From NCBI RefSeq assembly GCF_900168065.1, contig NZ_FUZZ01000002.1, forward strand, positions 806,001-870,000: 64,000 bases of DNA, written 5' to 3'. Under the pieces are notes generated by a model. That model was not told the origin of the DNA and did no database searches. It worked only from the letters and a program-made list of their open reading frames with translations. Positions 1 to 64,000 of the stretch are shown one piece after another. The position numbers and the translations under genes are program-made. Position 1 is the first letter of the stretch; the number at the start of each line of letters is the position of its first letter. This DNA is from Chitinophaga ginsengisegetis (lineage in GTDB: Bacteria; Bacteroidota; Bacteroidia; Chitinophagales; Chitinophagaceae).

Positions 1-140
1 GCTAAATTATCCACTTTTAAAAATACATCCACGCTAATGATACGGTCATAAAAGGTGTTCAGTTTCTGAACTTTCTTGTTCACATGATCTATCAATTTGG
101 AATCAGCATCAAAATGCACAGTTTGAATTTGTACGTTCAT
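1..140 (-). CDS. hpf: ribosome hibernation promoting factor (partial, N-terminal 46 codons)
   Basis: The reading frame opens at an ATG whose first base is 140 and runs off the left edge. The visible start (MNVQIQTVHFDADSKLIDHV) and the following NKKVQKLNTFYDRI segment match the N-terminus of the HPF/RaiA family, which binds the 30S subunit decoding region and stabilises inactive ribosomes in stationary phase. The order rpsU-xerC-hpf is common in Bacteroidota, usually followed by tRNAs and tuf, which would lie outside the window. No perfect TAnnTTTG box was found in the 161 bp after xerC, so it may share the rpsU-xerC transcript. Confidence 0.88.
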   Translation of the reverse strand, partial: MNVQIQTVHFDADSKLIDHVNKKVQKLNTFYDRIISVDVFLKVDNL

Positions 141-301
141 AGCACTAATTTTTTAAATATTTAACAATCTAGGTTCTAGTTAGTAAAGGAAGGTCATAGG
201 CATTCTCTTTTAGCATAATGAACTTGATTACTAATATAGTCACTTTTGCAATGCAATACTGTTTAGCTGCGTAATATTTTGTTAAAAGCTTAAAATAACT
301 G

Positions 302-1243
302 CTACGCTTTCGGGTGCGCCTGCTTATACACCTTCTTCAACTGCTCTATCGTATTATGCGTGTAAACCTGTGTGGCGGCCAGGCTCGAGTGCCCCAGCAA
401 CTCTTTGATCGCATTCAGATCCGCACCATTGTTCGCAAGGTGTGTAGCAAAGGTATGTCGTAGTATATGCGGGCTCTTCTTCTTTAAAGTAGTAATCTGA
501 TGTTCCGTGAGATACTTTCGCACCGTCAGGTACACATACTTGGGATACAAACGCTGACCGCTATGCGGATGCACCAGCAATACCCCGTTCTCAAATTCTT
601 CCAGGCAACGGCGCTTCTCATCCATGTAAGCACGGATCTGTACCAGGAGCTCCGGACTAACCGGTATAATCCGCTCCTTGCCTCCTTTCCCCATCACCTT
701 TACGGATTTGTTCCCTTCATCCACCCGGAATTCCTGCAAAGCAATCAATTCCGACAAACGGATACCCGTTTGATAAAAGATCTCAAAAATAAGCCGGTGG
801 GTCATGCCTTCGAAATCGTTGGCAAAGATGTGCAGGGAGGTTACCGAAACAGGACTCACATTATCTTCCAGCGCCTGCATCCCCTTCTGTTCAATGTAGC
901 CGGGCAAACGACGGCTGATCTTGGGCGCAATGACCTTGATCATAGGCGACTGTTTAATCAGGCCCTGACGCAGACAGAATTTGAAAAAGGATTTGAGTGT
1001 GGAGATCTTGCGGTTAACACTTTTGGCTGTCATGGCATCTTCCATGAGCTTCGCCAGCCAGCTCCGGATCATAATATGACTGAGGTCCCCAACCGGCGTA
1101 CTGCCATAACTGAGGGTCACATAATCAAAAAACTGGAAAAGATCGTTGCGATAGGCAGTGCAGGTGTGCGCTGAGTACCGTTTTTCGAGCTGGATATAGG
1201 ATATGAATCGCTCTGCTAAGGAATATAAAGCTTCGTTCAACAC
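302..1243 (-). CDS. xerC: tyrosine recombinase XerC
   Basis: Site-specific tyrosine recombinase expected to act with a partner at dif to resolve chromosome dimers. Counting from the GTG at 1243 (313 aa), an N-terminal SAM-like core-binding domain covers about 5-90 and the catalytic domain about 145-305. All catalytic residues are present: R162 in TGIRLSEL, K186 in GKGGKE, H259/R262 in HILRHTFATHL, H285 in LLGHSS and Tyr294. An ATG further upstream at 1291 is open, but it would translate the 41-bp inverted repeat, so the GTG (or the adjoining TTG) just after the hairpin is preferred. It lies downstream of rpsU and upstream of hpf on the same strand. Function is sure; the start is not. Confidence 0.9.
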   Translation of the reverse strand: MLNEALYSLAERFISYIQLEKRYSAHTCTAYRNDLFQFFDYVTLSYGSTPVGDLSHIMIRSWLAKLMEDAMTAKSVNRKISTLKSFFKFCLRQGLIKQSPMIKVIAPKISRRLPGYIEQKGMQALEDNVSPVSVTSLHIFANDFEGMTHRLIFEIFYQTGIRLSELIALQEFRVDEGNKSVKVMGKGGKERIIPVSPELLVQIRAYMDEKRRCLEEFENGVLLVHPHSGQRLYPKYVYLTVRKYLTEHQITTLKKKSPHILRHTFATHLANNGADLNAIKELLGHSSLAATQVYTHNTIEQLKKVYKQAHPKA

Positions 1244-1291
1244 AAAAAGATTGATGATTGTAAAGTTATTAAATAACCTTACAATCATCAA
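1244..1291 (-). terminator. 20-bp-arm inverted repeat between rpsU and xerC (attenuator or terminator-like hairpin)
   Basis: Arms 1251-1270 and 1272-1291 are complementary over 20 bp around a single central base. In the minus-strand RNA every position pairs, including one G-U wobble; in plus-strand RNA that position would be an A-C mismatch, which points to the minus strand as the functional one. A UCUUUUU tract follows directly and runs into the proposed GTG start of xerC. It could be a partial terminator, a processing site setting the rpsU:xerC ratio, or a structure masking the xerC start. Confidence 0.7.
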
Positions 1292-1329
1292 ATATTTTGA
1301 GTTGCCAACGGCTTATCGCCTAAGCAATA

Positions 1330-1527
1330 TTAATCTTCAAATTTACCTGTTGCCAACTGTTGTTTGTAAACGGCTTTTAACACCTGGTTACGACGTTTAA
1401 CAGATGGTTTAGTAAAAGACTGGCGCGTTCTCAGCTGCAGTAAAATGCGAGCTTTCTCAAACTTCTTTTTATATTTTTTAAGCGCCTTGTCTATGTTTTC
1501 GCAATCTTTAGAATCAATGATCAACAT
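1330..1527 (-). CDS. rpsU: 30S ribosomal protein bS21
   Basis: A 65-residue basic protein beginning MLIIDSKDCENIDKALKKYK, with the bS21 hallmark KFEKARILLQLRTRQSFTKPS and a basic tail. bS21 sits on the 30S platform and helps initiation; in Bacteroidota it is linked to anti-Shine-Dalgarno sequestration. Length and motifs fit the family fully. It is first in an rpsU-xerC-hpf series and has a near-consensus promoter about 25 nt upstream of the ATG. Confidence 0.96.
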   Translation of the reverse strand: MLIIDSKDCENIDKALKKYKKKFEKARILLQLRTRQSFTKPSVKRRNQVLKAVYKQQLATGKFED

Positions 1528-1554
1528 AATTTTTGCCTCTTATTTTTAGGAACG

Positions 1555-1586
1555 CAAAGATAACACAACATTTGTAAAAAAACAAA
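1555..1586 (-). promoter_or_regulatory. rpsU promoter (Bacteroidota type)
   Basis: On the minus strand a TTTG (1586-1583) is followed after 20 bp by TATCTTTG (1562-1555). This matches the Bacteroidota primary sigma consensus TTTG-N19/20-TAnnTTTG. The ATG of rpsU lies 27 bp downstream. Confidence 0.75.
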
Positions 1587-1598
1587 AGACCACAAGAA

Positions 1599-1925
1599 TT
1601 ATTCAATTTCTCCGCCTTCCTCTCCATAAAAGATGACCCATAACAGCAAATCGGCCGTAAAATTCCGGAACCGGTGCGCTGCCCCCGCAGGAACAAACAG
1701 GAAATCACCCACTCCCACCGTCACCACCTTCCCTTCCATTTCAAACTCACCACTCCCCTGCATCACCAGGTAAATCTCGTCCTGTATATGCGGCTCCTGC
1801 CCATCTATCTCATCCGGGGCAAAAATGATCCCCCGCATGGAACCGTGTTCAAACAATACTGCGAAATCATCATCGCTTTTCTGCAATTGTCGTAAAGACT
1901 CGGCAAAAGAAACATGAAATCTCAT
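1599..1925 (-). CDS. small cupin-domain protein
   Basis: Single-domain cupin of 108 aa. Cupin motif 1 is seen in EPHIQDEIYLVMQGSGEF (metal ligands His and Glu) and motif 2 in GDFLFVPAGAAHRF (ligand His), so the metal site looks intact. Such small cupins may be isomerases, dioxygenases or sensors; nothing here identifies the substrate. It stands alone between rpsU and the XRE-S24 regulator. Confidence 0.85.
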   Translation of the reverse strand: MRFHVSFAESLRQLQKSDDDFAVLFEHGSMRGIIFAPDEIDGQEPHIQDEIYLVMQGSGEFEMEGKVVTVGVGDFLFVPAGAAHRFRNFTADLLLWVIFYGEEGGEIE

Positions 1926-1988
1926 CCTATGGTTGATTTAACGTGTTCTCAGATAACCGAATTTAAGAAAGAATCGGGATATAGCATG

Positions 1989-2029
1989 ACGGCTGGACCG
2001 GGAGACTTACATGCTCCCGGTCCAGCCGT
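1989..2029. terminator. strong GC-rich hairpin downstream of the XRE-S24 gene
   Basis: Arms 1989-2004 and 2014-2029 form a perfect 16-bp stem with a 9-nt loop just after the regulator's stop codon. No clear T tract follows on the minus strand, so it may be a 3'-end stabiliser or a factor-assisted terminator rather than a classical intrinsic one. Confidence 0.6.
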
Positions 2030-2048
2030 TTGTATAATATAATGGAAA

Positions 2049-2801
2049 TCAGTCTTTCAGCTTCTTCTTCAACAGGCTTACCTGGTCCTGCAGATGGCTC
2101 ACCATATCCGCCAGGTGGTTTACACTCATCCGGCTCTGCTGTCCCGCTTTACTGATCACCGCATCCGACTGCCACAACTCCAGCACTTCTTCCATATCCA
2201 CGCCGTAAGGCTCAAACTGCGGATTATCAGACACCAGCGTAATCTTAGATTTGGAACGGTTGTTCTTCAGGATCCTTTTAAAAACAATGCCTTCCCGGGA
2301 GGTAATCACCACATAGGTTTCATTGTTCTTGATCTCATCCCATCCCTCTACCTTGTGACAAACGATCACAGAACCAGAAGTAACCGGCAGCATGGAATCT
2401 CCCGCTATTTCAAATGCCCTGTAATCACCCGCCCCCAGCATGGGTAAGGTGAACGTGTTCAGCTCTTCGATAAACTCATCATCATTATAACCGGCCAGGT
2501 AACCGGCGGCCGCTTTTACCGGCACAAACTGGATCGCCTGACGGGAACTGCCCAGCTTAAGCTGCCGGCGCTTCTCCAGGAAATTATCTTTCTGGGAGCC
2601 AAGATCACGGCGAAGCAGATCATCGATGGATACCCGGAACATATCGCTTACCTGTTCCAGGATCTCCGTACGGGGCTCTGCACGCTCCTCCTCATATGCA
2701 CCCAACAGCGAACGCTTGATACCGAGCTTATCGGCAAACTCTTGCTGCGTCCAGGCTTTTTGCTTACGCAGGTATTTCAAATTCTGACATACTACGGACA
2801 T
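2049..2801 (-). CDS. LexA-like XRE-family repressor with S24 autoprotease domain
   Basis: A 250-aa transcriptional regulator. Residues 5-62 form an XRE helix-turn-helix (WTQQEFADKLGIKRSLLGAYE); residues about 93-215 form a LexA/UmuD-type S24 domain. The self-cleavage signature is complete: Ala99-Gly100 in VKAAAGY, nucleophile Ser136 in GDSMLP and general base Lys175 in VFKRIL. Spacing is close to E. coli LexA (AG to Ser about 35, Ser to Lys about 37). A short coiled coil (225-250) ends the protein. DNA damage would be expected to trigger RecA-stimulated cleavage and derepression. Its promoter overlaps two copies of an inverted-repeat operator also found upstream of dinB-dnaE, so it is the likely SOS-type regulator of that cassette (inference). 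Confidence 0.9.
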   Translation of the reverse strand: MSVVCQNLKYLRKQKAWTQQEFADKLGIKRSLLGAYEEERAEPRTEILEQVSDMFRVSIDDLLRRDLGSQKDNFLEKRRQLKLGSSRQAIQFVPVKAAAGYLAGYNDDEFIEELNTFTLPMLGAGDYRAFEIAGDSMLPVTSGSVIVCHKVEGWDEIKNNETYVVITSREGIVFKRILKNNRSKSKITLVSDNPQFEPYGVDMEEVLELWQSDAVISKAGQQSRMSVNHLADMVSHLQDQVSLLKKKLKD

Positions 2802-2840
2802 AACCTAAATAATTTAGTACCTTGCTAACAAAATTAGCAA
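2802..2840. promoter_or_regulatory. paired operator (CTAA-N5-TTAG) at the XRE-S24 promoter
   Basis: Two 19-bp sites sit head to tail at 2802-2820 (AACCTAA-N5-TTAGTAC) and 2822-2840 (TTGCTAA-N5-TTAGCAA; perfect 7-bp arms). The minus-strand -7 box TAATTTTG (2836-2829) lies inside the second site, with a TTGG 20 bp upstream at 2860-2857. Binding would block the regulator's own promoter. The same site type occurs twice upstream of dinB. Confidence 0.75.
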
Positions 2841-2860
2841 ATATTTTTATGAATTACCAA
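2829..2860 (-). promoter_or_regulatory. promoter of the XRE-S24 regulator
   Basis: TTGG (2860-2857), 20-bp spacer and TAATTTTG (2836-2829) on the minus strand match the Bacteroidota consensus. The start codon at 2801 would give a leader of roughly 20 nt. Confidence 0.7.
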
Positions 2861-2881
2861 ATATATTCGGGGCGCTTCGCT

Positions 2882-2889
2882 TATTTTTG
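2882..2889 (+). promoter_or_regulatory. -7 promoter box of the 149-aa membrane protein gene
   Basis: TATTTTTG matches TAnnTTTG and ends 21 bp before the ATG at 2911. No convincing -33 TTG was found. Confidence 0.45.
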
Positions 2890-2910
2890 CCCGGTAAAAT
2901 CCAACTCGAT

Positions 2911-3360
2911 ATGTTAATTAACTATGTACACTCGTTCTTAAGATGGGCTATATTGCTGGCAGGGCTCTGGGCGGTTATCCGCTCCCTCAAAGGCGTAACA
3001 GGCAAAACACCATTCACTGCAGCAGATAGCAAGGCCGGACTTTTCTTTATGATCTTCTGCGATCTGCAACTGGTAGTAGGATTGATTTTGTTTTTTATGA
3101 GCCCCCTTTCCCAGGCCGGCGTAGCTGATATGGGAGGCGCCATGAAAAACCCGGTTTTACGGTTCTTCACAGTAGAACACGAAGTAATGGCCATCATCGC
3201 CATCGCACTGGTACATATCGGTAAATCAAAAATAAAGAAAGCGGCTACCGATGCACAAAAACATAAACTGGGCCTGATCTTCTTTGGTCTTGCCTTCATC
3301 GTTATCCTGGCCCTCATCCCGTGGCCTTTCCGGGAAGCACTCGGAAAAGGCTGGTTCTAA
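2911..3360 (+). CDS. four-helix integral membrane protein, function unknown
   Basis: A 149-aa protein with about four hydrophobic segments (roughly 10-30, 45-68, 90-108, 125-143). Conserved-looking histidines sit near the membrane faces (YVHSFLRW at the start, VEHEVMAI and ALVHIG later), which could suit haem or metal ligation, but no family was recognised. An upstream GTG frame would add 8 residues; the ATG at 2911 is preferred because it follows the promoter box. It is divergent from the XRE-S24 repressor and convergent with the SdpI-like gene, from which a hairpin terminator separates it. Confidence 0.75.
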   Translation: MLINYVHSFLRWAILLAGLWAVIRSLKGVTGKTPFTAADSKAGLFFMIFCDLQLVVGLILFFMSPLSQAGVADMGGAMKNPVLRFFTVEHEVMAIIAIALVHIGKSKIKKAATDAQKHKLGLIFFGLAFIVILALIPWPFREALGKGWF

Positions 3361-3384
3361 ACAACCTGCCGGATTATAAAATTA

Positions 3385-3420
3385 AATGGCGCCCCTGTCA
3401 GGGACGCCATTCCTTTTTTC
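3385..3420. terminator. intrinsic terminator between convergent genes
   Basis: Stem AATGGCG / CGCCATT extended inward by CCCTG / CAGGG, followed on the plus strand by CCTTTTTT. It serves the plus-strand membrane protein gene and perhaps the convergent SdpI-like gene. Confidence 0.75.
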
Positions 3421-3443
3421 CGATGTATTGATTGACCACTGAA

Positions 3444-4115
3444 TTATCCTTTATCCTTATTATATAACCTGAAGGAATAAATATAGGGTAATGCCGCCAG
3501 CACAATCGCCACAAAAAATATGATAAATACCCCTGTGATAAGCGACAGGAAAAATCCGGCGATGATGATCACCGCACCTGCACTGATCCACAGATTGCTC
3601 GCCATCTGATGCGTTTCCCTCCAAACCTCTGCACTTTGCAGGGTCCACGGCGTTCTCACCCCCACATAATTATTAGGCTTCACCTTACGCAGGTAAGCAC
3701 CTATGCCCACAATCAGCAACCCTACGCCAATAAAAGCCCAGCGCTCCATGATAAATGGCTTCCCCTGGCTCACCAGGAAAATAATAATACAGGTAAATAC
3801 CGCCTGGTAAGAATGGATCAGGAAACGGATCCTGTAATACTCTTTATGCTCCATCTCAATAGCAGAAGGCCGCAACTGGGTTTCATCGGCCCGTGGAATA
3901 TAGCGGAACAGGAAATAGATCAGCCCGTTGGTGAAAAAGAGAAAGATCATCAGCAGCAGGAAATCATTTTTTGTCCCCATCTCAGGAGATCCCGCCGCAT
4001 TAACATTGTTAGATAAAACAGCTGGTAAGTCTTTGAAGACTACCGCCAGGTAAACCATCGGCACCAGCAGCAAAGCGAGGATAAGTAATTCCCTGGTAAA
4101 ATCCGGTTTTTTCAT
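3444..4115 (-). CDS. SdpI/DUF1648-family membrane protein
   Basis: A 223-aa multi-pass membrane protein with an N-terminal DUF1648-like part (LAVVFKDLPAVLSNNVNAAG) and a C-terminal SdpI-like part carrying the hallmark NNYVGVRTPWTLQSAEVW-RETH. About six membrane segments are predicted by eye. SdpI is the immunity/receptor protein for the SdpC killing factor in Bacillus, but most homologues are uncharacterised. No sdpC-like toxin is adjacent. Its 5' end shares a 310-bp intergenic region with dinB that holds two copies of the repressor operator, so co-regulation with the polymerase operon is possible. Confidence 0.85.
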   Translation of the reverse strand: MKKPDFTRELLILALLLVPMVYLAVVFKDLPAVLSNNVNAAGSPEMGTKNDFLLLMIFLFFTNGLIYFLFRYIPRADETQLRPSAIEMEHKEYYRIRFLIHSYQAVFTCIIIFLVSQGKPFIMERWAFIGVGLLIVGIGAYLRKVKPNNYVGVRTPWTLQSAEVWRETHQMASNLWISAGAVIIIAGFFLSLITGVFIIFFVAIVLAALPYIYSFRLYNKDKG

Positions 4116-4425
4116 GTGGAGATCAGTTTAAATGTTCACATACTCCCTTGTTTTCCTTCATTTCCATTCTCTTATCTATTACATATTGATTGCCAGATAT
4201 GTTGTACTAAAGTTACGAAAATTGAGGCGACCGGAAATTTCAATATTTTTTACTAATTTTCTTAGCATTACTAAATAAATTAGTAACTTTACTCCACATG
4301 TAAAAGTGATTCCGGCTGGCAGGCCTGCTGCTATACTATCCTCCCTCTGCCCGGTCCGCCATCCGTAATCGCTTTAACTGCCTGCCCCTGTTCCGTCCTT
4401 TGTTTATCCATAAACCATTACCAGT
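4116..4425. other. 310-bp divergent intergenic region between the SdpI-like gene and dinB
   Basis: Contains the paired CTAA-N5-TTAG operator (4250-4286), a partial -7 box TAACTTTA at 4284-4291 at its edge, a GCAGGCCTGC palindrome (4319-4328) and an untranslated stretch of about 125 bp before the dinB ATG. No further open frame of interest was seen. Confidence 0.6.
4250..4286. promoter_or_regulatory. paired operator (CTAA-N5-TTAG) upstream of dinB-dnaE
   Basis: Two sites overlap by one base: 4250-4268 (TTACTAA-N5-TTAGCAT) and 4268-4286 (TTACTAA-N5-TTAGTAA; perfect 7-bp arms). Core, spacer length and tandem arrangement match the pair at 2802-2840 upstream of the XRE-S24 repressor. A near-consensus -7 box TAACTTTA (4284-4291) overlaps the right edge. 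Confidence 0.75.
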
Positions 4426-5637
4426 ATGATCACTTTACAACAGCGAACAATAGCGCATTTCGATCTGGACTGCTTCTTTGTATCAGTGGAATGCCAGCGG
4501 GACAATCGCCTCCTCGGCAAACCAATCCTGGTGGGCGGCAGCAGTGATCGCGCTGTAGTAGCTGCCTGTAGTTATGAGGCCAGACGGTATGGTATTCATT
4601 CCGCCATGCCCATGAAAACCGCGCTGCGGCTTTGTCCCCATGCTATTGTCCGCAGCGGGGACATGGAACTGTACAGTGCCAAGTCGAGGGAAATCACGGA
4701 GCTCATCGCCGGAAAGGCGCCTCTCTACGAGAAATCATCTATCGATGAATTTTATCTCGACCTCTCCGGCATGGATAAGTTCTTTGGCTCCATGAAATGG
4801 ACCACCGAACTGCGGAAAACCATCATGAAAGAATCAGGACTACCCATTTCATTCGGACTAGCATCCAATAAACTCGTTTCAAAAGTAGCCACCGATGAAG
4901 CCAAACCTAATGGTCAGCTTGAAATCCTGTTCGGACAAGAAAAAAATTTCCTGGCGCCGCTGGCGGTAGAAAAGATTCCAATGGTAGGCCGTGAAACCGG
5001 CGCCCTGCTGAGGCGCCGCGGCGTAGAAACCGTAAAAACACTGAGCGAAGTGCCCATCTCCCTGCTGGAAGCATGGATGGGAAAAAACGGAATAGCCCTC
5101 TGGAGAAAAGCCAATGGAATCGATGAATCGCCGGTGGTGCCTTTTTATGAACAGAAATCTATCTCTACGGAAAGTACATTCCCCGCAGATACCATCGACA
5201 TGCAATTCCTTCACGCCGAACTGGTACGCATGACGGAGAAAATCGCATTCGAACTGCGACAGCAAAATAAATTAACCGGTTGCATCACCCTCAAAATCCG
5301 GTACTCGGATTTTGAAACCGTTACCAAACAAATGTCTATTCCTTACTCCTGTGCAGATCATGTGCTGCTGGAAAAAGTAAAAGACCTCTTCAAAAAACTG
5401 TACGACCGCCGGCTGCTGGTTCGCCTCATAGGCGTGCGTTTCAGTCACCTCGTACATGGCAACTACCAGATCAGCCTGTTCGACGACAAACAGGAAATGA
5501 TTGCCCTCTACCAGGCCATCGATCAAATCAAAAACCGCTTCGGATGGGAATATCTCATGAAAGGTACCAACGTAATACCACCCGGAAAAAAAGACCAGCA
5601 CACACCGAAAAAAGATATCATGCCATACTTTAAATAA
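4426..5637 (+). CDS. dinB: Y-family DNA polymerase (DinB/Pol IV type)
   Basis: Translesion polymerase of 403 aa. The palm carboxylates are all present: Asp13 in AHFDLDCFF and Asp107-Glu108 in SSIDEFYLDLSG, so it should be catalytically active, unlike ImuB proteins. The fingers motif AACSYEARRYGIHSAMP and the little-finger domain follow. A beta-clamp motif QISLF is visible at 348-352. It is followed after only 5 bp by dnaE, so the two are one operon. Upstream lies a double operator shared with the XRE-S24 repressor, suggesting damage-inducible expression (inference). No imuA-like gene is nearby. Confidence 0.93.
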   Translation: MITLQQRTIAHFDLDCFFVSVECQRDNRLLGKPILVGGSSDRAVVAACSYEARRYGIHSAMPMKTALRLCPHAIVRSGDMELYSAKSREITELIAGKAPLYEKSSIDEFYLDLSGMDKFFGSMKWTTELRKTIMKESGLPISFGLASNKLVSKVATDEAKPNGQLEILFGQEKNFLAPLAVEKIPMVGRETGALLRRRGVETVKTLSEVPISLLEAWMGKNGIALWRKANGIDESPVVPFYEQKSISTESTFPADTIDMQFLHAELVRMTEKIAFELRQQNKLTGCITLKIRYSDFETVTKQMSIPYSCADHVLLEKVKDLFKKLYDRRLLVRLIGVRFSHLVHGNYQISLFDDKQEMIALYQAIDQIKNRFGWEYLMKGTNVIPPGKKDQHTPKKDIMPYFK

Positions 5638-5642
5638 ACATC

Positions 5643-8600
5643 ATGTTCCTCAACTGCAAAACATTTTTTAGTCTACGCTATGGCACCATGCACGCGGAAA
5701 TGCTGGTGCAGAAAGCACATGAACTCGGTATCGGATCACTGGCACTTACCAATATCAACATCACTTCCGATGCGTGGGAGTTCGTGGCCCTCTGCCGTAA
5801 ACATGATATTAAACCTATACTCGGACTGGAATGCAGAAACGGAAATGATTTTAAATATCTCCTGCTGGCCCGCAACCAGGAAGGCTGGCATCATATCAAT
5901 GTTTTCTTATCCACCCACCTTCAACAGGAAAAACCTTTCCCCGATCAGGCGCCCGTTATCCCGCATACCTGGGTGATCTATGCGCTGGGAACCCGCGCTC
6001 CTGAATCATTAGCGCCTCATGAACTCATTGGTGTAAAACCCTGGCAACGCAATAAATTATTCAGAACAGCTAACACCACACTCCGCGATAAATTGGTGAT
6101 CCTCCAGCCAGTTACCTTCCAGGACAATACCCATTATGAATTACATCAACTGCTGCGTGCCATTGATCAGAATATCCTGATCACACAGCTGGAACCGGCT
6201 ATGACAGGCCATCCGCAGGAACAATTTGTTACGCCCGCTTCACTCGTGGAACACTTCGCCGATTATCCGGACATCGTACAGCGAACCGTGGAAGTGATGG
6301 AAGACTGCCACGTTGAAATGGATATTCATCATTCCATCTCCCGAAATAAAAAATGTTTCCTCGGCAGCGTGGAAGAAGATCGCGCGAAGCTACGGGCGCT
6401 TGCCCTGGAAGGCATGTTATACCGCTATGGCGATGATCATGAAGAAGCCCTTCAACGGATTGAAAAAGAACTGGCCATTGTAGCACAACTAAACTTCGAA
6501 TCTTATTTTCTCATTACCTGGGATATTATCCGCTATGCGCAGGAACGCGAATTCTTTTATGTGGGCCGCGGAAGCGGCGCTAACTCCATTATCGCCTACT
6601 GTATAAAAATTACAGATGTAGATCCGATAGAACTGGATTTATATTTTGAAAGATTTCTGAACCCTTACCGTACTTCGCCACCGGATTTTGATATTGATTT
6701 TTCCTGGCGCGACCGGGACGAAATTATCCGGTACGTTTTTAATAAGTATGGCCCGCAACACACGGCCCTGCTGGGCACCGTAACTACTTTTCAAACCAAC
6801 GCCGTTATCCGCGAGCTGGGAAAAGTATATGGTCTTCCTAAAAAAGAAATCGATAAAATCCTGGAAAATGGCTTCCACGTTAATTTGGAAGCCGATAGCA
6901 TCCATCAGAAAATAGCGTACTTCAGTAACCTGATGGATACGGAAAAAGCATTTCCCAATCACCTCAGTATTCACGCCGGCGGTATCCTCATCAGTGATGC
7001 GCCTATTCACCAGTTCTGCACTACTTACCTGCCGCCCAAAGGCTTTGTAACCGCGCAGCTGGATATGTGGCAGGCGGAAAGAATTGGGCTGTATAAATTC
7101 GATATCCTCAGCCAGCGCGGCCTCGGACATATCCGGGATGCCATTGATATCATCAAAAAAAACCAGGACGTTGATATAGATATCCATGATGTAAAAGCTT
7201 TCCAGGTAGATCCGCTGGTGCGTAAAAATCTGTCCGGTGTAAATACTATCGGGTGTTTTTATATAGAATCGCCCGCTATGCGGCAACTGCTGCTGAAACT
7301 GGGATGCGATGATTATCTCACCCTGGTGGCAGCAAGTTCTATTATCCGCCCCGGCGTAGCGCAATCGGGCATGATGAAACAATATATACATCGCTACCGG
7401 CACCCCGATGAAGTAGTTTATCTCCATCCGATTATCGAGGAATTGCTGAAAGATACCTTCGGGATTATGGTATACCAGGAAGATGTCATTAAAGTAGCAC
7501 ACAAATATGCAGACATGGAGCTGGCGGATGCCGATAGCCTGCGAAGGGCGATGGCAGGGAAATACCGCGGATCCAATGACTTCAGGGATATACAAAAACG
7601 TTTCTTTGATAACTGCGAACGCCTGAAACGGCCACCGGAAGTATCTGCGGAAGTGTGGCGGCAAATTGCCAGCTTTGCTAACTTCTCCTTTTCCAAAGCC
7701 CACTCCGCCAGTTTTGCGGTGGAAAGCTACCAAAGCCTGTACCTCAAAACCTATTTCCCTGCAGAGTTCATGGTGGCTGTTATCAACAATTTCGGCGGCT
7801 TTTATAACCGGGAACTCTATTTCCGGGAATTGCAGAAAACCGGCGTAACACTGCACCCGCCTTGTATCAATCATAGCGATTATGCCACCAATATCACCGG
7901 CCGGGAAGTATACACAGGGCTGATCCACATAGAAGGACTGGAACAATTGCTGGCGGAAAGAATATTAAAAGACCGTGAACAGTATGGCCCGTTTTTACAT
8001 CTCGAAGATTTTACCAGCCGGATTTCACCGGGTCCGGAACAGCTGGAAATACTAATCCGCATTGGCTGTTTCAACTTTACCGGCTACACCAAAAAAGAAT
8101 TATTGTGGAAAAGCAGTTTACTGGTAAGTAAGAAAGAAGTCAATCCACACAGCATTTCCTTGTTTGGCAATACCACCACTGTTAACTGTGAACTGCCCAC
8201 CCTGGCTTATCACGCGCATGAAGATGCCTTTGATGAGATAGATCTGCTGGGCTTTCCGCTGCAATCACCCTTTAAAGTATTGCAGCACGATCAAAGTGCG
8301 TATATGCCTTCCAGTGAGTTCAGCAAAAATATTGGCCAGCCTGTTACCACGCTTGGCTACCTGGTAACCAACAAATTCCTGCGCAGCAGCAAAGGGGAAC
8401 CCATGTGCTTTGGTACATTCCTCGACCGCGACGGCGCATTTATGGATACCATCCATTTTCCTGATAGCCTGCGGCTGTACCCTTTTCAAAAGGGCGGCTT
8501 TTATGTGCTGCAGGGCAGGGTGGCAGAAGAGTACGGCGTAATACAACTGGAAATCAATAAGATGTGGAAGATTGGTTATTTTGAAGATAAAAAGCCTTAA
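5643..8600 (+). CDS. dnaE: second, DnaE2-like DNA polymerase III alpha subunit
   Basis: A C-family polymerase of 985 aa, shorter than the usual replicative DnaE (about 1150-1200 aa). The N-terminal PHP domain (1-~230) begins NCKTFFSLRYGTMHAEML, where the HxH-type metal ligands of active PHP domains are replaced, so proofreading is unlikely. The catalytic core is intact: YVGRGSGANSIIAYC (about 306-320) and PDFDIDF (347-353). A helix-hairpin-helix region and an OB fold (about 880-980) follow. It is translationally close to dinB and should function as an error-prone partner in induced mutagenesis, as DnaE2 does with ImuB elsewhere (established for those systems, inferred here). Confidence 0.92.
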   Translation: MFLNCKTFFSLRYGTMHAEMLVQKAHELGIGSLALTNINITSDAWEFVALCRKHDIKPILGLECRNGNDFKYLLLARNQEGWHHINVFLSTHLQQEKPFPDQAPVIPHTWVIYALGTRAPESLAPHELIGVKPWQRNKLFRTANTTLRDKLVILQPVTFQDNTHYELHQLLRAIDQNILITQLEPAMTGHPQEQFVTPASLVEHFADYPDIVQRTVEVMEDCHVEMDIHHSISRNKKCFLGSVEEDRAKLRALALEGMLYRYGDDHEEALQRIEKELAIVAQLNFESYFLITWDIIRYAQEREFFYVGRGSGANSIIAYCIKITDVDPIELDLYFERFLNPYRTSPPDFDIDFSWRDRDEIIRYVFNKYGPQHTALLGTVTTFQTNAVIRELGKVYGLPKKEIDKILENGFHVNLEADSIHQKIAYFSNLMDTEKAFPNHLSIHAGGILISDAPIHQFCTTYLPPKGFVTAQLDMWQAERIGLYKFDILSQRGLGHIRDAIDIIKKNQDVDIDIHDVKAFQVDPLVRKNLSGVNTIGCFYIESPAMRQLLLKLGCDDYLTLVAASSIIRPGVAQSGMMKQYIHRYRHPDEVVYLHPIIEELLKDTFGIMVYQEDVIKVAHKYADMELADADSLRRAMAGKYRGSNDFRDIQKRFFDNCERLKRPPEVSAEVWRQIASFANFSFSKAHSASFAVESYQSLYLKTYFPAEFMVAVINNFGGFYNRELYFRELQKTGVTLHPPCINHSDYATNITGREVYTGLIHIEGLEQLLAERILKDREQYGPFLHLEDFTSRISPGPEQLEILIRIGCFNFTGYTKKELLWKSSLLVSKKEVNPHSISLFGNTTTVNCELPTLAYHAHEDAFDEIDLLGFPLQSPFKVLQHDQSAYMPSSEFSKNIGQPVTTLGYLVTNKFLRSSKGEPMCFGTFLDRDGAFMDTIHFPDSLRLYPFQKGGFYVLQGRVAEEYGVIQLEINKMWKIGYFEDKKP

Positions 8601-8602
8601 TT

Positions 8603-8637
8603 CCGACAATTTGTTGTATTTTTGTGACAAATGTCGG
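8603..8637. promoter_or_regulatory. promoter and inverted-repeat operator of the toxin-antitoxin operon
   Basis: An imperfect inverted repeat (CCGACAATTTGT at 8603-8614; ACAAATGTCGG at 8627-8637, one extra base in the left arm) flanks a perfect -7 box TATTTTTG (8617-8624). A smaller palindrome TTTGTGACAAA sits at 8621-8631. The layout is typical of antitoxin autoregulation. Confidence 0.6.
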
Positions 8638-8641
8638 GTAT

Positions 8642-9100
8642 ATGAAACACGTAAAAGGATACCGCGTGCAGGAAAATGCATTATTGATAGTAGAGCAGCC
8701 AGGAGGAGGAGCGGCATATATTGCCGGTAGTGGCTACTTTGATTTTATACAGCTTTCCCGCAGTGGAATTATTAAAAGAGCTTTATTGAATCTGAGCAGG
8801 CAGCTGTCTTTTTCTTTATCAGAGCTGGCGCAGGTAGTACATGTGTCAGAAAGAACGCTGCAACGCTATGCAGACGACGAGAAATTGTCTGCCGACACGT
8901 CTGAACGTGCTATTTTACTTTCCCAGCTTTACCAGCGCGGTACCGAAGTATTTGGCCAGCTGGAAAACTTCAAGGAATGGATGAGAACTCCGTTACCTGC
9001 CTTCAACTATCAAACCCCTATTTCGCTTTTAGATACCACCTTTGGGTTTCAGCTTATCCAGGATGAGCTGGGGCGCATTGAGCATGGCATCTTTGCATAA
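8642..9100 (+). CDS. antitoxin of the Xre/MbcA/ParS (DUF2384) family
   Basis: A 152-aa antitoxin. The N-terminal half carries an Xre-like helix-turn-helix (SLSELAQVVHVSERTLQRYA) and the C-terminal half the toxin-binding domain (SQLYQRGTEVFGQLENFKEW, then TPISLLDTTFGFQLIQDELG). A GTG 18 bp upstream is in frame, but it coincides with the end of the -7 box, so the ATG at 8642 is preferred. The gene precedes a RES-domain toxin by 18 bp. In this family the antitoxin neutralises the toxin and usually represses the operon; the inverted repeat over the promoter fits that. Confidence 0.9.
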   Translation: MKHVKGYRVQENALLIVEQPGGGAAYIAGSGYFDFIQLSRSGIIKRALLNLSRQLSFSLSELAQVVHVSERTLQRYADDEKLSADTSERAILLSQLYQRGTEVFGQLENFKEWMRTPLPAFNYQTPISLLDTTFGFQLIQDELGRIEHGIFA

Positions 9101-9118
9101 ATCTACGAAACCATCAAC

Positions 9119-9577
9119 ATGGAAGTATACAGGATCAGTAAGTGCGCTTACATCAATGATCTGAGTGGAACAGGTGCGCGCCTGTATGGAGGCCGCTGGA
9201 ACAGCCCGGGGCATGCTATTGTGTACACTGCCGGCAGCAGGGCGTTATCGGCGCTGGAAGTACTGGTGCACATTCCACTGAAAAATATAGTACAGGATTT
9301 CTGCATCGCTACCCTGCAGATCCCCGATAACATTGCCATTAAAGTACTCACCAAACATGATCTGCCCTCCGGCTGGCAATCACTGGCGCCTTCACCGGAG
9401 CTGCAATGTATCGGAGATGAATGGATAGACACCGCTAAATACGCCGTACTCCGGATTCCATCCGTGGTAATTGCAGATGAATATAACTACCTGATCAACC
9501 CGCTGCATCCCGATGCAGTAAATATTACCATCCTGAATACGCAACCCTTCGTTTTTGATCAGCGGTTGAAAAAATAA
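9119..9577 (+). CDS. RES-domain toxin (NAD+-depleting)
   Basis: A 152-aa RES-family toxin. Family features are visible: Arg5, the GARLYGGRWNSPG motif with Arg26, Tyr36 and Glu47 in ALEVLVH, and the terminal VVIADEYNYLINPLHPDA block. Characterised RES toxins (MbcT, Res) degrade NAD+ and stop growth. The length equals the family norm and no active-site residue appears lost. It forms a canonical two-gene operon with the upstream antitoxin and abuts the lysC terminator on the other strand. Confidence 0.92.
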   Translation: MEVYRISKCAYINDLSGTGARLYGGRWNSPGHAIVYTAGSRALSALEVLVHIPLKNIVQDFCIATLQIPDNIAIKVLTKHDLPSGWQSLAPSPELQCIGDEWIDTAKYAVLRIPSVVIADEYNYLINPLHPDAVNITILNTQPFVFDQRLKK

Positions 9578-9606
9578 AAAAAGCAGCGAAGTAATCTCCG
9601 CTGCAT
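9578..9606 (-). terminator. terminator of the DUF3467-dehydrogenase-lysC transcript
   Basis: Minus-strand stem GCAGCG / CGCTGC (9604-9599 with 9588-9583), followed by seven U. It lies between the stop codons of the RES gene and lysC. Confidence 0.75.
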
Positions 9607-9627
9607 TTCTATGTAAAGTCGTTTTTC

Positions 9628-10950
9628 CTATTCCAGGCCAAACAATCCTTTATTCAATACCTGCAAGGTTTTCTCTTTAAACTGACCATTGATCAGGATA
9701 GAGATGTTATGCCTGCTGCCACCATAGGAAATCATGCGCAAAGGAATTTCTTCTATCGCATCAAATAATTTGGTGATAATGGAAGGAGTTGCCGCCACTT
9801 CGTTACCAACAATGGAAACGATTGTTTGGTGGTAGTCCAGTTCCACGGTACCAAAAGGTTGCAGCTCTTTCAGGATCTGATCGAGGTACTGCTGGTTATC
9901 GATGGTGATAGATACCGCTACTTCAGAAGTAGTGATCATATCGATCGGGGTGCGGTATTTCTCAAATATTTCAAAAATCTTACGGAGGAAGCCATATGCC
10001 AACAACATGCGGCTGGACTTGATCTTAATAGCAATGATACCATCTTTTGCAGCAATAGCCTTTACACCGTTGCCGTTAGGCATTTCAGTGATGATAGTGC
10101 CTTTTGCTTCGGGTTGCATGGTGTTCAGCAATTTCACCGGGATGTTGAAATGCTGTGCAGGCCAGATAGAAGCAGGGTGAAGGATCTTGGCGCCAAAGTA
10201 AGCCAGTTCCGCTGCTTCATCAAAGGAGAGCTGATCAATCGGGAAAGTTTTCTTCACCACCCGCGGATCGTTGTTGTGCATACCGTCGATATCCGTCCAG
10301 ATCTGTACTTCATCTGCCTGGATAGCAGCGCCGATCAGGGAAGCAGAGTAATCGCTACCACCACGTTTCAGGTTATCCACTTCGCCCCTGGCGTTGCGGC
10401 AAATATATCCCTGGGTGATAAAGATATGCTGCCCTTTATGCTGACTGATCAGGTTAGCCAGTTTAATTTTAATCTTTGGAATTTCCGGTTCTTCGTATTC
10501 GTCGATGCTCATGAAATCCAGCGCGGGTAATAATACCGCGGGAATACCGGCTTCTTCGAGATATACGCAGAAAAGACGTGTAGACAATAACTCTCCCTGT
10601 GCAAGGATATCTTTATTCAGTGCTTCATTGAAAGATATCTTCAGGATGATATTCAGAAATTCGAAGTGTTCATCAACAATAGCCTTTGCATTTGCGCGGC
10701 CGGCTTCCTTCTTCACCAGGTCGTTGCAAAAGGTCCGGTAATGGCTTTCCAGCTTGTCTATCTGCTGCTTCGCCTGCTCCTTCTTACCTTCTGACAGCGA
10801 CTGACTGATTTCCACGAGGGAATTTGTGGTGCCTGACAGTGCAGAGAGGACCACAATTTTCTGATCATTATCTGCTGTGATCAGTTGCGATACCGACTGC
10901 ATACGCTCTGGTTTTCCCACGGAGGTTCCACCAAATTTTAACACTTTCAT
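9628..10950 (-). CDS. lysC: aspartate kinase (monofunctional)
   Basis: Phosphorylates L-aspartate, the first step to lysine, threonine and methionine. The 440-aa protein has the kinase signature at the start (KVLKFGGTSVGKPERM), the substrate/nucleotide motif RGGSDYSASLIGAA and WTDIDGMHNNDPRVV, then two ACT domains from about 290 (IAIKIKSSRML; TIVSIVGNEVA) for feedback control. There is no homoserine dehydrogenase domain. It ends a probable three-gene transcript with the dehydrogenase and DUF3467 genes (gap of 79 bp upstream). Confidence 0.95.
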   Translation of the reverse strand: MKVLKFGGTSVGKPERMQSVSQLITADNDQKIVVLSALSGTTNSLVEISQSLSEGKKEQAKQQIDKLESHYRTFCNDLVKKEAGRANAKAIVDEHFEFLNIILKISFNEALNKDILAQGELLSTRLFCVYLEEAGIPAVLLPALDFMSIDEYEEPEIPKIKIKLANLISQHKGQHIFITQGYICRNARGEVDNLKRGGSDYSASLIGAAIQADEVQIWTDIDGMHNNDPRVVKKTFPIDQLSFDEAAELAYFGAKILHPASIWPAQHFNIPVKLLNTMQPEAKGTIITEMPNGNGVKAIAAKDGIIAIKIKSSRMLLAYGFLRKIFEIFEKYRTPIDMITTSEVAVSITIDNQQYLDQILKELQPFGTVELDYHQTIVSIVGNEVAATPSIITKLFDAIEEIPLRMISYGGSRHNISILINGQFKEKTLQVLNKGLFGLE

Positions 10951-11029
10951 CTGAATGTTTATTTTTGCTTTAGCTACCTGAAACGCTGCATCAGCCTCAT
11001 TCCGGGTGTTTTTTATGAACGATTGTGAA

Positions 11030-12103
11030 TTAAAAATTCAAATTAAATTTAGCAGCAACTTCCTGCATATCCTTCACCACGGGCGCTATTACGGGAATAC
11101 CCTTTTCCAGCCGCTCCTGATGCATTTCTCTTTCAGGATCTCCGGGGATCAGTACTTTTTTCCCGGCTACCGGCTCTGCTGCGCGGAAGCGATTGATCCA
11201 GGTATCCATGTTGGTCTTGAACTCTTCTGCCGGACGGAACGCATCTACACGCATGGCGCCAAAGAAATGTCCCAGTCCCTCTCCTACCGGATCCGGCGCC
11301 AGCGGGAGAAAGCTCACAAAAGGCGGCGCCCACGGGCCATAATTGGCGCCTGAAAGAACGGCCGAAAATATATCAACAATTGCTCCCAAACAATACCCTT
11401 TATGACTTCCATGCTCGCGATCGCCGCCCAAAGGCAGCAAAGCCCCGCCATTCTTGAGTTCATGAGGATTGTTACTTGGGTTCCCTTCTTTATCCTGGAT
11501 CCAACCGTAAGGAGCTTCTTCATTTTTGCGCTGCAGGATCTCCAGTTTTCCGTTGGCTGCAGTGGTGGTGGCAAAATCCGCCACAAATGCCGGCTGCTCT
11601 TTTGCGGGAATGGCTACTGCAATCGGATTGGTTCCCAGCATCCGTTCGGTGGAAAAGGTAGGTGCTACCAGCGGACTGGCGTTTGTCATAGCCATACCAA
11701 TCATATCCTGGTCCAGCGCTTTCATGGCGTGGTAACCTGCAATACCAAAGTGGTTGGAGTTTTTCACACTAACCCAGCCGGTACCAACGGCAGCAGCCTT
11801 TTGCATGGCTACTTCCATTGCATAGGGCGCTACTACGAGGCCCAGGCCCGCATCTCCGTCAATAACCGCCGTGCTTGGGGTTTCGTGTACTATCCGGATA
11901 TTAGGCTTAGTGTTGATCCGCTTAGCCTCCCATAAACGAACATAGCCCGATAAGCGGGCTATTCCATGAGAATCGATACCTCTTAAATCTGCCGATACCA
12001 GCACTTCACTGGCCAGGGCTGCATGTTCCAGGCTGCACCCCATGTGAATAAATACTTCCCTGGTAAATTCTCTCAAATGATGATAAGAAAAAATATGTTC
12101 CAT
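11030..12103 (-). CDS. malate/L-lactate dehydrogenase family oxidoreductase (type 2)
   Basis: A 357-aa NAD(P)-dependent dehydrogenase of the malate/ureidoglycolate/sulfolactate group. Recognisable blocks are the substrate region ADLRGIDSHGIARL, SVKNSNHFGIAGYHA, the NPIAVAIPA loop and REHGSHKGYCLGAIVDI. Family members act on malate, L-lactate, ureidoglycolate or sulfolactate; sequence alone does not decide. A sulfolactate role is worth keeping in mind because phosphosulfolactate synthase is encoded 39 kb away. It follows the DUF3467 gene by 11 bp. Confidence 0.85.
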   Translation of the reverse strand: MEHIFSYHHLREFTREVFIHMGCSLEHAALASEVLVSADLRGIDSHGIARLSGYVRLWEAKRINTKPNIRIVHETPSTAVIDGDAGLGLVVAPYAMEVAMQKAAAVGTGWVSVKNSNHFGIAGYHAMKALDQDMIGMAMTNASPLVAPTFSTERMLGTNPIAVAIPAKEQPAFVADFATTTAANGKLEILQRKNEEAPYGWIQDKEGNPSNNPHELKNGGALLPLGGDREHGSHKGYCLGAIVDIFSAVLSGANYGPWAPPFVSFLPLAPDPVGEGLGHFFGAMRVDAFRPAEEFKTNMDTWINRFRAAEPVAGKKVLIPGDPEREMHQERLEKGIPVIAPVVKDMQEVAAKFNLNF

Positions 12104-12114
12104 CTGTCAACAAG

Positions 12115-12429
12115 TTAGGCCTGAGCGGTGGGTCCACCAAAATTCAATGGTACCGATACCTGCTCCTGATCCTGAATCGGGCCGTGTACAGATTCGTATT
12201 TCTTAATATTATCAAGCATGGCTTTCATAAAACGCTTCGCATGCTGCGGCGTGAGGATAATACGGGATTTCACCTTAGCCTTTGGCAGACCGGGCATCAC
12301 GTTCACAAAGTCTACCACAAATTCGGCATTTGAATGAGTGATGATGGCGAGATTGGCGTATTGTCCCTCGGCGATTTCTTCATTCAACTCTATATTAAGC
12401 TGATTCTGTTCTTCATGCTGATTTTCCAT
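12115..12429 (-). CDS. DUF3467 protein
   Basis: A 104-aa soluble protein of the DUF3467 family, widespread in Bacteroidota and of unknown function. The core EGQYANLAIITHSNAEFVVDF followed by KVKSRIILTPQHAKRFMKAML is characteristic. It heads a likely operon with the dehydrogenase and aspartate kinase. A perfect -7 box TATTTTTG lies 20 bp upstream. Confidence 0.85.
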   Translation of the reverse strand: MENQHEEQNQLNIELNEEIAEGQYANLAIITHSNAEFVVDFVNVMPGLPKAKVKSRIILTPQHAKRFMKAMLDNIKKYESVHGPIQDQEQVSVPLNFGGPTAQA

Positions 12430-12448
12430 GTTGTATGATTTAGCCGTA

Positions 12449-12456
12449 CAAAAATA
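12449..12456 (-). promoter_or_regulatory. -7 promoter box of the DUF3467 gene
   Basis: TATTTTTG on the minus strand matches TAnnTTTG and ends 19 bp before the ATG at 12429. Confidence 0.5.
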
Positions 12457-12457
12457 G

Positions 12458-12492
12458 AAAAAGAGGACTCAAATGAGCCCTCTTTTTTTATA
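12458..12492 (-). terminator. terminator of the susC-susD-lipoprotein operon
   Basis: Stem of 11 bp with one wobble (12461-12471 and 12474-12484). On the minus strand it is followed by TTTTTCTATTTTTG. It also has a T7 run on the plus strand. The minus-strand T run partly overlaps the DUF3467 promoter. Confidence 0.75.
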
Positions 12493-12511
12493 AACAGCGG
12501 ATTGACCGGTA

Positions 12512-12997
12512 TTAATAGTCGTCTTCGTCGAACTTGGTTCGCAGGATACCCGCCACTACGTACTTATTGCCGGGATCGGAAGATATTTGCAGTTCCATGT
12601 AAATACTGTCCGTTGTGTGCCCGCCCTTTGATTTTCCACCGTTAGGGAAAACTTTTCCGGCAGTAATGGTAACGGTGGCGTCGCTGTTCTCGTCTTTAGC
12701 GTTGGTGGCGCTGAAAGTAAGATCAGCTAAATTTACGTCTACCTTCGACTGAAAGTCGAATCCCAGGCCCGCATCCTGTATCCACAGCTGCTTTCCGTCG
12801 TCGGCAGCGGTGTTGAAGGTATTGATCTGTACATGATCCCCGTCAATCTGGGGCGCGCCGTTGAGCGTCATGGTTACCCACCAGGTACCGGCCATTTTCA
12901 CTACCTGTGTATTCTTCACGTCCGGCAATTCCTTTTTACAGGAAGAAAAAAGAACAGCACCCACCAGCAGCAATCCTGTGATATATTGTTTATTCAT
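12512..12997 (-). CDS. small SusD-associated lipoprotein
   Basis: A 161-aa lipoprotein: signal peptide with lipobox LFSSC at about residues 15-19, then a predicted beta-rich domain (MAGTWWVTMTLNGAPQIDGD; FDFQSKVDVNLADLTFSA). It resembles the lipocalin-like or lipid-binding accessory lipoproteins found behind SusCD pairs; the exact family was not certain. An in-frame ATG 12 bp upstream (MRTIM) is also possible. It starts 36 bp after the susD stop and is last in the operon. Confidence 0.8.
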   Translation of the reverse strand: MNKQYITGLLLVGAVLFSSCKKELPDVKNTQVVKMAGTWWVTMTLNGAPQIDGDHVQINTFNTAADDGKQLWIQDAGLGFDFQSKVDVNLADLTFSATNAKDENSDATVTITAGKVFPNGGKSKGGHTTDSIYMELQISSDPGNKYVVAGILRTKFDEDDY

Positions 12998-13033
12998 TAT
13001 TGTTCTCATGGTAATTATTTTAAACCGTTAACA

Positions 13034-14524
13034 TTATAAAGCCCACCAAACCTTTTGATAAATAGGTACTTCCGCTGGTGTATTACTATTTCTGCTCCTT
13101 TCCACATCCGGGAATACCAGGCGTTTAGGGAATTTACCAGCGCCGGTAACACCGTTACGGGAATATACCAGCTGGCCTGGGATGTAAGATGGATCAGTGG
13201 AATATACCGGGCTGTACTTAGGATAACCTGTTCTGTTTTGTTCCAGGAACCCTTCCAGTGCATGTGTACCCGGGAAAGAAGCCCATTTCTGCGTAATGAT
13301 GGCTTCGAGCTTTTTATCAAAAGTAGCCCCTGTTGGGTATGCATATACCCGGCCGGCCTGAATGAAGGTATCAGCACTTAATTTGTATTGCTGAAATGCA
13401 GCCTGCACGCCTGCATCATAATAGGCTTTCGCTTTGGTACCTCCGAAATAACGTTCGTCTGCTTCTGCCAGCATAAGATTGGTTTCAGCCCTGGAAATGA
13501 GATAAGCCGTATCAAGAGGCGTTTGCCTGAAGATAGCCGCTACGTTATAAGTAGGCGACAAACTGGTGAAGTCTCCCTGGTTAATACCATAATAAACACC
13601 TCTTGCAGCACCCGGTGCACGGAAGATTTTGTTCATCCGTGAATCCTTATTTTTCTGTAACCACGACATCATGGTATAGCTCGCGCGGATGTTGGTAGTA
13701 GTATTCAGGCTGCGGATATTTGATTCATATAACGGGTTGTCCTGGCCCGGTGCATCTTTAAATGTGCTGTAGGAGGCATCCACATCTGTGAGGAACTCAG
13801 CGCCGCTGTTAATCAGCTCCGTGATCTTTGTTCTTGCCAGAGTTGGATTTACATTCACCATACGCAGGTACATTTTTAATTTCAGCGTATTGGCAAACTT
13901 TACCCATTTATCCATATCTCCCTTATAAATAATATCCTGTGCTGCATTCTCATCAAGGATGGTAACAGTCAGATCTTTGGATAATGCGATATCCAGATCT
14001 CTCAGCAACCAGGAGTAGATACTATCGCCCCGGTCAAACTTCGGCTGCAGTTGGTTTAATCCGCCAAATGCTTCCTGGTAAGGTACCTGGTCGTACAGGT
14101 CTACCAATATCTGGTAAGAATAGGCTTTCATTACCGTTCCCATCAAACCAAAACTATAATCGTGCAGGCTGTCGCACAATTTGAGCATCAGGCTGTAATC
14201 CTGCAGTGCACCGGAAAACATCTGCGTATACAACGCATTGTAGTCTGTACGCTGGATATTATACGCATCAATGGTTTTGTACTGGTTGGAGGCATTACTT
14301 TGTGTCCAGTATTGCGACCAGATACCACCAATAACAGCGCCATCAGTACCGGCACATGATACAGTAGACATTACCGCCGGCGGAAACAACACATAAGGCG
14401 TAGCCCGCTCCAACGGTGGGTTATTCGGATCGTTGTTGATATCCAGGTTCTTCTTACAGGAGGCGCCCAACAAAAGCACCGCTGAAAGCAGGAGGAGAAT
14501 ATATTGATTGTTGTACGTTTTCAT
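13034..14524 (-). CDS. SusD/RagB-like outer-membrane nutrient-binding lipoprotein
   Basis: A 496-aa surface lipoprotein of the SusD-like group 2 type (the QYW-, LMLKLCDSLHDYSFGLMGT and KAYSYQILVDLYDQVPY blocks). The lipobox LLGASC lies near residue 23. TPR-like helices carry the fold; the region DQVPYQEAFGG is family-typical. It works as the lid on the SusC transporter. It lies 19 bp after susC. No glycoside hydrolase or peptidase gene is adjacent, so the substrate cannot be inferred. Confidence 0.93.
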   Translation of the reverse strand: MKTYNNQYILLLLSAVLLLGASCKKNLDINNDPNNPPLERATPYVLFPPAVMSTVSCAGTDGAVIGGIWSQYWTQSNASNQYKTIDAYNIQRTDYNALYTQMFSGALQDYSLMLKLCDSLHDYSFGLMGTVMKAYSYQILVDLYDQVPYQEAFGGLNQLQPKFDRGDSIYSWLLRDLDIALSKDLTVTILDENAAQDIIYKGDMDKWVKFANTLKLKMYLRMVNVNPTLARTKITELINSGAEFLTDVDASYSTFKDAPGQDNPLYESNIRSLNTTTNIRASYTMMSWLQKNKDSRMNKIFRAPGAARGVYYGINQGDFTSLSPTYNVAAIFRQTPLDTAYLISRAETNLMLAEADERYFGGTKAKAYYDAGVQAAFQQYKLSADTFIQAGRVYAYPTGATFDKKLEAIITQKWASFPGTHALEGFLEQNRTGYPKYSPVYSTDPSYIPGQLVYSRNGVTGAGKFPKRLVFPDVERSRNSNTPAEVPIYQKVWWAL

Positions 14525-14543
14525 GATATCAGAATTTAAAAGA

Positions 14544-17500
14544 TTAGAAGGATACCTTCAATGAAACACCATAAGATTTGGTAGTAGGCATGGATCTGAA
14601 TTCACCAAACTCACTGTTCAAATCATTACCATAGTTGGATACTTCAGGATCAATGAATGTATTTCCTTCCGGTGTCCACACAAACATGTTGCGCGCAAAA
14701 ACGGTCAGCATCAGGTTGCTGGCAGCAATTTTTCTGGCAGCTGATGAAGGCAGACTGTAAGAGAGCGTGATATCACGCAGTTTCAAATAGGTTTTATCAA
14801 TGATACGCTGTGAGTAAGCGCCACCTTTATTGGTGGTATGATACCAGTAAGCGTCATAGTTATAATCTGTCAGCGGAATGGTATTTTCACCATATATTGG
14901 TTTGGCCTGTGCATCCGTACCAATCTGCATTACAGAATTGGGAACCACGAAAGCGCGTCTGTCGTTATAGGTAGATAATAAGGCATTACCCACAAAGTAG
15001 GTCAGATCTGCTGTACCGGAGTAGAACACACCGCCTTTTCTCCAGTCGAAAGAGAAGCCAAGTGTTAAATCTTTATAGCGGAGTGTGTTTACCAATCCCA
15101 TTGTAAAGTCGCGCTGAGATGTACCATAATATCCGTCGGTTTCTGCTGCTTTAGGTAAGCCGGTAGCATCCACAATTATTTTTCCATCCGGTGTGGTAGC
15201 AGGTACCGGGGCATAAAATACACCCAGCGGATCTCCCTTGCGGGCCACAAATTTTGCATCGTAAGCGAAATTGAGCACCACCTGGTTCAAACCTGCAGGA
15301 AGTTCTTCAACTGTATTCCTGTTACGGGCGTAGGTGTAGTTCATGGTCCAGGTAAAATCTTTTGTTTCTACCGGTATGATGTTAACAGATAATTCTATAC
15401 CCTTATTTCTCACCTTACCAAAGTTTTGCGTAATGCTGGCATAACCGGAACTTGGTGTGGTAGGCACTGCCAGGATCTGACCTTTGGTAAGTTTATTATA
15501 GTAGGCAATATCGAATCCCAACCTGTTCCGCAGGAATTTCACTTCAGCACCCAGTTCATATTCATTACTTAACTCAGGCGCCAGTTCAGGATTACCAATG
15601 TTATCACCTACGGTATATCCGGGAATGCCATTAAATGGAAAATCCAGTGTACCGAAAGGAAGATCTATGATCTGACCGGTAGATAGTGTTGTTTTAGTGA
15701 GATAGGGACCCGCATCGTTACCTGTTTTACCCCAGCTGGCACGCAGTTTTGCGAAAGAAACACCGCGATCATCCAGCTTCAGTGCTTCTGATAAAATGAA
15801 GGCGGCATTCACCGCAGGGTAGAAATAGCTGTTATTTTTTTCAGGTAATGTAGATGACCAGTCGTTACGGGCATTCACAGTCAGGAACAGGTATTCGCGG
15901 AAACCTAAAGTAGCTTGTCCGTAAAGACCATAAATCCTGCGTCTGAATTCCTGTGTTTGTGATACCGGTGAATTAGGTGAGTTGGAGATCACGTAGAAAC
16001 CTGGAATAGCCAGTCCCTTCACGGCTGAACTGAATATTTTTCCTTCCCGCTGGTTAACGTTAAAGCCAATCAATCCATCAATGGTAAAATCTGAGCTCAG
16101 CTTTTTATTGGCAGTGAGCAGGAGGTCGGAGTTGAACTCACCTCTGTAATCGCTGTTTTCCCTCACATAACCAACGTCTTCCTGTCGTTGCGCACCTTCC
16201 ACGTTATTACCATCATTCCAGCTGTCCAGTGATGGTCTGTTTTTCGCTTTATAGGTTTTAGACTGGGCGTTGGTAACATCAGCGCCAAGACGCCATTGTA
16301 CATTCAACCAATCTGTGATGCCATACTTCAGATCAATGTTTCCGAAGATCCTGTTACTTTTCAGGTTATTCCCATTTTCGTACAGGGAATAATAAGGGTT
16401 CTCTGCGTAAGGAGTAAAGTAGTTATCTACATTGTAATACTTGTTCTTGTAATCCTTGAACTGGGAGATATTGATATCTACCGGAATCTGGATGATGTCT
16501 TCAAACAAAGAAGATCCAAGTCCTGCTTCACTGCGGGTAGATACTGCCTTTGCATTTTTATTTACGTAGTTAAAGGAAGCAGAAGCGGAGAACCTGCCGT
16601 ATTTTGTAGATGCTCTTGCAGAGAAAGTATTTCTTTTATAAGAGTCTGCATCAGTAGGCAGGATACCATCACTGTATACGTTACCATAAGACAGGAAGAA
16701 AGTGGATGTTTCATTTCCTCCGCTAACAGCAATGGTATTGTTCAGTTCTTTACCGGTAGTGAAATAGTTGCGCACGTTATCCTTTACAAAGGAAAATGGT
16801 TTTGTTAATGATACGCCATCCACCGGAGCGCCCCACTCGCGGTTTTCGCCGGTTAAGCGTGGTCCCCAGCTACCATTTTCTGAAAGGATAAATGTACCAC
16901 CCCAGCCCTGTCCAAATTCTTCCTGCATGGTAGGCAACATACCTACACGGGAAAAAGTGGCTGCTGAGGCCACATCTACTTTCAGCCCCCCGCTTTTACC
17001 TTTTTTGGTGGTGATCAATACCACACCACTGGCGGCCCTGGAACCGTAAATTGCGGTGGCCGCGGCGCCTTTCAGGATGCTGATTGCCTCAATATCATTT
17101 GGATTAATATCATTGGCATTGTTACCAAAGTCGTAACCGCCGTTGTTGACTCCTTTTCCATCAACGGTAGAACCGGGACGGTCGTTATTCAGTGGCACCC
17201 CGTCTACCACATACAGTGGCTGGTTGTTACCCTGCAGGGAAGAATAACCACGGAGGATTACTTTGTTGGATGCGCCCGGAGCGCCGCTGGTAGTGGATAT
17301 TTCAGCACCGGCTATTTTTCCGGACAAACCATCCATCATACTTACGGGCGCTACCCTGTTAATTTGTTCAGTAGCAAAGTTACTGGTAGCGTACCCCACG
17401 GTTTTCTTTTCACGTACCAGTCCCAAACCTGTTACTACTACTTCCTGCAGGTTTTTGTTATCTGCTACCAGTGTTACCTGGAGATTTGAACTTTCTCCCA

Positions 17501-17750
17501 CGGTTATTTCCTGGGCTTTGTATCCTACGCTTCTTATAACAAGCACAGTGGAAGCACCGGGTACACTCAGGTTGAATACGCCATTGTCATTGGCGGTGGT
17601 ACCGGCGGTGGTACCTTTAACCTGGATGGTGGCAAACGGAACCGGATTGCCATCATTTCCCTTAACGGTACCTGTAACCTGTCGCTGCTGCGAATAGGCC
17701 AGGTGAATGATTGCCATAAGCATGGCAAAAAGGAGGAACCCCTTTTTCAT
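14544..17750 (-). CDS. SusC/RagA-type TonB-dependent outer-membrane transporter
   Basis: A 1068-aa TonB-dependent transporter. Signal peptide 1-20, a carboxypeptidase-regulatory-like domain about 22-105 (VTGTVKGNDGNPVPFATIQV), the plug about 115-235 (RGYSSLQGNNQPLYVVDGVPL; ILKGAAATAIYGSRAASGVV) and a 22-strand barrel ending in the aromatic terminus GVSLKVSF. It imports a polymeric nutrient with its SusD partner. No ECF sigma/anti-sigma pair is nearby, so regulation may rely on the long, structured upstream region. Confidence 0.95.
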   Translation of the reverse strand: MKKGFLLFAMLMAIIHLAYSQQRQVTGTVKGNDGNPVPFATIQVKGTTAGTTANDNGVFNLSVPGASTVLVIRSVGYKAQEITVGESSNLQVTLVADNKNLQEVVVTGLGLVREKKTVGYATSNFATEQINRVAPVSMMDGLSGKIAGAEISTTSGAPGASNKVILRGYSSLQGNNQPLYVVDGVPLNNDRPGSTVDGKGVNNGGYDFGNNANDINPNDIEAISILKGAAATAIYGSRAASGVVLITTKKGKSGGLKVDVASAATFSRVGMLPTMQEEFGQGWGGTFILSENGSWGPRLTGENREWGAPVDGVSLTKPFSFVKDNVRNYFTTGKELNNTIAVSGGNETSTFFLSYGNVYSDGILPTDADSYKRNTFSARASTKYGRFSASASFNYVNKNAKAVSTRSEAGLGSSLFEDIIQIPVDINISQFKDYKNKYYNVDNYFTPYAENPYYSLYENGNNLKSNRIFGNIDLKYGITDWLNVQWRLGADVTNAQSKTYKAKNRPSLDSWNDGNNVEGAQRQEDVGYVRENSDYRGEFNSDLLLTANKKLSSDFTIDGLIGFNVNQREGKIFSSAVKGLAIPGFYVISNSPNSPVSQTQEFRRRIYGLYGQATLGFREYLFLTVNARNDWSSTLPEKNNSYFYPAVNAAFILSEALKLDDRGVSFAKLRASWGKTGNDAGPYLTKTTLSTGQIIDLPFGTLDFPFNGIPGYTVGDNIGNPELAPELSNEYELGAEVKFLRNRLGFDIAYYNKLTKGQILAVPTTPSSGYASITQNFGKVRNKGIELSVNIIPVETKDFTWTMNYTYARNRNTVEELPAGLNQVVLNFAYDAKFVARKGDPLGVFYAPVPATTPDGKIIVDATGLPKAAETDGYYGTSQRDFTMGLVNTLRYKDLTLGFSFDWRKGGVFYSGTADLTYFVGNALLSTYNDRRAFVVPNSVMQIGTDAQAKPIYGENTIPLTDYNYDAYWYHTTNKGGAYSQRIIDKTYLKLRDITLSYSLPSSAARKIAASNLMLTVFARNMFVWTPEGNTFIDPEVSNYGNDLNSEFGEFRSMPTTKSYGVSLKVSF

Positions 17751-18442
17751 AAAAGTTTCAGATTTTGGTTGAAGAAGAAATACATCGGGTCTTATAAATG
17801 CTTACCCGGCAACAAATGCCAGTAGCTGCTTCCGGATAAGATGTTTTAGCTATTGTTGTATCATATTACGCATTAGAATGACAGCATAAAGAATCCATAT
17901 CATGCCTCAGGAGACATAATTAATCAGACAGAATACCCATCGGTTCTGCAGTTACAGAAAATAATTATCGCAACATACGGTCGGGTATATTGCCAAATGG
18001 CTATGTAAAGGGAGAAGTGTTTTTTTTCATAAACAGTTCTGATTTTGGTTGTACAAGTCTATAATAGATCAACATGTGTTCTCTCACAATAAATTGTTGT
18101 ATACCTCTTACTGTTGGCTAACAGTTGTAATTTCAATTACAGGAATGGTTATGTGCTCCGTTATAGCGTTTAAATCGGTAAAAGCCTTGCTAAGTCTCTC
18201 TCTCTGTCTTATTGATTTGAATCATGACAAATATCCTGCTGCGGGTTTACAGCCATTATCACAAGCTTTTTTCTTGCAGTAAGGTCTTTCTCATAAAGCA
18301 AATCAGATTTAGATTTTGGTTGACATCCACAAGTTAGAAAAAAAAAGTAAATCGTGATGCATCTACTTAACATTATTTTAACAGCAGATAAATTTAGTGC
18401 CGCAACAAATTGATAATCAACATGTAGCCGCATAAAAAAATT
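17751..18442. other. 692-bp region upstream of susC with repeated leader motif
   Basis: On the minus strand CAACCAAAATC occurs three times (17771-17761, 18051-18041, 18322-18312), each followed 10-17 nt later by an ATG. The first ATG is the susC start; the other two open mini-frames of 9 codons (18030-18001) and 11 codons (18294-18259). Two adjacent hairpins lie at 18110-18141. No conserved gene was recognised and no perfect TAnnTTTG box was found. Confidence 0.55.
18110..18141. repeat. two adjacent short inverted repeats in the susC upstream region
   Basis: ACTGTT-GGCT-AACAGT (18110-18125) is followed immediately by TGTAATT-TC-AATTACA (18126-18141); both stems are perfect. They may be operator sites or RNA hairpins in a long susC leader. 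Confidence 0.45.
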
Positions 18443-20518
18443 TCATTTTCCTGCTATTAAATACTGCAGCTGAAGTTGAAACAGTGTTTTCTTCTTCCCT
18501 GCTACCACATCGTTCCCGCTGCCAATAGCGGTTTGGCCCGGATACCTGCTTTGATGGCAGCGTGCCCAGCATGATAACCGGCGGTTCACTTTCCATTTTA
18601 CATTCAGGTAATACTGCCATCCTTCACCATATAGCTGCGATACCGCATTTTCATATAGCACACTGCTTTCTGTTGCATATATCCGGCTATCATAACTACT
18701 GGTCTGAAAACGGGATAATCTTCCGCTTATTACAACGGGTAGATGTACAAAGCGGTAACTGGCATCCTGGTATATCATCCATCCCTGCTGCATATCCCCC
18801 GCTGCTTCATAGCTACTGTATTCCAGCCTGGTTTTGAGATCCAGCTGCCGGTTTACTTTTATAGTCCACTGGGAACGTATGTGCATCGACGTTACAGCGG
18901 TCAGTACTTTAACGGGGTTACCCGGCAACAATACATTTTCTGCTGCCTGCCGGTAGTTATACCGAAGTAACAGGGTCATTGTTTTCCCCGGTACATAACT
19001 TCCCTGCAGAAAAAAGTCTTTGCCGTAAGAAGGTGCATTACTCCGGTATTTCAGCCAGGGGAAATGAAAAATATCGGCGTACGCATCGGCCTTTAGCCGC
19101 GGGCTTATTTTCAAAGTAACGGCGGTGTATAATCCCTGCTCATTAACGGTGCGGTATCCATCGCCGAAGCCTTTGGCATATAGCGACTGGTAAGCCCTGT
19201 CATAATACCGGTATACAACCGCCATGTCTACCGCAGGCGCCACGCTGGTCAGCAATCCCTGAACTACGGCAGGTTTCCCGTTACTGCCCACCGCTGCCTC
19301 TCCGAATAAATGCACATTTTTCCAGCTGCCGGAATAGTCGATACTGGCAGCCGTAAGCCGGTTACCGTTAAAGTCGAATTGATTATAGGGTGCTGTTTTC
19401 TTTTGAAGTACCGGCGCTACATGATGACTGGTTACATTTCCTCCCACCTGCCACCGGTTGGCATGGTAACGGATATTACCGCCCACGCTGAGCTGCTGTA
19501 CCTGCCCACGTTTGGCGGCTTCGGTAACCGTACGGTGATATCCACTGCTAATAATACTGGCCGCAGTTACTTCATCCATCAGCGTATCCGTACTGGCGTC
19601 CTGTTTGCGGAAAGATGCAAAGGCCGTCAATTCCCAGCGCTGTTGCTGCAGCGTAACAGCCGCTCCCCTGAAAAAATAAAACTCCCCCGGTGAAGTGTAT
19701 GGCCGCAACACTTCTCCTTCCCGCTTCGTTTGCATCACCGAGGCTCCTTTGCCGTATGCCTGTCCCTGCCAGTTCAGCAATCCCTGTCCCATGTTCACCG
19801 TATAATCCCCCAATGCAAGGGCCTTTATTCCCCGGTAGTTCCGGATAAAAACATGCGCACTGTAAAAATCAAATCCCTGCTTTTGCGCCCCTTTAAAAAA
19901 AGCTTCCCCGGCATCTTTCTCCATCACTATTCCCCAGCTCATGTACCGCGGGAAATTATAACGGTAACGCATAAACAATTTCTCCGGGCTTCCCCTGTAG
20001 GCAGGTAAGGTGCTGTCGGTGTGCAGATACCCCTTTGCTTTCTCCCCTGCGCGGGCGTAGCGCAACAGGAATGAATGATCGCCTTTATGCACATAGTCCC
20101 TCAATGTATAATGAGGCGCCAGATCATCGCCTACCGTCACATAAGGCAGTATGCGCCGGATAACATCCGGTTCAAACCCTGGCACCGCCTGCAATTCATA
20201 AATACTCAGCAGATCCCCCAATAAAGCGCGGTACCGCAAAAAGCTGCTGATCTGCAAAGCCGTAAGCAATCCTAACGACTGCAACGTTGCCTCATCTGCT
20301 GTGTTCAACCGGATCTTATGCCGCGCCAATGCGTTTAAAGTTTGCCATTGCGCATCATCCTCTGATACCGTTTCAGTACCAGCTGCTTCGTTTTCCAGGT
20401 TATTTTCCATTGCCGGAGGCAATGCCTCTTCCTGTTGACGGGCCCACGCTTTCCGCCCACACAGCAGCAACAACAAACAACCGGTGACGCCGCAAATCGC
20501 CGAGCGGATAGTTGCCAT
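18443..20518 (-). CDS. helix-hairpin-helix domain protein with predicted outer-membrane beta-barrel
   Basis: A 691-aa exported protein. Signal peptide about 1-27 (CLLLLLCGRKAWA). Residues 68-128 contain tandem ComEA-like helix-hairpin-helix motifs (IRLNTADEATLQSLGLL; LLSIYELQAVPGFEPDVIRR). From about 140 onward the chain alternates amphipathic strands and ends QLQLQYLIAGK, as in an outer-membrane barrel. HhH domains of this type bind DNA or mediate protein contacts. The combination suggests a barrel with a periplasmic HhH plug. It follows the smaller outer-membrane protein by 76 bp. Known as a conserved hypothetical in Bacteroidota; role not established. Confidence 0.8.
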   Translation of the reverse strand: MATIRSAICGVTGCLLLLLCGRKAWARQQEEALPPAMENNLENEAAGTETVSEDDAQWQTLNALARHKIRLNTADEATLQSLGLLTALQISSFLRYRALLGDLLSIYELQAVPGFEPDVIRRILPYVTVGDDLAPHYTLRDYVHKGDHSFLLRYARAGEKAKGYLHTDSTLPAYRGSPEKLFMRYRYNFPRYMSWGIVMEKDAGEAFFKGAQKQGFDFYSAHVFIRNYRGIKALALGDYTVNMGQGLLNWQGQAYGKGASVMQTKREGEVLRPYTSPGEFYFFRGAAVTLQQQRWELTAFASFRKQDASTDTLMDEVTAASIISSGYHRTVTEAAKRGQVQQLSVGGNIRYHANRWQVGGNVTSHHVAPVLQKKTAPYNQFDFNGNRLTAASIDYSGSWKNVHLFGEAAVGSNGKPAVVQGLLTSVAPAVDMAVVYRYYDRAYQSLYAKGFGDGYRTVNEQGLYTAVTLKISPRLKADAYADIFHFPWLKYRSNAPSYGKDFFLQGSYVPGKTMTLLLRYNYRQAAENVLLPGNPVKVLTAVTSMHIRSQWTIKVNRQLDLKTRLEYSSYEAAGDMQQGWMIYQDASYRFVHLPVVISGRLSRFQTSSYDSRIYATESSVLYENAVSQLYGEGWQYYLNVKWKVNRRLSCWARCHQSRYPGQTAIGSGNDVVAGKKKTLFQLQLQYLIAGK

Positions 20519-20594
20519 ATCAATAACATTGAAAGTTTAATTTCCTGCCGCACCATCTCCGGCAAATTCATTCAGCTAACAACTCCTCATCGCA

Positions 20595-21386
20595 TTACTC
20601 CATTGCCGCCGGAGAAAGCTGCCATATCAATGAAGTAGAAGGCGTAATACCCAGCTGTGGATGAAACCCGGCGGCGATGTCTATCCGCAGGGATCGCAGG
20701 AATAATATCACTGCCGCATTGTTATAAGCCTGACCGGATGCAATACCTATTTCCAGCGCCAGTTGCCGGATAATGCGGTAATAAGCCGATGCCTTCACCG
20801 AAGTAAATGCGCCTGTACAAATCACTTCGCCGGTTAGCAGGAAATCACGCGATGCCTCAAAGCCCACGCCGCCGCTATATACAACAGGCGTTTCTGCTGG
20901 TTTATACACATGAACGCCACCATGCCATTGCTCACTGATATGCCAGAGCATTCCGCCATCAAAGCTGATGTTACCGGTAGTCCCGAATCCCTGCACACTG
21001 GTAGCCTCGTAATTAAACTGCAACCCAACACCGGCCCTTCGCCCAAGCCGCATACCATACGCGCCACTCAGCCGCTGCTGATGCCAGGATGTATTACCCA
21101 GCCGCGTAATACTTCCCCCGAAAGCGCCTGCATGCACCGGAACAGCCACTATCGCCGCATACAACGAGGCGTCCTTTAACATGAACCTATTCTCGGTATA
21201 AATACCCGCTGCAAAAGAAGATAAACAGGATAAGCCGGCGGGATTGTACCACGCAGATATCACCTGCTGGAAATGACGGCTGTAACTGCCGCTACCGGTA
21301 TTCTTTCCCACGGGCGTCAGCAAGGGTTGCGCATGCAACAGCGCTATCCACCACGTGAATAAAAAGGTTAACAATAATTGTTTCAT
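20595..21386 (-). CDS. outer-membrane protein resembling PorV/PorQ (small beta-barrel)
   Basis: A 263-aa secreted protein with signal peptide 1-19 (FTWWIALLHA) and the N-terminal motif SRHFQQVISAWYNPAGLSCL, typical of PorV/FadL-like barrels of Bacteroidota. Repeated amphipathic strands fill the rest. PorV-like proteins act as shuttles or adaptors for T9SS cargo; whether this one does is unknown. It is the first gene of a pair with the HhH-barrel protein, which argues for a shared complex. Confidence 0.7.
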   Translation of the reverse strand: MKQLLLTFLFTWWIALLHAQPLLTPVGKNTGSGSYSRHFQQVISAWYNPAGLSCLSSFAAGIYTENRFMLKDASLYAAIVAVPVHAGAFGGSITRLGNTSWHQQRLSGAYGMRLGRRAGVGLQFNYEATSVQGFGTTGNISFDGGMLWHISEQWHGGVHVYKPAETPVVYSGGVGFEASRDFLLTGEVICTGAFTSVKASAYYRIIRQLALEIGIASGQAYNNAAVILFLRSLRIDIAAGFHPQLGITPSTSLIWQLSPAAME

Positions 21387-21452
21387 CAGGGAATTGGGTT
21401 TAACAATAAAAATCCGCAGACAAACGGGTTAACAAATTGTTGCCGGCGGATA

Positions 21453-21460
21453 CAAAAATA
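21453..21460 (-). promoter_or_regulatory. -7 promoter box of the PorV-like/HhH operon
   Basis: TATTTTTG on the minus strand matches TAnnTTTG. It sits 66 bp upstream of the ATG. The leader contains an inverted repeat ATCCGC / GCGGAT (21412-21417, 21446-21451). Confidence 0.45.
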
Positions 21461-21566
21461 AGCAGCGGAAATAACAGAAGTGTTAATGAAACATAAACAC
21501 GCGGATTTGGCTTAAACACCCCTTTGTTTTGTCCGGATCGCCCTCACATAGAGCGATGCATTATTT

Positions 21567-21574
21567 TATCTTTG
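21567..21574 (+). promoter_or_regulatory. -7 promoter box of the DHFR-like gene
   Basis: TATCTTTG is a perfect TAnnTTTG match, 27 bp upstream of the ATG at 21602. Confidence 0.5.
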
Positions 21575-21601
21575 GGAAAGAATGTAGAAAAATCACTACC
21601 C

Positions 21602-22156
21602 ATGAGAAATATCATCTATGGTATCAATCTGAGTGCAGATGGTTGCTGCGACCATACCAAATTTGGTGGCGGCGAAGAAACCGTTCAGTATTTTACGGAC
21701 CTCATGCAGGACGTTGACCTGATTATCTACGGCCGCAAAACCTATCAGTTGATGGTTCCTTATTGGCCTGAGGTTGCAAAAAAACAGTCCGGTACGAAAA
21801 CAGAGAATGAATTTGCGCGAACATTTGACGCTATCGACAAAGTTGTTTGTTCCCGCTCATTACACAACGTTGAAGGTAATGCGAGGCTGATCCGTGCAAA
21901 CCTCGCAGAAGAAGTACTGAAACTGAAACAGGAACCAGGCAAAAATATTTCGCTTGGTGGTGTAAGCCTGCCTTCGGAACTGATAGCGCTTGGCCTGGTG
22001 GATGAATATTATTTCCTCGTTCATCCTGTCCTTGTCGGGCAAGGCAGGCGGCTGTTTGACGATGCAAATTTTCTGGAGTCGCAAAACCTGCAACTGGCAG
22101 ATTCGAGGACGCTTAAATCAGGCTGTATAGCGCTTCATTACCTGAAACGCCGCTAA
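21602..22156 (+). CDS. dihydrofolate reductase-like (RibD C-terminal) family protein
   Basis: A 184-aa cytoplasmic oxidoreductase-fold protein. The start MRNIIYGINLSADGCCDHT, the motif DVDLIIYGRKTYQLMVPYW and ISLGGVSLPSELIALGLVDEYYFLVHPV are typical of the DHFR/RibD-C superfamily (YwjB/YyaP type), whose in vivo substrates are mostly unknown. The ATG at 21602 follows a good -7 box. Its stop codon overlaps that of the convergent deoxynucleoside kinase by 4 bp. Confidence 0.87.
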   Translation: MRNIIYGINLSADGCCDHTKFGGGEETVQYFTDLMQDVDLIIYGRKTYQLMVPYWPEVAKKQSGTKTENEFARTFDAIDKVVCSRSLHNVEGNARLIRANLAEEVLKLKQEPGKNISLGGVSLPSELIALGLVDEYYFLVHPVLVGQGRRLFDDANFLESQNLQLADSRTLKSGCIALHYLKRR

Positions 22157-22788
22157 AACAACCCGTACAACTGTGAATCAATCCGGGAAATGATCTCTCC
22201 CAGATCTTCATCACTCTCCGGAAATTTATTCTTATCAATATCAATGATCAGCAACGGACCTTCTTTGTATTTCTCAATCCAGTTGTTGTAATATTCGTTC
22301 AGGCGTTTCAGGTAGTCCAGCCGGATATTCTCTTCATACTCCCTTCCTCTCTTCTGTATCTGCGCAACCAGGGTAGGCACAGATGCCTGCAGGTAAATCA
22401 GCAGATCCGGTGGCTTCACCATGCTTTTCAGCGTTTCAAAGAAATTGAAATAGTTATCAAAATCGCGCTTGGTCATCAGCCCCATTTCGTAGAGGTTAGG
22501 CGCAAAAATATGTGCATCTTCATAAATGGTCCGGTCCTGTATAACGGTTTCTTTTCCGTTCTGCACTTCCAGCAGTTGCTTTAACCGGCCGTTCAGAAAA
22601 TACACCTGCAGGTTGAATGACCAGCGGGGCATGTCTTCATAAAAATCGTTCAGGTAAGGATTGTGCTCCACATCTTCATATTGTGGATGCCATTTGTAAT
22701 GCCTGCACAACATTTCTGTCAGCGTGGTTTTGCCCGCACCGATGTTTCCGGCGATAGCTATATGTTTGATCTTATTCTGTTTTGCCAT
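22153..22788 (-). CDS. deoxynucleoside kinase
   Basis: A 211-aa salvage kinase of the dCK/dGK/TK2 family. The P-loop AGNIGAGKTTLTEM is at about 13-26, followed by the substrate-binding EDVEHNPYLNDFYEDMPRW block, the DRT motif (VIQDRTIYEDAHIF) and the LID arginines in QKRGREYEENIRLDYL. It phosphorylates deoxypurine or deoxypyrimidine nucleosides with ATP. It lies 48 bp downstream of trpS on the same strand and is probably co-transcribed. Confidence 0.92.
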   Translation of the reverse strand: MAKQNKIKHIAIAGNIGAGKTTLTEMLCRHYKWHPQYEDVEHNPYLNDFYEDMPRWSFNLQVYFLNGRLKQLLEVQNGKETVIQDRTIYEDAHIFAPNLYEMGLMTKRDFDNYFNFFETLKSMVKPPDLLIYLQASVPTLVAQIQKRGREYEENIRLDYLKRLNEYYNNWIEKYKEGPLLIIDIDKNKFPESDEDLGEIISRIDSQLYGLF

Positions 22789-22836
22789 GCGATGTGAAGT
22801 GGTTAATACTGAAAATAGCTACAGTTGGCGACTTTT

Positions 22837-23844
22837 TCAATAATAATTTATACCAATAAGTTTTTTCGCCTGTTGCAAAGTTTGTGCCGCATTCGCCCTG
22901 GCCTTCTCTGCACCGGCTTTCATAATCTTCTTCAGGTAGTCCGTATCGCGCTGCAGGTCTTTCGCCTTTTCGCGGATAGGCGATATAAACTTCACCATAT
23001 CTTCTCCCAACTGCTTTTTCAGATCCCCGAAACGGATAGTCCCGGTATTCTTCCATGCTTCTTCATAGAAAGATACCACATCGGGCGTACACACCAGTTT
23101 CATCAGGTCCAGCAGGTTTTGTACAGAATCAGGGATTGGCGAACCAGGTTCACCGGAACCGCTGTCGGTTTTAGCTTTTTTGATCTTGTTGATGATCTTA
23201 TCATCTTCATCTGCCAGGTATAGCGTAGCCAGTTCATTCTCGCTTTTGCTCATTTTGCCGTTACCATCCAGGCTGGGGATACGTACCAGGCTATCGCCGT
23301 AGTTGAATGCCTCCGGTTCGGGGAACAGGTCACCATAGCGGTGATTGAAGCGCTGGGCGAAGTTACGCGCCATTTCCAGGTGTTGCCCCTGGTCCTTACC
23401 CACCGGCACTTTTACCGCGCGCTGGATCAGGATGTCCACGCTCATGAGTACAGGATAAGTAAGCAGCCCTGCGTTCACATTCTGCGGCTGCAACCGCACC
23501 TTATCTTTAAAAGTAGGCACTTTCTCCAGTTCACCTACATAAGCCAGCATATTCATCAGCAGGTACAGTTCCGCTATTTCGGGAATGTCGCTCTGCACAT
23601 ACAGCGATACCTTTTCGGGGTCCAGTCCTGATGCAATATTTTCCGCCAGTACCCGCATCACGTTCCCCGGAAGATCCTTCGGATCGGGATGGGTGGTGAG
23701 TGAATGCCAGTCTGCCACAAAAAAGTAGCAGTTAAAATCTTCCTGCATCCGGATATAATTACGGATAGCGCCAAAATAATTGCCTAAATGCAAATAACCG
23801 GTAGGGCGTATGCCGCTTACCACAATTTCTTTTTCAGTAGCCAT
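22837..23844 (-). CDS. trpS: tryptophanyl-tRNA synthetase
   Basis: Charges tRNA-Trp. The 335-aa class Ic enzyme has the HIGH-type motif YLHLGNYFGAI near residue 16 and the KMSKS loop in GNGKMSKSENE. The start MATEKEIVVSGIRPTG aligns with the family; a second ATG 12 bp upstream is possible. Its divergent upstream region, shared with gatC, contains a 7-bp-unit inverted repeat. Confidence 0.97.
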   Translation of the reverse strand: MATEKEIVVSGIRPTGYLHLGNYFGAIRNYIRMQEDFNCYFFVADWHSLTTHPDPKDLPGNVMRVLAENIASGLDPEKVSLYVQSDIPEIAELYLLMNMLAYVGELEKVPTFKDKVRLQPQNVNAGLLTYPVLMSVDILIQRAVKVPVGKDQGQHLEMARNFAQRFNHRYGDLFPEPEAFNYGDSLVRIPSLDGNGKMSKSENELATLYLADEDDKIINKIKKAKTDSGSGEPGSPIPDSVQNLLDLMKLVCTPDVVSFYEEAWKNTGTIRFGDLKKQLGEDMVKFISPIREKAKDLQRDTDYLKKIMKAGAEKARANAAQTLQQAKKLIGINYY

Positions 23845-23862
23845 AACAGGGCGCAATTTAAA

Positions 23863-23949
23863 GAATAGCTTTTAGCTTTTAGCCATTCACACCGGGCTGT
23901 TTTGTAAAAAAAACGCCAAAAGCCAAAAGCAGATGATCAAAAGCACTTT
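23863..23949. repeat. heptad-unit inverted repeat H1
   Basis: Left arm: GAATAGC, TTTTAGC, TTTTAGC (23863-23883). Right arm: GCCAAAA, GCCAAAA, GCAGATG, ATCAAAA, GCACTTT (23915-23949). The units are in strict 7-bp register and the arms are inverted complements at the unit level. It lies between the divergent genes trpS and gatC. Confidence 0.65.
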
Positions 23950-23967
23950 ATTCTGTCCGTTTATCCC

Positions 23968-23975
23968 TAATTTTG
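23968..23975 (+). promoter_or_regulatory. -7 promoter box of gatC
   Basis: TAATTTTG is a perfect TAnnTTTG match, about 54 bp upstream of the gatC ATG. Confidence 0.45.
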
Positions 23976-24029
23976 AGATACTATCATATTTACCATTTAT
24001 ATTTCATTATCTTTTGATTTAATTTGATT

Positions 24030-24320
24030 ATGGAAGTGAACGACGTACTGGTGCAGCAACTGGCCGATCTGGCCAGGTTGGAATTCAACGACCAGGAGAA
24101 GATTGAAATACGCGGCGACCTCCAGAGGATGATCACCTTTGTGGAGAAACTCAATGAACTGGATACCACCGATGTGAAGCCATTACTTCACCTGACAGAT
24201 GATTATAATGTTTTCAGGGAAGATAAGGTTATACCGGTGATCACCCGTGAAGAGGCCCTGAAAAACGCACCTTCCGCTACTGAGGAATACTTTAAAGTGC
24301 CGAAAATAATAAAGAAATAA
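24030..24320 (+). CDS. gatC: Asp-tRNA(Asn)/Glu-tRNA(Gln) amidotransferase subunit C
   Basis: Small 96-aa subunit that stabilises GatA in the transamidosome, which converts misacylated Glu-tRNA(Gln) or Asp-tRNA(Asn). The family signature is clear: [21 protein letters not shown], then [19 protein letters not shown] and VFREDKV near the end. A TTG two codons upstream is in frame but ATG at 24030 is preferred. It is followed after 5 bp by the ABC ATPase gene. Confidence 0.94.
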
Positions 24321-24325
24321 CCCAC

Positions 24326-25027
24326 ATGGAAAAGTCCGTCATACACCTGGAAGGAATCAGGAAAAGTTATTTTCTCGGTAAAAATGAATTACCGGTGCTC
24401 AAAGGCGTATCGCTGGACATTTTCAAGAATGAATATGTAGCGCTCATGGGCCCCTCCGGCTCCGGGAAGTCTACCCTGATGAACATCCTCGGATGCCTGG
24501 ATACCCCCACCGCGGGAAGGTATGTCCTCAGCGGACATGATGTAAGCAAAATGGAAGACAACGACCTCGCCATTGTACGTGGCAAGGAAATCGGCTTTGT
24601 ATTCCAGCAATTCAACCTCATGCCCCGCCTCACCGCCCTGGAAAATGTGGCCATCCCACTGATCTACGCCGGCGTCAACAGAAAGGACAGAGAAGAAAGA
24701 GCCATCGCCATGCTGAAAAAAGTAGGTCTTGGCGACCGCTATAAACATAAGCCCAATGAGCTGTCCGGCGGACAATGCCAGCGCGTTGCCATCGCCCGCG
24801 CACTCGTTAATAACCCGTCGCTTATCCTCGCGGATGAACCCACCGGTAACCTCGACTCAAAAACGTCTGTGGAAATCATGGAAATCTTCGGTACCATCCA
24901 CGCCTCCGGCAACACCGTAGTGCTGGTAACACACGAAGAAGATATCGCCGATCACGCCCGCCGCGTGATACGCCTGCGCGATGGCGTCATTGAATCCGAC
25001 CGCGTCAACGAAAAAGTACACGCATAA
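24326..25027 (+). CDS. ABC transporter ATP-binding protein (LolD/MacB type)
   Basis: A 233-aa ATPase. Walker [14 protein letters not shown]-loop [11 protein letters not shown], signature [15 protein letters not shown], Walker [14 protein letters not shown] and the switch His in VTHEED are all intact. The subfamily (LolD/MacB/FtsE) pairs with FtsX-like permeases for lipoprotein release or efflux. No permease is next to it; a LolC/E-like permease is encoded at 41.2-42.5 kb. It is co-transcribed with gatC. Confidence 0.92.
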
Positions 25028-25044
25028 AATATTTCAATACAATG

Positions 25045-25084
25045 AAACGGCGTTACAGGAACCTTTCCCGTAACGCCGTTTTGC
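25045..25084 (+). terminator. terminator after the gatC-ABC ATPase operon
   Basis: A perfect 12-bp stem (25045-25056 with 25070-25081) followed by TTTT. It separates this operon from the cobalamin adenosyltransferase gene. Confidence 0.75.
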
Positions 25085-25114
25085 GTAATTTGCAACTGAT
25101 CAACACCAACACCC

Positions 25115-25675
25115 ATGTCTTTCAAAATATATACTAAAACAGGCGACAAAGGCAAAACATCCCTTATCGGCGGCACCAAAGTGCCCAAAAGCGATGTCCG
25201 CATTGATGCCTATGGCACCGTGGATGAACTCAACTCCTACATCGGCCTGGTAAACGACTACATCGCAGATCCGGACACCAAAAACCTCCTCCGCGAAATA
25301 CAGGACCGCCTCTTTACCATCGGCGCCGCACTGGCCTGCGACCCCGACAAAGAAACCAAACTGAAAATACCTGACCTCCACGAAGCAGATATCACCCTCC
25401 TGGAAAAAAGTATCGACCAGATGAATGAAGAACTCCCTGAGATGAAATCATTCATCCTCCCTGGCGGACATGTAGCGGTATCTACCTGCCACATCGCCCG
25501 CTGCGTATGCCGCCGCACAGAACGCCTCTGCGTAGGCATGCAGGAACACGACCTGTTCATCGAACCACTGGTACTGAAATATATTAACCGCCTCAGCGAT
25601 TATCTCTTTGTACTGGCCCGCTGGACAGGACACAAGCTGGGCGCTGAAGAAATCCCCTGGAAACCCCGGGTATAG
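25115..25675 (+). CDS. cob(I)alamin adenosyltransferase (PduO/MMAB type)
   Basis: A 186-aa enzyme that transfers adenosyl from ATP to cob(I)alamin to make coenzyme B12. The N-terminal ATP site KIYTKTGDKGKTSLIGG, the block DAYGTVDELNSYIGL and the catalytic CRRTERLCVGM with its arginines are all visible. PduO-type enzymes are trimers. It is a stand-alone gene 21 bp upstream of riboflavin synthase; no cobalamin riboswitch was seen. Confidence 0.93.
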   Translation: MSFKIYTKTGDKGKTSLIGGTKVPKSDVRIDAYGTVDELNSYIGLVNDYIADPDTKNLLREIQDRLFTIGAALACDPDKETKLKIPDLHEADITLLEKSIDQMNEELPEMKSFILPGGHVAVSTCHIARCVCRRTERLCVGMQEHDLFIEPLVLKYINRLSDYLFVLARWTGHKLGAEEIPWKPRV

Positions 25676-25684
25676 AAAAATGCT

Positions 25685-25692
25685 TAAATTTG
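25685..25692 (+). promoter_or_regulatory. -7 promoter box abutting the riboflavin synthase start
   Basis: TAAATTTG matches TAnnTTTG and ends only 4 bp before the ATG. If used, the mRNA would be leaderless or nearly so. Confidence 0.5.
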
Positions 25693-25696
25693 CCGC

Positions 25697-26287
25697 ATGT
25701 TTACAGGAATCATAGAAACATTAGCAGAAGTAGTATCCACCAGGAAGGAAGGCGCTAACCTGGTGCTCACGATACAAACACCACTGGCAGCCGAGTTGAA
25801 GATAGACCAGAGCGTGTCGCATAACGGCGTTTGCTTAACCGTTACCGGCATCCGGGGCGATACCTACGAAACCGTAGCGGTAGACGAAACCCTGCAGAAA
25901 ACAAACCTCGGCCAGCTCACCCCCACACAATTTGTGAACCTCGAAAGAGCAATGGTGTTCAACGGCCGCATCGATGGCCACCTGGTACAAGGCCATGTGG
26001 ATAGCGTGGGAGAATGCCTCTCCTGCGAGGAACAGGACGGCAGCTGGTTATACCGCTTCCGCTACCCTACCGAATTCGCCGCGCTGATTGTGGAAAAAGG
26101 AAGTATTTGTCTTAATGGTATCAGTCTCACCGTGTTCAATGTAACCAACGATGAGTTCTCCGTTGCCATTATTCCATACACCTACGAATTTACCAACATA
26201 TCCAACATAAAAGCCGGCAGCCTGGTAAACCTGGAATTCGATATTCTCGGCAAATATGTAGCCAGGCAAATGGCGGTAAGAGATTAA
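25697..26287 (+). CDS. ribE: riboflavin synthase alpha subunit
   Basis: Dismutates two 6,7-dimethyl-8-ribityllumazine molecules to riboflavin. The 196-aa protein has two lumazine-binding repeats: MFTGIIETLAEV with SVSHNGVCLTVT, and NGRIDGHLVQGHVDSVG with GSICLNGISLTVF. Length is normal. It is isolated from other rib genes and has no FMN riboswitch; a -7 box 4 bp before the ATG suggests a leaderless transcript. Confidence 0.95.
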   Translation: MFTGIIETLAEVVSTRKEGANLVLTIQTPLAAELKIDQSVSHNGVCLTVTGIRGDTYETVAVDETLQKTNLGQLTPTQFVNLERAMVFNGRIDGHLVQGHVDSVGECLSCEEQDGSWLYRFRYPTEFAALIVEKGSICLNGISLTVFNVTNDEFSVAIIPYTYEFTNISNIKAGSLVNLEFDILGKYVARQMAVRD

Positions 26288-26326
26288 CAGCCGGTGGCCC
26301 ACCGGTGCTAAAACATTCCAAACCGC

Positions 26327-27016
26327 ATGCTGAAATATCTCCTGCTTTGCACCATACTTTCTATCACCCTGCCGGCAAATGCCCGGCAGCCAAAAGTGGC
26401 GCGCATAGCAGCCTTTTATGATGCCGATGCCGTCACAGAATTATACAACACCGCACCCCTGGGCATCCGGATTATTTATACCGATAGCTCCACCCAGCAA
26501 ACCACCGGCCTCCTCGAAGGAAACCTCCGCTGGAACAAATTAACCGTTACCAGCAACAACGGGCAAGTACAAAACGGTGTACTCCGTTTTAACAGGGAAC
26601 AACTGGTAAAAGATAATTACCGTATAACCCTTACCGTTACTACACCCGACAACGCTACCCATCAAACCTCCCTGCAACTCCCGGCCATCACGGGTATCCG
26701 GTTCAATCATTACGCCGACAGCATAAAACGCGATATCCGTTTTTACCTGAATATAGAAGGGAAATTCAGCAGCGGGAAAGTATTTCCGTTGGATACCAAC
26801 GCCATCAGGTTCGCCACCTCCGCAGGAAAAATAATAGGACAGGATTTATTACTCCCTAAAAATGATACATTAAAATCGGTAACCGTGGAAGCCTGGTATA
26901 AACACAACGACCGCCTCTACCTGCGATCGGTTATACCCGTGAAACAAGCGCCGGACGCCGATTCGCTCATTATAAAAAATACAGACGACCTGTTTAAAAA
27001 GAAGAGAAGACACTAA
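26327..27016 (+). CDS. secreted protein of unknown function
   Basis: A 229-aa protein with a signal peptide (LLLCTILSITLPANA, cleavage near 19) and a mostly beta-strand chain. No family was recognised. A charged tail DDLFKKKRRH ends the protein exactly one base before the stop of the convergent DUF58 gene. It lies 39 bp downstream of ribE and may be co-transcribed, though a small CCGGTGG/CCACCGG palindrome intervenes. Confidence 0.7.
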   Translation: MLKYLLLCTILSITLPANARQPKVARIAAFYDADAVTELYNTAPLGIRIIYTDSSTQQTTGLLEGNLRWNKLTVTSNNGQVQNGVLRFNREQLVKDNYRITLTVTTPDNATHQTSLQLPAITGIRFNHYADSIKRDIRFYLNIEGKFSSGKVFPLDTNAIRFATSAGKIIGQDLLLPKNDTLKSVTVEAWYKHNDRLYLRSVIPVKQAPDADSLIIKNTDDLFKKKRRH

Positions 27017-28369
27017 CTAGATCAACATACGCGATTTCAACTCCAGGTATTTATTCACCACGTTCAATGTCAGCTGCTCCGGAGGACTCAGCAACGACAT
27101 AATACCATATTTCGCCAGCTCCTTTACAATCAGTTTCTTATCATATGCAAACTTCTGCGCAATAGTTTGCTTGTAAATCCCTTCCACATCCTGCACCGTT
27201 TGCTCTGTAACCCGCTTCAGTTCTGTATTCTCAAAGAATACCACCAGCACCAAATGGTAGCGTGCCAAACGCCGCAGAAAAGGCAGCTGCCGGTGCAAAC
27301 TGGACATCGACTCAAAATTTGTATAGATCATCAGCAGTGACCGGGTAGATAAACTGCTGCGCAACTGCACACTCAACGCCTCGTAATCACTTTCCTGCCA
27401 CAGCGTTTCCTGTGCATACAATGTTTCCAGGATCTTATTTACCTGCACTTTTTTATTGCTGGCAGGCAGTACCTCCACTTTATTTTCGGTGAAAGTAACC
27501 AGCCCCGCCTTATCGCCTTTATCCACCGCCACATTGCTGAACACCAGCGATGCATTGATTGCGTAATCCAACAGTGACAATCCATTGAAAGGCATCTTCA
27601 TATTACGGCCTTTGTCAATGATGGAATACACCTGCTGCGATCTTTCTTCCACATAATTATTGATCATCAGGTTACCGCTGCGCGCAGTAGCTTTCCAGTT
27701 AAGCATACGCACATCGTCGCCTTTTGTATAGGGCTTGATGTGATCAAACTCCATGCTATGGCCAATTACCCGGCGCTTGTGAACACCCAGCTCATTCAGC
27801 CGGTTCATATAGGAATACAACGCATAGTGTCGTAGCTGGTGATAACTGGGATACACGCTGATGGTTTGTTCATTATCAAAAATAAACCGGCGGCTCACAA
27901 TACCCAATGCGCTTTTAACAAATACATTACTATAGCCAAAGTTATATAACCCTCTTTCCAGTGGGCGCAACACATAGCGGAAACTATGCGAGCCTCCTGC
28001 AGATACTTTTGCTTTTAATAAAAAGTCGCGTTTCTGGAACTGAAGAGGCAATTCATCTATTACAGATACAAATACCGGAAACGGGTACCGGCTTTGAAAA
28101 TCCAGCAACACCTCGTTATCATCCCCGTTGCTGAAACGGTTACTGGTTTTACGTTCCATCGATACAATAGTTGCCGGGCGCAGGATCAGCAGGATCATGT
28201 CCAGCAGTACAACACCCACCAGCACAATAAACGCAATAACAGCAATATTGAAAATACGCGGAATAAAAAACGAGATGATAAATAACAGGATATTCCCTCC
28301 CAGCAGGAAGTAAAGCCTGTTGGTAAAAAAGAGTATCTGGAATAAATTATTCTTTACAGTGGCTGACAT
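27017..28369 (-). CDS. DUF58 domain protein
   Basis: A 450-aa membrane-anchored protein. Two N-terminal membrane segments (about 15-60) precede a DUF58/VWA-like domain with the signature FDHIKPYTKGDDVRMLNWKATARSGNLMIN. DUF58 proteins are encoded with MoxR ATPases and are thought to act in envelope assembly or metal-centre chaperoning. It follows moxR by 23 bp and is last in the operon. Confidence 0.9.
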   Translation of the reverse strand: MSATVKNNLFQILFFTNRLYFLLGGNILLFIISFFIPRIFNIAVIAFIVLVGVVLLDMILLILRPATIVSMERKTSNRFSNGDDNEVLLDFQSRYPFPVFVSVIDELPLQFQKRDFLLKAKVSAGGSHSFRYVLRPLERGLYNFGYSNVFVKSALGIVSRRFIFDNEQTISVYPSYHQLRHYALYSYMNRLNELGVHKRRVIGHSMEFDHIKPYTKGDDVRMLNWKATARSGNLMINNYVEERSQQVYSIIDKGRNMKMPFNGLSLLDYAINASLVFSNVAVDKGDKAGLVTFTENKVEVLPASNKKVQVNKILETLYAQETLWQESDYEALSVQLRSSLSTRSLLMIYTNFESMSSLHRQLPFLRRLARYHLVLVVFFENTELKRVTEQTVQDVEGIYKQTIAQKFAYDKKLIVKELAKYGIMSLLSPPEQLTLNVVNKYLELKSRMLI

Positions 28370-28392
28370 ACTAATATCTTCTTGGGAGATGA

Positions 28393-29373
28393 TTATCTCG
28401 GTACCTCTATCGTTTTTACGATCTGTGCAATCACGTCATCTGTTTTGATGCCTTCCATTTCTTTTTCCGGCGTCAGCATAATACGATGGCGCAATACGTG
28501 CGGTACCATTTCCACTACATCGTCTGGAATCACAAAATCGCGGTTCTTCATAGCAGCGGATGCCTTTGCACAGTTCATAACGGCAATGGATGCACGCGGT
28601 GATGCGCCGAGGTACAGCGAGGAATTCATGCGTGTTTCATTGATGATAGACGCGATGTAGTGAAACAGTTTTTCATCTACTACTACCTGCCGTACCAGGT
28701 TCTGGAATTCGATAATCTGCGTGGTAGTGACTACCTTGCTGATCATTTTTGTAAGATCCGTTTCCCCGTTGAAATGATGGATGCTGCGTAATACTGCTAC
28801 TTCCTCTTCCAGGTTAGGATACCTTACTTCTATCTTAAACAGGAACCTGTCCAGCTGCGCTTCCGGCAACCGGTAAGTACCTTCCTGCTCAATCGGGTTT
28901 TGTGTGGCGATCACCATAAAAGGCCGGTCCAGCGACCAGGTGGTACCGTCGTTCGTGATCTGTCTTTCTTCCATTACTTCAAACAATGCCGACTGCGTTT
29001 TGGCCGGGGCACGGTTTATTTCATCGATCAGTACGAGGTTACTGAAAACGGGTCCTTTCTTGTATTCAAACTCCCTTGTTTGCGGGTTAAAAACGGAAGT
29101 GCCCAATACATCCGCCGGCATCAGGTCGGGTGTAAACTGGATACGGCTGAAGTCCGCATCCACACACTGCGCCAGCAATTTTGCGGTGAGTGTTTTTGCA
29201 ACGCCGGGAACACCTTCAATCAGCACATGGCCCTGTGTAAGCAAACCTGCTATCAGCAGGTCCACCATCTGATGCTGTCCTACAATTACTTTACCGATCT
29301 GCTCCCTGATGGCTTCCACACCTTCATGCAAGGCAGAAAAATCAGTCCTGGGTTGAAATGTATTGGTATCCAT
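28393..29373 (-). CDS. MoxR-family AAA+ ATPase
   Basis: A 326-aa AAA+ chaperone-like ATPase. Walker A is the MoxR-type [15 protein letters not shown], Walker [17 protein letters not shown], with sensor motif [22 protein letters not shown]. MoxR ATPases are believed to remodel partner VWA/DUF58 proteins. Its start overlaps the stop of the DUF4350 gene by one base. Confidence 0.94.
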
Positions 29374-30602
29374 TATTTATTCGTGTTTATATAAAATTGT
29401 TGAATGCGGTTATAAAAATCTTTCAGATCATCATCACTGATATTTTCTTCCAGCTGGATATGATGCACCATCTGTAACAACGCCCTTATTTCCCCTTCCG
29501 GCACCAGCGACTTACGCGCCAGCGATGCAATGAATTCATCATTCAGTACATTGGTATTGAGGTAATAACGGGAACGTATATACTCCATAAAATGAATGAT
29601 CATTTTATGCGCCAGGTTATAGTTGTTATGTTGCTGATAATACAGCTGCCCGATGGCATCCACAAACTCCAGCGAAGTATTGGTCACCGGTGGTTTATCG
29701 GGAATGATCCGCTGCCGGCGCTTGCTTTCAAACACCACGTAAAGCAGCGTCAATACCACCGCCAACCACAATGCCCAGCGCATGGAGGCATACCGCATCA
29801 GCACCTGCCACTCACTGAAATCACCTGATTGCGCGCTATGCTGACTGTTATAAAAATCATCCCAGTATACATTACCCGCGTCGTTGATCAGGTACGACAT
29901 CTGTGTTTCCAGCGCCTTCACGTTTTGTTTGTGCAGCAGAAAATAATTCGTAAATGTATATGGATTCAGCAGGAGGTAAATGAAACCGCTGCGGTATTCA
30001 ATACGGATAAAATTGGGCTTGTTTTTATAATTGTAGCCAAGTATGTTGGTGGTGTTACTATCTACCGCTGAAAAATAATTCCCGCTCACCATACCAGGAT
30101 AGCTGAAGGAAGTATCCATTGGAATGGTTTCATCGACATACCGCTGCACGATGCCTTCTTTTTTGGATTGCATGTTATTGCTTTCCACCGTTACAAACTT
30201 CAGGTGCTTTTCCAGCAAAGGGTCCGGTGTATTCATGGCAATAAACAGCTCATTTCCCCGCGACACATAATCCAGCATGGCGTCTATATCGCTTTCTGTA
30301 GTAAAGAGTTTGTCTGCTACCAGGATATATACGTTGTTCCTGAATTTCAGCTCACTGTCTTTATCAAAAGTGCGGGCAAATGGCTTGGTTACCACCTGTA
30401 CAGAATTCCTCATAAACAGCTGGGGCAGCATTTTAAAGGCAGCGTAGGCGCCTCCTGCTTTTTTATCCTTGCTGTAAAAAGAAGACTGTGTCATATCTGT
30501 GGATTGCTCATTCTTTTTATTGGCGAGGTTTCCACTCACCATTACCAGTACTACCAGCAGGAGCAAAACGAACAGGACGATATATAGAGGTTTGTTCTTC
30601 AC
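29373..30602 (-). CDS. DUF4350 domain membrane protein
   Basis: A 409-aa protein with an N-terminal membrane anchor ([17 protein letters not shown]), a DUF4350 region ([20 protein letters not shown] onward) and a second membrane segment near 280 ([15 protein letters not shown]). DUF4350 proteins are standard members of MoxR/DUF58 clusters. The start overlaps the upstream gene by 4 bp, consistent with translational coupling. Confidence 0.88.
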
Positions 30603-31411
30603 GAAGCTTTTCCGATTGTGTTATTAAAATCCCTGAACTCCTGGTTAATATTCCTGAAATTTTCTTCACTCACCTCAAATCCGCCATACCAGATATATTC
30701 ATAATCCAACGTCAGCGTAGCAAATTTTTTATAGTAGGGAGAACTCCGCATGCTGCGCAGGTAATCGTTATTGGTTTTTTCTCTCCCGGGCACTATCAGT
30801 TCCCGTCCGGCCAGCTGAAACAGCGTGTACAGGTACCACCAACGGATGGCCTGTCTTGTTTCCCCGGCGGCTATCGCCGCTTTGATCTTCTCTTCATATT
30901 CCTGTGCGCTTTGCAGGTCTTCTTCGGGTACTTCTGTTAAACCTTCTATTAATTGTGGTTTACGGAAGAAGCTCATGCCATTGCTTTTCATAAACCAATA
31001 TACCAGGAAGCCCAAACCCGCCAGCAGCAATAGCATCACAATGATGCGAATAGCGCCGATCGATGAAAATAACGCCATTAAAAAACGCTGCATCCAGGTA
31101 TTGTCTTTGGGCGGTTCCGGTGGTATATCCCTGTATTGCAGTTTCTTGTTTTCTTTCAGCGATTTCACGAGCGAATCCGGCACCTCGCGCAAGTCAAATG
31201 GCGGGATTTCTGTTGCGTATTCATGTTCGCCTTCTGCACGCTCCTGGTCTACGGCGATGGTAGCGAAGCTGTCTTCCGTTATCCTTGCCTGCAGTAAACT
31301 GTCGTATTCTTCTTTGGTTTGAGCGGTGTTCTCATATTGCGCCATGCTTTGCATGGAACAGCAAAGCAGCAGTAACAGCAGGCCGTATTTAATCCGGAAA
31401 AAATTATTCAT
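30599..31411 (-). CDS. DUF4129-like membrane protein of the MoxR cluster
   Basis: A 270-aa protein: signal peptide (LLLLLLCCSMQSMAQ), an acidic periplasmic stretch, one transmembrane helix (about 118-140) and a cytoplasmic DUF4129-type tail (AIRWWYLYTLFQLAGRELIV; TLDYEYIWYGGFEVSEENF). Such proteins occur beside MoxR, DUF58 and DUF4350 genes. The stop overlaps the DUF4350 start; the upstream SpoIIM-like gene ends 1 bp before it. Confidence 0.83.
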   Translation of the reverse strand: MNNFFRIKYGLLLLLLCCSMQSMAQYENTAQTKEEYDSLLQARITEDSFATIAVDQERAEGEHEYATEIPPFDLREVPDSLVKSLKENKKLQYRDIPPEPPKDNTWMQRFLMALFSSIGAIRIIVMLLLLAGLGFLVYWFMKSNGMSFFRKPQLIEGLTEVPEEDLQSAQEYEEKIKAAIAAGETRQAIRWWYLYTLFQLAGRELIVPGREKTNNDYLRSMRSSPYYKKFATLTLDYEYIWYGGFEVSEENFRNINQEFRDFNNTIGKAS

Positions 31412-31412
31412 G

Positions 31413-32408
31413 TTACTGCTTTGAAAGGATAAATGGTGTTAATACTTTCCCTTCCGCACTCAATCGATATCCTTTTTTATGCAGGTAAATGGGATAGAAA
31501 ATAAAATAGCCCAGTATAAAAGCCAGTGATGCCAGGAGGATAAAAAGACTTACCGCCAGCGGCATTTCCGTATACCGGGTTACAAAGCTTTCCAGGAAAG
31601 CGGCTACAATGAATACAGGAATGAGGGTTACCATGATTTTGATACCGTCTTTGGCGCCTTTACGCAGGGAATCGATCCGTTTGCGTGTACCGGGAAAAAG
31701 AATACTTTTTCCCATGATAATGCCTGCACAGGCGGCAATCACAATACTGGATATTTCCAGCGTGCCATGTATCCAGATCACGAGGATAGATTTCCAGCCG
31801 AGCCCGTGCGAAAAGAAGATATACTGGAAAACGCCCAGCATCACGCCATTGCGCACCAGCAGATACAGTGAACCAACGCCCAGGAAAATACCTCCTATAT
31901 AACAATAGAAGGATACCATGATATTGTTGTAAGCGATGCGGAAAAACATCAGTATCGGGTTACCGTCTTTATACACACCGAAAGGATCTTTATTGGCAAT
32001 GTTCCGTTCCGTCATGTTTACATACTCATCGCCCAATACGCCGCGCACAAAGGTTTCATCATGTGCTGATGAAAACGCGCCGATAATACAGAACAATAAA
32101 AAGAAACAGAGCGTAAATAATAAGAGGCGGTGATGTTTACGGAACAACAGCGGTAGTTCGTATTTAAAAAACAACTGGAAACGTCCTACATCTTCTTTGC
32201 GGTTCTGGTAAATACGATGGTAGATACCTGCTGCCAGGCCGTTGATATAACGGGTTACTTTACTGAAGCTGTAAAAAGTTTTAGCGTAAGACAGATCATC
32301 TAGCAGTGATACAAATCTTTCCGCCATTTCATCAGGGTCATCTGTTGGTTCCTCCTGGTATTTTTTCCAGCGGGACAGATTTTTTTTGATAAACAGCGAT
32401 TCTCTCAT
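31413..32408 (-). CDS. stage II sporulation protein M (SpoIIM)-like membrane protein
   Basis: A 331-aa multi-pass protein of the SpoIIM superfamily, with a soluble N-terminus (MRESLFIKKNLSRWKKYQEE) and about five membrane segments, including the conserved WIHGTLEISSIVIAACAGI block. It is first in the five-gene MoxR operon. The bacterium shows no sporulation genes; SpoIIM homologues in non-sporulators are often found with RDD and MoxR proteins. Confidence 0.88.
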   Translation of the reverse strand: MRESLFIKKNLSRWKKYQEEPTDDPDEMAERFVSLLDDLSYAKTFYSFSKVTRYINGLAAGIYHRIYQNRKEDVGRFQLFFKYELPLLFRKHHRLLLFTLCFFLLFCIIGAFSSAHDETFVRGVLGDEYVNMTERNIANKDPFGVYKDGNPILMFFRIAYNNIMVSFYCYIGGIFLGVGSLYLLVRNGVMLGVFQYIFFSHGLGWKSILVIWIHGTLEISSIVIAACAGIIMGKSILFPGTRKRIDSLRKGAKDGIKIMVTLIPVFIVAAFLESFVTRYTEMPLAVSLFILLASLAFILGYFIFYPIYLHKKGYRLSAEGKVLTPFILSKQ

Positions 32409-32517
32409 AGTGAGTCCTTTCCCTTTTAAAAAACAGATATCACCTACAGTAATGGGTTACTAATGGGGGAATACCGGCAAACATACTAAATCGTTCAACA
32501 ATATATCAACAAATATG

Positions 32518-32525
32518 TAAATTTG
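32518..32525 (+). promoter_or_regulatory. -7 promoter box abutting the RDD gene start
   Basis: TAAATTTG ends 3 bp before the ATG at 32529, so the transcript is predicted to be leaderless. Confidence 0.5.
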
Positions 32526-32528
32526 AGT

Positions 32529-33269
32529 ATGGCAGATATAAAAATACCGACTTCTTTCAATATAGACCTGGAATTTGAATCAGCAGACATCATGAAAAGA
32601 TTCCTTGCCTGGCTCATTGATTTCGCCATCCGTTTTTTTTATTACCTGGTGGCGTATATGACCTTGAGCTCTTTTCGTATAGAAATGGAAGGGCATGTAG
32701 GCATCTACTTCTTCCTGGTACTGCTGCCCCTGTTGTTTTATTTCCCGGTGGCGGAAATTGGTATGAAAGGACAAACACCCGGCAAAAAAATGCTGCACCT
32801 GCAGGTGGTAAGTATGACGGGCAACCAGCCAAGTGTGAGTCAACACCTGATAAGATGGATATTCCGGATCATAGAAACGCCGCTGTATTTTTTCGCGCTG
32901 GTACCTGTGATTATCCCGGCAGTATCTATTGTGCGCACGCCTTATAACCAGCGGTTGGGCGACCTGGTAGCCGGCACCATCGTGATCAGCACCAAAAGAA
33001 AAGGCAGTATAGAAGAAACCATCTTCCGGGATCTTTCCCACAGCGATTACAAACCGCAGTTTCCACAGATCATGAAGCTGTCTGACAGGGATATGAACAA
33101 AGTGAAAGACCTGCTGGACCGCGCGCTGAAGGCGAAAGATGAAGACCTCGCAGCCCGTGTGGCGATGCGGGTAAGAGAGGTACTGCATATTGAAACCGAA
33201 ATGCCTAATACACATTTCCTTGAAACGGTGCTGAACGACTATAATTACTACACTACTAAAGAACATTAA
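32529..33269 (+). CDS. RDD family membrane protein
   Basis: A 246-aa protein with the RDD hallmarks: FLAWLIDFAIRFFYY (Arg/Asp near the first helix) and KGQTPGKKMLHLQVVS, then NQRLGDLVAGTIVI. Three membrane helices occupy about 25-150; the C-terminal 90 residues are soluble (MNKVKDLLDRALKAKDEDLA). It is divergent from the SpoIIM-headed operon, an association repeatedly seen for RDD proteins and suggestive of a shared membrane complex. Confidence 0.9.
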   Translation: MADIKIPTSFNIDLEFESADIMKRFLAWLIDFAIRFFYYLVAYMTLSSFRIEMEGHVGIYFFLVLLPLLFYFPVAEIGMKGQTPGKKMLHLQVVSMTGNQPSVSQHLIRWIFRIIETPLYFFALVPVIIPAVSIVRTPYNQRLGDLVAGTIVISTKRKGSIEETIFRDLSHSDYKPQFPQIMKLSDRDMNKVKDLLDRALKAKDEDLAARVAMRVREVLHIETEMPNTHFLETVLNDYNYYTTKEH

Positions 33270-33304
33270 AAAAGGCGGCTGAGATAATCAGCCGCCTTTT
33301 TCTT
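33268..33304. terminator. bidirectional terminator between RDD and DUF5684 genes
   Basis: A perfect 12-bp stem (33271-33282 with 33288-33299), A-rich on the left and T-rich on the right, so it can act for both convergent genes. Confidence 0.85.
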
Positions 33305-33317
33305 ACAGTTATTTTGA

Positions 33318-33761
33318 TCAGGCCGTTTTTCCTATCGAATTCAGATCTTCATTTACATTATTAAAACGGGTGGGATCGCCTGCCGGTCCTTTGTACACAA
33401 TGGTACGGTCAAATGCCAGGATAGGATAAAATACGATACCGAGCAATATCAGCCCTACCGTAAATCCTTCTGTTTTACCAAAGCTTTTGCTGAGCAGGTT
33501 GGTTGCCCAGATACCCCAGATGATTCCCACATAAGGAATACACATCAGGATTACCCAATACCAGGGTTTGCCAATAATCTGGGTGAGGACATAAACGTTG
33601 TAGATAGGGATAATCGCTTTCCAGCCTTCCTGGCCGGCTTTCTCGAATATCTTCCACAAACAGATGATAAAGAAGACAGCAACCGCTAAACAGAAGATGA
33701 TAAAACCAGTACCGAATATGGCGCTAAAAACGCTGCCGCCTTCATAAGTGGTTGTTTCCAT
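33318..33761 (-). CDS. DUF5684 membrane protein
   Basis: A 147-aa protein with about four membrane segments (residues 15-37, 65-90, 100-117). The motif KAGQEGWKAIIPIYNVYVLTQI with KPWYWVILMCIPYVGIIWG is characteristic of DUF5684/signal peptidase-associated small membrane proteins. Function is unknown. Confidence 0.8.
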   Translation of the reverse strand: METTTYEGGSVFSAIFGTGFIIFCLAVAVFFIICLWKIFEKAGQEGWKAIIPIYNVYVLTQIIGKPWYWVILMCIPYVGIIWGIWATNLLSKSFGKTEGFTVGLILLGIVFYPILAFDRTIVYKGPAGDPTRFNNVNEDLNSIGKTA

Positions 33762-33928
33762 AATTGAGGTTTATATTGTTTTAAAAATGAATGATGACAA
33801 TACTTAGGATACGTTTGCATTCCAAATATATATAATTTTTCCCATTACATAGCGTAATCAGTATTAGCCCCAAAAGAATGCGTATTCCTACGGTTTTAAA
33901 AAAAGTTTCAACATTTCTGTTGCTAATA

Positions 33929-33959
33929 TTTGGATATTCAGCGCATTATATTACCTTTG
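33929..33959 (+). promoter_or_regulatory. promoter of the SRP RNA gene
   Basis: TTTG (33929-33932), a 19-bp spacer and TACCTTTG (33952-33959) match the Bacteroidota consensus exactly. Transcription would start about 5 bp later, at the base of the SRP RNA stem. Confidence 0.85.
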
Positions 33960-33964
33960 CAACC

Positions 33965-34068
33965 GGCAAGTCTTATACGACCAGCTCCTACTGAACTCCC
34001 CCAGGACAGGAATGTAGCAAGGGTAGGTGGTTGTAGCGGTGCGATATAAGTAACTTGCCTTTTTTTTC
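33965..34068 (+). ncRNA. ffs: signal recognition particle RNA (bacterial small type)
   Basis: About 100 nt. The ends pair (GGCAAGT 33965-33971 with ACTTGCC 34053-34059) and a T8 run follows. The apical hairpin carries the SRP signature: CCC-CAGG-ACA-GGAA-UGU-AGCA, that is a GGAA tetraloop on a 3-bp stem and the CAGG/AGCA symmetric loop bound by Ffh. This matches the E. coli 4.5S RNA tip position by position. A consensus promoter precedes it. Confidence 0.92.
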
Positions 34069-34185
34069 TTTTTTTATTGTCATTAGTTGCTTGTCAATAG
34101 TATCTGGTTGCTATTTTCTCCACCTCTTTCACTAATGACAGCTTCTCCTCAAATGTTCATTTCCTGACAACTAATTTATCATAGT

Positions 34186-34836
34186 ATGAAATTCTTTATC
34201 GATACGGCTAATCTGGCGCAAATCAAAGAAGCTCACGATCTTGGCGTTCTGGACGGCGTAACCACCAACCCTTCCCTGATGGCTAAAGAAGGCATCAAGG
34301 GTGAAGCTGCAATTATCAAACATTACGAAGATATCTGCGAAATAGTAGATGGTGATGTGAGTGCAGAAGTATTATCTACTGATTTTAAATCTATCATTGA
34401 AGAAGGTAAGAAACTGGCTGCTATCCACCCGAACATCGTGGTGAAAGTACCTATGATCAAAGACGGCGTAAAAGCCATCAAATGGTTTACCGACAATGGT
34501 ATCAGAACCAACTGTACGCTGGTGTTCTCTGCCGGTCAGGCTATCCTGGCTGCAAAAGCAGGCGCAGCTTACGTTTCCCCATTCATTGGCCGTATTGACG
34601 ACACCAACTGGGATGGCGTGGAACTGATCGCACAAATTGCACAGATCTACAGCTTACAGGGTTACAAAACTGAAATCCTGGCCGCTTCTATCCGTAGCGC
34701 ACTCCACATTGTAAAATGTGCTGAAGTAGGCGCCGACGTATGTACCTGCCCGTTAGAATCTATTCTCGGTCTGCTGAAACATCCGTTAACTGATATCGGC
34801 CTGGCTAAGTTCCTGGAAGACGCAAAGAAAATGTAG
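34186..34836 (+). CDS. transaldolase / fructose-6-phosphate aldolase family (TalC-like)
   Basis: A 216-aa small transaldolase. Key features are MKFFIDTANLAQIKEA, DGVTTNPSLMAKEG, the Schiff-base lysine in NIVVKVPMIKDG, TNCTLVFSAGQAILAA and the phosphate-site region AASIRSALHIVKCAEVGADVCTCPLE. It acts in the non-oxidative pentose phosphate pathway or as an F6P aldolase; the family does not separate these reliably. It lies downstream of the SRP RNA gene but after its terminator. Confidence 0.92.
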   Translation: MKFFIDTANLAQIKEAHDLGVLDGVTTNPSLMAKEGIKGEAAIIKHYEDICEIVDGDVSAEVLSTDFKSIIEEGKKLAAIHPNIVVKVPMIKDGVKAIKWFTDNGIRTNCTLVFSAGQAILAAKAGAAYVSPFIGRIDDTNWDGVELIAQIAQIYSLQGYKTEILAASIRSALHIVKCAEVGADVCTCPLESILGLLKHPLTDIGLAKFLEDAKKM

Positions 34837-34860
34837 TCTCAATATTTTTTAGATGGTGTA

Positions 34861-34896
34861 TCCCCGGTGCAGTAATTGCGCCGGGGATTTTTTTTA
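34861..34896 (+). terminator. terminator of the transaldolase gene
   Basis: Stem TCCCCGGTGC / GCGCCGGGGA (one wobble) followed by eight T. Confidence 0.85.
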
Positions 34897-35009
34897 TCCA
34901 ACACCCTGATATTTTTCCCTCCGGGAGATGATCATGTTTTGTTGGAGAATTTATCTAAATTCAGTGCTTATATCCACGTAAACCCGGTAACATACTAAAC
35001 GAAAAGCTA

Positions 35010-36503
35010 ATGGGAAAATACATTCTTTCGCTGGATCAGGGCACCACCAGCTCCCGCGCCATTATTTTTGACCATGATGGCAGCATCAAAGCAGTTGCCC
35101 AGAAAGAATTCAAACAGATATTCCCGCAACCCGGCTGGGTAGAACACGATGCTATGGAAATCTGGACTTCACAAGCCAGCGTGGCAGCAGAAGCCATCCT
35201 TAAATTAAGAGTAACCGGTGAAAGCATCGCCGCCATTGGTATCACCAACCAACGCGAAACCACCATTGTGTGGGATAAACGGACCGGCAAACCTATACAC
35301 AATGCGATTGTATGGCAAGACAGGCGCACCGCCGCCTATTGTGATTCCCTCATCAAAGAAGGAAAAGAACAACTCGTCAAAGATAAAACAGGTCTTCGTA
35401 TAGATGCCTATTTCTCCGGCACCAAAATAAAGTGGATCCTGGACAACGTTCCCGATGCACGCAGAAAAGCAGAAAACGGGGAACTCGCCTTTGGTACCGT
35501 CGACAGCTGGCTGGTATGGAATTTCTCCAACGGCAAACTCCACATTACTGATGTGAGTAACGCCTCCCGCACCTTGCTGTTTAATATCCACGACATGCAT
35601 TGGGACAACGAACTGCTTGCCCTCTTCGATATTCCCGCATCCATGCTGCCGGAAGTAAAACAGTCCAGCGAAGTATATGGCTACTCAGAGGCCAATCTTA
35701 CTCCCTACCGCATTCCCATTGCCGGTATTGCCGGCGACCAGCAGGCGGCCCTCTTCGGGCAGTTATGCACACAGCCCGGCATGTTAAAAAACACCTATGG
35801 CACCGGTTGTTTTATGGTATTGAATACCGGCGATAAGCCCATTCCTTCCAAAAACAACCTGTTAACCACCGTGGCCTGGAAAATAAATGGCAAAACCACT
35901 TACGCATTAGAAGGCAGTATTTTCATTGGCGGCGCCGTAGTACAATGGCTCCGTGATGGTCTTGGCATCATCCGCCACTCTGCTGATGTGGAAAAACTCG
36001 CCGCTACTGTACCTCACAGTGATGGCGTATACCTGGTACCGGCATTTGCAGGTCTTGGTGCGCCTTACTGGAACCAGCATGCACGCGGCACAATGGTGGG
36101 CCTGACCCGTGGTTCCACTGCCGCACATATTGCACGCGCAGCCCTCGACAGCATCGCCTTCCAGACAATGGATGTGATGAAAGCAATGGAAGCAGACGCC
36201 GGTATGCCCATCACCGAACTCAGAGTAGATGGCGGCGCCACAAAAAATAACCTGCTTATGCAGTTCCAGGCCGACCTGCTCAATGTCAGGGTAGTACGCC
36301 CCACCATCACGGAAACTACCGCACTGGGGGCCGCCTATCTCGCCGGACTCGCCATCGGCTTCTGGGACAGCATCGAAACCATTGCGCAGCAATGGAAAAT
36401 AGATGCCACTTTCGACGCGGCAATGGAGCCCGCGGAAAACGAACGGCTGCGCAAGGAATGGAAACGCGCCATCCGGGCAGCGCAGGCATGGACCGAAGAA
36501 TAA
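35010..36503 (+). CDS. glpK: glycerol kinase
   Basis: A 497-aa FGGY kinase converting glycerol to glycerol-3-phosphate. Signature blocks: [18 protein letters not shown], the substrate loop [45 protein letters not shown] and the FGGY signature [20 protein letters not shown]. It is followed 34 bp later by the glycerol channel glpF, so uptake and trapping are encoded together. No glpD is in the window. Confidence 0.97.
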
Positions 36504-36537
36504 ATTTATCCACGTTTATCAATATTCATTTCAGCTT

Positions 36538-37248
36538 ATGTCACCTTATTTAGCAGAACTAATCGGCACCGCATTCCTCATCGTACTGGGCGATGGCGTA
36601 GTGGCCAGTGTGATCCTCAACAAATCCAAAGGCAACCAGGGCGGCTGGATCGTTATCACCCTGGGATGGGGCATGGCCGTATTCATTGGTGTATATGCCA
36701 CCGCTAAATACAGCGGTGCCCACCTCAACCCTGCCGTTACCTTTTCACAGGCGTTGCAGGGGAAATTCCCCTGGGAAGAAGTGCCTGCCTATGTAGCCGC
36801 CCAATTGGCCGGTGCTATGCTGGGCGCCTTCCTGGTGTGGCTCACCTACAAAAAACACTTTGATGAAACGCCCGATGCCGACACCAAACTGGGCGTGTTC
36901 TGCACCATTCCGGCCATCCGCAATCCGAAGTACAACTTCCTCACGGAGTTCATTGCCACTATGGTATTCATCCTGGCTATTTCTTATATCACCGGCCCTA
37001 CCGCCGGCATCGGCTCGCTTGATGCCCTGCCTGTAGCCTTCGTGGTGCTGGCTATCGGCTTGTCGCTCGGCGGCCCCACGGGTTATGCCATCAACCCGGC
37101 GCGTGATCTGGGGCCACGGCTTATGCACTTCCTCCTGCCTATTCCCGGCAAACGCAACAGCGACTGGAGCTATGCGTGGATCCCTGTTCTCGGCCCGCTG
37201 GCAGGTGCAGCAGCGGCGGCGTTCCTGTATCAATACTGGCTGCATTAA
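36538..37248 (+). CDS. glpF: glycerol facilitator (aquaglyceroporin)
   Basis: A 236-aa MIP channel with six membrane helices and two NPA half-helices, AHLNPAVTF (about 63) and INPARDLGPR (about 185). The Asp after the second NPA motif (NPARD) is the classical mark of glycerol-permeable channels. It is paired with glpK. An upstream in-frame ATG exists inside glpK but the ATG at 36538 fits the family start (SPYLAELIGTAFLIVLGDG). Confidence 0.95.
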   Translation: MSPYLAELIGTAFLIVLGDGVVASVILNKSKGNQGGWIVITLGWGMAVFIGVYATAKYSGAHLNPAVTFSQALQGKFPWEEVPAYVAAQLAGAMLGAFLVWLTYKKHFDETPDADTKLGVFCTIPAIRNPKYNFLTEFIATMVFILAISYITGPTAGIGSLDALPVAFVVLAIGLSLGGPTGYAINPARDLGPRLMHFLLPIPGKRNSDWSYAWIPVLGPLAGAAAAAFLYQYWLH

Positions 37249-37288
37249 GTGCGGAGGTTGTTGCGAAGGTTATCGCGGAGGTTGTCTT

Positions 37289-37362
37289 GGTACCCTGATT
37301 ACGCTGATTTTACTGATTGACTTTTTGTGATTATGAGGGATTTTTGGAAGATTTGGGGAGAT
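37289..37362 (-). repeat. inverted copy of the ~75-bp repeat
   Basis: Begins GGTACCCTGATTACGCTGAT and ends in AGATTTGGGGAGATT; its reverse complement aligns along its whole length with the direct copies at 37.7-38.2 kb. Confidence 0.75.
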
Positions 37363-37618
37363 TGACGGGGATAACTGGGATATTTAAAGATTGACGGTGA
37401 GATACTTAGCTTATACTTTGCGGATGCTTTGCACATGCTTGATACATACTTAGCACATGCTTAATACATGGAGATAACACGGAGGTGATGTGGAGGGGAT
37501 GTGGACTTGATCTGAAGACCCTTTATCACAGGGCATTACAGAGGAAAGAAGGTAGGCTGGTTATTCATGGGGGAGCTATATAAGTGAACCGGTGTCCTGG
37601 TTAATTGATGAAAGTAAG

Positions 37619-37646
37619 TGAGCGGCATTGCTGCTCATCTTTTTTA
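37619..37646 (+). terminator. orphan intrinsic terminator
   Basis: Stem TGAGCGGCA / TGCTGCTCA (one G-U pair) followed by a T-rich run. It lies 370 bp after glpF, so it may end a long glpF 3' UTR or an unseen small RNA. Confidence 0.6.
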
Positions 37647-37689
37647 ATTATTGAAGAAATAATGATGGTAAAAGCCTTCTAATTTTAGT

Positions 37690-38198
37690 AAATCTTCCGG
37701 AAATCCTTCAAAAATCAAAAATAAACCAATTCTCCGGAGACAGGAATTACAATCTGGTCAAGGCATAAATCTCCTCAAATCTTCCAAAAAACTCCTGTAA
37801 TACCAAAAGCTAATCAGTAAAATCAACCAGGTAATAGTCACAGGGCAACACGCTATCCATCCGTCTTCCAAATCTTCTATAAAATCTCCTGTAATCACAA
37901 AAAGCCAATTGGTAAAATAAGCGTTGCAGGATCATCTTCGCTCTCTTAAAATCTCCCTATCTTCCAAAAATCCTTCCCATAATCACCAAAAACCAATCCG
38001 TAAAATCAGCCTAATCAGGGTACCAGAAAAGCCTCCGCTCTCTTCAATCTTCCAAAATCTTCCGAAAATCCCTCATAATCGCAAAAAGCTAATCAGCAAA
38101 ATCAGTGGCCCATGACGATCTTCACGCTCTTCGCTCCCACCAATCTCCCAAAATCACAAAAGGCCAATCCGTAAAATCAGCCTAATCAGGGTACCAGG
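37690..38198 (+). repeat. array of diverged ~75-bp direct repeats
   Basis: Copies at about 37690-37735 (degraded), 37768-37845, 37862-37920, 37949-38026, 38044-38106 and 38139-38198. The consensus runs from AATCTTCCAAAAATC through TAATCACAAAAAGCCAATC to CCTAATCAGGGTACCAG. A 34-bp block is identical in two copies (37993-38026 and 38164-38197). Unit spacing is irregular and there are no spacers of constant length, so this is not a CRISPR array. Confidence 0.75.
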
Positions 38199-38262
38199 AC
38201 AACCTACGCGACAATCTCCCACTAATCTTCTTCTATAGTTTCATTTTTTTCTGAAAGTTTCG

Positions 38263-38270
38263 TAACTTTG
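38263..38270 (+). promoter_or_regulatory. -7 promoter box of the NDH-2 gene
   Basis: TAACTTTG is a perfect TAnnTTTG match, 110 bp upstream of the ATG. Confidence 0.45.
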
Positions 38271-38380
38271 AGAATCTTTAACAACGGTACACCGTTTGCC
38301 AAAAAAACTCCCGGATTCCGTGGTTACTGACAGAGGTTACCATATCATCGCAATTGCGGCAACATATAAAATGACGAATT

Positions 38381-39694
38381 ATGATTCAGCCCAACATCCC
38401 GGAAACAACACAACCGCGAATCGTTATAGTAGGTGGCGGATTCGGCGGCGTAAATCTTGCCAAACAACTTAAACATGCACCCGTACAGGTAGTACTGCTC
38501 GACCGGAACAACTACCACCTGTTTCAACCGCTGCTATACCAGGTATCTACCGCCGGCCTGGAACCAGACAGCATCGCCTTCCCGCTGCGCGGCATCTTCA
38601 GAAAACAGCGTAACCTTGTATTCCGCATGGCGGAAGTTACAGGCATCCGCTCTGCAGAAAATATACTGGAAACCGGTATCGGTGAAATACATTACGACTA
38701 TCTCGTTTTCGCCACCGGCAGCAACACCAACTTCTTCGGAAATAAAGATATTGAAGACAATGCCATTGGCATGAAATCCCTCATAGAAGCCGTACAAATC
38801 AGGAACTATGTGGTGAAACAATTTGAAGAAAGCCTGCTGCTGCAAAACCCCGAAGAAATAAAACCAAAGCTCAATTTCGTAATGGTAGGCGGTGGCCCTA
38901 CCGGCGTGGAACTGGCCGGCGCTTTTGCAGAACTCCGCAAATACATCATGCCGAAAGACTATCCCACCCTGCCCCAGTCGTTAATGAATGTATATCTCAT
39001 TGAAGCAGGCCCAAAAGTATTGCCCTCCTTCAGCGAAAAAACATCGCAGCAAACACTGGAAGCCCTTCAGGAAATCGGCGTCCGCGTATTAACCAATACC
39101 GGCGTAAAAGAATACGACGGCAAAACCGTTACCCTCAGTACCGGGGAACTGATCCAAACACAATCACTCCTCTGGTCTGCCGGCGTAAAAGGCATCCCGG
39201 TAAAAGGTATCCCGGCAGACATTATCCTGCCAAACGGCCGTATCATCGTAAATGAATTAAACCAGGTCAAAGGATTTACCAACATTTATGCGATTGGCGA
39301 TATTGCCCAGATGACCAATGATCCCCGCTTCCCCAAAGGCTATCCGATGGTGGCACAGGTAGCCATTCAACAAGGCAAAAATGTAGCGCACAACCTGATG
39401 CTTTCAATGGAAAACAAACCTATGAAAGGATTTAATTATAAAGATCTCGGCAGCATGGCTACCATTGGCCGCAACAGGGCGGTAGCTGAATTTGCCGGTA
39501 TGCGCATGAGCGGCTACCTCGCATGGATAGCGTGGATGATCGTACACCTTCTCAGCCTGCTGGGATTCAGAAATAAACTGGTGGTATTCATCAACTGGTT
39601 CTACCGGTACTTCACCTACGAAAGAGGCACCCGCATCATCATCAAACGCGGCGCCGCCAATATTGTTAAACTACGCCAAAGCATCGGCGCATAA
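38381..39694 (+). CDS. ndh: type II NADH dehydrogenase (NDH-2)
   Basis: A 437-aa FAD enzyme that oxidises NADH and reduces menaquinone without proton pumping. The FAD Rossmann motif IVIVGGGFGGVNLAKQL is at about 14-30, the quinone/FAD region LFQPLLYQVSTAGLEPDSI follows, the NADH site is VMVGGGPTGVELAGAFAEL and the late FAD motif is NIYAIGDIAQM. The C-terminal hydrophobic segment (about 375-410, YLAWIAWMIVHLLSLLGF) is probably the membrane anchor. It stands alone between the repeat array and a strong terminator. Confidence 0.93.
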   Translation: MIQPNIPETTQPRIVIVGGGFGGVNLAKQLKHAPVQVVLLDRNNYHLFQPLLYQVSTAGLEPDSIAFPLRGIFRKQRNLVFRMAEVTGIRSAENILETGIGEIHYDYLVFATGSNTNFFGNKDIEDNAIGMKSLIEAVQIRNYVVKQFEESLLLQNPEEIKPKLNFVMVGGGPTGVELAGAFAELRKYIMPKDYPTLPQSLMNVYLIEAGPKVLPSFSEKTSQQTLEALQEIGVRVLTNTGVKEYDGKTVTLSTGELIQTQSLLWSAGVKGIPVKGIPADIILPNGRIIVNELNQVKGFTNIYAIGDIAQMTNDPRFPKGYPMVAQVAIQQGKNVAHNLMLSMENKPMKGFNYKDLGSMATIGRNRAVAEFAGMRMSGYLAWIAWMIVHLLSLLGFRNKLVVFINWFYRYFTYERGTRIIIKRGAANIVKLRQSIGA

Positions 39695-39697
39695 ATA

Positions 39698-39742
39698 AAA
39701 AGCAACAGGGAGATGAATGATTTCATCTCCCTGTTGCTTTTT
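39698..39742. terminator. bidirectional terminator between NDH-2 and T9SS plug genes
   Basis: A perfect stem of about 19 bp around a 4-nt loop, with A and T runs on either side. Confidence 0.9.
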
Positions 39743-39751
39743 ATATACTCC

Positions 39752-41044
39752 TTACTTACGGTTCAGGATCGAATTCAATGTAATTGAAGACACCAGCTCA
39801 TCAGACCTTCCTCCCAGCGCCCGGTAGTACAACAAAATAGTATAGTTGTTCTCCGTTTCCCAATGATCGCCTTCCGTCATATCCGTACTGAATTTTGCAT
39901 TGGGTGTGGTTTTATCTACCATGCCGTAAATATAATTATAGTAGCCCTGCTTCAGAAAAATAGTGCCTTCATAAGCACGACTGGCCCCATTATACGTAAG
40001 CTTGTTCGAGTTGTTCAGCTCATAATTGGTAAACTCTCCAAAGATATACATCTCATAACCCGCATAAGGTTCCGGCGCTCCAAATGAAAAATGTACAGAC
40101 GCATAATCCCCTTCAAAATTAGGATCATAATCATCCAGCGTAGCCAGGTAATATTTTCCGTTGATATCTTTGATAAACTGATACTGCTTATCTGCCCGCT
40201 CCTGGTCCATTACCGCAAATACATCTGTACTGTTGCTATGATACTCTGAACGCTGTACTCTTTCGGTTTGCAGCCGGAAACTACGCAGGTCAATCCAGCG
40301 ATACTCTTTACCGGCGGGCATTATACAGTCCTGTTCCGCATTGTATTTTAAAATGTTGCCGTTAATAAACTGCGGCTTCAATTTGGTGAGTGCATTATCC
40401 CAGCGATAGTTCTGCAGCACCACTACTTTGATTTGGTCAAACGGGTTCTGGATATTCAGGGCGCCGGTGTTCACTTCAAAGTTGATCTTCTGGTGTGTAC
40501 GGAAAAGTTTAGGGGCAATAGGTTGCTGGATAAACCCGGTTATCCCGGCTTTATTTTCCACCACAAACATCCGGCGGGTAAATGCCAGCTGAGAGGTATC
40601 ACTATCCAGGTAAACCTTCAACAGGTAGTTGCCCGATTTTACGGGGTAGCTATTGGTGCCCGGCAGCTGCACACTGTAATGGGTATAACGCTGCAGCGAT
40701 ACACTGGATAACTTGTAATTCAGGATCCTGGTTTCTGAAAATCCCCGCATATAATCAAACTGGTTTACCTGGGCAGGCGTCCAGTCGGCGTTGCAAAGCA
40801 CAAAAGAATAATAGTAGTTCTTCACATCGTTATCCAGGTCGTCGAACGACAGTTCCAGTTTTTCTCCGGTACCAATTGTATACATGGGTAAGCTCAACGG
40901 ATCGCCGCTCTGGTTAAACTTCACGGATTTGATGTTGTTGTAGTATACATGGTCCGGAGTAATAACATTCACTTGTGCCGAAGTGCTGTTGTTAAACAAA
41001 CAGGAAACAAGAGCTATTGTAAAAATTAATGCTGCTATACGCAT
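39752..41044 (-). CDS. DUF5103 / type IX secretion system plug-like protein
   Basis: A 430-aa exported protein with signal peptide 1-23 (ALVSCLFNNSTSAQ). The N-terminal domain (VITPDHVYYNNIKSVKFNQSGDPLSLP) and YYYSFVLCNADWTPAQVNQFDYMRGFSE are the DUF5103 signature; Pfam calls this family the T9SS plug protein after the Flavobacterium Plug that closes the SprA translocon from the periplasmic side. The role here is by homology. Its 5' end faces the LolC/E-like gene across a heptad-unit inverted repeat. Confidence 0.87.
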   Translation of the reverse strand: MRIAALIFTIALVSCLFNNSTSAQVNVITPDHVYYNNIKSVKFNQSGDPLSLPMYTIGTGEKLELSFDDLDNDVKNYYYSFVLCNADWTPAQVNQFDYMRGFSETRILNYKLSSVSLQRYTHYSVQLPGTNSYPVKSGNYLLKVYLDSDTSQLAFTRRMFVVENKAGITGFIQQPIAPKLFRTHQKINFEVNTGALNIQNPFDQIKVVVLQNYRWDNALTKLKPQFINGNILKYNAEQDCIMPAGKEYRWIDLRSFRLQTERVQRSEYHSNSTDVFAVMDQERADKQYQFIKDINGKYYLATLDDYDPNFEGDYASVHFSFGAPEPYAGYEMYIFGEFTNYELNNSNKLTYNGASRAYEGTIFLKQGYYNYIYGMVDKTTPNAKFSTDMTEGDHWETENNYTILLYYRALGGRSDELVSSITLNSILNRK

Positions 41045-41073
41045 ACGAGGTAATTGATAGTATTCAAGTTACG

Positions 41074-41202
41074 ATTAAAAGCGGAAAGCTGAAAGCCAAA
41101 AGCCAGGTAGCAAATGATCCCGGCGAAGATAGAATATTTATCCCGCCCAATTACCCGTTGGCATCCCTTTTTGCTTTATGCTTTGCACTTTCAGCTTTTC
41201 CC
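41074..41202. repeat. heptad-unit inverted repeat H2
   Basis: Left arm ATTAAAA, GCGGAAA, GCTGAAA, GCCAAAA, GCCAGGT (41074-41108); right arm TTTTTGC, TTTATGC, TTTGCAC, TTTCAGC, TTTTCCC (41168-41202). Both arms keep a strict 7-bp register and are inverted complements at unit level. It occupies the divergent region between the plug-like gene and the permease gene and overlaps the permease promoter. Confidence 0.7.
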
Positions 41203-41210
41203 TATATTTG
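41203..41210 (+). promoter_or_regulatory. -7 promoter box abutting the permease start
   Basis: TATATTTG ends 4 bp before the ATG at 41215, implying a leaderless mRNA. A TTTG lies 17 bp upstream (41182-41185) inside repeat H2. Confidence 0.55.
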
Positions 41211-41214
41211 TTCC

Positions 41215-42450
41215 ATGCGTTTATCATTTTTTATTGCCAGACGGATTGCTTTCAATAAGGGATCTTCTTTCTCAAAATTCATTATCAATATCGCAGTAGC
41301 CGCTACTGCGATCAGCGTAGCGGTAATGATCCTGGCAACAGCGCTGGTAAACGGCTTTCAGCAGGTGATCCAGGAGAAGATCTTCAGCTTCTGGGGACAT
41401 ATTCATATCAATGAATACCAGCCCAATGCCGGTCCGCTTACAGAAGAAATCCCCTTCTACAGCCGCAAAAGCCTGATAGATAGCATCAAAACATCACCCG
41501 GTATTAAAACCATCAGCAATTACGCTACCAAATCTGCCATCATTAAATCCGAGAAGGAAATAGATGGCGTCATCTTCAAAGGAATAGACCAGGGATACGA
41601 CTGGCCGCAGCTGAAACGCTTCCTCCAGGCAGGCAAACTGCTACAGTTTAACGACAGCTCCTATGCACCGGAAATTATGATCTCCGAATACATGGCCAAA
41701 GAATTGCAGCTGAAAGTAAATGACAAAGCCATTATCTATTTTATACAGGGAGGCGGATTACCACCCCGGGCCCGCAAACTAACGGTAACGGGCATATTCA
41801 AAACCGGTATCGAGGAATATGATAAAACCTATGTGATCGGCGATCTTAACCTGGTACGCAAACTCAACGACTGGGACCCCGACCAGGTAGGCGGCTTCGA
41901 GATATCCATCAATAACTACCGCAACATGGATTCCACAGCGCGGTACATGGATAACAACGTATTGCCGGACCAATTATTCACCCGCACCATCCGGGATATT
42001 TATCCGAATATTTTCGACTGGCTGCAACTGCAAAACCAGAATGAACTGATCATCATCGTTATTATGACGATAGTTGCCATCATTAACATGATCACGGCTA
42101 TTCTCATTCTCATCCTGGAACGTACCAACATGATAGGCATTGCCAAAGCGCTCGGTATGCGCAACTGGGATATCCAGAAAGTATTTGTATACCAGGCGGC
42201 TTATATTGTTATACTGGGAATACTGATCGGCGATTTCTTCGGACTGGGCATTGCTTTCCTTCAGCAGGCCACCGGCATTTTCAAGCTGCCGGAAGAATCC
42301 TATTACATGTCGGTAGCAGCAGTATCCCTTCACTGGGTAGATATTGTACTGATCAACGTGGGCACTTTTCTTATATGCACAGTGATACTGCAAATCCCGG
42401 CCAGGATCATCCGGCGTATTACACCTGTGAAGGCTATCCAGTTTAAATAG
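41215..42450 (+). CDS. FtsX-like ABC permease (LolC/LolE type)
   Basis: A 411-aa permease: first helix about 25-48 (FIINIAVAATAISVAVMILA), a large periplasmic MacB-like domain (about 60-270) and three C-terminal helices (IIVIMTIVAIINMITAILILI; AYIVILGILIGDFFGLGIAF; VLINVGTFLICTVILQIPA). LolC/E complexes extract lipoproteins from the inner membrane. The frame is open upstream to 41029, but that segment is the heptad repeat, and the ATG at 41215 follows a good -7 box. Its ATPase may be the LolD-like protein at 24.3 kb. Confidence 0.9.
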   Translation: MRLSFFIARRIAFNKGSSFSKFIINIAVAATAISVAVMILATALVNGFQQVIQEKIFSFWGHIHINEYQPNAGPLTEEIPFYSRKSLIDSIKTSPGIKTISNYATKSAIIKSEKEIDGVIFKGIDQGYDWPQLKRFLQAGKLLQFNDSSYAPEIMISEYMAKELQLKVNDKAIIYFIQGGGLPPRARKLTVTGIFKTGIEEYDKTYVIGDLNLVRKLNDWDPDQVGGFEISINNYRNMDSTARYMDNNVLPDQLFTRTIRDIYPNIFDWLQLQNQNELIIIVIMTIVAIINMITAILILILERTNMIGIAKALGMRNWDIQKVFVYQAAYIVILGILIGDFFGLGIAFLQQATGIFKLPEESYYMSVAAVSLHWVDIVLINVGTFLICTVILQIPARIIRRITPVKAIQFK

Positions 42451-44781
42451 TTATTTCTTCCGGGTGCTTTTCACGTAGTCACGCAGGTAACTGCACTGGT
42501 CATATGCCCGCTGGTAGAACTTCGTTTGTCCATAATTGCCAGTTAGCAAAGGGAAATAACGGTTATGCACCAACGCAGTGATATACTGATCACTGTTGCC
42601 ATTATTAGCCGTATGTTTCTGCGAACAACGGGCAGCCATAAATGCGCATCTTGCCCTGAACTCCTTATCAGTACTGGCCTGCGCTGCTTTGAGATAGTAA
42701 CTCTCTGCTGCGTAGCATCCAAAATACTGCTTCTCAAAAGCATCTTTATCGCATTCCGGGGAATACCACTGCGTAGACGGGCGGTAGTCTTTTACAAAGT
42801 TCCAGGTTCTGCCATAATAGGAAATGCTGAATAACGCGGTCGCATAATCGTAGTATACTTTTGCAGGTACCGGCGCTGTTTTCATCTTCTCCTGCAACTG
42901 TACCATACGCTCGCAGAACTGCAGCTGCGTAATCTCTTTTGTATAGGGCGCTTCAGCGCTGTCTACCCCAAAGTCCTGCAGCTGATCATGGAATACCTGG
43001 TAAGAAACGGCCAGCGCACCGGGCGCTGCCTTCTTAAACCAATCGCGCGCACTGCTGAAATCATGGATGCGCATATAGCTTACGCCTATCGCCTGATCCA
43101 TGTTAATACCTTCGGGGAAGAACCCCGCGAGATAAGATTCGTACGGTGTTTTAACCGGCTGGCGCAGGAAATCCTTCAGGCGTATCAGCGTGGCCGGGTT
43201 CATATCGTTGTTGATCTGATCCATGGAGGTTTGACCAGAAACAAAGTAATCGTTCATCTTCAGCGAATCGCAACGGCCCCGGATCAGTGATTCTTTCACA
43301 AAATCACCCTGCTGATGGTAGCGCGGCGCGAGTATGGCAAACAACAGGTTACGGTACGTTTTACTAAAAGAGAAGCTTTTATTTTCCCCTCTTCCCCAGC
43401 TATCCCAGTAACTTTCAGCGCCGGCAGTTTTTGTATCCAGCCATTTAAAAGATGCCAGCAGCTTCGATTCAAAGGCGCTGTCGATCGTTTTCTGCTGGTT
43501 GATGTTTACCAGCAGGTTCACAATTTCCCACTGATCTTTTACTTCCGGATCTTTTGTTTTTACGGCCGCCAGTTGTTGTACTGCCGCCGGGTAATTTTTA
43601 CGGATATAGGAAAGGTAGGCAGATGAAACCCGCCATAAGTCCACATCTTTTAATTTGCCCTTTTGAACCAGGCTATCCACCAGGGTTTGTAACCCGCTTA
43701 GCCTGGCAAGCAGCTTATTCTTTTCCGCAGGCGAATAATCCTGAATGCTCACAATGCCGTTATTCTGTCCATCCATCAGCACCGGGCTGAAGTAAGCATC
43801 TTCCAGTTTATTAATTTCTCTCGCTAACAATATATTCAGGGCAGGAGAAGCGGGATCTAATGCGTACACCTGGCGGATGGCGGTTACATCGGGCGCTGGA
43901 TTGGTAAAGCCGTAAATAGCCGCTACCATTGCCTTTTCATGGTCATCCTTACACAGGGGATATATTTGTTCGCTGCTGGTGTTAGTCCATGTTAAACTGA
44001 TAAAACAGGAAAGCCGCAGCGATGGGGCCATCTCAAACACACGGGAAAACAAATAGGCGCTCCGCACAGAGTCCTTCAAATACAGTAAGGCGCCTGATTT
44101 CAGCGCCAGGGCCTTATAATATACCAGGGAAGACTTTTCTTTTCCGTCAAACAGCTGGTCGAAGGAGGCAACTGCTTCGCGGTATTGCTTACTGTAATGC
44201 TGCAGCCGTACCAGCTGGAAACTATAACGGTCACGGATATCTTTATCTTTTACTTTATCACGCAGCCCCTGCCCTTCTGTATACAATGCGGACAGCAACG
44301 GGGTATTGCGTTCCGGTACCGACCACGGATCGGTATTGATCACGGCAGGCTCGCACGATTTTGCGAACAGCAGGTAGCGTGCCGCTTCCCGGTTCTTTTC
44401 TTTTCCCAGAAACTGTGCAAAGGTGTTCTTCTGCACACTATCCGGCAATGCGGTACTGCCTTCTGCAATAGCAGCCAGCTGCTCTTTCGGGTAGGTGTAA
44501 ATACATTCACGTATATCCTTTGCCGTTACTTTGCTGCCTGCATAGTTTTGCCAGTCGGCAACATTGGCCGTTTCTTCTGATGGGGTTGGATCGCCAAAAA
44601 AGTTGGTGAGGGCGGTATAATAGAAAGGCTCGTAACCGCCGCCTTTTGCATACGGACTAAAAAAGGAAACGTAGTAGTCGTAAGGGTCCGGTGTTGGCCC
44701 GCAGGATAAGGTGTATACTACATTGCCAAAGAAAACGGCACAAAAGCTAATTAAAAAAACGACAAATTTTTTGTAGTTCAT
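42451..44781 (-). CDS. large TPR-like lipoprotein of unknown function
   Basis: A 776-aa exported protein. The N-terminus (FVVFLISFCAVFFGNVVYTLSCGP) looks like a lipoprotein signal with Cys27; the mature start PTPDPYDYYVSFFSPYAKG is distinctive. Most of the chain is helical with degenerate TPR-like pairs (YSFQLVRLQHYSKQYREAVASF; FSSARDWFKKAAPGALAV). No family was recognised. Its start overlaps the end of the preceding lipoprotein gene by 35 bp, and its stop abuts that of the convergent permease gene. Confidence 0.75.
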   Translation of the reverse strand: MNYKKFVVFLISFCAVFFGNVVYTLSCGPTPDPYDYYVSFFSPYAKGGGYEPFYYTALTNFFGDPTPSEETANVADWQNYAGSKVTAKDIRECIYTYPKEQLAAIAEGSTALPDSVQKNTFAQFLGKEKNREAARYLLFAKSCEPAVINTDPWSVPERNTPLLSALYTEGQGLRDKVKDKDIRDRYSFQLVRLQHYSKQYREAVASFDQLFDGKEKSSLVYYKALALKSGALLYLKDSVRSAYLFSRVFEMAPSLRLSCFISLTWTNTSSEQIYPLCKDDHEKAMVAAIYGFTNPAPDVTAIRQVYALDPASPALNILLAREINKLEDAYFSPVLMDGQNNGIVSIQDYSPAEKNKLLARLSGLQTLVDSLVQKGKLKDVDLWRVSSAYLSYIRKNYPAAVQQLAAVKTKDPEVKDQWEIVNLLVNINQQKTIDSAFESKLLASFKWLDTKTAGAESYWDSWGRGENKSFSFSKTYRNLLFAILAPRYHQQGDFVKESLIRGRCDSLKMNDYFVSGQTSMDQINNDMNPATLIRLKDFLRQPVKTPYESYLAGFFPEGINMDQAIGVSYMRIHDFSSARDWFKKAAPGALAVSYQVFHDQLQDFGVDSAEAPYTKEITQLQFCERMVQLQEKMKTAPVPAKVYYDYATALFSISYYGRTWNFVKDYRPSTQWYSPECDKDAFEKQYFGCYAAESYYLKAAQASTDKEFRARCAFMAARCSQKHTANNGNSDQYITALVHNRYFPLLTGNYGQTKFYQRAYDQCSYLRDYVKSTRKK

Positions 44782-45769
44782 TCAATGGATATTTTTTCAG
44801 GGTTGTTGAATCAAGATGATAAAATATAATAACCGGATCGGGTGTTTGCAACTGTTTTGCCACTAACTGCGCGGCTGTTTCCAATGCCTGCTGATCAATG
44901 GTTTCACGCCGGATCACGCTTCCCTCTTTTAAAGGATATCCATTCAGCGTAGTATCCTTTCTGATGGTGTACAGTTGCTTGCTACCGGCTGCAAAGATAG
45001 TGGTATCCTGCAATTCCTCCGTACCAATATTTCTTAAAATACCGGTATACTCCGTTCCGTTGCGGAATAAAACGCTCCAGCTGAATAACGGTAAAGCGAT
45101 ATCCAAAGGTAAGGGATATGCTGCCACCCGTTGTTCGCCCAGGTAGGATTCCATAGCGGATATGTCGAGAATGGAATTATGCGATCCCGGTTTACGCAGG
45201 TCGCCCATGTTATAGCACATCAGCAGTCCCCTGTCTACCGGCGGTATGCCGGTGCGTACTTTGTACTTCACCTGGTACATTCGGATGGTAGCGGATACGC
45301 GGCGCTCCCGGAAAAAAGGTGTTTGCCGGATCTGTTTTATAAAGGAGAAGTAGGCATCACGGGAAGTTTGGGTCCAGTCGCAATCCAGCTGGATTTCCTT
45401 TATGCTGGTGGCGGGCAGGGAATCGCACAGCTGTTCCATCAGCCGGGATACATTGGCCGCCAGCTGAGGGGTTGGGTTTGCCCATATTTCGTTCATCAGG
45501 AATACTACCGGCACTATTTCCACGCCGGCAGGGAAAGGGGCTTTCTGTCTGAATATAGCCACCGGCGTGGCCGCTTTGGTTACCTCGTCGATGTCTACAT
45601 CAAACAGTTTTACATACAGTCGCCTGGCGGGGAGATCCTGCATGTATTTCAGTTCGGCGGTGTTGCCCGTCCAGGTTTGCTTCCAGTAATAAAATGCGGG
45701 TGTTACGTTCCGTTTCGCTGCGTGGTTACAGGAAAGCAATAATATGATGAGCAGTATCCGGGGGTTCAT
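44747..45769 (-). CDS. TIM-barrel-like lipoprotein of unknown function
   Basis: A 340-aa lipoprotein with lipobox ILLLSC at about 9-14. The chain looks like a TIM barrel: LYVKLFDVDIDEV, EIVPVVFLMNEIW, KEIQLDCDWTQTSRDAYFSF, VSATIRMYQVKYK and LLMCYNMGDL. The IQLDCDW strand resembles the acidic strand of DUF3142 or GH18-like barrels, but the catalytic assignment is not safe. It is between the rRNA methyltransferase gene (6 bp) and the 776-aa lipoprotein gene (35-bp overlap), so all three are probably co-transcribed. Confidence 0.75.
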   Translation of the reverse strand: MNPRILLIILLLSCNHAAKRNVTPAFYYWKQTWTGNTAELKYMQDLPARRLYVKLFDVDIDEVTKAATPVAIFRQKAPFPAGVEIVPVVFLMNEIWANPTPQLAANVSRLMEQLCDSLPATSIKEIQLDCDWTQTSRDAYFSFIKQIRQTPFFRERRVSATIRMYQVKYKVRTGIPPVDRGLLMCYNMGDLRKPGSHNSILDISAMESYLGEQRVAAYPLPLDIALPLFSWSVLFRNGTEYTGILRNIGTEELQDTTIFAAGSKQLYTIRKDTTLNGYPLKEGSVIRRETIDQQALETAAQLVAKQLQTPDPVIIFYHLDSTTLKKYPLNELQKICRFFN

Positions 45770-45775
45770 GAGTAG

Positions 45776-46516
45776 TTAAATAAGCAGGCGGCCACAGATA
45801 ATACCTGCAGCTACTGCGGCATTCAATGATTCGGCGCCTCCGATCCGGGGAATGGTGATCCGGTGCGTGGCCATTGCGGTTACATCTTCCGTTAATCCTC
45901 TTCCTTCATTACCTATCAGGATAATGCCTTCTTTGATAACGGGAAACTCCGCGATATTTTTTCCATGCAGGGTAGCGGCAAAAGAGGGCAGCTTCGTTTG
46001 CTGCAGCAATTCGCGGATATCGTATTCGGCTATACGAACCCGTATCATACTGCCCATAGTAGCTTGTATGGTTTTAGGATTATATACGTCCACACAATCC
46101 GGCGAACAAATGATCTGCGGAATCCCAAACCAGTCGGCTATACGAATAAGCGTTCCCATATTACCGGGGTCCTGGATGGCTTCCAGCGCCAAAGCTACTG
46201 TTCCGGCAGCAGGCAGGGGATTCACGGGAGCAGGCATATCCAGCAAGGCCATCGCCTGGTTGGGGGTAGTGAGCGACGACAGTTGTTTGAGCACAGCAGC
46301 ATCCACTTCTGTTACAGTACCTGGCGGCATACGGTTTACCAGGGAGTGATGCTGCTCCAGCCAACCGGCTGTTGCATATACTCCTTTCACGGGCATGCCC
46401 GCCTGTAGCAGCTCCTGCACAATCTTGTCACCCTCTGCCACATACTGGCTGGATTTTTGCCTGTTTTTTTTGTGCTGTAATGATTGAATATATTTAATTT
46501 GCGCCTTTGACAACAT
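45776..46516 (-). CDS. TrmH/SpoU-family RNA 2'-O-methyltransferase
   Basis: A 246-aa SPOUT methyltransferase. The N-terminal substrate-binding domain (QIKYIQSLQHKKNRQKSSQYVAEGDKIV) is followed by the three SpoU motifs: ALEAIQDPGNMGTLIRIADW, ILIGNEGRGLTEDV and ITIPRIGGAESLNAAVAAGI. It should methylate a ribose in rRNA or tRNA; the target nucleotide cannot be read from sequence. The promoter box ends 5 bp before the ATG. Confidence 0.9.
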   Translation of the reverse strand: MLSKAQIKYIQSLQHKKNRQKSSQYVAEGDKIVQELLQAGMPVKGVYATAGWLEQHHSLVNRMPPGTVTEVDAAVLKQLSSLTTPNQAMALLDMPAPVNPLPAAGTVALALEAIQDPGNMGTLIRIADWFGIPQIICSPDCVDVYNPKTIQATMGSMIRVRIAEYDIRELLQQTKLPSFAATLHGKNIAEFPVIKEGIILIGNEGRGLTEDVTAMATHRITIPRIGGAESLNAAVAAGIICGRLLI

Positions 46517-46521
46517 GGGGC

Positions 46522-46552
46522 CAAACCTACACGATTTCTTTTAATCAGCCAA
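46522..46552 (-). promoter_or_regulatory. promoter of the TrmH-like gene operon
   Basis: Minus-strand TTGG (46552-46549), 19-bp spacer, TAGGTTTG (46529-46522). The box ends 5 bp before the ATG, so a leaderless mRNA is predicted. Confidence 0.65.
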
Positions 46553-46618
46553 GAAGAGGCATGGTTCCCCATTCGTCAGTATTGGCTTTTAAAATTTTTA
46601 ACAACGTTTTCGCCCGTG

Positions 46619-49048
46619 ATGCAGCTGCTTCCCAATTCAAAAATTTTATTGCTGAAACAATTGCTGCTACTGGCTGTAATACTCACGTTGGCAGCCTGCT
46701 CCAATACCAAATATCTCCAGAAAGATCAAACACTGTATACCAGCGCCAAAGTAGATGTAAAGGGCGAAATCCTCAATTCTGAAAAACAGGATCTGCGCAG
46801 CTCCCTTTCTTCCAAATCGCTGATGACACAGCAGCCCAATAAAAAACTGCTCAACAGCCGCATTAAAGTATGGCTCTATAACCAGAAGTACAATGAGAAA
46901 AAGTCCAACTGGTTCTGGAACCTCATGCTCGCCAAAAGGAACCTGGAAGAACCCGTGGTATATGATTCTGCCAAAACTAAAGAATCGGTGGGGCGCATGA
47001 CCAGCTATCTTCACAACCAGGGCTTCTTTTATGTAACGGTAAATTATGAGGAAAAAACTGCCCGTCGTAAAACCAGTGTTACCTACCAGGTAAATACAGG
47101 AAGAAACTTTGTAATAGATAAGATTACCTACACCGTGCCGGATAGCGCCATCCTGCAGCTCGTAAAAGCCAATGAGAAATTATCGCTGGTACAGAAAGGC
47201 GTTGCTTTTAAATCGGCCACCCTGGGCAGCGAAAGGGAAAGGCTCACCCGCCTTATCAAAGATGCAGGCTACTACAAGTTTAACCGCGATGCCATAGAAT
47301 TTAGTGTGGACACGCTTAACAAAGCCCTGTTCCGGAATACCCTCAACCCTTTTGAAGGGTTTGTAAATATCTTTAATGAAAATAAAGGCAGGGATAAGCT
47401 GACAATGGATGTGGAAATCCGGATTAAAAATCCGGAAGACAGTACCGATAGCTGGCAAAAGTATCATATCGGTAAAATATACGCCTATCCCGACTTTTCA
47501 TTGAATGCCAATCCAAACGACAGCTCCCTGAAACAGGACGAACGAGAGTTTATTACCATCCGCTCCCACCAGGAAATACTGAAACCAAAGATTCTTTCCA
47601 GATCCATATTACTGCGGCCGGGGGAAGCTTATTCCATACAACGGTATAATAATACTGTCAATAAATTATACGATATCGGCGTATGGCAGTTTGTAACCCT
47701 GCAATACAAAGAACCGAAAGACTCCGTAAACACGCTTGATGCCTATGTATTCCTCACGCCCCGGCGCAGGCAGGAACTGGGTTTAACTTTTGAATTAAGT
47801 AACAGTTCGGACTATACACTCGGATCGGGTGTTACCCTGAACTACCGGCATATTAACCTGAATAGAACGGCTACGCAGCTGGGTATGGCGCTCAGCACCG
47901 GTATTGAACTGGTACGCCAGGAGTCAGGATGGGAACTGCAGTCCAAACAGTTTGGAGGCGAGGTTAGTCTTACCTGGCCACGGTTTGCGTTGCCATTTAA
48001 TATCAAACAAAGCAACCGCTCCAACGTAAAAACAAGATTAACGCTTGGCGCCAACTACCTCTCCCGCGTAGAGAAGTTTGATGTGACCAGTATCAATGCC
48101 TCCTATGGCTACGACTGGAACGAAACCCTTTACAAACGCTGGATCATCCGGCCCATCACCCTCAACTATGTGGGAGTGAGCCTGGACCCTACTTTCCGCG
48201 ACAGCGTGGTGAATACCAATCCATACCTGAAACGCAGCTTTGAACCGGCACTGATTGGCGGGGAAAGCGTTTCATTTATTTTCAGCAACCAGGACCTGCT
48301 GCATCAAAACCACTACAGCTACTTCCGCGTGAACGTAGAAGAATCTGGACTCTGGCTCAGTGGTATCAACAGCCTGATGAACGGCATCAGCGGTAAAAAA
48401 ACCAACCTGGAAACGCTGACCAATGTAAATATTTCAAATTTTGTAAAGATAGAAGCAGATTACCGTCACTTCTGGAAACTGGGATTACACAGCGGGCTTG
48501 CTACCAGGGCTTATGCCGGCGTAGGTATTCCGTACAGCTATTCACAGGTACTGCCCTATATCAGGCAGTTTACTTCCGGTGGCCCCAATAGTATCCGTGC
48601 GTGGCGCTTACGTACATTAGGCCCCGGCTCCTATAAAGATTCCTCCGCAACTGCGCAGGCATTCCCTGATCAAACCGGCGACATGAAACTGGAAGGAAAC
48701 ATCGAATACCGCTTCGACCTGTTGAGGATGTTTGGTGGCAGCGTAAACCTGAAAGGCGCCACCTTCCTGGATATGGGTAATATCTGGATGATCCGGAAGG
48801 ACTCCACCCGGCCCGGTTCCGAATTCCGCTTTAACCAGTTGTATCACGATCTGGCGATGGGTACCGGCGCGGGCCTGCGACTGGATTTCTCCTTCTTCCT
48901 CATCCGCCTGGATTGGGGTATCCCGTTGAAAGTTCCTTACTTCACCGGTAATAAAAACGGCTGGTATGTAAGTGAATGGGATCTGAAAGACAGCCGCTGG
49001 CGCCGTGAAAATATTATCTGGAATATAGCTATTGGTTATCCGTTTTAG
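46619..49048 (+). CDS. tamL: TamL-type lipidated Omp85 outer-membrane assembly protein
   Basis: An 809-aa Omp85 protein. The N-terminal signal ends in a lipobox (LTLAACSNTKYLQKDQ), which distinguishes TamL from classical TamA. POTRA-like domains fill about 40-390 (RNFVIDKITYTVPDSAILQL; LLRPGEAYSIQRYNNTVNKL) and a 16-strand barrel follows, with the Omp85 hallmark GGPNSIRAWRLRTLGPGS and the aromatic C-terminus NIAIGYPF. TamL and TamB work together in the Bacteroidota envelope. No tamB is in the window. Its 3' end overlaps truB by 20 bp, tail to tail. Confidence 0.87.
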   Translation: MQLLPNSKILLLKQLLLLAVILTLAACSNTKYLQKDQTLYTSAKVDVKGEILNSEKQDLRSSLSSKSLMTQQPNKKLLNSRIKVWLYNQKYNEKKSNWFWNLMLAKRNLEEPVVYDSAKTKESVGRMTSYLHNQGFFYVTVNYEEKTARRKTSVTYQVNTGRNFVIDKITYTVPDSAILQLVKANEKLSLVQKGVAFKSATLGSERERLTRLIKDAGYYKFNRDAIEFSVDTLNKALFRNTLNPFEGFVNIFNENKGRDKLTMDVEIRIKNPEDSTDSWQKYHIGKIYAYPDFSLNANPNDSSLKQDEREFITIRSHQEILKPKILSRSILLRPGEAYSIQRYNNTVNKLYDIGVWQFVTLQYKEPKDSVNTLDAYVFLTPRRRQELGLTFELSNSSDYTLGSGVTLNYRHINLNRTATQLGMALSTGIELVRQESGWELQSKQFGGEVSLTWPRFALPFNIKQSNRSNVKTRLTLGANYLSRVEKFDVTSINASYGYDWNETLYKRWIIRPITLNYVGVSLDPTFRDSVVNTNPYLKRSFEPALIGGESVSFIFSNQDLLHQNHYSYFRVNVEESGLWLSGINSLMNGISGKKTNLETLTNVNISNFVKIEADYRHFWKLGLHSGLATRAYAGVGIPYSYSQVLPYIRQFTSGGPNSIRAWRLRTLGPGSYKDSSATAQAFPDQTGDMKLEGNIEYRFDLLRMFGGSVNLKGATFLDMGNIWMIRKDSTRPGSEFRFNQLYHDLAMGTGAGLRLDFSFFLIRLDWGIPLKVPYFTGNKNGWYVSEWDLKDSRWRRENIIWNIAIGYPF

Positions 49049-49724
49049 GAACGGAGTTAGTGGCAATAAAATCCTCCATGTCGGTAGCCTCCGACAAACT
49101 GAAATTACCGATACGGGTTCTGCAAAGACTGCTCAGATAAGCGCCGCAACCTAATTGTGCACCATAGTCGTTTGCCAGGGAGCGTATATACGTACCCGTG
49201 CTGCATACCACCCTGAAATGTACTTCCGGTAAATCTATTTTAGTGATCTCAAATGCTGCTATGGTTAATTTACGGGGTTCTACTTTTACATCTACTCCTT
49301 TCCTGGCGAGCAGGTAAATAGGTTTCCCGTTTTGTTTGATGGCAGAATGTATAGGAGGCAGCTGCATAATTTCACCGATGAAAGGCTGTGTGGCAGCCAT
49401 TATAGCCGCTTCATCAAGATGGCTGATATCTTTAAAATTCTCCGGCTCAGACTCCTTATCAAACGTAGGCGTGGTAGCGCCTAACGTAAAAGTGCCGGTG
49501 TATTCTTTCTCCTGCGCCTGGTATTCATTGATTTTCTTGGTCATTTTCCCGGTACAGCAAATCAGCAGTCCGGTAGCTAAAGGATCCAGCGTGCCGGCGT
49601 GACCTATTTTAGCTTTGGTGATGTTCCTTATCTTACGCACTACATCAAAGGAGGTCCATGTTAAAGGCTTGTTGATCAATATCACGGCTCCTTCCTGGTA
49701 ATTTGTTTTTTCGTTCGTTTGCAT
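49029..49724 (-). CDS. truB: tRNA pseudouridine(55) synthase
   Basis: Makes pseudouridine 55 in tRNA T-loops. The 231-aa protein has the catalytic motif GHAGTLDPLATGLLICCTGKMTK with the active Asp, plus NKPLTWTSFDVVRKIR at the start and VCSTGTYIRSLANDYG. It is slightly short because it lacks a PUA domain, as is common in Bacteroidota. The 3' end overlaps tamL. A -7 box TATCTTTG ends 4 bp before the ATG. Confidence 0.95.
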   Translation of the reverse strand: MQTNEKTNYQEGAVILINKPLTWTSFDVVRKIRNITKAKIGHAGTLDPLATGLLICCTGKMTKKINEYQAQEKEYTGTFTLGATTPTFDKESEPENFKDISHLDEAAIMAATQPFIGEIMQLPPIHSAIKQNGKPIYLLARKGVDVKVEPRKLTIAAFEITKIDLPEVHFRVVCSTGTYIRSLANDYGAQLGCGAYLSSLCRTRIGNFSLSEATDMEDFIATNSVPKTDNQ

Positions 49725-49728
49725 GCCG

Positions 49729-49736
49729 CAAAGATA
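49729..49736 (-). promoter_or_regulatory. -7 promoter box abutting truB
   Basis: TATCTTTG on the minus strand, 4 bp upstream of the truB ATG and overlapping the first unit of repeat H3. Confidence 0.55.
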
Positions 49737-49821
49737 GCTATTAGCAGTTAGCTGTCAGCATGCGACCGGTAATTATAGGATTTATTTAAGACGCTGAAAA
49801 GCTAAAAGCTAAGCGCTTTTT
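49732..49821. repeat. heptad-unit inverted repeat H3
   Basis: Left arm units AGATAGC, TATTAGC, AGTTAGC, TGTCAGC put GC at 49737, 49744, 49751 and 49758, exactly 7 bp apart. Right arm GCTGAAAA, GCTAAAA, GCTAAGC starts at 49793, 49801 and 49808. It lies between the divergent genes truB and the methyltransferase. Confidence 0.6.
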
Positions 49822-49847
49822 ACTAAATTCACGCAATTTTAGTATAC

Positions 49848-50645
49848 ATGGCATTAGAACATCATTTAGACGCAACACTACGGCACCAGCAACAGGTGGA
49901 CAATTCGCGCGACTACGTGCTGCCATTCATACAGCAGGAATTTCCGCAACTGGAAGGGCTGCGCGTAATGGAGGTAGGATGTGGGGAAGGCGGTGTACTT
50001 ACTCCTTTGCTGGAAAAAGGGTGCAACTGTGTAGGCGTGGATCTTGCACCGGACCGGATAGAACTGGCCAAAACTTTTTTGCAGAAATATCTCGACAACG
50101 GGCAATTAAAACTGATTGCCAAAAATATCTACGATCTGGATTTCCTCGGAGAATTCCGGAATTCTTTTGATGTAATTATTTTGAAAGATGCCATTGAACA
50201 CATTCCTGACCAGGAAAAGATCATTGGTCATTTGAAACAATTGCTGAGTCCACGCGGACAGGTGTATTTTGGTTTTCCGCCGTGGTATATGCCTCATGGA
50301 GGTCATCAGCAGATTTGCAAGAATAAGTTCCTCAGCATGGTGCCTTATATCCATTTGCTTCCCCGCCCGCTCTACAAAGGTGTATTGCGGATGTTTGGCG
50401 AAGGAGATGATGTAGTAATAGATCTTATGGATGTGAAATCAACCGGTATTTCCATTGAACGTTTTGAACGCATTGTAAAGCGCCAGCAATATAAGATTAC
50501 ACAACGCAGGTTTTACCTGATCAATCCTATCTATAAATATAAATTTGGCGTAAGCGCACGGGTACAATGGAAGCCCATTGCAGCGATTCCTTTCTTCAGG
50601 AATTTCGTGACTACGTGCGTGTACTACATGATTAAACCGGAATAG
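49848..50645 (+). CDS. class I SAM-dependent methyltransferase
   Basis: A 265-aa methyltransferase with motif I VMEVGCGEGGVLTPLLEKG, the acidic residue in CVGVDLAPDRIELA and motif IV FDVIILKDAIEHIPDQ. It resembles methyltransferase-11/UbiE-like enzymes acting on small molecules or lipids; a short hydrophobic tail is present. The substrate is unknown. Its stop is immediately followed by the stop of the convergent aroE. Confidence 0.85.
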   Translation: MALEHHLDATLRHQQQVDNSRDYVLPFIQQEFPQLEGLRVMEVGCGEGGVLTPLLEKGCNCVGVDLAPDRIELAKTFLQKYLDNGQLKLIAKNIYDLDFLGEFRNSFDVIILKDAIEHIPDQEKIIGHLKQLLSPRGQVYFGFPPWYMPHGGHQQICKNKFLSMVPYIHLLPRPLYKGVLRMFGEGDDVVIDLMDVKSTGISIERFERIVKRQQYKITQRRFYLINPIYKYKFGVSARVQWKPIAAIPFFRNFVTTCVYYMIKPE

Positions 50646-51377
50646 TTATTTATTCCAGATCTCCCATGATGCCTCCGCCTGGAGGATCAGCATTTCGTGT
50701 CCGTTTTTGATGGTGGCGCCCTGCGCGGCGCCCCGTTGCAGGAAGGATGTTTCTGCCGGGTTATACACCAGGTCGTAGAGCAGGTGCCTGGAAGTAAGGT
50801 ATTGGTAAGGGATTTCAGGGAAGGTATCTGTTTTGGGATACATGCCCAGTGGTGTTGTATTTACAATTACGGTGTGTTCTTCCATTGCCTGCCGGTTCAG
50901 TGATTCATAAGATACGGCTCCGTTTACAGGTTGCCGGCTCACTACTGTATAGGTAATGCCCAGTTGTTCCAGTGCATACATAATGGCTTTGGCAGCGCCG
51001 CCGGTGCCCAGTACCAGTGCGTGCTGGTGATGAGCCTGCAGCAGGGGTTGCAGCGATTTGGTAAATCCGATTACATCTGTATTGTAGCCCGTCTTTTTCC
51101 CATCCTTAAAGTGGATGCAGTTTACAGCGCCAATTTGTGCGGCTGCGTCGCTGAGTTCATCCAGGAAAGGGATCACTACTTCTTTATAGGGAATGGTAAC
51201 GTTCAGGCCATGTAGTTGCGGATGCTGCTCCAGCAGGGAGGTGAATTCAGAGATACCTGGAATCGGAAAGTTATCATATACACATCCTGATATATTTTCC
51301 TTTTCAAATTTTTCTTTGAAGAAGCCCTTGGAGAAGGAATGACTGAGCGGATAGCCAATAAGTCCGTAAATTTTCAT
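50646..51377 (-). CDS. aroE: shikimate dehydrogenase
   Basis: Reduces 3-dehydroshikimate with NADPH. The 243-aa protein has the substrate site YGLIGYPLSHSFSKGFF, the catalytic Lys in LNVTIPYKEVVIPF, Asp in YNTDVIGF and the NADPH motif VLGTGGAAKAIMYAL. It is short compared with E. coli AroE (272 aa) but normal for Bacteroidota. It lies downstream of comA on the same strand, separated by a heptad-unit inverted repeat. Confidence 0.94.
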   Translation of the reverse strand: MKIYGLIGYPLSHSFSKGFFKEKFEKENISGCVYDNFPIPGISEFTSLLEQHPQLHGLNVTIPYKEVVIPFLDELSDAAAQIGAVNCIHFKDGKKTGYNTDVIGFTKSLQPLLQAHHQHALVLGTGGAAKAIMYALEQLGITYTVVSRQPVNGAVSYESLNRQAMEEHTVIVNTTPLGMYPKTDTFPEIPYQYLTSRHLLYDLVYNPAETSFLQRGAAQGATIKNGHEMLILQAEASWEIWNK

Positions 51378-51385
51378 GCACCAGG

Positions 51386-51471
51386 TAATTGATCATTACC
51401 AATTATGAATTACGAACCGGGGAGCTGTGTTATCCACAAATCCGTAATTCGTAATTCATAATCTGTAATTA
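51386..51471. repeat. heptad-unit inverted repeat H4 (AT-rich variant)
   Basis: Left arm TAATTGA, TCATTAC, CAATTAT, GAATTAC, GAA (51386-51416); right arm GTAATTC, GTAATTC, ATAATCT, GTAATTA (51444-51471). A perfect 15-bp inverted match (51402-51416 with 51448-51462) encloses a 31-bp loop. It uses the same 7-bp architecture as H1-H3 with a different unit. Confidence 0.7.
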
Positions 51472-51480
51472 TTTAAAAAA

Positions 51481-52245
51481 CTATTCTCTGTCGAGGAACA
51501 GGTTAAAAGTATCTCCTCTCAGGCCAATACGCATGGCTTCCAGGGAAATTACTTCATTGGGAGCCAGGTTGCCCAGGTTGGCATTACAGCCTACCAGTTC
51601 CAGGAAGTAAAGCTGTTGGGCTTTCTGTGGCGCTTCCCAGATAATTTTTTCTGCGGGGATCTGTGTCAGGATTTCCTGTACCAGTCCTTCGCGTACTTCA
51701 CCGCTACCGCGGTAGATGCCCACGTTGCCGCTTTCACGGGCTTCTGCAATCACATAAGTGGCGCCGGCGGAGAGCTCAGCGCTCATCAGTTCAATCCACT
51801 TATAGGGAGGGATAATGTGCTCAGCATCTTTGGAGCCTACTTCGCTCAATACCAGCCCTATTTTCGCCAGTTTTTCAATATAGCCGCATTTTTCCGCATG
51901 CGGGATAGTGATAGAGCCGTCGGAAACTTCCATGTAGCTGATACCGTAATCTTTTACCACTTTGATGTATTCTTCAAACTGGTTGCGGATTACAAAGGCT
52001 TCGAACAGGGTTCCGCCAAAGTATACGGGAATGTTTGCCGACTGGTAAAGTTCAATTTTTGCGCGCAGGTTGGGCGTAACGTAAGCAGTGCCAAAACCCA
52101 GTTTCAGGATATCAATGTGAGGACCTGCTGCGGATAAAAAATTTCGTGCTTCTTCCAAACTCAGCCCTTTGTCCATTACCATAGTCAGTCCATGTGTACG
52201 GGGCTTCTTTGTCCTTTCCGGGATTTGTGTCAGATTAAAATTCAT
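51481..52245 (-). CDS. comA: phosphosulfolactate synthase
   Basis: Adds sulfite to phosphoenolpyruvate to give (R)-phosphosulfolactate. The 254-aa TIM-barrel protein matches the ComA family: KPRTHGLTMVMDKGLSLEEA, HIDILKLGFGTAY, VYFGGTLFEAFVIRNQ, YMEVSDGSITIPHAEK and VIAEARESGNVGIYRGSGEVR. In methanogens this starts coenzyme M synthesis; in Bacteroidota it is thought to supply sulfolactate or cysteate, possibly for sulfonolipids (inference). A possible -7 box TATTTTTG lies at 52387-52380. Confidence 0.92.
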   Translation of the reverse strand: MNFNLTQIPERTKKPRTHGLTMVMDKGLSLEEARNFLSAAGPHIDILKLGFGTAYVTPNLRAKIELYQSANIPVYFGGTLFEAFVIRNQFEEYIKVVKDYGISYMEVSDGSITIPHAEKCGYIEKLAKIGLVLSEVGSKDAEHIIPPYKWIELMSAELSAGATYVIAEARESGNVGIYRGSGEVREGLVQEILTQIPAEKIIWEAPQKAQQLYFLELVGCNANLGNLAPNEVISLEAMRIGLRGDTFNLFLDRE

Positions 52246-52379
52246 TTGAAATATTTTTATCTTCTTATTGGTCAGTAAAACACATACTAATTTTCGCCAG
52301 GCACTTCGGGATAGCGTAGATGCAATTTTAGTAACCGGAAATACTATTGACTTTTGTCCATGACAATTAAAAGCCGGCG

Positions 52380-52387
52380 CAAAAATA
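52380..52387 (-). promoter_or_regulatory. possible -7 promoter box of comA
   Basis: TATTTTTG on the minus strand, about 135 bp upstream of the comA start; no -33 element was seen. Confidence 0.35.
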
Positions 52388-52425
52388 AGAAGTATACTTT
52401 ATTTTATTAAAGTAAATAACACTGG

Positions 52426-53847
52426 TTAACGTTTGCGGCGATATTGGGCGATCAGATCAACCACACTCACATGCTGTAACACAGCAGGGTCAAGCTCTAC
52501 GAGCTTTTTAACAATCTTTGGGGCCTGTTGCAGGGCTGTTTCCAGGTGCAGTAACCCTTCTTTTGTTTTACCCATAGCTATCAGGATAGCCGCCCGGTAA
52601 TAGATAAAAATGGGTTTGCGGCCGGCCTTTTCCTCTGCTATGGCCAATTGTACGAGGGCTTCCTCAAGGAATCCGGATACATACAGTCCCTTTAACAGTT
52701 CCTGCCAGGTAACAGCGCTTTTGGGCCTGGTACGTACGGCATTCATGAAATGAACCAGTGCATCCTTGTTCTTTCCAAGCTCCAGGTAGCATTCACCCAG
52801 GCTCATATTATACTCTGCGTTGGTTTTATTTATTTTCAGTGCGCTCAGTAACGATTTGGCGGCATTTTCCCAGTTGGCTTCCATCATATAGGCCACCGCA
52901 ATCTTGTAGTACAGCTTATCATCGCTGGGGCTCAGATGCGAGGCTTTACGGTAATAATAACGCGCCTGGGTAAATTTGCGTTGTCTTTCGTAACAATGGC
53001 CGATGGCTTCATAGATGACATCCTCCGGCTTGGCTATTTCCAGGTGTTTCTGGAGCACTTCTATGGCTTCGGCATACTTACGCAGGCGGATATACGCATC
53101 GCCCATATTACGGTAGGCATAATCGAATTTCTCATCAATGGCTACTGCGTATTGATATGCATCGATCGCCTTCTCGTATAACTTCAGTCCCTGGAACGCT
53201 GTACCCAGGTTAAACCAGGCCAGCTGGTTATAGGGATGCTCGTCGATAATGGCGCTGTGCAAACGGATGCTCTCTTCATTGCGACCGGTAAATTCTGTCC
53301 AGAAACAGATTTTATGCAATGCTTCTTCACTGGTAGGATCGTATTCCAGCGCCAGTTTCAGGCAATCGAATACTTTTTCAAATTCCTCCCAGTCGTCGTA
53401 TACATCGGCCAGTTCCAGCAATAATTCCGTCCTGTCTTCTCCCGAAAACTGTTCAATCTGTTCTTCCAGCACAGCAGCTGCCTTCTGGTGCTGGTTCAGC
53501 GCCAGGTAAACGTCTGTTTGCAGTATATAAAGATTGATATCAGTACGGTCCAGCACTTCTGCTTTTTCCAGCAAATCCAATGCTTCCTTGTATTTTTTGG
53601 TTTCTATCAGTAAGTTGGCCTTTTTGAGAAGTAGAGTGGAGGAATAAGGGAATTGTTCGATGGCTATTTCTGCCGCCTGCAATGCGATCGGCATTTCGTC
53701 ATGCTCGTCATAATAGTCTATGATCTGCTCAAATGAATCTTCGTCCAGAAAAGAATGAGACTTACCAGCCCTGAGGTTTTCAAACTGCTGCAACAAGTCT
53801 CTCAGATCATCAAAATCCTCGTTTAAAAATGAAAAGTCTTTACTCAT
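52426..53847 (-). CDS. tetratricopeptide-repeat protein
   Basis: A 473-aa soluble protein made of about 11 TPR pairs (YKEALDLLEKAEVLDRTD; LAWFNLGTAFQGLKLYEKAIDAYQYAVAI; YYKIAVAYMMEANWENAAKSL). The acidic N-terminus (MSKDFSFLNEDFDDLRDLLQQF) is not a signal peptide, so it is cytoplasmic. A start 11 codons upstream is open but unlikely. Common in Bacteroidota; partner unknown. Confidence 0.88.
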   Translation of the reverse strand: MSKDFSFLNEDFDDLRDLLQQFENLRAGKSHSFLDEDSFEQIIDYYDEHDEMPIALQAAEIAIEQFPYSSTLLLKKANLLIETKKYKEALDLLEKAEVLDRTDINLYILQTDVYLALNQHQKAAAVLEEQIEQFSGEDRTELLLELADVYDDWEEFEKVFDCLKLALEYDPTSEEALHKICFWTEFTGRNEESIRLHSAIIDEHPYNQLAWFNLGTAFQGLKLYEKAIDAYQYAVAIDEKFDYAYRNMGDAYIRLRKYAEAIEVLQKHLEIAKPEDVIYEAIGHCYERQRKFTQARYYYRKASHLSPSDDKLYYKIAVAYMMEANWENAAKSLLSALKINKTNAEYNMSLGECYLELGKNKDALVHFMNAVRTRPKSAVTWQELLKGLYVSGFLEEALVQLAIAEEKAGRKPIFIYYRAAILIAMGKTKEGLLHLETALQQAPKIVKKLVELDPAVLQHVSVVDLIAQYRRKR

Positions 53848-53981
53848 TACTGTAAATATAGTACTTTTATTTATGCCCAAATATGGGGTGGATTCTATGT
53901 GCTAAAAAATTTTTAACAATTCTTTGTGATTTCTTCGTATCTTGCGTTAAGAATATGTTATATAATATATCAAAAAGTTTG

Positions 53982-53989
53982 TACATTTG
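53982..53989 (+). promoter_or_regulatory. -7 promoter box of the small secreted protein gene
   Basis: TACATTTG matches TAnnTTTG and ends 7 bp before the ATG, so the leader would be very short. Confidence 0.5.
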
Positions 53990-53996
53990 TGTTACA

Positions 53997-54410
53997 ATGA
54001 AAGCGAAAACATACATATCACGCACCTTTTCATTGTCTTGCTTGTTAGCGGGCGCATTAGCGTTTTTTGCTCTCAATGCGGCGGCAAATAATGGCTTTTT
54101 GCCCACCGATAATAACAAAGACAAAGTGAAAAAAACAGCTGACAGCCAACATTTTGTGCTGAATACAGCTATGCCCAAAACCAATCTGAGCCTCGACGCT
54201 GGCTACCGCTTTTCCGGTACCTTCAACTCAGACTTTAAGTTTACTACTACCAATAACTATAATAACGTCATTAACCTGAAAGCGGTGATGACCTATACGA
54301 AAGGTAATGTCACTTATGTAGTACCATCCAATGTCCAGGTGCAATCACAACCTCCTGGAAACATGAACTTTCAGAAACTGCAGATTATTCTGCCGCTTAA
54401 GAAAGGGTAA
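53997..54410 (+). CDS. small secreted protein of unknown function
   Basis: A 137-aa protein with signal peptide 1-30 (SLSCLLAGALAFFALNAAA) and a mature domain rich in Asn, Thr and beta strands (FKFTTTNNYNNVINLKAVMTY; YVVPSNVQVQSQPPGN). No family recognised. The frame is open further upstream but the ATG at 53997 follows a good promoter and begins a clear signal peptide. It is monocistronic, ending in a strong hairpin terminator. Confidence 0.75.
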   Translation: MKAKTYISRTFSLSCLLAGALAFFALNAAANNGFLPTDNNKDKVKKTADSQHFVLNTAMPKTNLSLDAGYRFSGTFNSDFKFTTTNNYNNVINLKAVMTYTKGNVTYVVPSNVQVQSQPPGNMNFQKLQIILPLKKG

Positions 54411-54439
54411 TAAACTTAACGTTTCTTCAATTACAATAT

Positions 54440-54486
54440 GGGCCGGTTAAAAAGTTAAACAGCTTTTTAACCGGTCCTTTTTTTGG
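54440..54486. terminator. bidirectional terminator
   Basis: A stem of about 14 bp (from 54441 and from 54463) followed by seven T, between the convergent small secreted protein and GLPGLI-like genes. Confidence 0.85.
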
Positions 54487-54489
54487 GCG

Positions 54490-55137
54490 TTACATATTCT
54501 GCAATTCCTTCTGACTCACTTCCTTATAGCCCGTTTTAGGCACATCAAAATAAGAAGCAGGAATCGGGTATAATTCTATCTTCACCGCTACTACCCTGGT
54601 TTTAGATCCTGTTTTGGTAATAATCTCAAATTCCAGCGGAATTCCCTTCAGGTTCACAAAGCGACGGTTATACTGCTTATTCTCCGGCACCAGGTCGAGC
54701 GCATAATATACCTCAAAGGTTTTACCATCGGGCATGGTACCAATCGCTTTCCTGCAATCGTAGCCCGCCACCTTTTTGGTTTCAGACTGGTCCTCGAACC
54801 GGATACTTTCGTATTGCTTCAGGTCCTTCTGGTATTGCTCTTTCCCGGCGCGTATCAGGTACTTATTCCCATGCTGATCTATCAGCGTGGTCATTGTTTC
54901 TGCTTTGCTGTTGATCAGGTAAGTGTAGTGAACAATATTGAAATTCATATCAATCCTGCTCAGTGGCCCACGCATATATTGGGTGAAGGTGCTGCCTTCC
55001 AGCATGGCATCCATCTGCAGTTGCTCTGGCGGCAGTTCCATTTTGTAAACAATCTTTGCATCTGAAATAACACGCTGCGCCAGCAGTGAGCCGGTGCTAC
55101 ACAGGAAGGTAAAAGTTAATAACAACCGATATAACAT
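54490..55137 (-). CDS. GLPGLI/DUF4412-like periplasmic protein
   Basis: A 215-aa exported protein with signal peptide 1-20 (LTFTFLCSTGSLLAQ). The pattern AKIVYKMELPPEQ, YLINSKAETMTTLIDQHGNKY, ETKKVAGYDCRKAIG and NLKGIPLEFEI resembles the GLPGLI and DUF4412 families of Bacteroidota envelope proteins; function unknown. It lies 40 bp downstream of the enoyl-CoA hydratase gene and may share its transcript. Confidence 0.72.
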   Translation of the reverse strand: MLYRLLLTFTFLCSTGSLLAQRVISDAKIVYKMELPPEQLQMDAMLEGSTFTQYMRGPLSRIDMNFNIVHYTYLINSKAETMTTLIDQHGNKYLIRAGKEQYQKDLKQYESIRFEDQSETKKVAGYDCRKAIGTMPDGKTFEVYYALDLVPENKQYNRRFVNLKGIPLEFEIITKTGSKTRVVAVKIELYPIPASYFDVPKTGYKEVSQKELQNM

Positions 55138-55177
55138 AGTGTGGTGTATTAATAATAAAATGGCAATCAGTGACCCA

Positions 55178-55957
55178 TTACCAGTTAAGCTTCTCTTTGT
55201 TTAAAAACGCGGCTATTCCGCGTTTACAGTCATCATGGCCGCGGGTGGCAGCATTCAGTATGGCTGCGTGCGCCAACCCTTCCGCTACCGGTAAGTCCAA
55301 CACTGTGCCAATCAATTTTTTGGTCACCTTCAGGGAATTGGCAGAAGCTTCATTACATAGGCTGGCAGCCACTTTCGCTACTTTTTGGGCTATTTCTGAC
55401 GCGGGTACCACCGCTGTGATCAGGCCATCGGCAGCCGCTTTTTCAGCCGTTACCAGTTTACCGGTCAACAATAGCTCCCGGGAGCGGCCCTCTCCTATTT
55501 TACGAACCAGGAAAACAGCCACCAGGGCAGGAATAAACCCGATTTTTACCTCAGTATATCCCATCAGCGCTTCAGGGACTGCGTAACTGAGGTCGCACAG
55601 GGTCACCAACCCGCAACCACCGGCAACAGCATGCCCTTCCACCTGGCCAATCACTATCTTATCAAGATCATAAATCTCCCGGAATAACTGCATCAGTTCC
55701 CGGGAATCAGCGAGATTTTCATCATAGGTATTTTGCTGCAGCTGCTGCAGGTATTCGAGATCGGCGCCTGCACAGAAAGCCTCCCCGTTCCCCTTCAGCA
55801 CTACTACTTTCACGGCTTCATCGGCAGCCGCCGCACGGAATGCGGCACGGAGTTCTGCTACCATTGGCCCGTTGAGCGCATTACGCTTCTCCGGCCGGTT
55901 CAGGGCGATGGTGGCTACCCGTTCCGCTACAGTATACTGGATAAAAGAAAATGCCAT
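55178..55957 (-). CDS. enoyl-CoA hydratase/isomerase family protein
   Basis: A 259-aa crotonase-fold enzyme. The oxyanion-hole motifs NRPEKRNALNGPMVAEL and KGNGEAFCAGADLEYL, then GHAVAGGCGLVTLCDLSYA, are intact; the position of the hydratase Glu is occupied in MGYTEVKIGFIPA. It could be a methylglutaconyl-CoA or short-chain enoyl-CoA hydratase; the sequence does not settle this. Located between pafA-like and GLPGLI-like genes, all minus strand. Confidence 0.9.
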   Translation of the reverse strand: MAFSFIQYTVAERVATIALNRPEKRNALNGPMVAELRAAFRAAAADEAVKVVVLKGNGEAFCAGADLEYLQQLQQNTYDENLADSRELMQLFREIYDLDKIVIGQVEGHAVAGGCGLVTLCDLSYAVPEALMGYTEVKIGFIPALVAVFLVRKIGEGRSRELLLTGKLVTAEKAAADGLITAVVPASEIAQKVAKVAASLCNEASANSLKVTKKLIGTVLDLPVAEGLAHAAILNAATRGHDDCKRGIAAFLNKEKLNW

Positions 55958-56005
55958 AAACAAAGAATTATAAGCCTTGTTTATGGCAATCTAAGCAAAA
56001 AAAAT

Positions 56006-57661
56006 TTAATGGGTAATCTCCTGTATTACCTGACCTACATTACCGCTAGGCATCTGGATATGCAGCAAAGCAGCCAGGGTAGGCGTAATATCCGTCATAC
56101 CTACTGTACGGTTGGTTTTACCCGGACGAACGCCCCAGCCCATCCATACCAGCGGGATATGCGCATCATAAGGGTACCATAATCCGTGGGTAGTTCCCAC
56201 ATTGCCACCATCGATATAACCCGGTGTTAGTACGACCTGTATGTCGCCGCTCCTTTTAGTATTAAAACCGTTAGACAGCATGGTACGCATGGGTTCCGGC
56301 AAGGTGGTGCCCATGAGGTTATCTATGGAAAAGGCTTTGGCAATAGCAGGTGATTTCAGCAGTTCCCGGATCATAAACTGCCGGATGTCTGCCTCACTTT
56401 TACCTGCCTGCTCAATAGCATCATGGTTCAGCCAAAACTGGTAATTATCGGCGCCTTTCACCACATTTTTCACTCCAAACTTCGCCGCTACCTGGTCGTT
56501 CAGGGAGGCCACGGCAGCTTTATCGTCCCAGGCGCCGCCCGGTAGCTTGTTTTCTGCCATGAATCCGGGTACATGCGCTACGCCATGATCTGCTGTGATA
56601 AAGAACAGGTATTGCCCCTTGCCTACTTTCGCATCGAGGTAGGTGAAGAATGCGGCCAGGTCCTGGTCCAGGCGCAGATAAGTATCTTCTGCTTCTATTG
56701 AATTGGGGCCGAACTGGTGACCTACATAATCAGGGGAAGAAAGACTGATAGCCAGCAAATCCGTTACCGGACCTTTTCCCAGGCCATAAGCTTCCATTGC
56801 TTTTTTGGCAAATTCCAGCGTCATGGTATTACCATAGGGAGAAGCCGAAATAGCCGTATTGGCGATTTCCGACAGGTTATGCGGGAAGGAGGTGTTAGTG
56901 GCATTTTTATATTTTCCTTCGTAAGGCTTTTCATCGGCCGTACTAAGGGTATAGGTAGAAACAGGATACAGCGTGGTCCATGGTTTGCTGAGATATTGCT
57001 GCGGGAATTTCTGCTGGTTAAATTCCTGCGCCCATACAGGCAGTTCATTCATGTAGTAAGTGCTGCTCACCCAGTTACCGGTGCCGGCATCATACCAGAA
57101 AGCCGCATTGGCACTGTGTCCCGCAGGAAGAATAGCGCCGCGGTCTTTAATCGCTACACCTATCACCTTACTCTGGAAATTATTGGATAACTTCAACTCG
57201 TCGCCGATGGTGGTTACCAGCATATTCCGGGGGCTCATTTTACCGGCGGCGGAAGAGCTGCCAACGGTTGTTACCGTGGTATCTTCTGCGCAGTACATAG
57301 TACGCCCCAGTTCGGGACTGTACCAGGTGTTGCCGATAATACCGTGGATAGCAGGCACAGAGCCCGTATACACACAGGTGTGACCGCAGGCAGTGATAGT
57401 AGGTGTGTAATTGATCAATGTGTTTTCGCAGGAAAAACCGTCCTGCAGTAAACGCTTAAAGCCACCGGCGCCATACCTGCCGGCATAGCGGTACAGGTAG
57501 TCCCACCGCATCTGGTCTACTACCATGCCTACAATGAGTTTGGGACGGGCTGTCGTGTTGGTGTTTTTAGCAGGGGAAAGCGGCTTTGGAGCAGCGTTCT
57601 GCGCTTGGCCGGCCGTAGCAGATAACAGGAATGCAGCTGCCAGGAAATGTGTAAATTTCAT
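56006..57661 (-). CDS. PafA-like secreted alkaline phosphatase
   Basis: A 551-aa exported phosphatase. Signal peptide 1-20. Residues match the Elizabethkingia PafA active site: metal ligand Asp49 (VVDQMRWDYL), nucleophile Thr90 (PTITACGHT), Asn111 (GIIGNTWY) and the phosphate clamp Lys172/Arg174 (IKDRGAILPAGHS). Further zinc ligands are in TADHGVAHVPGF and the final THGLWYPYD. The Lys/Arg pair indicates phosphate monoesterase rather than diesterase activity. It probably supplies phosphate from organic esters in the periplasm. A -7 box TACATTTG lies at 57753-57746. Confidence 0.93.
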   Translation of the reverse strand: MKFTHFLAAAFLLSATAGQAQNAAPKPLSPAKNTNTTARPKLIVGMVVDQMRWDYLYRYAGRYGAGGFKRLLQDGFSCENTLINYTPTITACGHTCVYTGSVPAIHGIIGNTWYSPELGRTMYCAEDTTVTTVGSSSAAGKMSPRNMLVTTIGDELKLSNNFQSKVIGVAIKDRGAILPAGHSANAAFWYDAGTGNWVSSTYYMNELPVWAQEFNQQKFPQQYLSKPWTTLYPVSTYTLSTADEKPYEGKYKNATNTSFPHNLSEIANTAISASPYGNTMTLEFAKKAMEAYGLGKGPVTDLLAISLSSPDYVGHQFGPNSIEAEDTYLRLDQDLAAFFTYLDAKVGKGQYLFFITADHGVAHVPGFMAENKLPGGAWDDKAAVASLNDQVAAKFGVKNVVKGADNYQFWLNHDAIEQAGKSEADIRQFMIRELLKSPAIAKAFSIDNLMGTTLPEPMRTMLSNGFNTKRSGDIQVVLTPGYIDGGNVGTTHGLWYPYDAHIPLVWMGWGVRPGKTNRTVGMTDITPTLAALLHIQMPSGNVGQVIQEITH

Positions 57662-57745
57662 TAGATTGTAATAATTTAAAAGTCACTGTAACACAACAAG
57701 ATAGACTGTCATGTTGCATCAATAAATGCATAAAATGGCTTGCGC

Positions 57746-57790
57746 CAAATGTAAACCAAGTTTACAAAAAGTAATATTTTAATACCTTTG
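57746..57790. promoter_or_regulatory. divergent -7 boxes for pafA-like and alpha-oxoamine synthase genes
   Basis: Minus-strand TACATTTG (57753-57746) and plus-strand TACCTTTG (57783-57790) both match TAnnTTTG and point to the two divergent genes. Confidence 0.55.
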
Positions 57791-57835
57791 TGTCCATTTT
57801 AAATGGAATGAATTAACCATTACATAATATATCGT

Positions 57836-59077
57836 ATGGATATTTTCGAGAAACTGCTGAAACATCTGGGCCCTATCGGGGAACATTCAGACAGAGCCCA
57901 CGGCTATTTTGCCTTTCCTAAACTGGAAGGAGAAATAGGCCCCCGCATGAACTTCCGGGGTAATGAAAAGATTGTATGGAGCCTGAACAACTATCTGGGT
58001 TTGGCCAACCACCCGGAGGTGCGCGCTACCGACGCCAAAGCTGCTGCAGACTTTGGAATGGCGTCTCCGATGGGAGCGCGTATGATGAGCGGAAATACCA
58101 ACTACCATGAGCAGCTGGAAAATGAGCTGTCTGATTACATGGGTAAAGAAGCGACTACCTTACTGAACTACGGCTACCAGGGCATCATGAGTGCCATTGA
58201 TGCGATAGTAGGCCGCAGGGATGTAATTGTGTATGACGCAGAGTGCCACGCCAGTATCCTGGATGGTTTACGCCTGCACCCCGGCAAACGTTATGTGTTC
58301 AAGCATAACGATATGGAAGATTTCGACAAGCAGATGAAACGTGCAACTGAACTGGCTAAAACCCAGGGTGGTGGTATACTTGTGGTAACAGAAGGCGTGT
58401 TTGGCATGGCCGGCGACCAGGGTAAACTGAAGGAAATTGCTGCGTTTAAAGATAAATATGAGTTCCGCCTGCTGGTTGATGATGCCCACGGCTTTGGAAC
58501 AATGGGTAAAACCGGCGCCGGTACCGGCGAAGAACAGGGCGTTCAGGATAAGATCGACCTGCTGTTCAATACTTTTGCAAAATCCGGTGCATCTATCGGC
58601 GCTTTCATCAGCGGCGAAAAACAGATCATCAACTACCTGCGCTATAACATGCGCTCCCAGATCTTCGCTAAATCTATTCCGTTACCAATCGTTATCGGTC
58701 ACCTGAAACGTGTGCAGCTGATGCGTCAGCATCCTGAAATGAAAGTGAAGCTGTGGGATAATGTGAATAAACTGCAGAATGGTCTGAAAGAACGTGGATT
58801 CAATATCGGCAGAACCAATTCACCGGTAACGCCTATCTACCTGCAGGGCGATATTCCTGAAGCTACTGCGATGTGCCTGGATCTGCGCGAAAACTATAAC
58901 ATCTTCTGTTCTATCGTGGTATACCCAGTTATTCCAAAAGGACAGATCATTTATCGCCTGATCCCAACCGCTGCACACAGCGATGAGGATATTGAACTTA
59001 CCCTCAAGGCATTCAGCGAAACCAAAGCAAAACTGGATGAGAAAGTTTACCAGGTAGCGGAAATCCCGATGGTATAA
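57836..59077 (+). CDS. alpha-oxoamine synthase family PLP enzyme
   Basis: A 413-aa fold-type I PLP enzyme of the group containing KBL, AONS, serine palmitoyltransferase and cysteate acyltransferase. Visible motifs are WSLNNYLGLANHPEV, DAECHASILDGLRL, LLVDDAHGFGTMGKTGAG and the PLP lysine in NTFAKSGASIGAF. The N-terminus (MDIFEKLLKHLGPIGEHSDRA) differs from typical KBL or BioF. Given the ComA gene 6 kb away and the Bacteroidota background, a role in sphingolipid or sulfonolipid base formation is plausible but unproven. Confidence 0.88.
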   Translation: MDIFEKLLKHLGPIGEHSDRAHGYFAFPKLEGEIGPRMNFRGNEKIVWSLNNYLGLANHPEVRATDAKAAADFGMASPMGARMMSGNTNYHEQLENELSDYMGKEATTLLNYGYQGIMSAIDAIVGRRDVIVYDAECHASILDGLRLHPGKRYVFKHNDMEDFDKQMKRATELAKTQGGGILVVTEGVFGMAGDQGKLKEIAAFKDKYEFRLLVDDAHGFGTMGKTGAGTGEEQGVQDKIDLLFNTFAKSGASIGAFISGEKQIINYLRYNMRSQIFAKSIPLPIVIGHLKRVQLMRQHPEMKVKLWDNVNKLQNGLKERGFNIGRTNSPVTPIYLQGDIPEATAMCLDLRENYNIFCSIVVYPVIPKGQIIYRLIPTAAHSDEDIELTLKAFSETKAKLDEKVYQVAEIPMV

Positions 59078-59097
59078 CTGACACACACTATAATATT

Positions 59098-59128
59098 AAA
59101 AGCCTTCCTGCTTTCCAGGAAGGCTTTT
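59098..59128 (+). terminator. terminator of the alpha-oxoamine synthase gene
   Basis: Perfect stem AAAAGCCTTCCTG / CAGGAAGGCTTTT with a 5-nt loop and a short T run. Confidence 0.85.
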
Positions 59129-59194
59129 CTATTTAAAATGGGAAAAGGCCAGAGGGGTTATGGCAAAAGAAGGTACGGCAAAATAATCGGGAAA

Positions 59195-59385
59195 AACAAA
59201 AAGGGCTGATTTTACTCAGCCCTTTACTTCAAATCGTTCTTTCACTAGGTGTAATTTTTCATTAGATTTCATCAGGACATGGTAGAGAACAACTGGTTTT
59301 CATAGAAATTGGAATAACCAAGTGATTCCAAATATTTTATAAAAGTTCTTTTATTTTAATTCGGTCTTTTTATTCATCGATGCTT
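59195..59385 (-). ncRNA. candidate minus-strand small RNA
   Basis: A -7 box TATTTTTG (59395-59388) precedes about 185 nt that end in the stem AAGGGCTGA / TCAGCCCTT followed on this strand by TTTGTTTTT. An internal perfect 7-bp stem (59310-59316 with 59326-59332) is present. No open frame or known RNA family was recognised and no -33 element was found. Confidence 0.3.
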
Positions 59386-59478
59386 TCCAAAAATAGGTCA
59401 GATTTTACCAAAATCTATAACACATAAGTGGGATTTTGTTAATGGCTTGTTAAAGATTTATACTGCAACAATAAGTCA

Positions 59479-59507
59479 CCCGGATGCCGGGCCTGCCTCT
59501 TTTTTTC
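59479..59507 (+). terminator. terminator-like hairpin with T tract
   Basis: CCCGG-ATG-CCGGG (59479-59491) followed 8 bp later by seven T (59500-59506). No gene precedes it closely on this strand. Confidence 0.45.
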
Positions 59508-59561
59508 AAATCCGGTCAATAATTTTCCCTTTTGCGTAAGCCATTCCCGGGTATATCGTGG

Positions 59562-59569
59562 TAACTTTG
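59562..59569 (+). promoter_or_regulatory. -7 promoter box of the PepSY gene
   Basis: TAACTTTG matches TAnnTTTG; the leader to the GTG at 59698 would be about 120 nt and contain a mini-frame. Confidence 0.5.
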
Positions 59570-59605
59570 CGGCGGAAGCAATACATACTCAATCCTTTAA
59601 CCATT

Positions 59606-59659
59606 ATGGCGGTGACAAGGCAAGGCGGCAGAAGTGCCTATAGCACTTTCGTTAATTAG
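59606..59659 (+). CDS. possible 17-residue leader peptide
   Basis: ATG at 59606 to TAG at 59657-59659 encodes MAVTRQGGRSAYSTFVN, between the -7 box and the PepSY gene. A hairpin AGTGC-CTATA-GCACT (59633-59647) lies inside it. Could be a regulatory upstream frame or chance. Confidence 0.25.
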   Translation: MAVTRQGGRSAYSTFVN

Positions 59660-59697
59660 GCCCGGGTATATTTTTAAGTCAAACTGATAAGAAACAG

Positions 59698-60777
59698 GTG
59701 TTCAACATTCAATGGAGCAAGCAGTTTTTCCGCCTGCACAGAATCACCGGGCTGGTAGCAGGCGCTATGCTGCTATTGGTAAGCCTTACCGGCAGTGTGC
59801 TGGTATTCAGCGATGAAATAGATCATGCAGTATATGCCCATGCCTATCATGTGCCACCGCAGGCTGTTCCCAGAACACTGCAGGAACAAATGAAAGATGC
59901 CCGCCAGGCACTTCCGGGAAATCCTTACCTGTTTTTTGTAAGACTTCCCCAGGTACCTGACGAAAGTACCGTGCTGAGAGCCGAATATTCAGCAGATCAC
60001 AAAGTATACATCTTCCTGAACCCTTATACCGGCAAAATATTACAGCAATACTCCAATACAGGCCATTTTACGGGCTATGTAATGTATTTGCATTTCACCC
60101 TGCTGAGTGGTAAAACAGGGGCTATAATCGTCTTAATCACAGGAATAGGGCTATTCCTGTCGGTCCTCACCGGACTGTTTGTTTACAGGCATGCGCTGGG
60201 TAAGGTACTCACCTTCCGGCAGCCATTGGAGTGGCATAACCGCACCCGGCGCTGGCGCAACCTGCACCGCATCACCGGTGTATGGGCGCTGCTGTTTAAC
60301 CTGCTCATCTCTTTTACCGGCTTTATGATGGAGCTGAAAGTAATTGACGCACGGAAAAACACCAAAGCAGGATATACTGCCATCCCTTTTTCCGGCGAAT
60401 ATGAACCCCTGCTCATCAAAGCTACTGCCACTATTCCCGGTTTCCAGGCCACAGGCCTCCGTCCTCCCAAAAAAGCAGGCGACCCGGTACGGATACTTGG
60501 TCATGCACATGAATCTGCCTTCTTCGGCGAATACGCCTCGTCGGTATTCATCGATGAAAACGGCGCCGTTAAAAAAAAGGTGGATTTCAGCAATGCTACC
60601 ATCAGCGATAAATTCAACGCTTCCATCGCTCCCCTTCACTTCGGCAACTATGGCGGCATTATCCTGAAAATCATTTATTCTCTCTTTGCCTTAACCCCTG
60701 GTGTATTATCTGTATCAGGATTCCTGATCTGGTATCGCAGAAAGTTTATTATCAAAATACACGGAAACAGAAAATGA
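59698..60777 (+). CDS. PepSY-associated transmembrane protein
   Basis: A 359-aa inner-membrane protein with four helices: about 15-37 (ITGLVAGAMLLLVSLTGSVLVF), 130-160, 190-215 and 325-350. PepSY-TM hallmarks include FRLHRITGLVAG, LHFTLLSGKTG, RWRNLHRITGVWALLFNLLIS and LHFGNYGG. Paired histidines suggest haem binding; relatives (PiuB) are linked to iron-siderophore reduction. The start is GTG, since no earlier ATG exists before the first helix. No TonB receptor is adjacent. Confidence 0.88.
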   Translation: MFNIQWSKQFFRLHRITGLVAGAMLLLVSLTGSVLVFSDEIDHAVYAHAYHVPPQAVPRTLQEQMKDARQALPGNPYLFFVRLPQVPDESTVLRAEYSADHKVYIFLNPYTGKILQQYSNTGHFTGYVMYLHFTLLSGKTGAIIVLITGIGLFLSVLTGLFVYRHALGKVLTFRQPLEWHNRTRRWRNLHRITGVWALLFNLLISFTGFMMELKVIDARKNTKAGYTAIPFSGEYEPLLIKATATIPGFQATGLRPPKKAGDPVRILGHAHESAFFGEYASSVFIDENGAVKKKVDFSNATISDKFNASIAPLHFGNYGGIILKIIYSLFALTPGVLSVSGFLIWYRRKFIIKIHGNRK

Positions 60778-60794
60778 TGGCTGTTGGCTGAAAT

Positions 60795-60832
60795 AAAAAG
60801 GGTTCGCATAACAGCTATGCGAACCCTTTTTT
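60795..60832. terminator. bidirectional terminator between PepSY and purL genes
   Basis: A 14-bp stem around AAAGGGTTCGCATA with flanking A and T runs, usable by both convergent genes. Confidence 0.9.
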
Positions 60833-60854
60833 ATATTGTTGAAAAGCGGAAAGA

Positions 60855-63080
60855 TTATTTCTTCAGATGCTCTTCAATTGCGGTATCATATGTTTTTTTC
60901 CAGGTACTTACATTGCCCCAGTCTTCTCCATTTACTTTAATGGATTCACCGGTTACAACACCCAGTTTTTCGTAGCGTACAGAGTTATCTGATGCATCTA
61001 CCAAACCATGTAACAGTGCTTCGAACTTCTCTTTATCTGCAGGCTTAACGGTTACCACTACACGGCTCTGGCTTTCACCGAACAGGTAAGCATCTTTACG
61101 GAATTTGTTGTTGAGTGCCAGTTCAAAGCCCAGGCCAGATGGCATAGCGCTTTCCAGCAGCGTAACAAATAAACCGCCGTCGCTTACATCGTGTGCGGAT
61201 TGGATCAGTTTCGCCTTGTTCAGTTTGGTGATGGCCTGTTGCAGGTGCAGTTCTTCATCGAGGTTGAAATGCGGCGCAGGGCTGTATTCTATACCGATGA
61301 TTTTGTGCAGGTATTCAGAGCTGTTGATATCGTTGCGGCTGCGGCCTACCAGGTATACCAGGTCGCCTTCTTCCTTGAAGTTAAGGGTGATGCGCTGATC
61401 CAAAGTATCCAGGATACCCACCATACCAATGGTTGGGGTAGGATACACCGGACCGTCGGGAGACTGGTTATAGAAGCTCACGTTACCACCGGTAACAGGC
61501 GTATTGAATTTGCGGCAGGCTTCACCCATACCCTGTACTGCGTGTACAAACTGGTAGTACACTTCCGGATCGTAAGGATTACCGAAGTTGAGGCAGTTGG
61601 TGATAGCTACCGGTTCGCCACCGGAGCAAACGATGTTACGTGCAGCTTCTGCTACCGCAATCTGTCCGCCTTTGTGAGGATCGGCAAATACGTAACGGCC
61701 GTTACAGTCGGTAGTCATGGCCAGCGCTTTCTTTGTTGGTTTTACCAACACGATAGCGGCATCGCTTGGTGCGTTGGTGCTGGCGTTGGCGGTACCCACC
61801 ATGCTATCGTACTGGTTATAGATCCAGCGTTTGGAAGCGATGTTTGGTAATGCCACCATTCTTTCTGCTACAAAACGAGGATGTTCTGTATCAGGGATAT
61901 TCTGAATATCGAATGCTTTTACTTTAGCGAAATAGGCTGGTTCTGTGTAAGCGCGGTGATATTGGGGAGCGCCGCCGCCCAGTACCATACTTTCAGCAGG
62001 AACATCTGCTTCCAGTTCGCCGTTCATATAGAACTTCAGGTTTTTATCTTTGGTTACTTCACCGATCTGAACGCAGTGCAGGTCCCATTTCTCGAAGATA
62101 TCCAGCACTGGTTTTTCTTCTCCTTTCTTCACTACTATCAGCATGCGTTCCTGGCTTTCGCTCAGCAGCATTTCCCATGCTTTCATATCTTTCTGGCGGG
62201 TAGGTACTTTATCTAACCAGATGTTCATACCATGTTCGCCTTTCGCGCTCATTTCTGCAGTGGAGCAGGTGATACCGGCAGCGCCCATATCCTGCATACC
62301 AATAATAGCATTGGTTTTGATGATTTCCAGGCAGGCTTCCAGCAGTTTCTTTTCCTGGAAAGGATCTCCTACCTGAACGGCCGGTAAATCTTCCACGCTG
62401 TCTTCTGTGATATTGGCGGAAGCGAAAGAAGCGCCCCCGATACCATCTTTACCGGTAGCGGAACCAACAATGAAAACAGGATTTCCTTCACCGTATGAAG
62501 TAGCGGAAACGGTTTGACCAACTTTTACGATACCTGCGCTGAACGCATTTACGAGTGGGTTGGTGCCGTAGCATTCTTCAAAATAAGTTTCACCGCCTAC
62601 GGTAGGAACGCCGAAGCAGTTGCCATAGTGGCCTATACCGTGTACAATACCTTTTACCAGGTGTTGTGTTTTCTGATCATTAATATTACCGAAGCGAAGA
62701 GAGTTCAGTGCGGCAATGGGACGGGCGCCCATTGTAAAGATATCGCGGTGAATACCACCAACGCCGGTAGCTGCGCCCTGGAAGGGTTCGATAGCGGAAG
62801 GGTGGTTATGCGATTCTATTTTAAATACCACCGCGTAGCCATCACCTATATCTACCAGACCGGCATTTTCTTCTCCTGCTTTAACCAGGAGCCTGTCGCC
62901 TTCGCGGGGCAGAGACTTCAGCCAGACGATTGAGTTTTTGTAAGAGCAGTGTTCACTCCACATTACTGAGTACATACTTAACTCGGTAAAATTGGGGGTA
63001 CGGCCTAAAATAGATTTAATTCGTTCAAACTCGTCAGCGGTAAGTCCTAGCTGTTCAGCAATTTCTACGGTGGTTTGCAT
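60855..63080 (-). CDS. purL: phosphoribosylformylglycinamidine synthase, subunit II
   Basis: Purine pathway enzyme converting FGAR to FGAM. The 741-aa protein is the small PurL type that needs PurS and PurQ partners. Key motifs: [14 protein letters not shown] with the catalytic His, [26 protein letters not shown] and [15 protein letters not shown]. The start [18 protein letters not shown] is preferred over an upstream ATG because the latter lies beyond the promoter box (63127-63120). Confidence 0.96.
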
Positions 63081-63119
63081 GTATTTAAGTATAAAAAACG
63101 AGATATTTAAAAGAAGTCG

Positions 63120-63150
63120 CAAAAGTACATGATTTTCCTTCAAATGCCAA
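63120..63150 (-). promoter_or_regulatory. purL promoter
   Basis: Minus-strand TTGG (63150-63147), 19-bp spacer and TACTTTTG (63127-63120). The leader to the ATG at 63080 is about 35 nt. Confidence 0.7.
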
Positions 63151-63320
63151 GAGTACCCTGTGGTGGCTTTTCTGCTGTTTTTTTGCAGCCCGCTATCATA
63201 TTATTTATTTTTAAATTCATCAGATTCAAAGTCCATCCGCTCCAAATATTTAATGAAATGATAAAAAAACACCCCTTTTAAAGCCCTAAATGTAATTTTT
63301 CAATTAAAATGAACAATTTA

Positions 63321-63352
63321 TTTGCATTTATAGCTATGGATGCGTTCTTTTG
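63321..63352 (+). promoter_or_regulatory. possible promoter of the glutamine synthetase III gene
   Basis: TTTG (63321-63324), a 20-bp spacer and TTCTTTTG (63345-63352), one mismatch from TAnnTTTG. The ATG is 19 bp downstream. Confidence 0.5.
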
Positions 63353-63370
63353 TATAAAATAATTTACAGC

Positions 63371-64000
63371 ATGCAATCGTTACGTTTCAAAGCGCTGGAA
63401 GGATTAGCTGGCGTAGACTCCACTCTCACCGAACATGACGGTAAAATTACCGATGTATTTGGCAGCAATGTTTTCTCTGGTAAAGTTGTTCGGGAATATC
63501 TGAGCGATGAGGCTTATAAGAGCCTGATGAACTCTGTTAAAAATGGCACCAAGCTGGAACGTAAGATGTCCGAGCAGATCGCTTCAGGCATGAAAGCATG
63601 GGCGATGAAAAAAGGTGTGACTCACTACACACACTGGTTTCAGCCATTGACCGGCACTACCGCAGAAAAACATGATTCATTTTTCACTTTGAAAGGTGAT
63701 GGCACTGCACTGGAAACCTTTGATGGTGATGCACTGGTACAACAGGAACCAGATGCTTCCAGTTTCCCTAACGGTGGTTTGAGAGCTACCTTCGAAGCCC
63801 GCGGCTACACTGCCTGGGATCCTTCCTCTCCTGCATTCATCCTTGAGCAGGGTTATGGTAAAACACTCTGCATACCTACTATCTTTGTTGCCTACACCGG
63901 CGAATCCCTGGATTACAAAGCACCACTGCTGAAAGCACTGGCTGCAATGGACAAAGCTGCAGTAGACGTATGTAACTATTTCGATAAGAACGTTACTAAA
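63371..64000 (+). CDS. glnN: glutamine synthetase type III (partial, first 210 codons)
   Basis: Runs off the right edge. The visible part, [60 protein letters not shown] and [17 protein letters not shown], is characteristic of the type III glutamine synthetase (about 730 aa) common in Bacteroidota. It condenses glutamate and ammonia using ATP. The active-site Glu/His residues lie partly beyond the window. Confidence 0.93.

Follow-up and report, generated by a model that had tools for sequence, protein, structure and literature searches.

We examined a window of 64,000 nucleotides from Chitinophaga ginsengisegetis. On the minus strand it encodes a repressor that combines an XRE/CI-type helix-turn-helix (HTH) with an S24 peptidase domain. 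Nearby, on the opposite strand, is a dinB-dnaE operon (Table 1). The two genes of the operon, encoding Y-family and C-family polymerases respectively, are separated by 5 bp. The genome has three DNA_pol3_alpha matches, and this dnaE is one of them. Between the repressor and dinB are a small gene, with no Pfam match at an E-value of 0.001, and an SdpI-family gene. A RES/Xre toxin-antitoxin pair lies directly behind dnaE (window positions 8,624–9,577) and has its own promoter-like sequence, TATTTTTG. Of 10 relatives inspected, 4 have the pair at this place.

The motif CTAA-N5-TTAG has four exact matches in the window, compared to 0.93 expected. Four or more exact cores were present in 1 of 100 shuffles. 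All four matches are outside the ORFs listed for the window and they form two tandem pairs, one in the repressor promoter and one upstream of dinB-dnaE. An earlier note on this DNA described them as four 19-bp frames in two tandem pairs. This is right; exact cores start at 2,805, 2,825, 4,253 and 4,271. The perfect 7-bp arms claimed for two sites hold at 2,822–2,840 and 4,268–4,286. The CTAA/TTAG core is the only generally conserved portion. In the 19-mer, the outer arms are variable and fall in part on the TA of the promoter. Allowing up to three mismatches, TTRCTAA-N5-TTAGYAA was found 12 times in the window, with no excess over the 11.65 expected. The varying arms agree with published EMSAs, in which altering either dyad or the spacer length abolishes binding but altering bases beside the dyad does not (PMC8565304).

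The repressor promoter contains a TAnnTTTG box, similar to a -7 element, and a candidate -33 TTTG located 21 bp upstream. We take both to match the Bacteroidetes promoter consensus. As the earlier note stated, the -7 box is inside one site; read on the minus strand from 2,836 to 2,829, it falls in the core at 2,825–2,837. The same arrangement, with TAnnTTTG in the distal repressor core, occurs in 35 of 35 Chitinophaga genomes examined. At dinB, a -7-like box adjoins the proximal operator, and the proximal dinB operators of relatives have TTAGTAnnTTTG or a near form (TTAG, TTTA). In dinB loci L070–L074 and L085–L099, TAnnTTTG or a near form begins at the very end of this operator (TTAG-TAnnTTTG). 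Hence, the promoter accounts in part for the sequence of the outer operator arms. The composite CTAA-N5-TTAG-TAnnTTTG was found 86 times in 36 same-genus genomes, against 9 for the control, and 7 times against 3 in 23 other genomes. In the genome studied here it identifies 3 sites only and catches none of the six tandem pairs described below.

Table 1. Features of the repressor and dinB-dnaE locus, in window coordinates
Feature	Position	Strand	Details
Repressor, very probably a non-canonical LexA (XRE/CI-type HTH, S24 peptidase, C-terminal heptad helix)	2049..2801	-	250 aa; Pfam HTH_3, Peptidase_S24
Operator core proximal to repressor start codon	2805..2817		CTAAATAATTTAG, exact match
Operator core distal from repressor start codon	2825..2837		CTAACAAAATTAG, exact match, 20 bp from proximal
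-7-like box (TAnnTTTG), repressor promoter	2829..2836	-	TAATTTTG, read 2836 down to 2829, inside distal core
Candidate -33 (TTTG), repressor promoter	2858-2861	-	21 bp upstream of -7-like box
Small gene between repressor and dinB	2905..3360	+	No Pfam match at E 0.001
SdpI-family gene between repressor and dinB	3444..4115	-	Pfam SdpI
Distal dinB operator core	4253..4265		CTAATTTTCTTAG, exact match
Proximal dinB operator core	4271..4283		CTAAATAAATTAG, exact match, 18 bp from distal
-7-like box adjoining proximal dinB operator	4284..4291	+	TAACTTTA, from sequence
dinB (Y-family polymerase IV)	4426..5637	+	IMS, IMS_C, IMS_HHH_1
dnaE-type C-family polymerase, second gene of operon	5643..8600	+	985 aa; PHP, DNA_pol3_alpha, finger

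Operator cores across the genome and among relatives

We searched the whole genome (7.93 Mb) for exact CTAA-N5-TTAG. This identified 48 cores, of which 12 form six tandem pairs. Two are the pairs at the repressor gene and dinB-dnaE. The others are at imuA-imuB-dnaE2, a TPR gene followed by recN, umuD followed by an SRAP gene, and a PA0069-type radical-SAM gene. At the imuA locus, dnaE2 scores above the cut-off of its model and the ImuA match falls below its own. Resemblance to the SplB group (PMC8565304) suggests an SOS role for the radical-SAM gene. Further exact cores were found at recA, uvrA and the gene for a GyrB/ParE-type subunit. The single recA core has its nearest one-mismatch partner 29 bp away, and umuDC has two exact cores separated by 98 bp. 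The earlier note had suggested a genome-wide search with its longer motif; with the core, exact matches do fall at recA, uvrA and other SOS genes.

Sites are present at three of four Y-family loci. The second dinB (L170:1459-2574) has no site, at up to one mismatch, in the stretch fetched, and is perhaps constitutive. No SOS gene was assigned to 31 of the 48 cores; these are located either at different genes or within ORFs, and families were searched for in only some of the neighbours. Exact cores also occur upstream of genes encoding TerD, a small protein with a weak M1 peptidase match, a C5 DNA methylase, a WbqC-like protein and a 2'-5' RNA ligase (L002, L003/L186, L015, L023 and L024). Possibly, these are further SOS targets or chance occurrences.

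ORFs of at least 150 amino acids contain 16 of the 48 cores. One of these, the second umuDC site (L022), is probably upstream of the true start, leaving at least 15 in likely coding sequence. Hence, a bare core is no proof of an operator. Genome-wide, the core is rarer than its reversed control (48 compared to 128). With one mismatch allowed, RCTAA-N5-TTAGY gave 456 matches against 958 for the control and is useless for finding the regulon. The earlier note would have given up its reading were the motif common at random positions. That applies in part to the bare core, given the ORF-internal matches and the control count. The case rests on the pairing and the conservation, not on the bare core.

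All 35 Chitinophaga genomes inspected (G005 was left out) have an exact pair in front of the regulator. The spacing is 20 bp in 24 genomes, 21 bp in 2, 22 bp in 1 and 23 bp in 8. At dinB, an exact pair with a spacing of 18 or 19 bp was found in 17 of 18 distinct loci of relatives, and the eighteenth has a single core. Of 20 dinB loci put in, 19 gave a result and one of these was a duplicate; for C. costaii (L097), dinB was not found in the flanks. The sites, whose absence here the earlier note named as counting against it, are kept at the orthologous regulator and dinB.

More widely, we inspected the best 80 of at least 568 named relatives of the regulator. At least one exact core lies within 250 bp upstream in 76, and two exact cores 20–24 bp apart are present in 50. 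The remaining four have one- or two-mismatch cores and no exact core; one of these was covered for 152 bp upstream only. For the 76 relatives with an exact core (limit 70 bp), the best partner, with at most two mismatches, is at 20–24 bp in 73. Starting from the core nearest the start codon, a partner of this kind at 20–24 bp was found at 74 of 76 loci, whereas shuffled flanks gave 7.2 on average and never more than 16.

Counting tandem pairs with a gap of 0 to 30, we obtained 160 from 36 same-genus genomes and 6 with the reversed control. The corresponding counts from 23 further genomes of the order were 8 and 3. Hence, an excess is evident in the genus and also, where the regulator gene is concerned, in the family, but not in the order. 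Among pairs listed for 16 same-genus genomes, 67 of 69 have a centre distance of 18–23 bp; the exceptions are 29 and 41 bp. Since orthologous loci share ancestry, these represent about six independent loci in the genus, together with the regulators of other genera (mostly 22–24 bp), and not 67 events. Across Chitinophaga the spacing is 18–19 bp at dinB and 20–23 bp at the repressor. In the genome studied here it is 21 bp at the radical-SAM gene and imuA, and 23 bp at recN and umuD. Pairs are nearly confined to 18–24 bp, centre to centre.

Identity of the repressor and competing explanations

Pfam identifies HTH_3 (PF01381) and Peptidase_S24 (PF00717) in the repressor. The winged HTH of LexA (PF01726) was not found by Pfam at an E-value of 0.001; HTH_3 and related XRE families were found instead. 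The Ala-Gly cleavage site and Ser/Lys dyad that the earlier note recognised are retained; A99-G100, S136 and K175 do not vary among 41 aligned sequences, including that from the window. The nearest named relatives are from Chitinophaga species, with 97% identity to C. hostae and C. niastensis. An AlphaFold2 model (pTM 0.51) places a terminal helix after the S24 domain, at residues 227–249. The pLDDT is 51 for residues 221–230, 71 for 231–240 and 65 for 241–250. Foldseek matched the model to lambda-type repressors and LexA, and its HTH to ImmR. Whole-model TM was low because, as the pTM indicates, the domain arrangement is uncertain.

Canonical LexA of E. coli has the S24 domain, SOS logic and autoregulation in common with this system, and tandem boxes also occur there. 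It differs in having a winged HTH and the operator CTGT-N8-ACAG. Phage lambda CI is similar in HTH fold type, S24 domain and closely spaced tandem operators, which in lambda are about 20–24 bp apart. Conversely, the regulon here is a chromosomal SOS regulon and the operator is different. CI structures do not have the C-terminal helix (PMC8565304).

A closer counterpart is the non-canonical LexA of Bacteroidetes, described in 2021 as having a CI-type HTH, an S24 domain and the operator CTAA-N5-TTAG; a sister group recognises GGA-N5-TCC (PMC8565304). For Pontibacter actiniarum, an example of the CTAA group, operator binding was detected by EMSA and mitomycin C caused induction (PMC8565304). Chitinophagaceae are named as having large regulons, and several promoters have two or more motif instances (PMC8565304). 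These features of the group are found here: PF01381 with PF00717, Ala-Gly with Ser/Lys, CTAA-N5-TTAG both in the repressor's own promoter and at central SOS genes, among them recA and those for error-prone polymerases, and an extra α-helix after S24. The likeness to the published group covers operator, autoregulation, CI-type HTH and S24 domains, cleavage residues and extra terminal helix. It extends to the regulon, with recA, recN, dinB, umuDC, imuA-imuB-dnaE2, the SOS-associated peptidase, topoisomerase IV and splB. Nothing essential differs from the account in that paper's main text (PMC8565304).

The earlier note had predicted a self-regulated SOS-like circuit whose operator code would be unlike the known LexA boxes. 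The circuit is well supported, by the same operator at the classical SOS set including recA and by conservation at the regulator and dinB. The novelty of the operator is wrong, and we rejected it, since CTAA-N5-TTAG is the published and tested Bacteroidetes LexA box (PMC8565304). With sites, conservation, regulon membership and intact catalytic residues all observed, we conclude, with high confidence, that the locus is the SOS master circuit of Chitinophaga and that the repressor is a Bacteroidetes non-canonical LexA.

Three other explanations bear on the same data. The CI-like HTH, the weak phage relatives (identities of 23.5–39.8% among the 15 of 40 matches listed) and the proximity of regulator and dinB in Chitinophaga could indicate a phage-derived or stand-alone XRE-S24 switch, controlling only itself and the neighbouring dinB-dnaE. 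Among the same 15 listed matches there was no clear phage donor. A purely local switch is contradicted by the genome-wide regulon, which includes paired operators at four unlinked loci (recN, imuA, umuD and the radical-SAM gene) as well as the recA core. In addition, the regulator and operator are kept at the 71 of 80 loci with no dinB detected in the flanks that were fetched. We rejected this explanation, which is extremely unlikely. The nine loci with dinB in the flanks of the regulator are all from Chitinophaga. Hence, the repressor-dinB neighbourhood is mostly a feature of the genus; dinB is also beside the repressor in two more distant genomes (L076 and L078).

It is very unlikely that the sites bind some other regulator. 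A candidate exists, in the form of a second HTH-S24 protein with 37% identity to the repressor (G000 C9:307840), but its own promoter has a different AT-rich repeat and no exact core. Furthermore, the published CTAA binder, of the same HTH and S24 type, binds its own promoter (PMC8565304). That the sites are chance palindromes in AT-rich intergenic DNA has a vanishingly small probability. In its favour, the 7.9 Mb contain 48 cores, and no fewer than 15 of these are in likely coding sequence. The paired arrangement (160 against 6 for the control), the conserved positions at the regulator and dinB of relatives, and the 20–24 bp partners at 74 of 76 regulators, far above the shuffled flanks, all oppose chance. 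We rejected it as refuted by conservation.

The HTH-S24 paralog (L039:1474-2220; orthologs L188–L199) has Ala-Gly, Ser and Lys in place, and CTAA-N5-TTAG is absent from its promoter. Close orthologs have the AT-rich repeat TTATAAATATA twice, 16 bp apart and with small changes. In another subset of orthologs, CTTACTAA is found twice, also with changes. Perhaps the paralog is a repressor that has diverged and uses an operator of its own.

Returning to the non-canonical LexA, we infer each functional step in this organism as follows. The repressor would bind CTAA-N5-TTAG, overlapping or abutting the -7 box at its own promoter and that of dinB-dnaE, and so block RNA polymerase. The same operator would be bound at recN, imuA-imuB-dnaE2, umuD, recA and other genes. 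Upon DNA damage, RecA filaments would stimulate the Ser136/Lys175 dyad to cleave the repressor between Ala99 and Gly100. The regulon would then be turned on. Cleavage is deduced in the 2021 paper too, with no non-cleavable mutant in its main text (PMC8565304).

Operator pairs and the terminal helix

In the terminal helix, all 80 close relatives show a heptad pattern. Briefly, six hydrophobic positions, mostly V-L-V-L-V-L, recur at a spacing of 3–4 residues. Two in-between positions (alanine; M/L/I/V) are also hydrophobic. The helix has been reported with function unknown, dimer stabilisation being a guess (PMC8565304). The pair spacing of about two helical turns, together with the conserved heptad helix, suggests cooperative binding, with the helix as a candidate contact. 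Hence, a tentative interpretation is that the repressor acts by CI-like cooperativity. Two dimers would occupy tandem operators held within 18–24 bp, and the valine/leucine heptad helix would form a dimer-dimer, or dimer-stabilising, coil. Gene-specific spacing would help to set the sharpness and lateness of induction. We regard this as possible, though doubtful.

Several points count against cooperativity. The recA gene has one exact core and the umuDC cores are 98 bp apart. Tandem LexA boxes occur elsewhere without such a helix. The strict heptad pattern is present in only 4 of 10 more distant relatives. Furthermore, binding to a recA promoter was lost when one motif was changed (PMC8565304). 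The 10 more distant relatives have one exact core upstream (6 of 10) or none (4 of 10), and no association between heptad helix and tandem sites was demonstrable among them. In the distant relative L081, two cores are 18 bp apart and the second overlaps the assumed start codon.

Term searches of the main text of the 2021 paper did not find pair spacing, promoter-box geometry or the helix heptad (PMC8565304). Cooperativity of this repressor was likewise not found there, and literature searches found neither it nor the pair spacing. The tightly spaced operator pairs may, then, be new.

For Chitinophaga, our analysis bears out the SOS circuit published for Bacteroidetes and adds a dense comparative record. 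Should the repressor bind cooperatively, this would provide a function for its terminal helix. It would also provide a simple rule, a second core within 18–24 bp at the -7 box, to sort true operators from chance cores.
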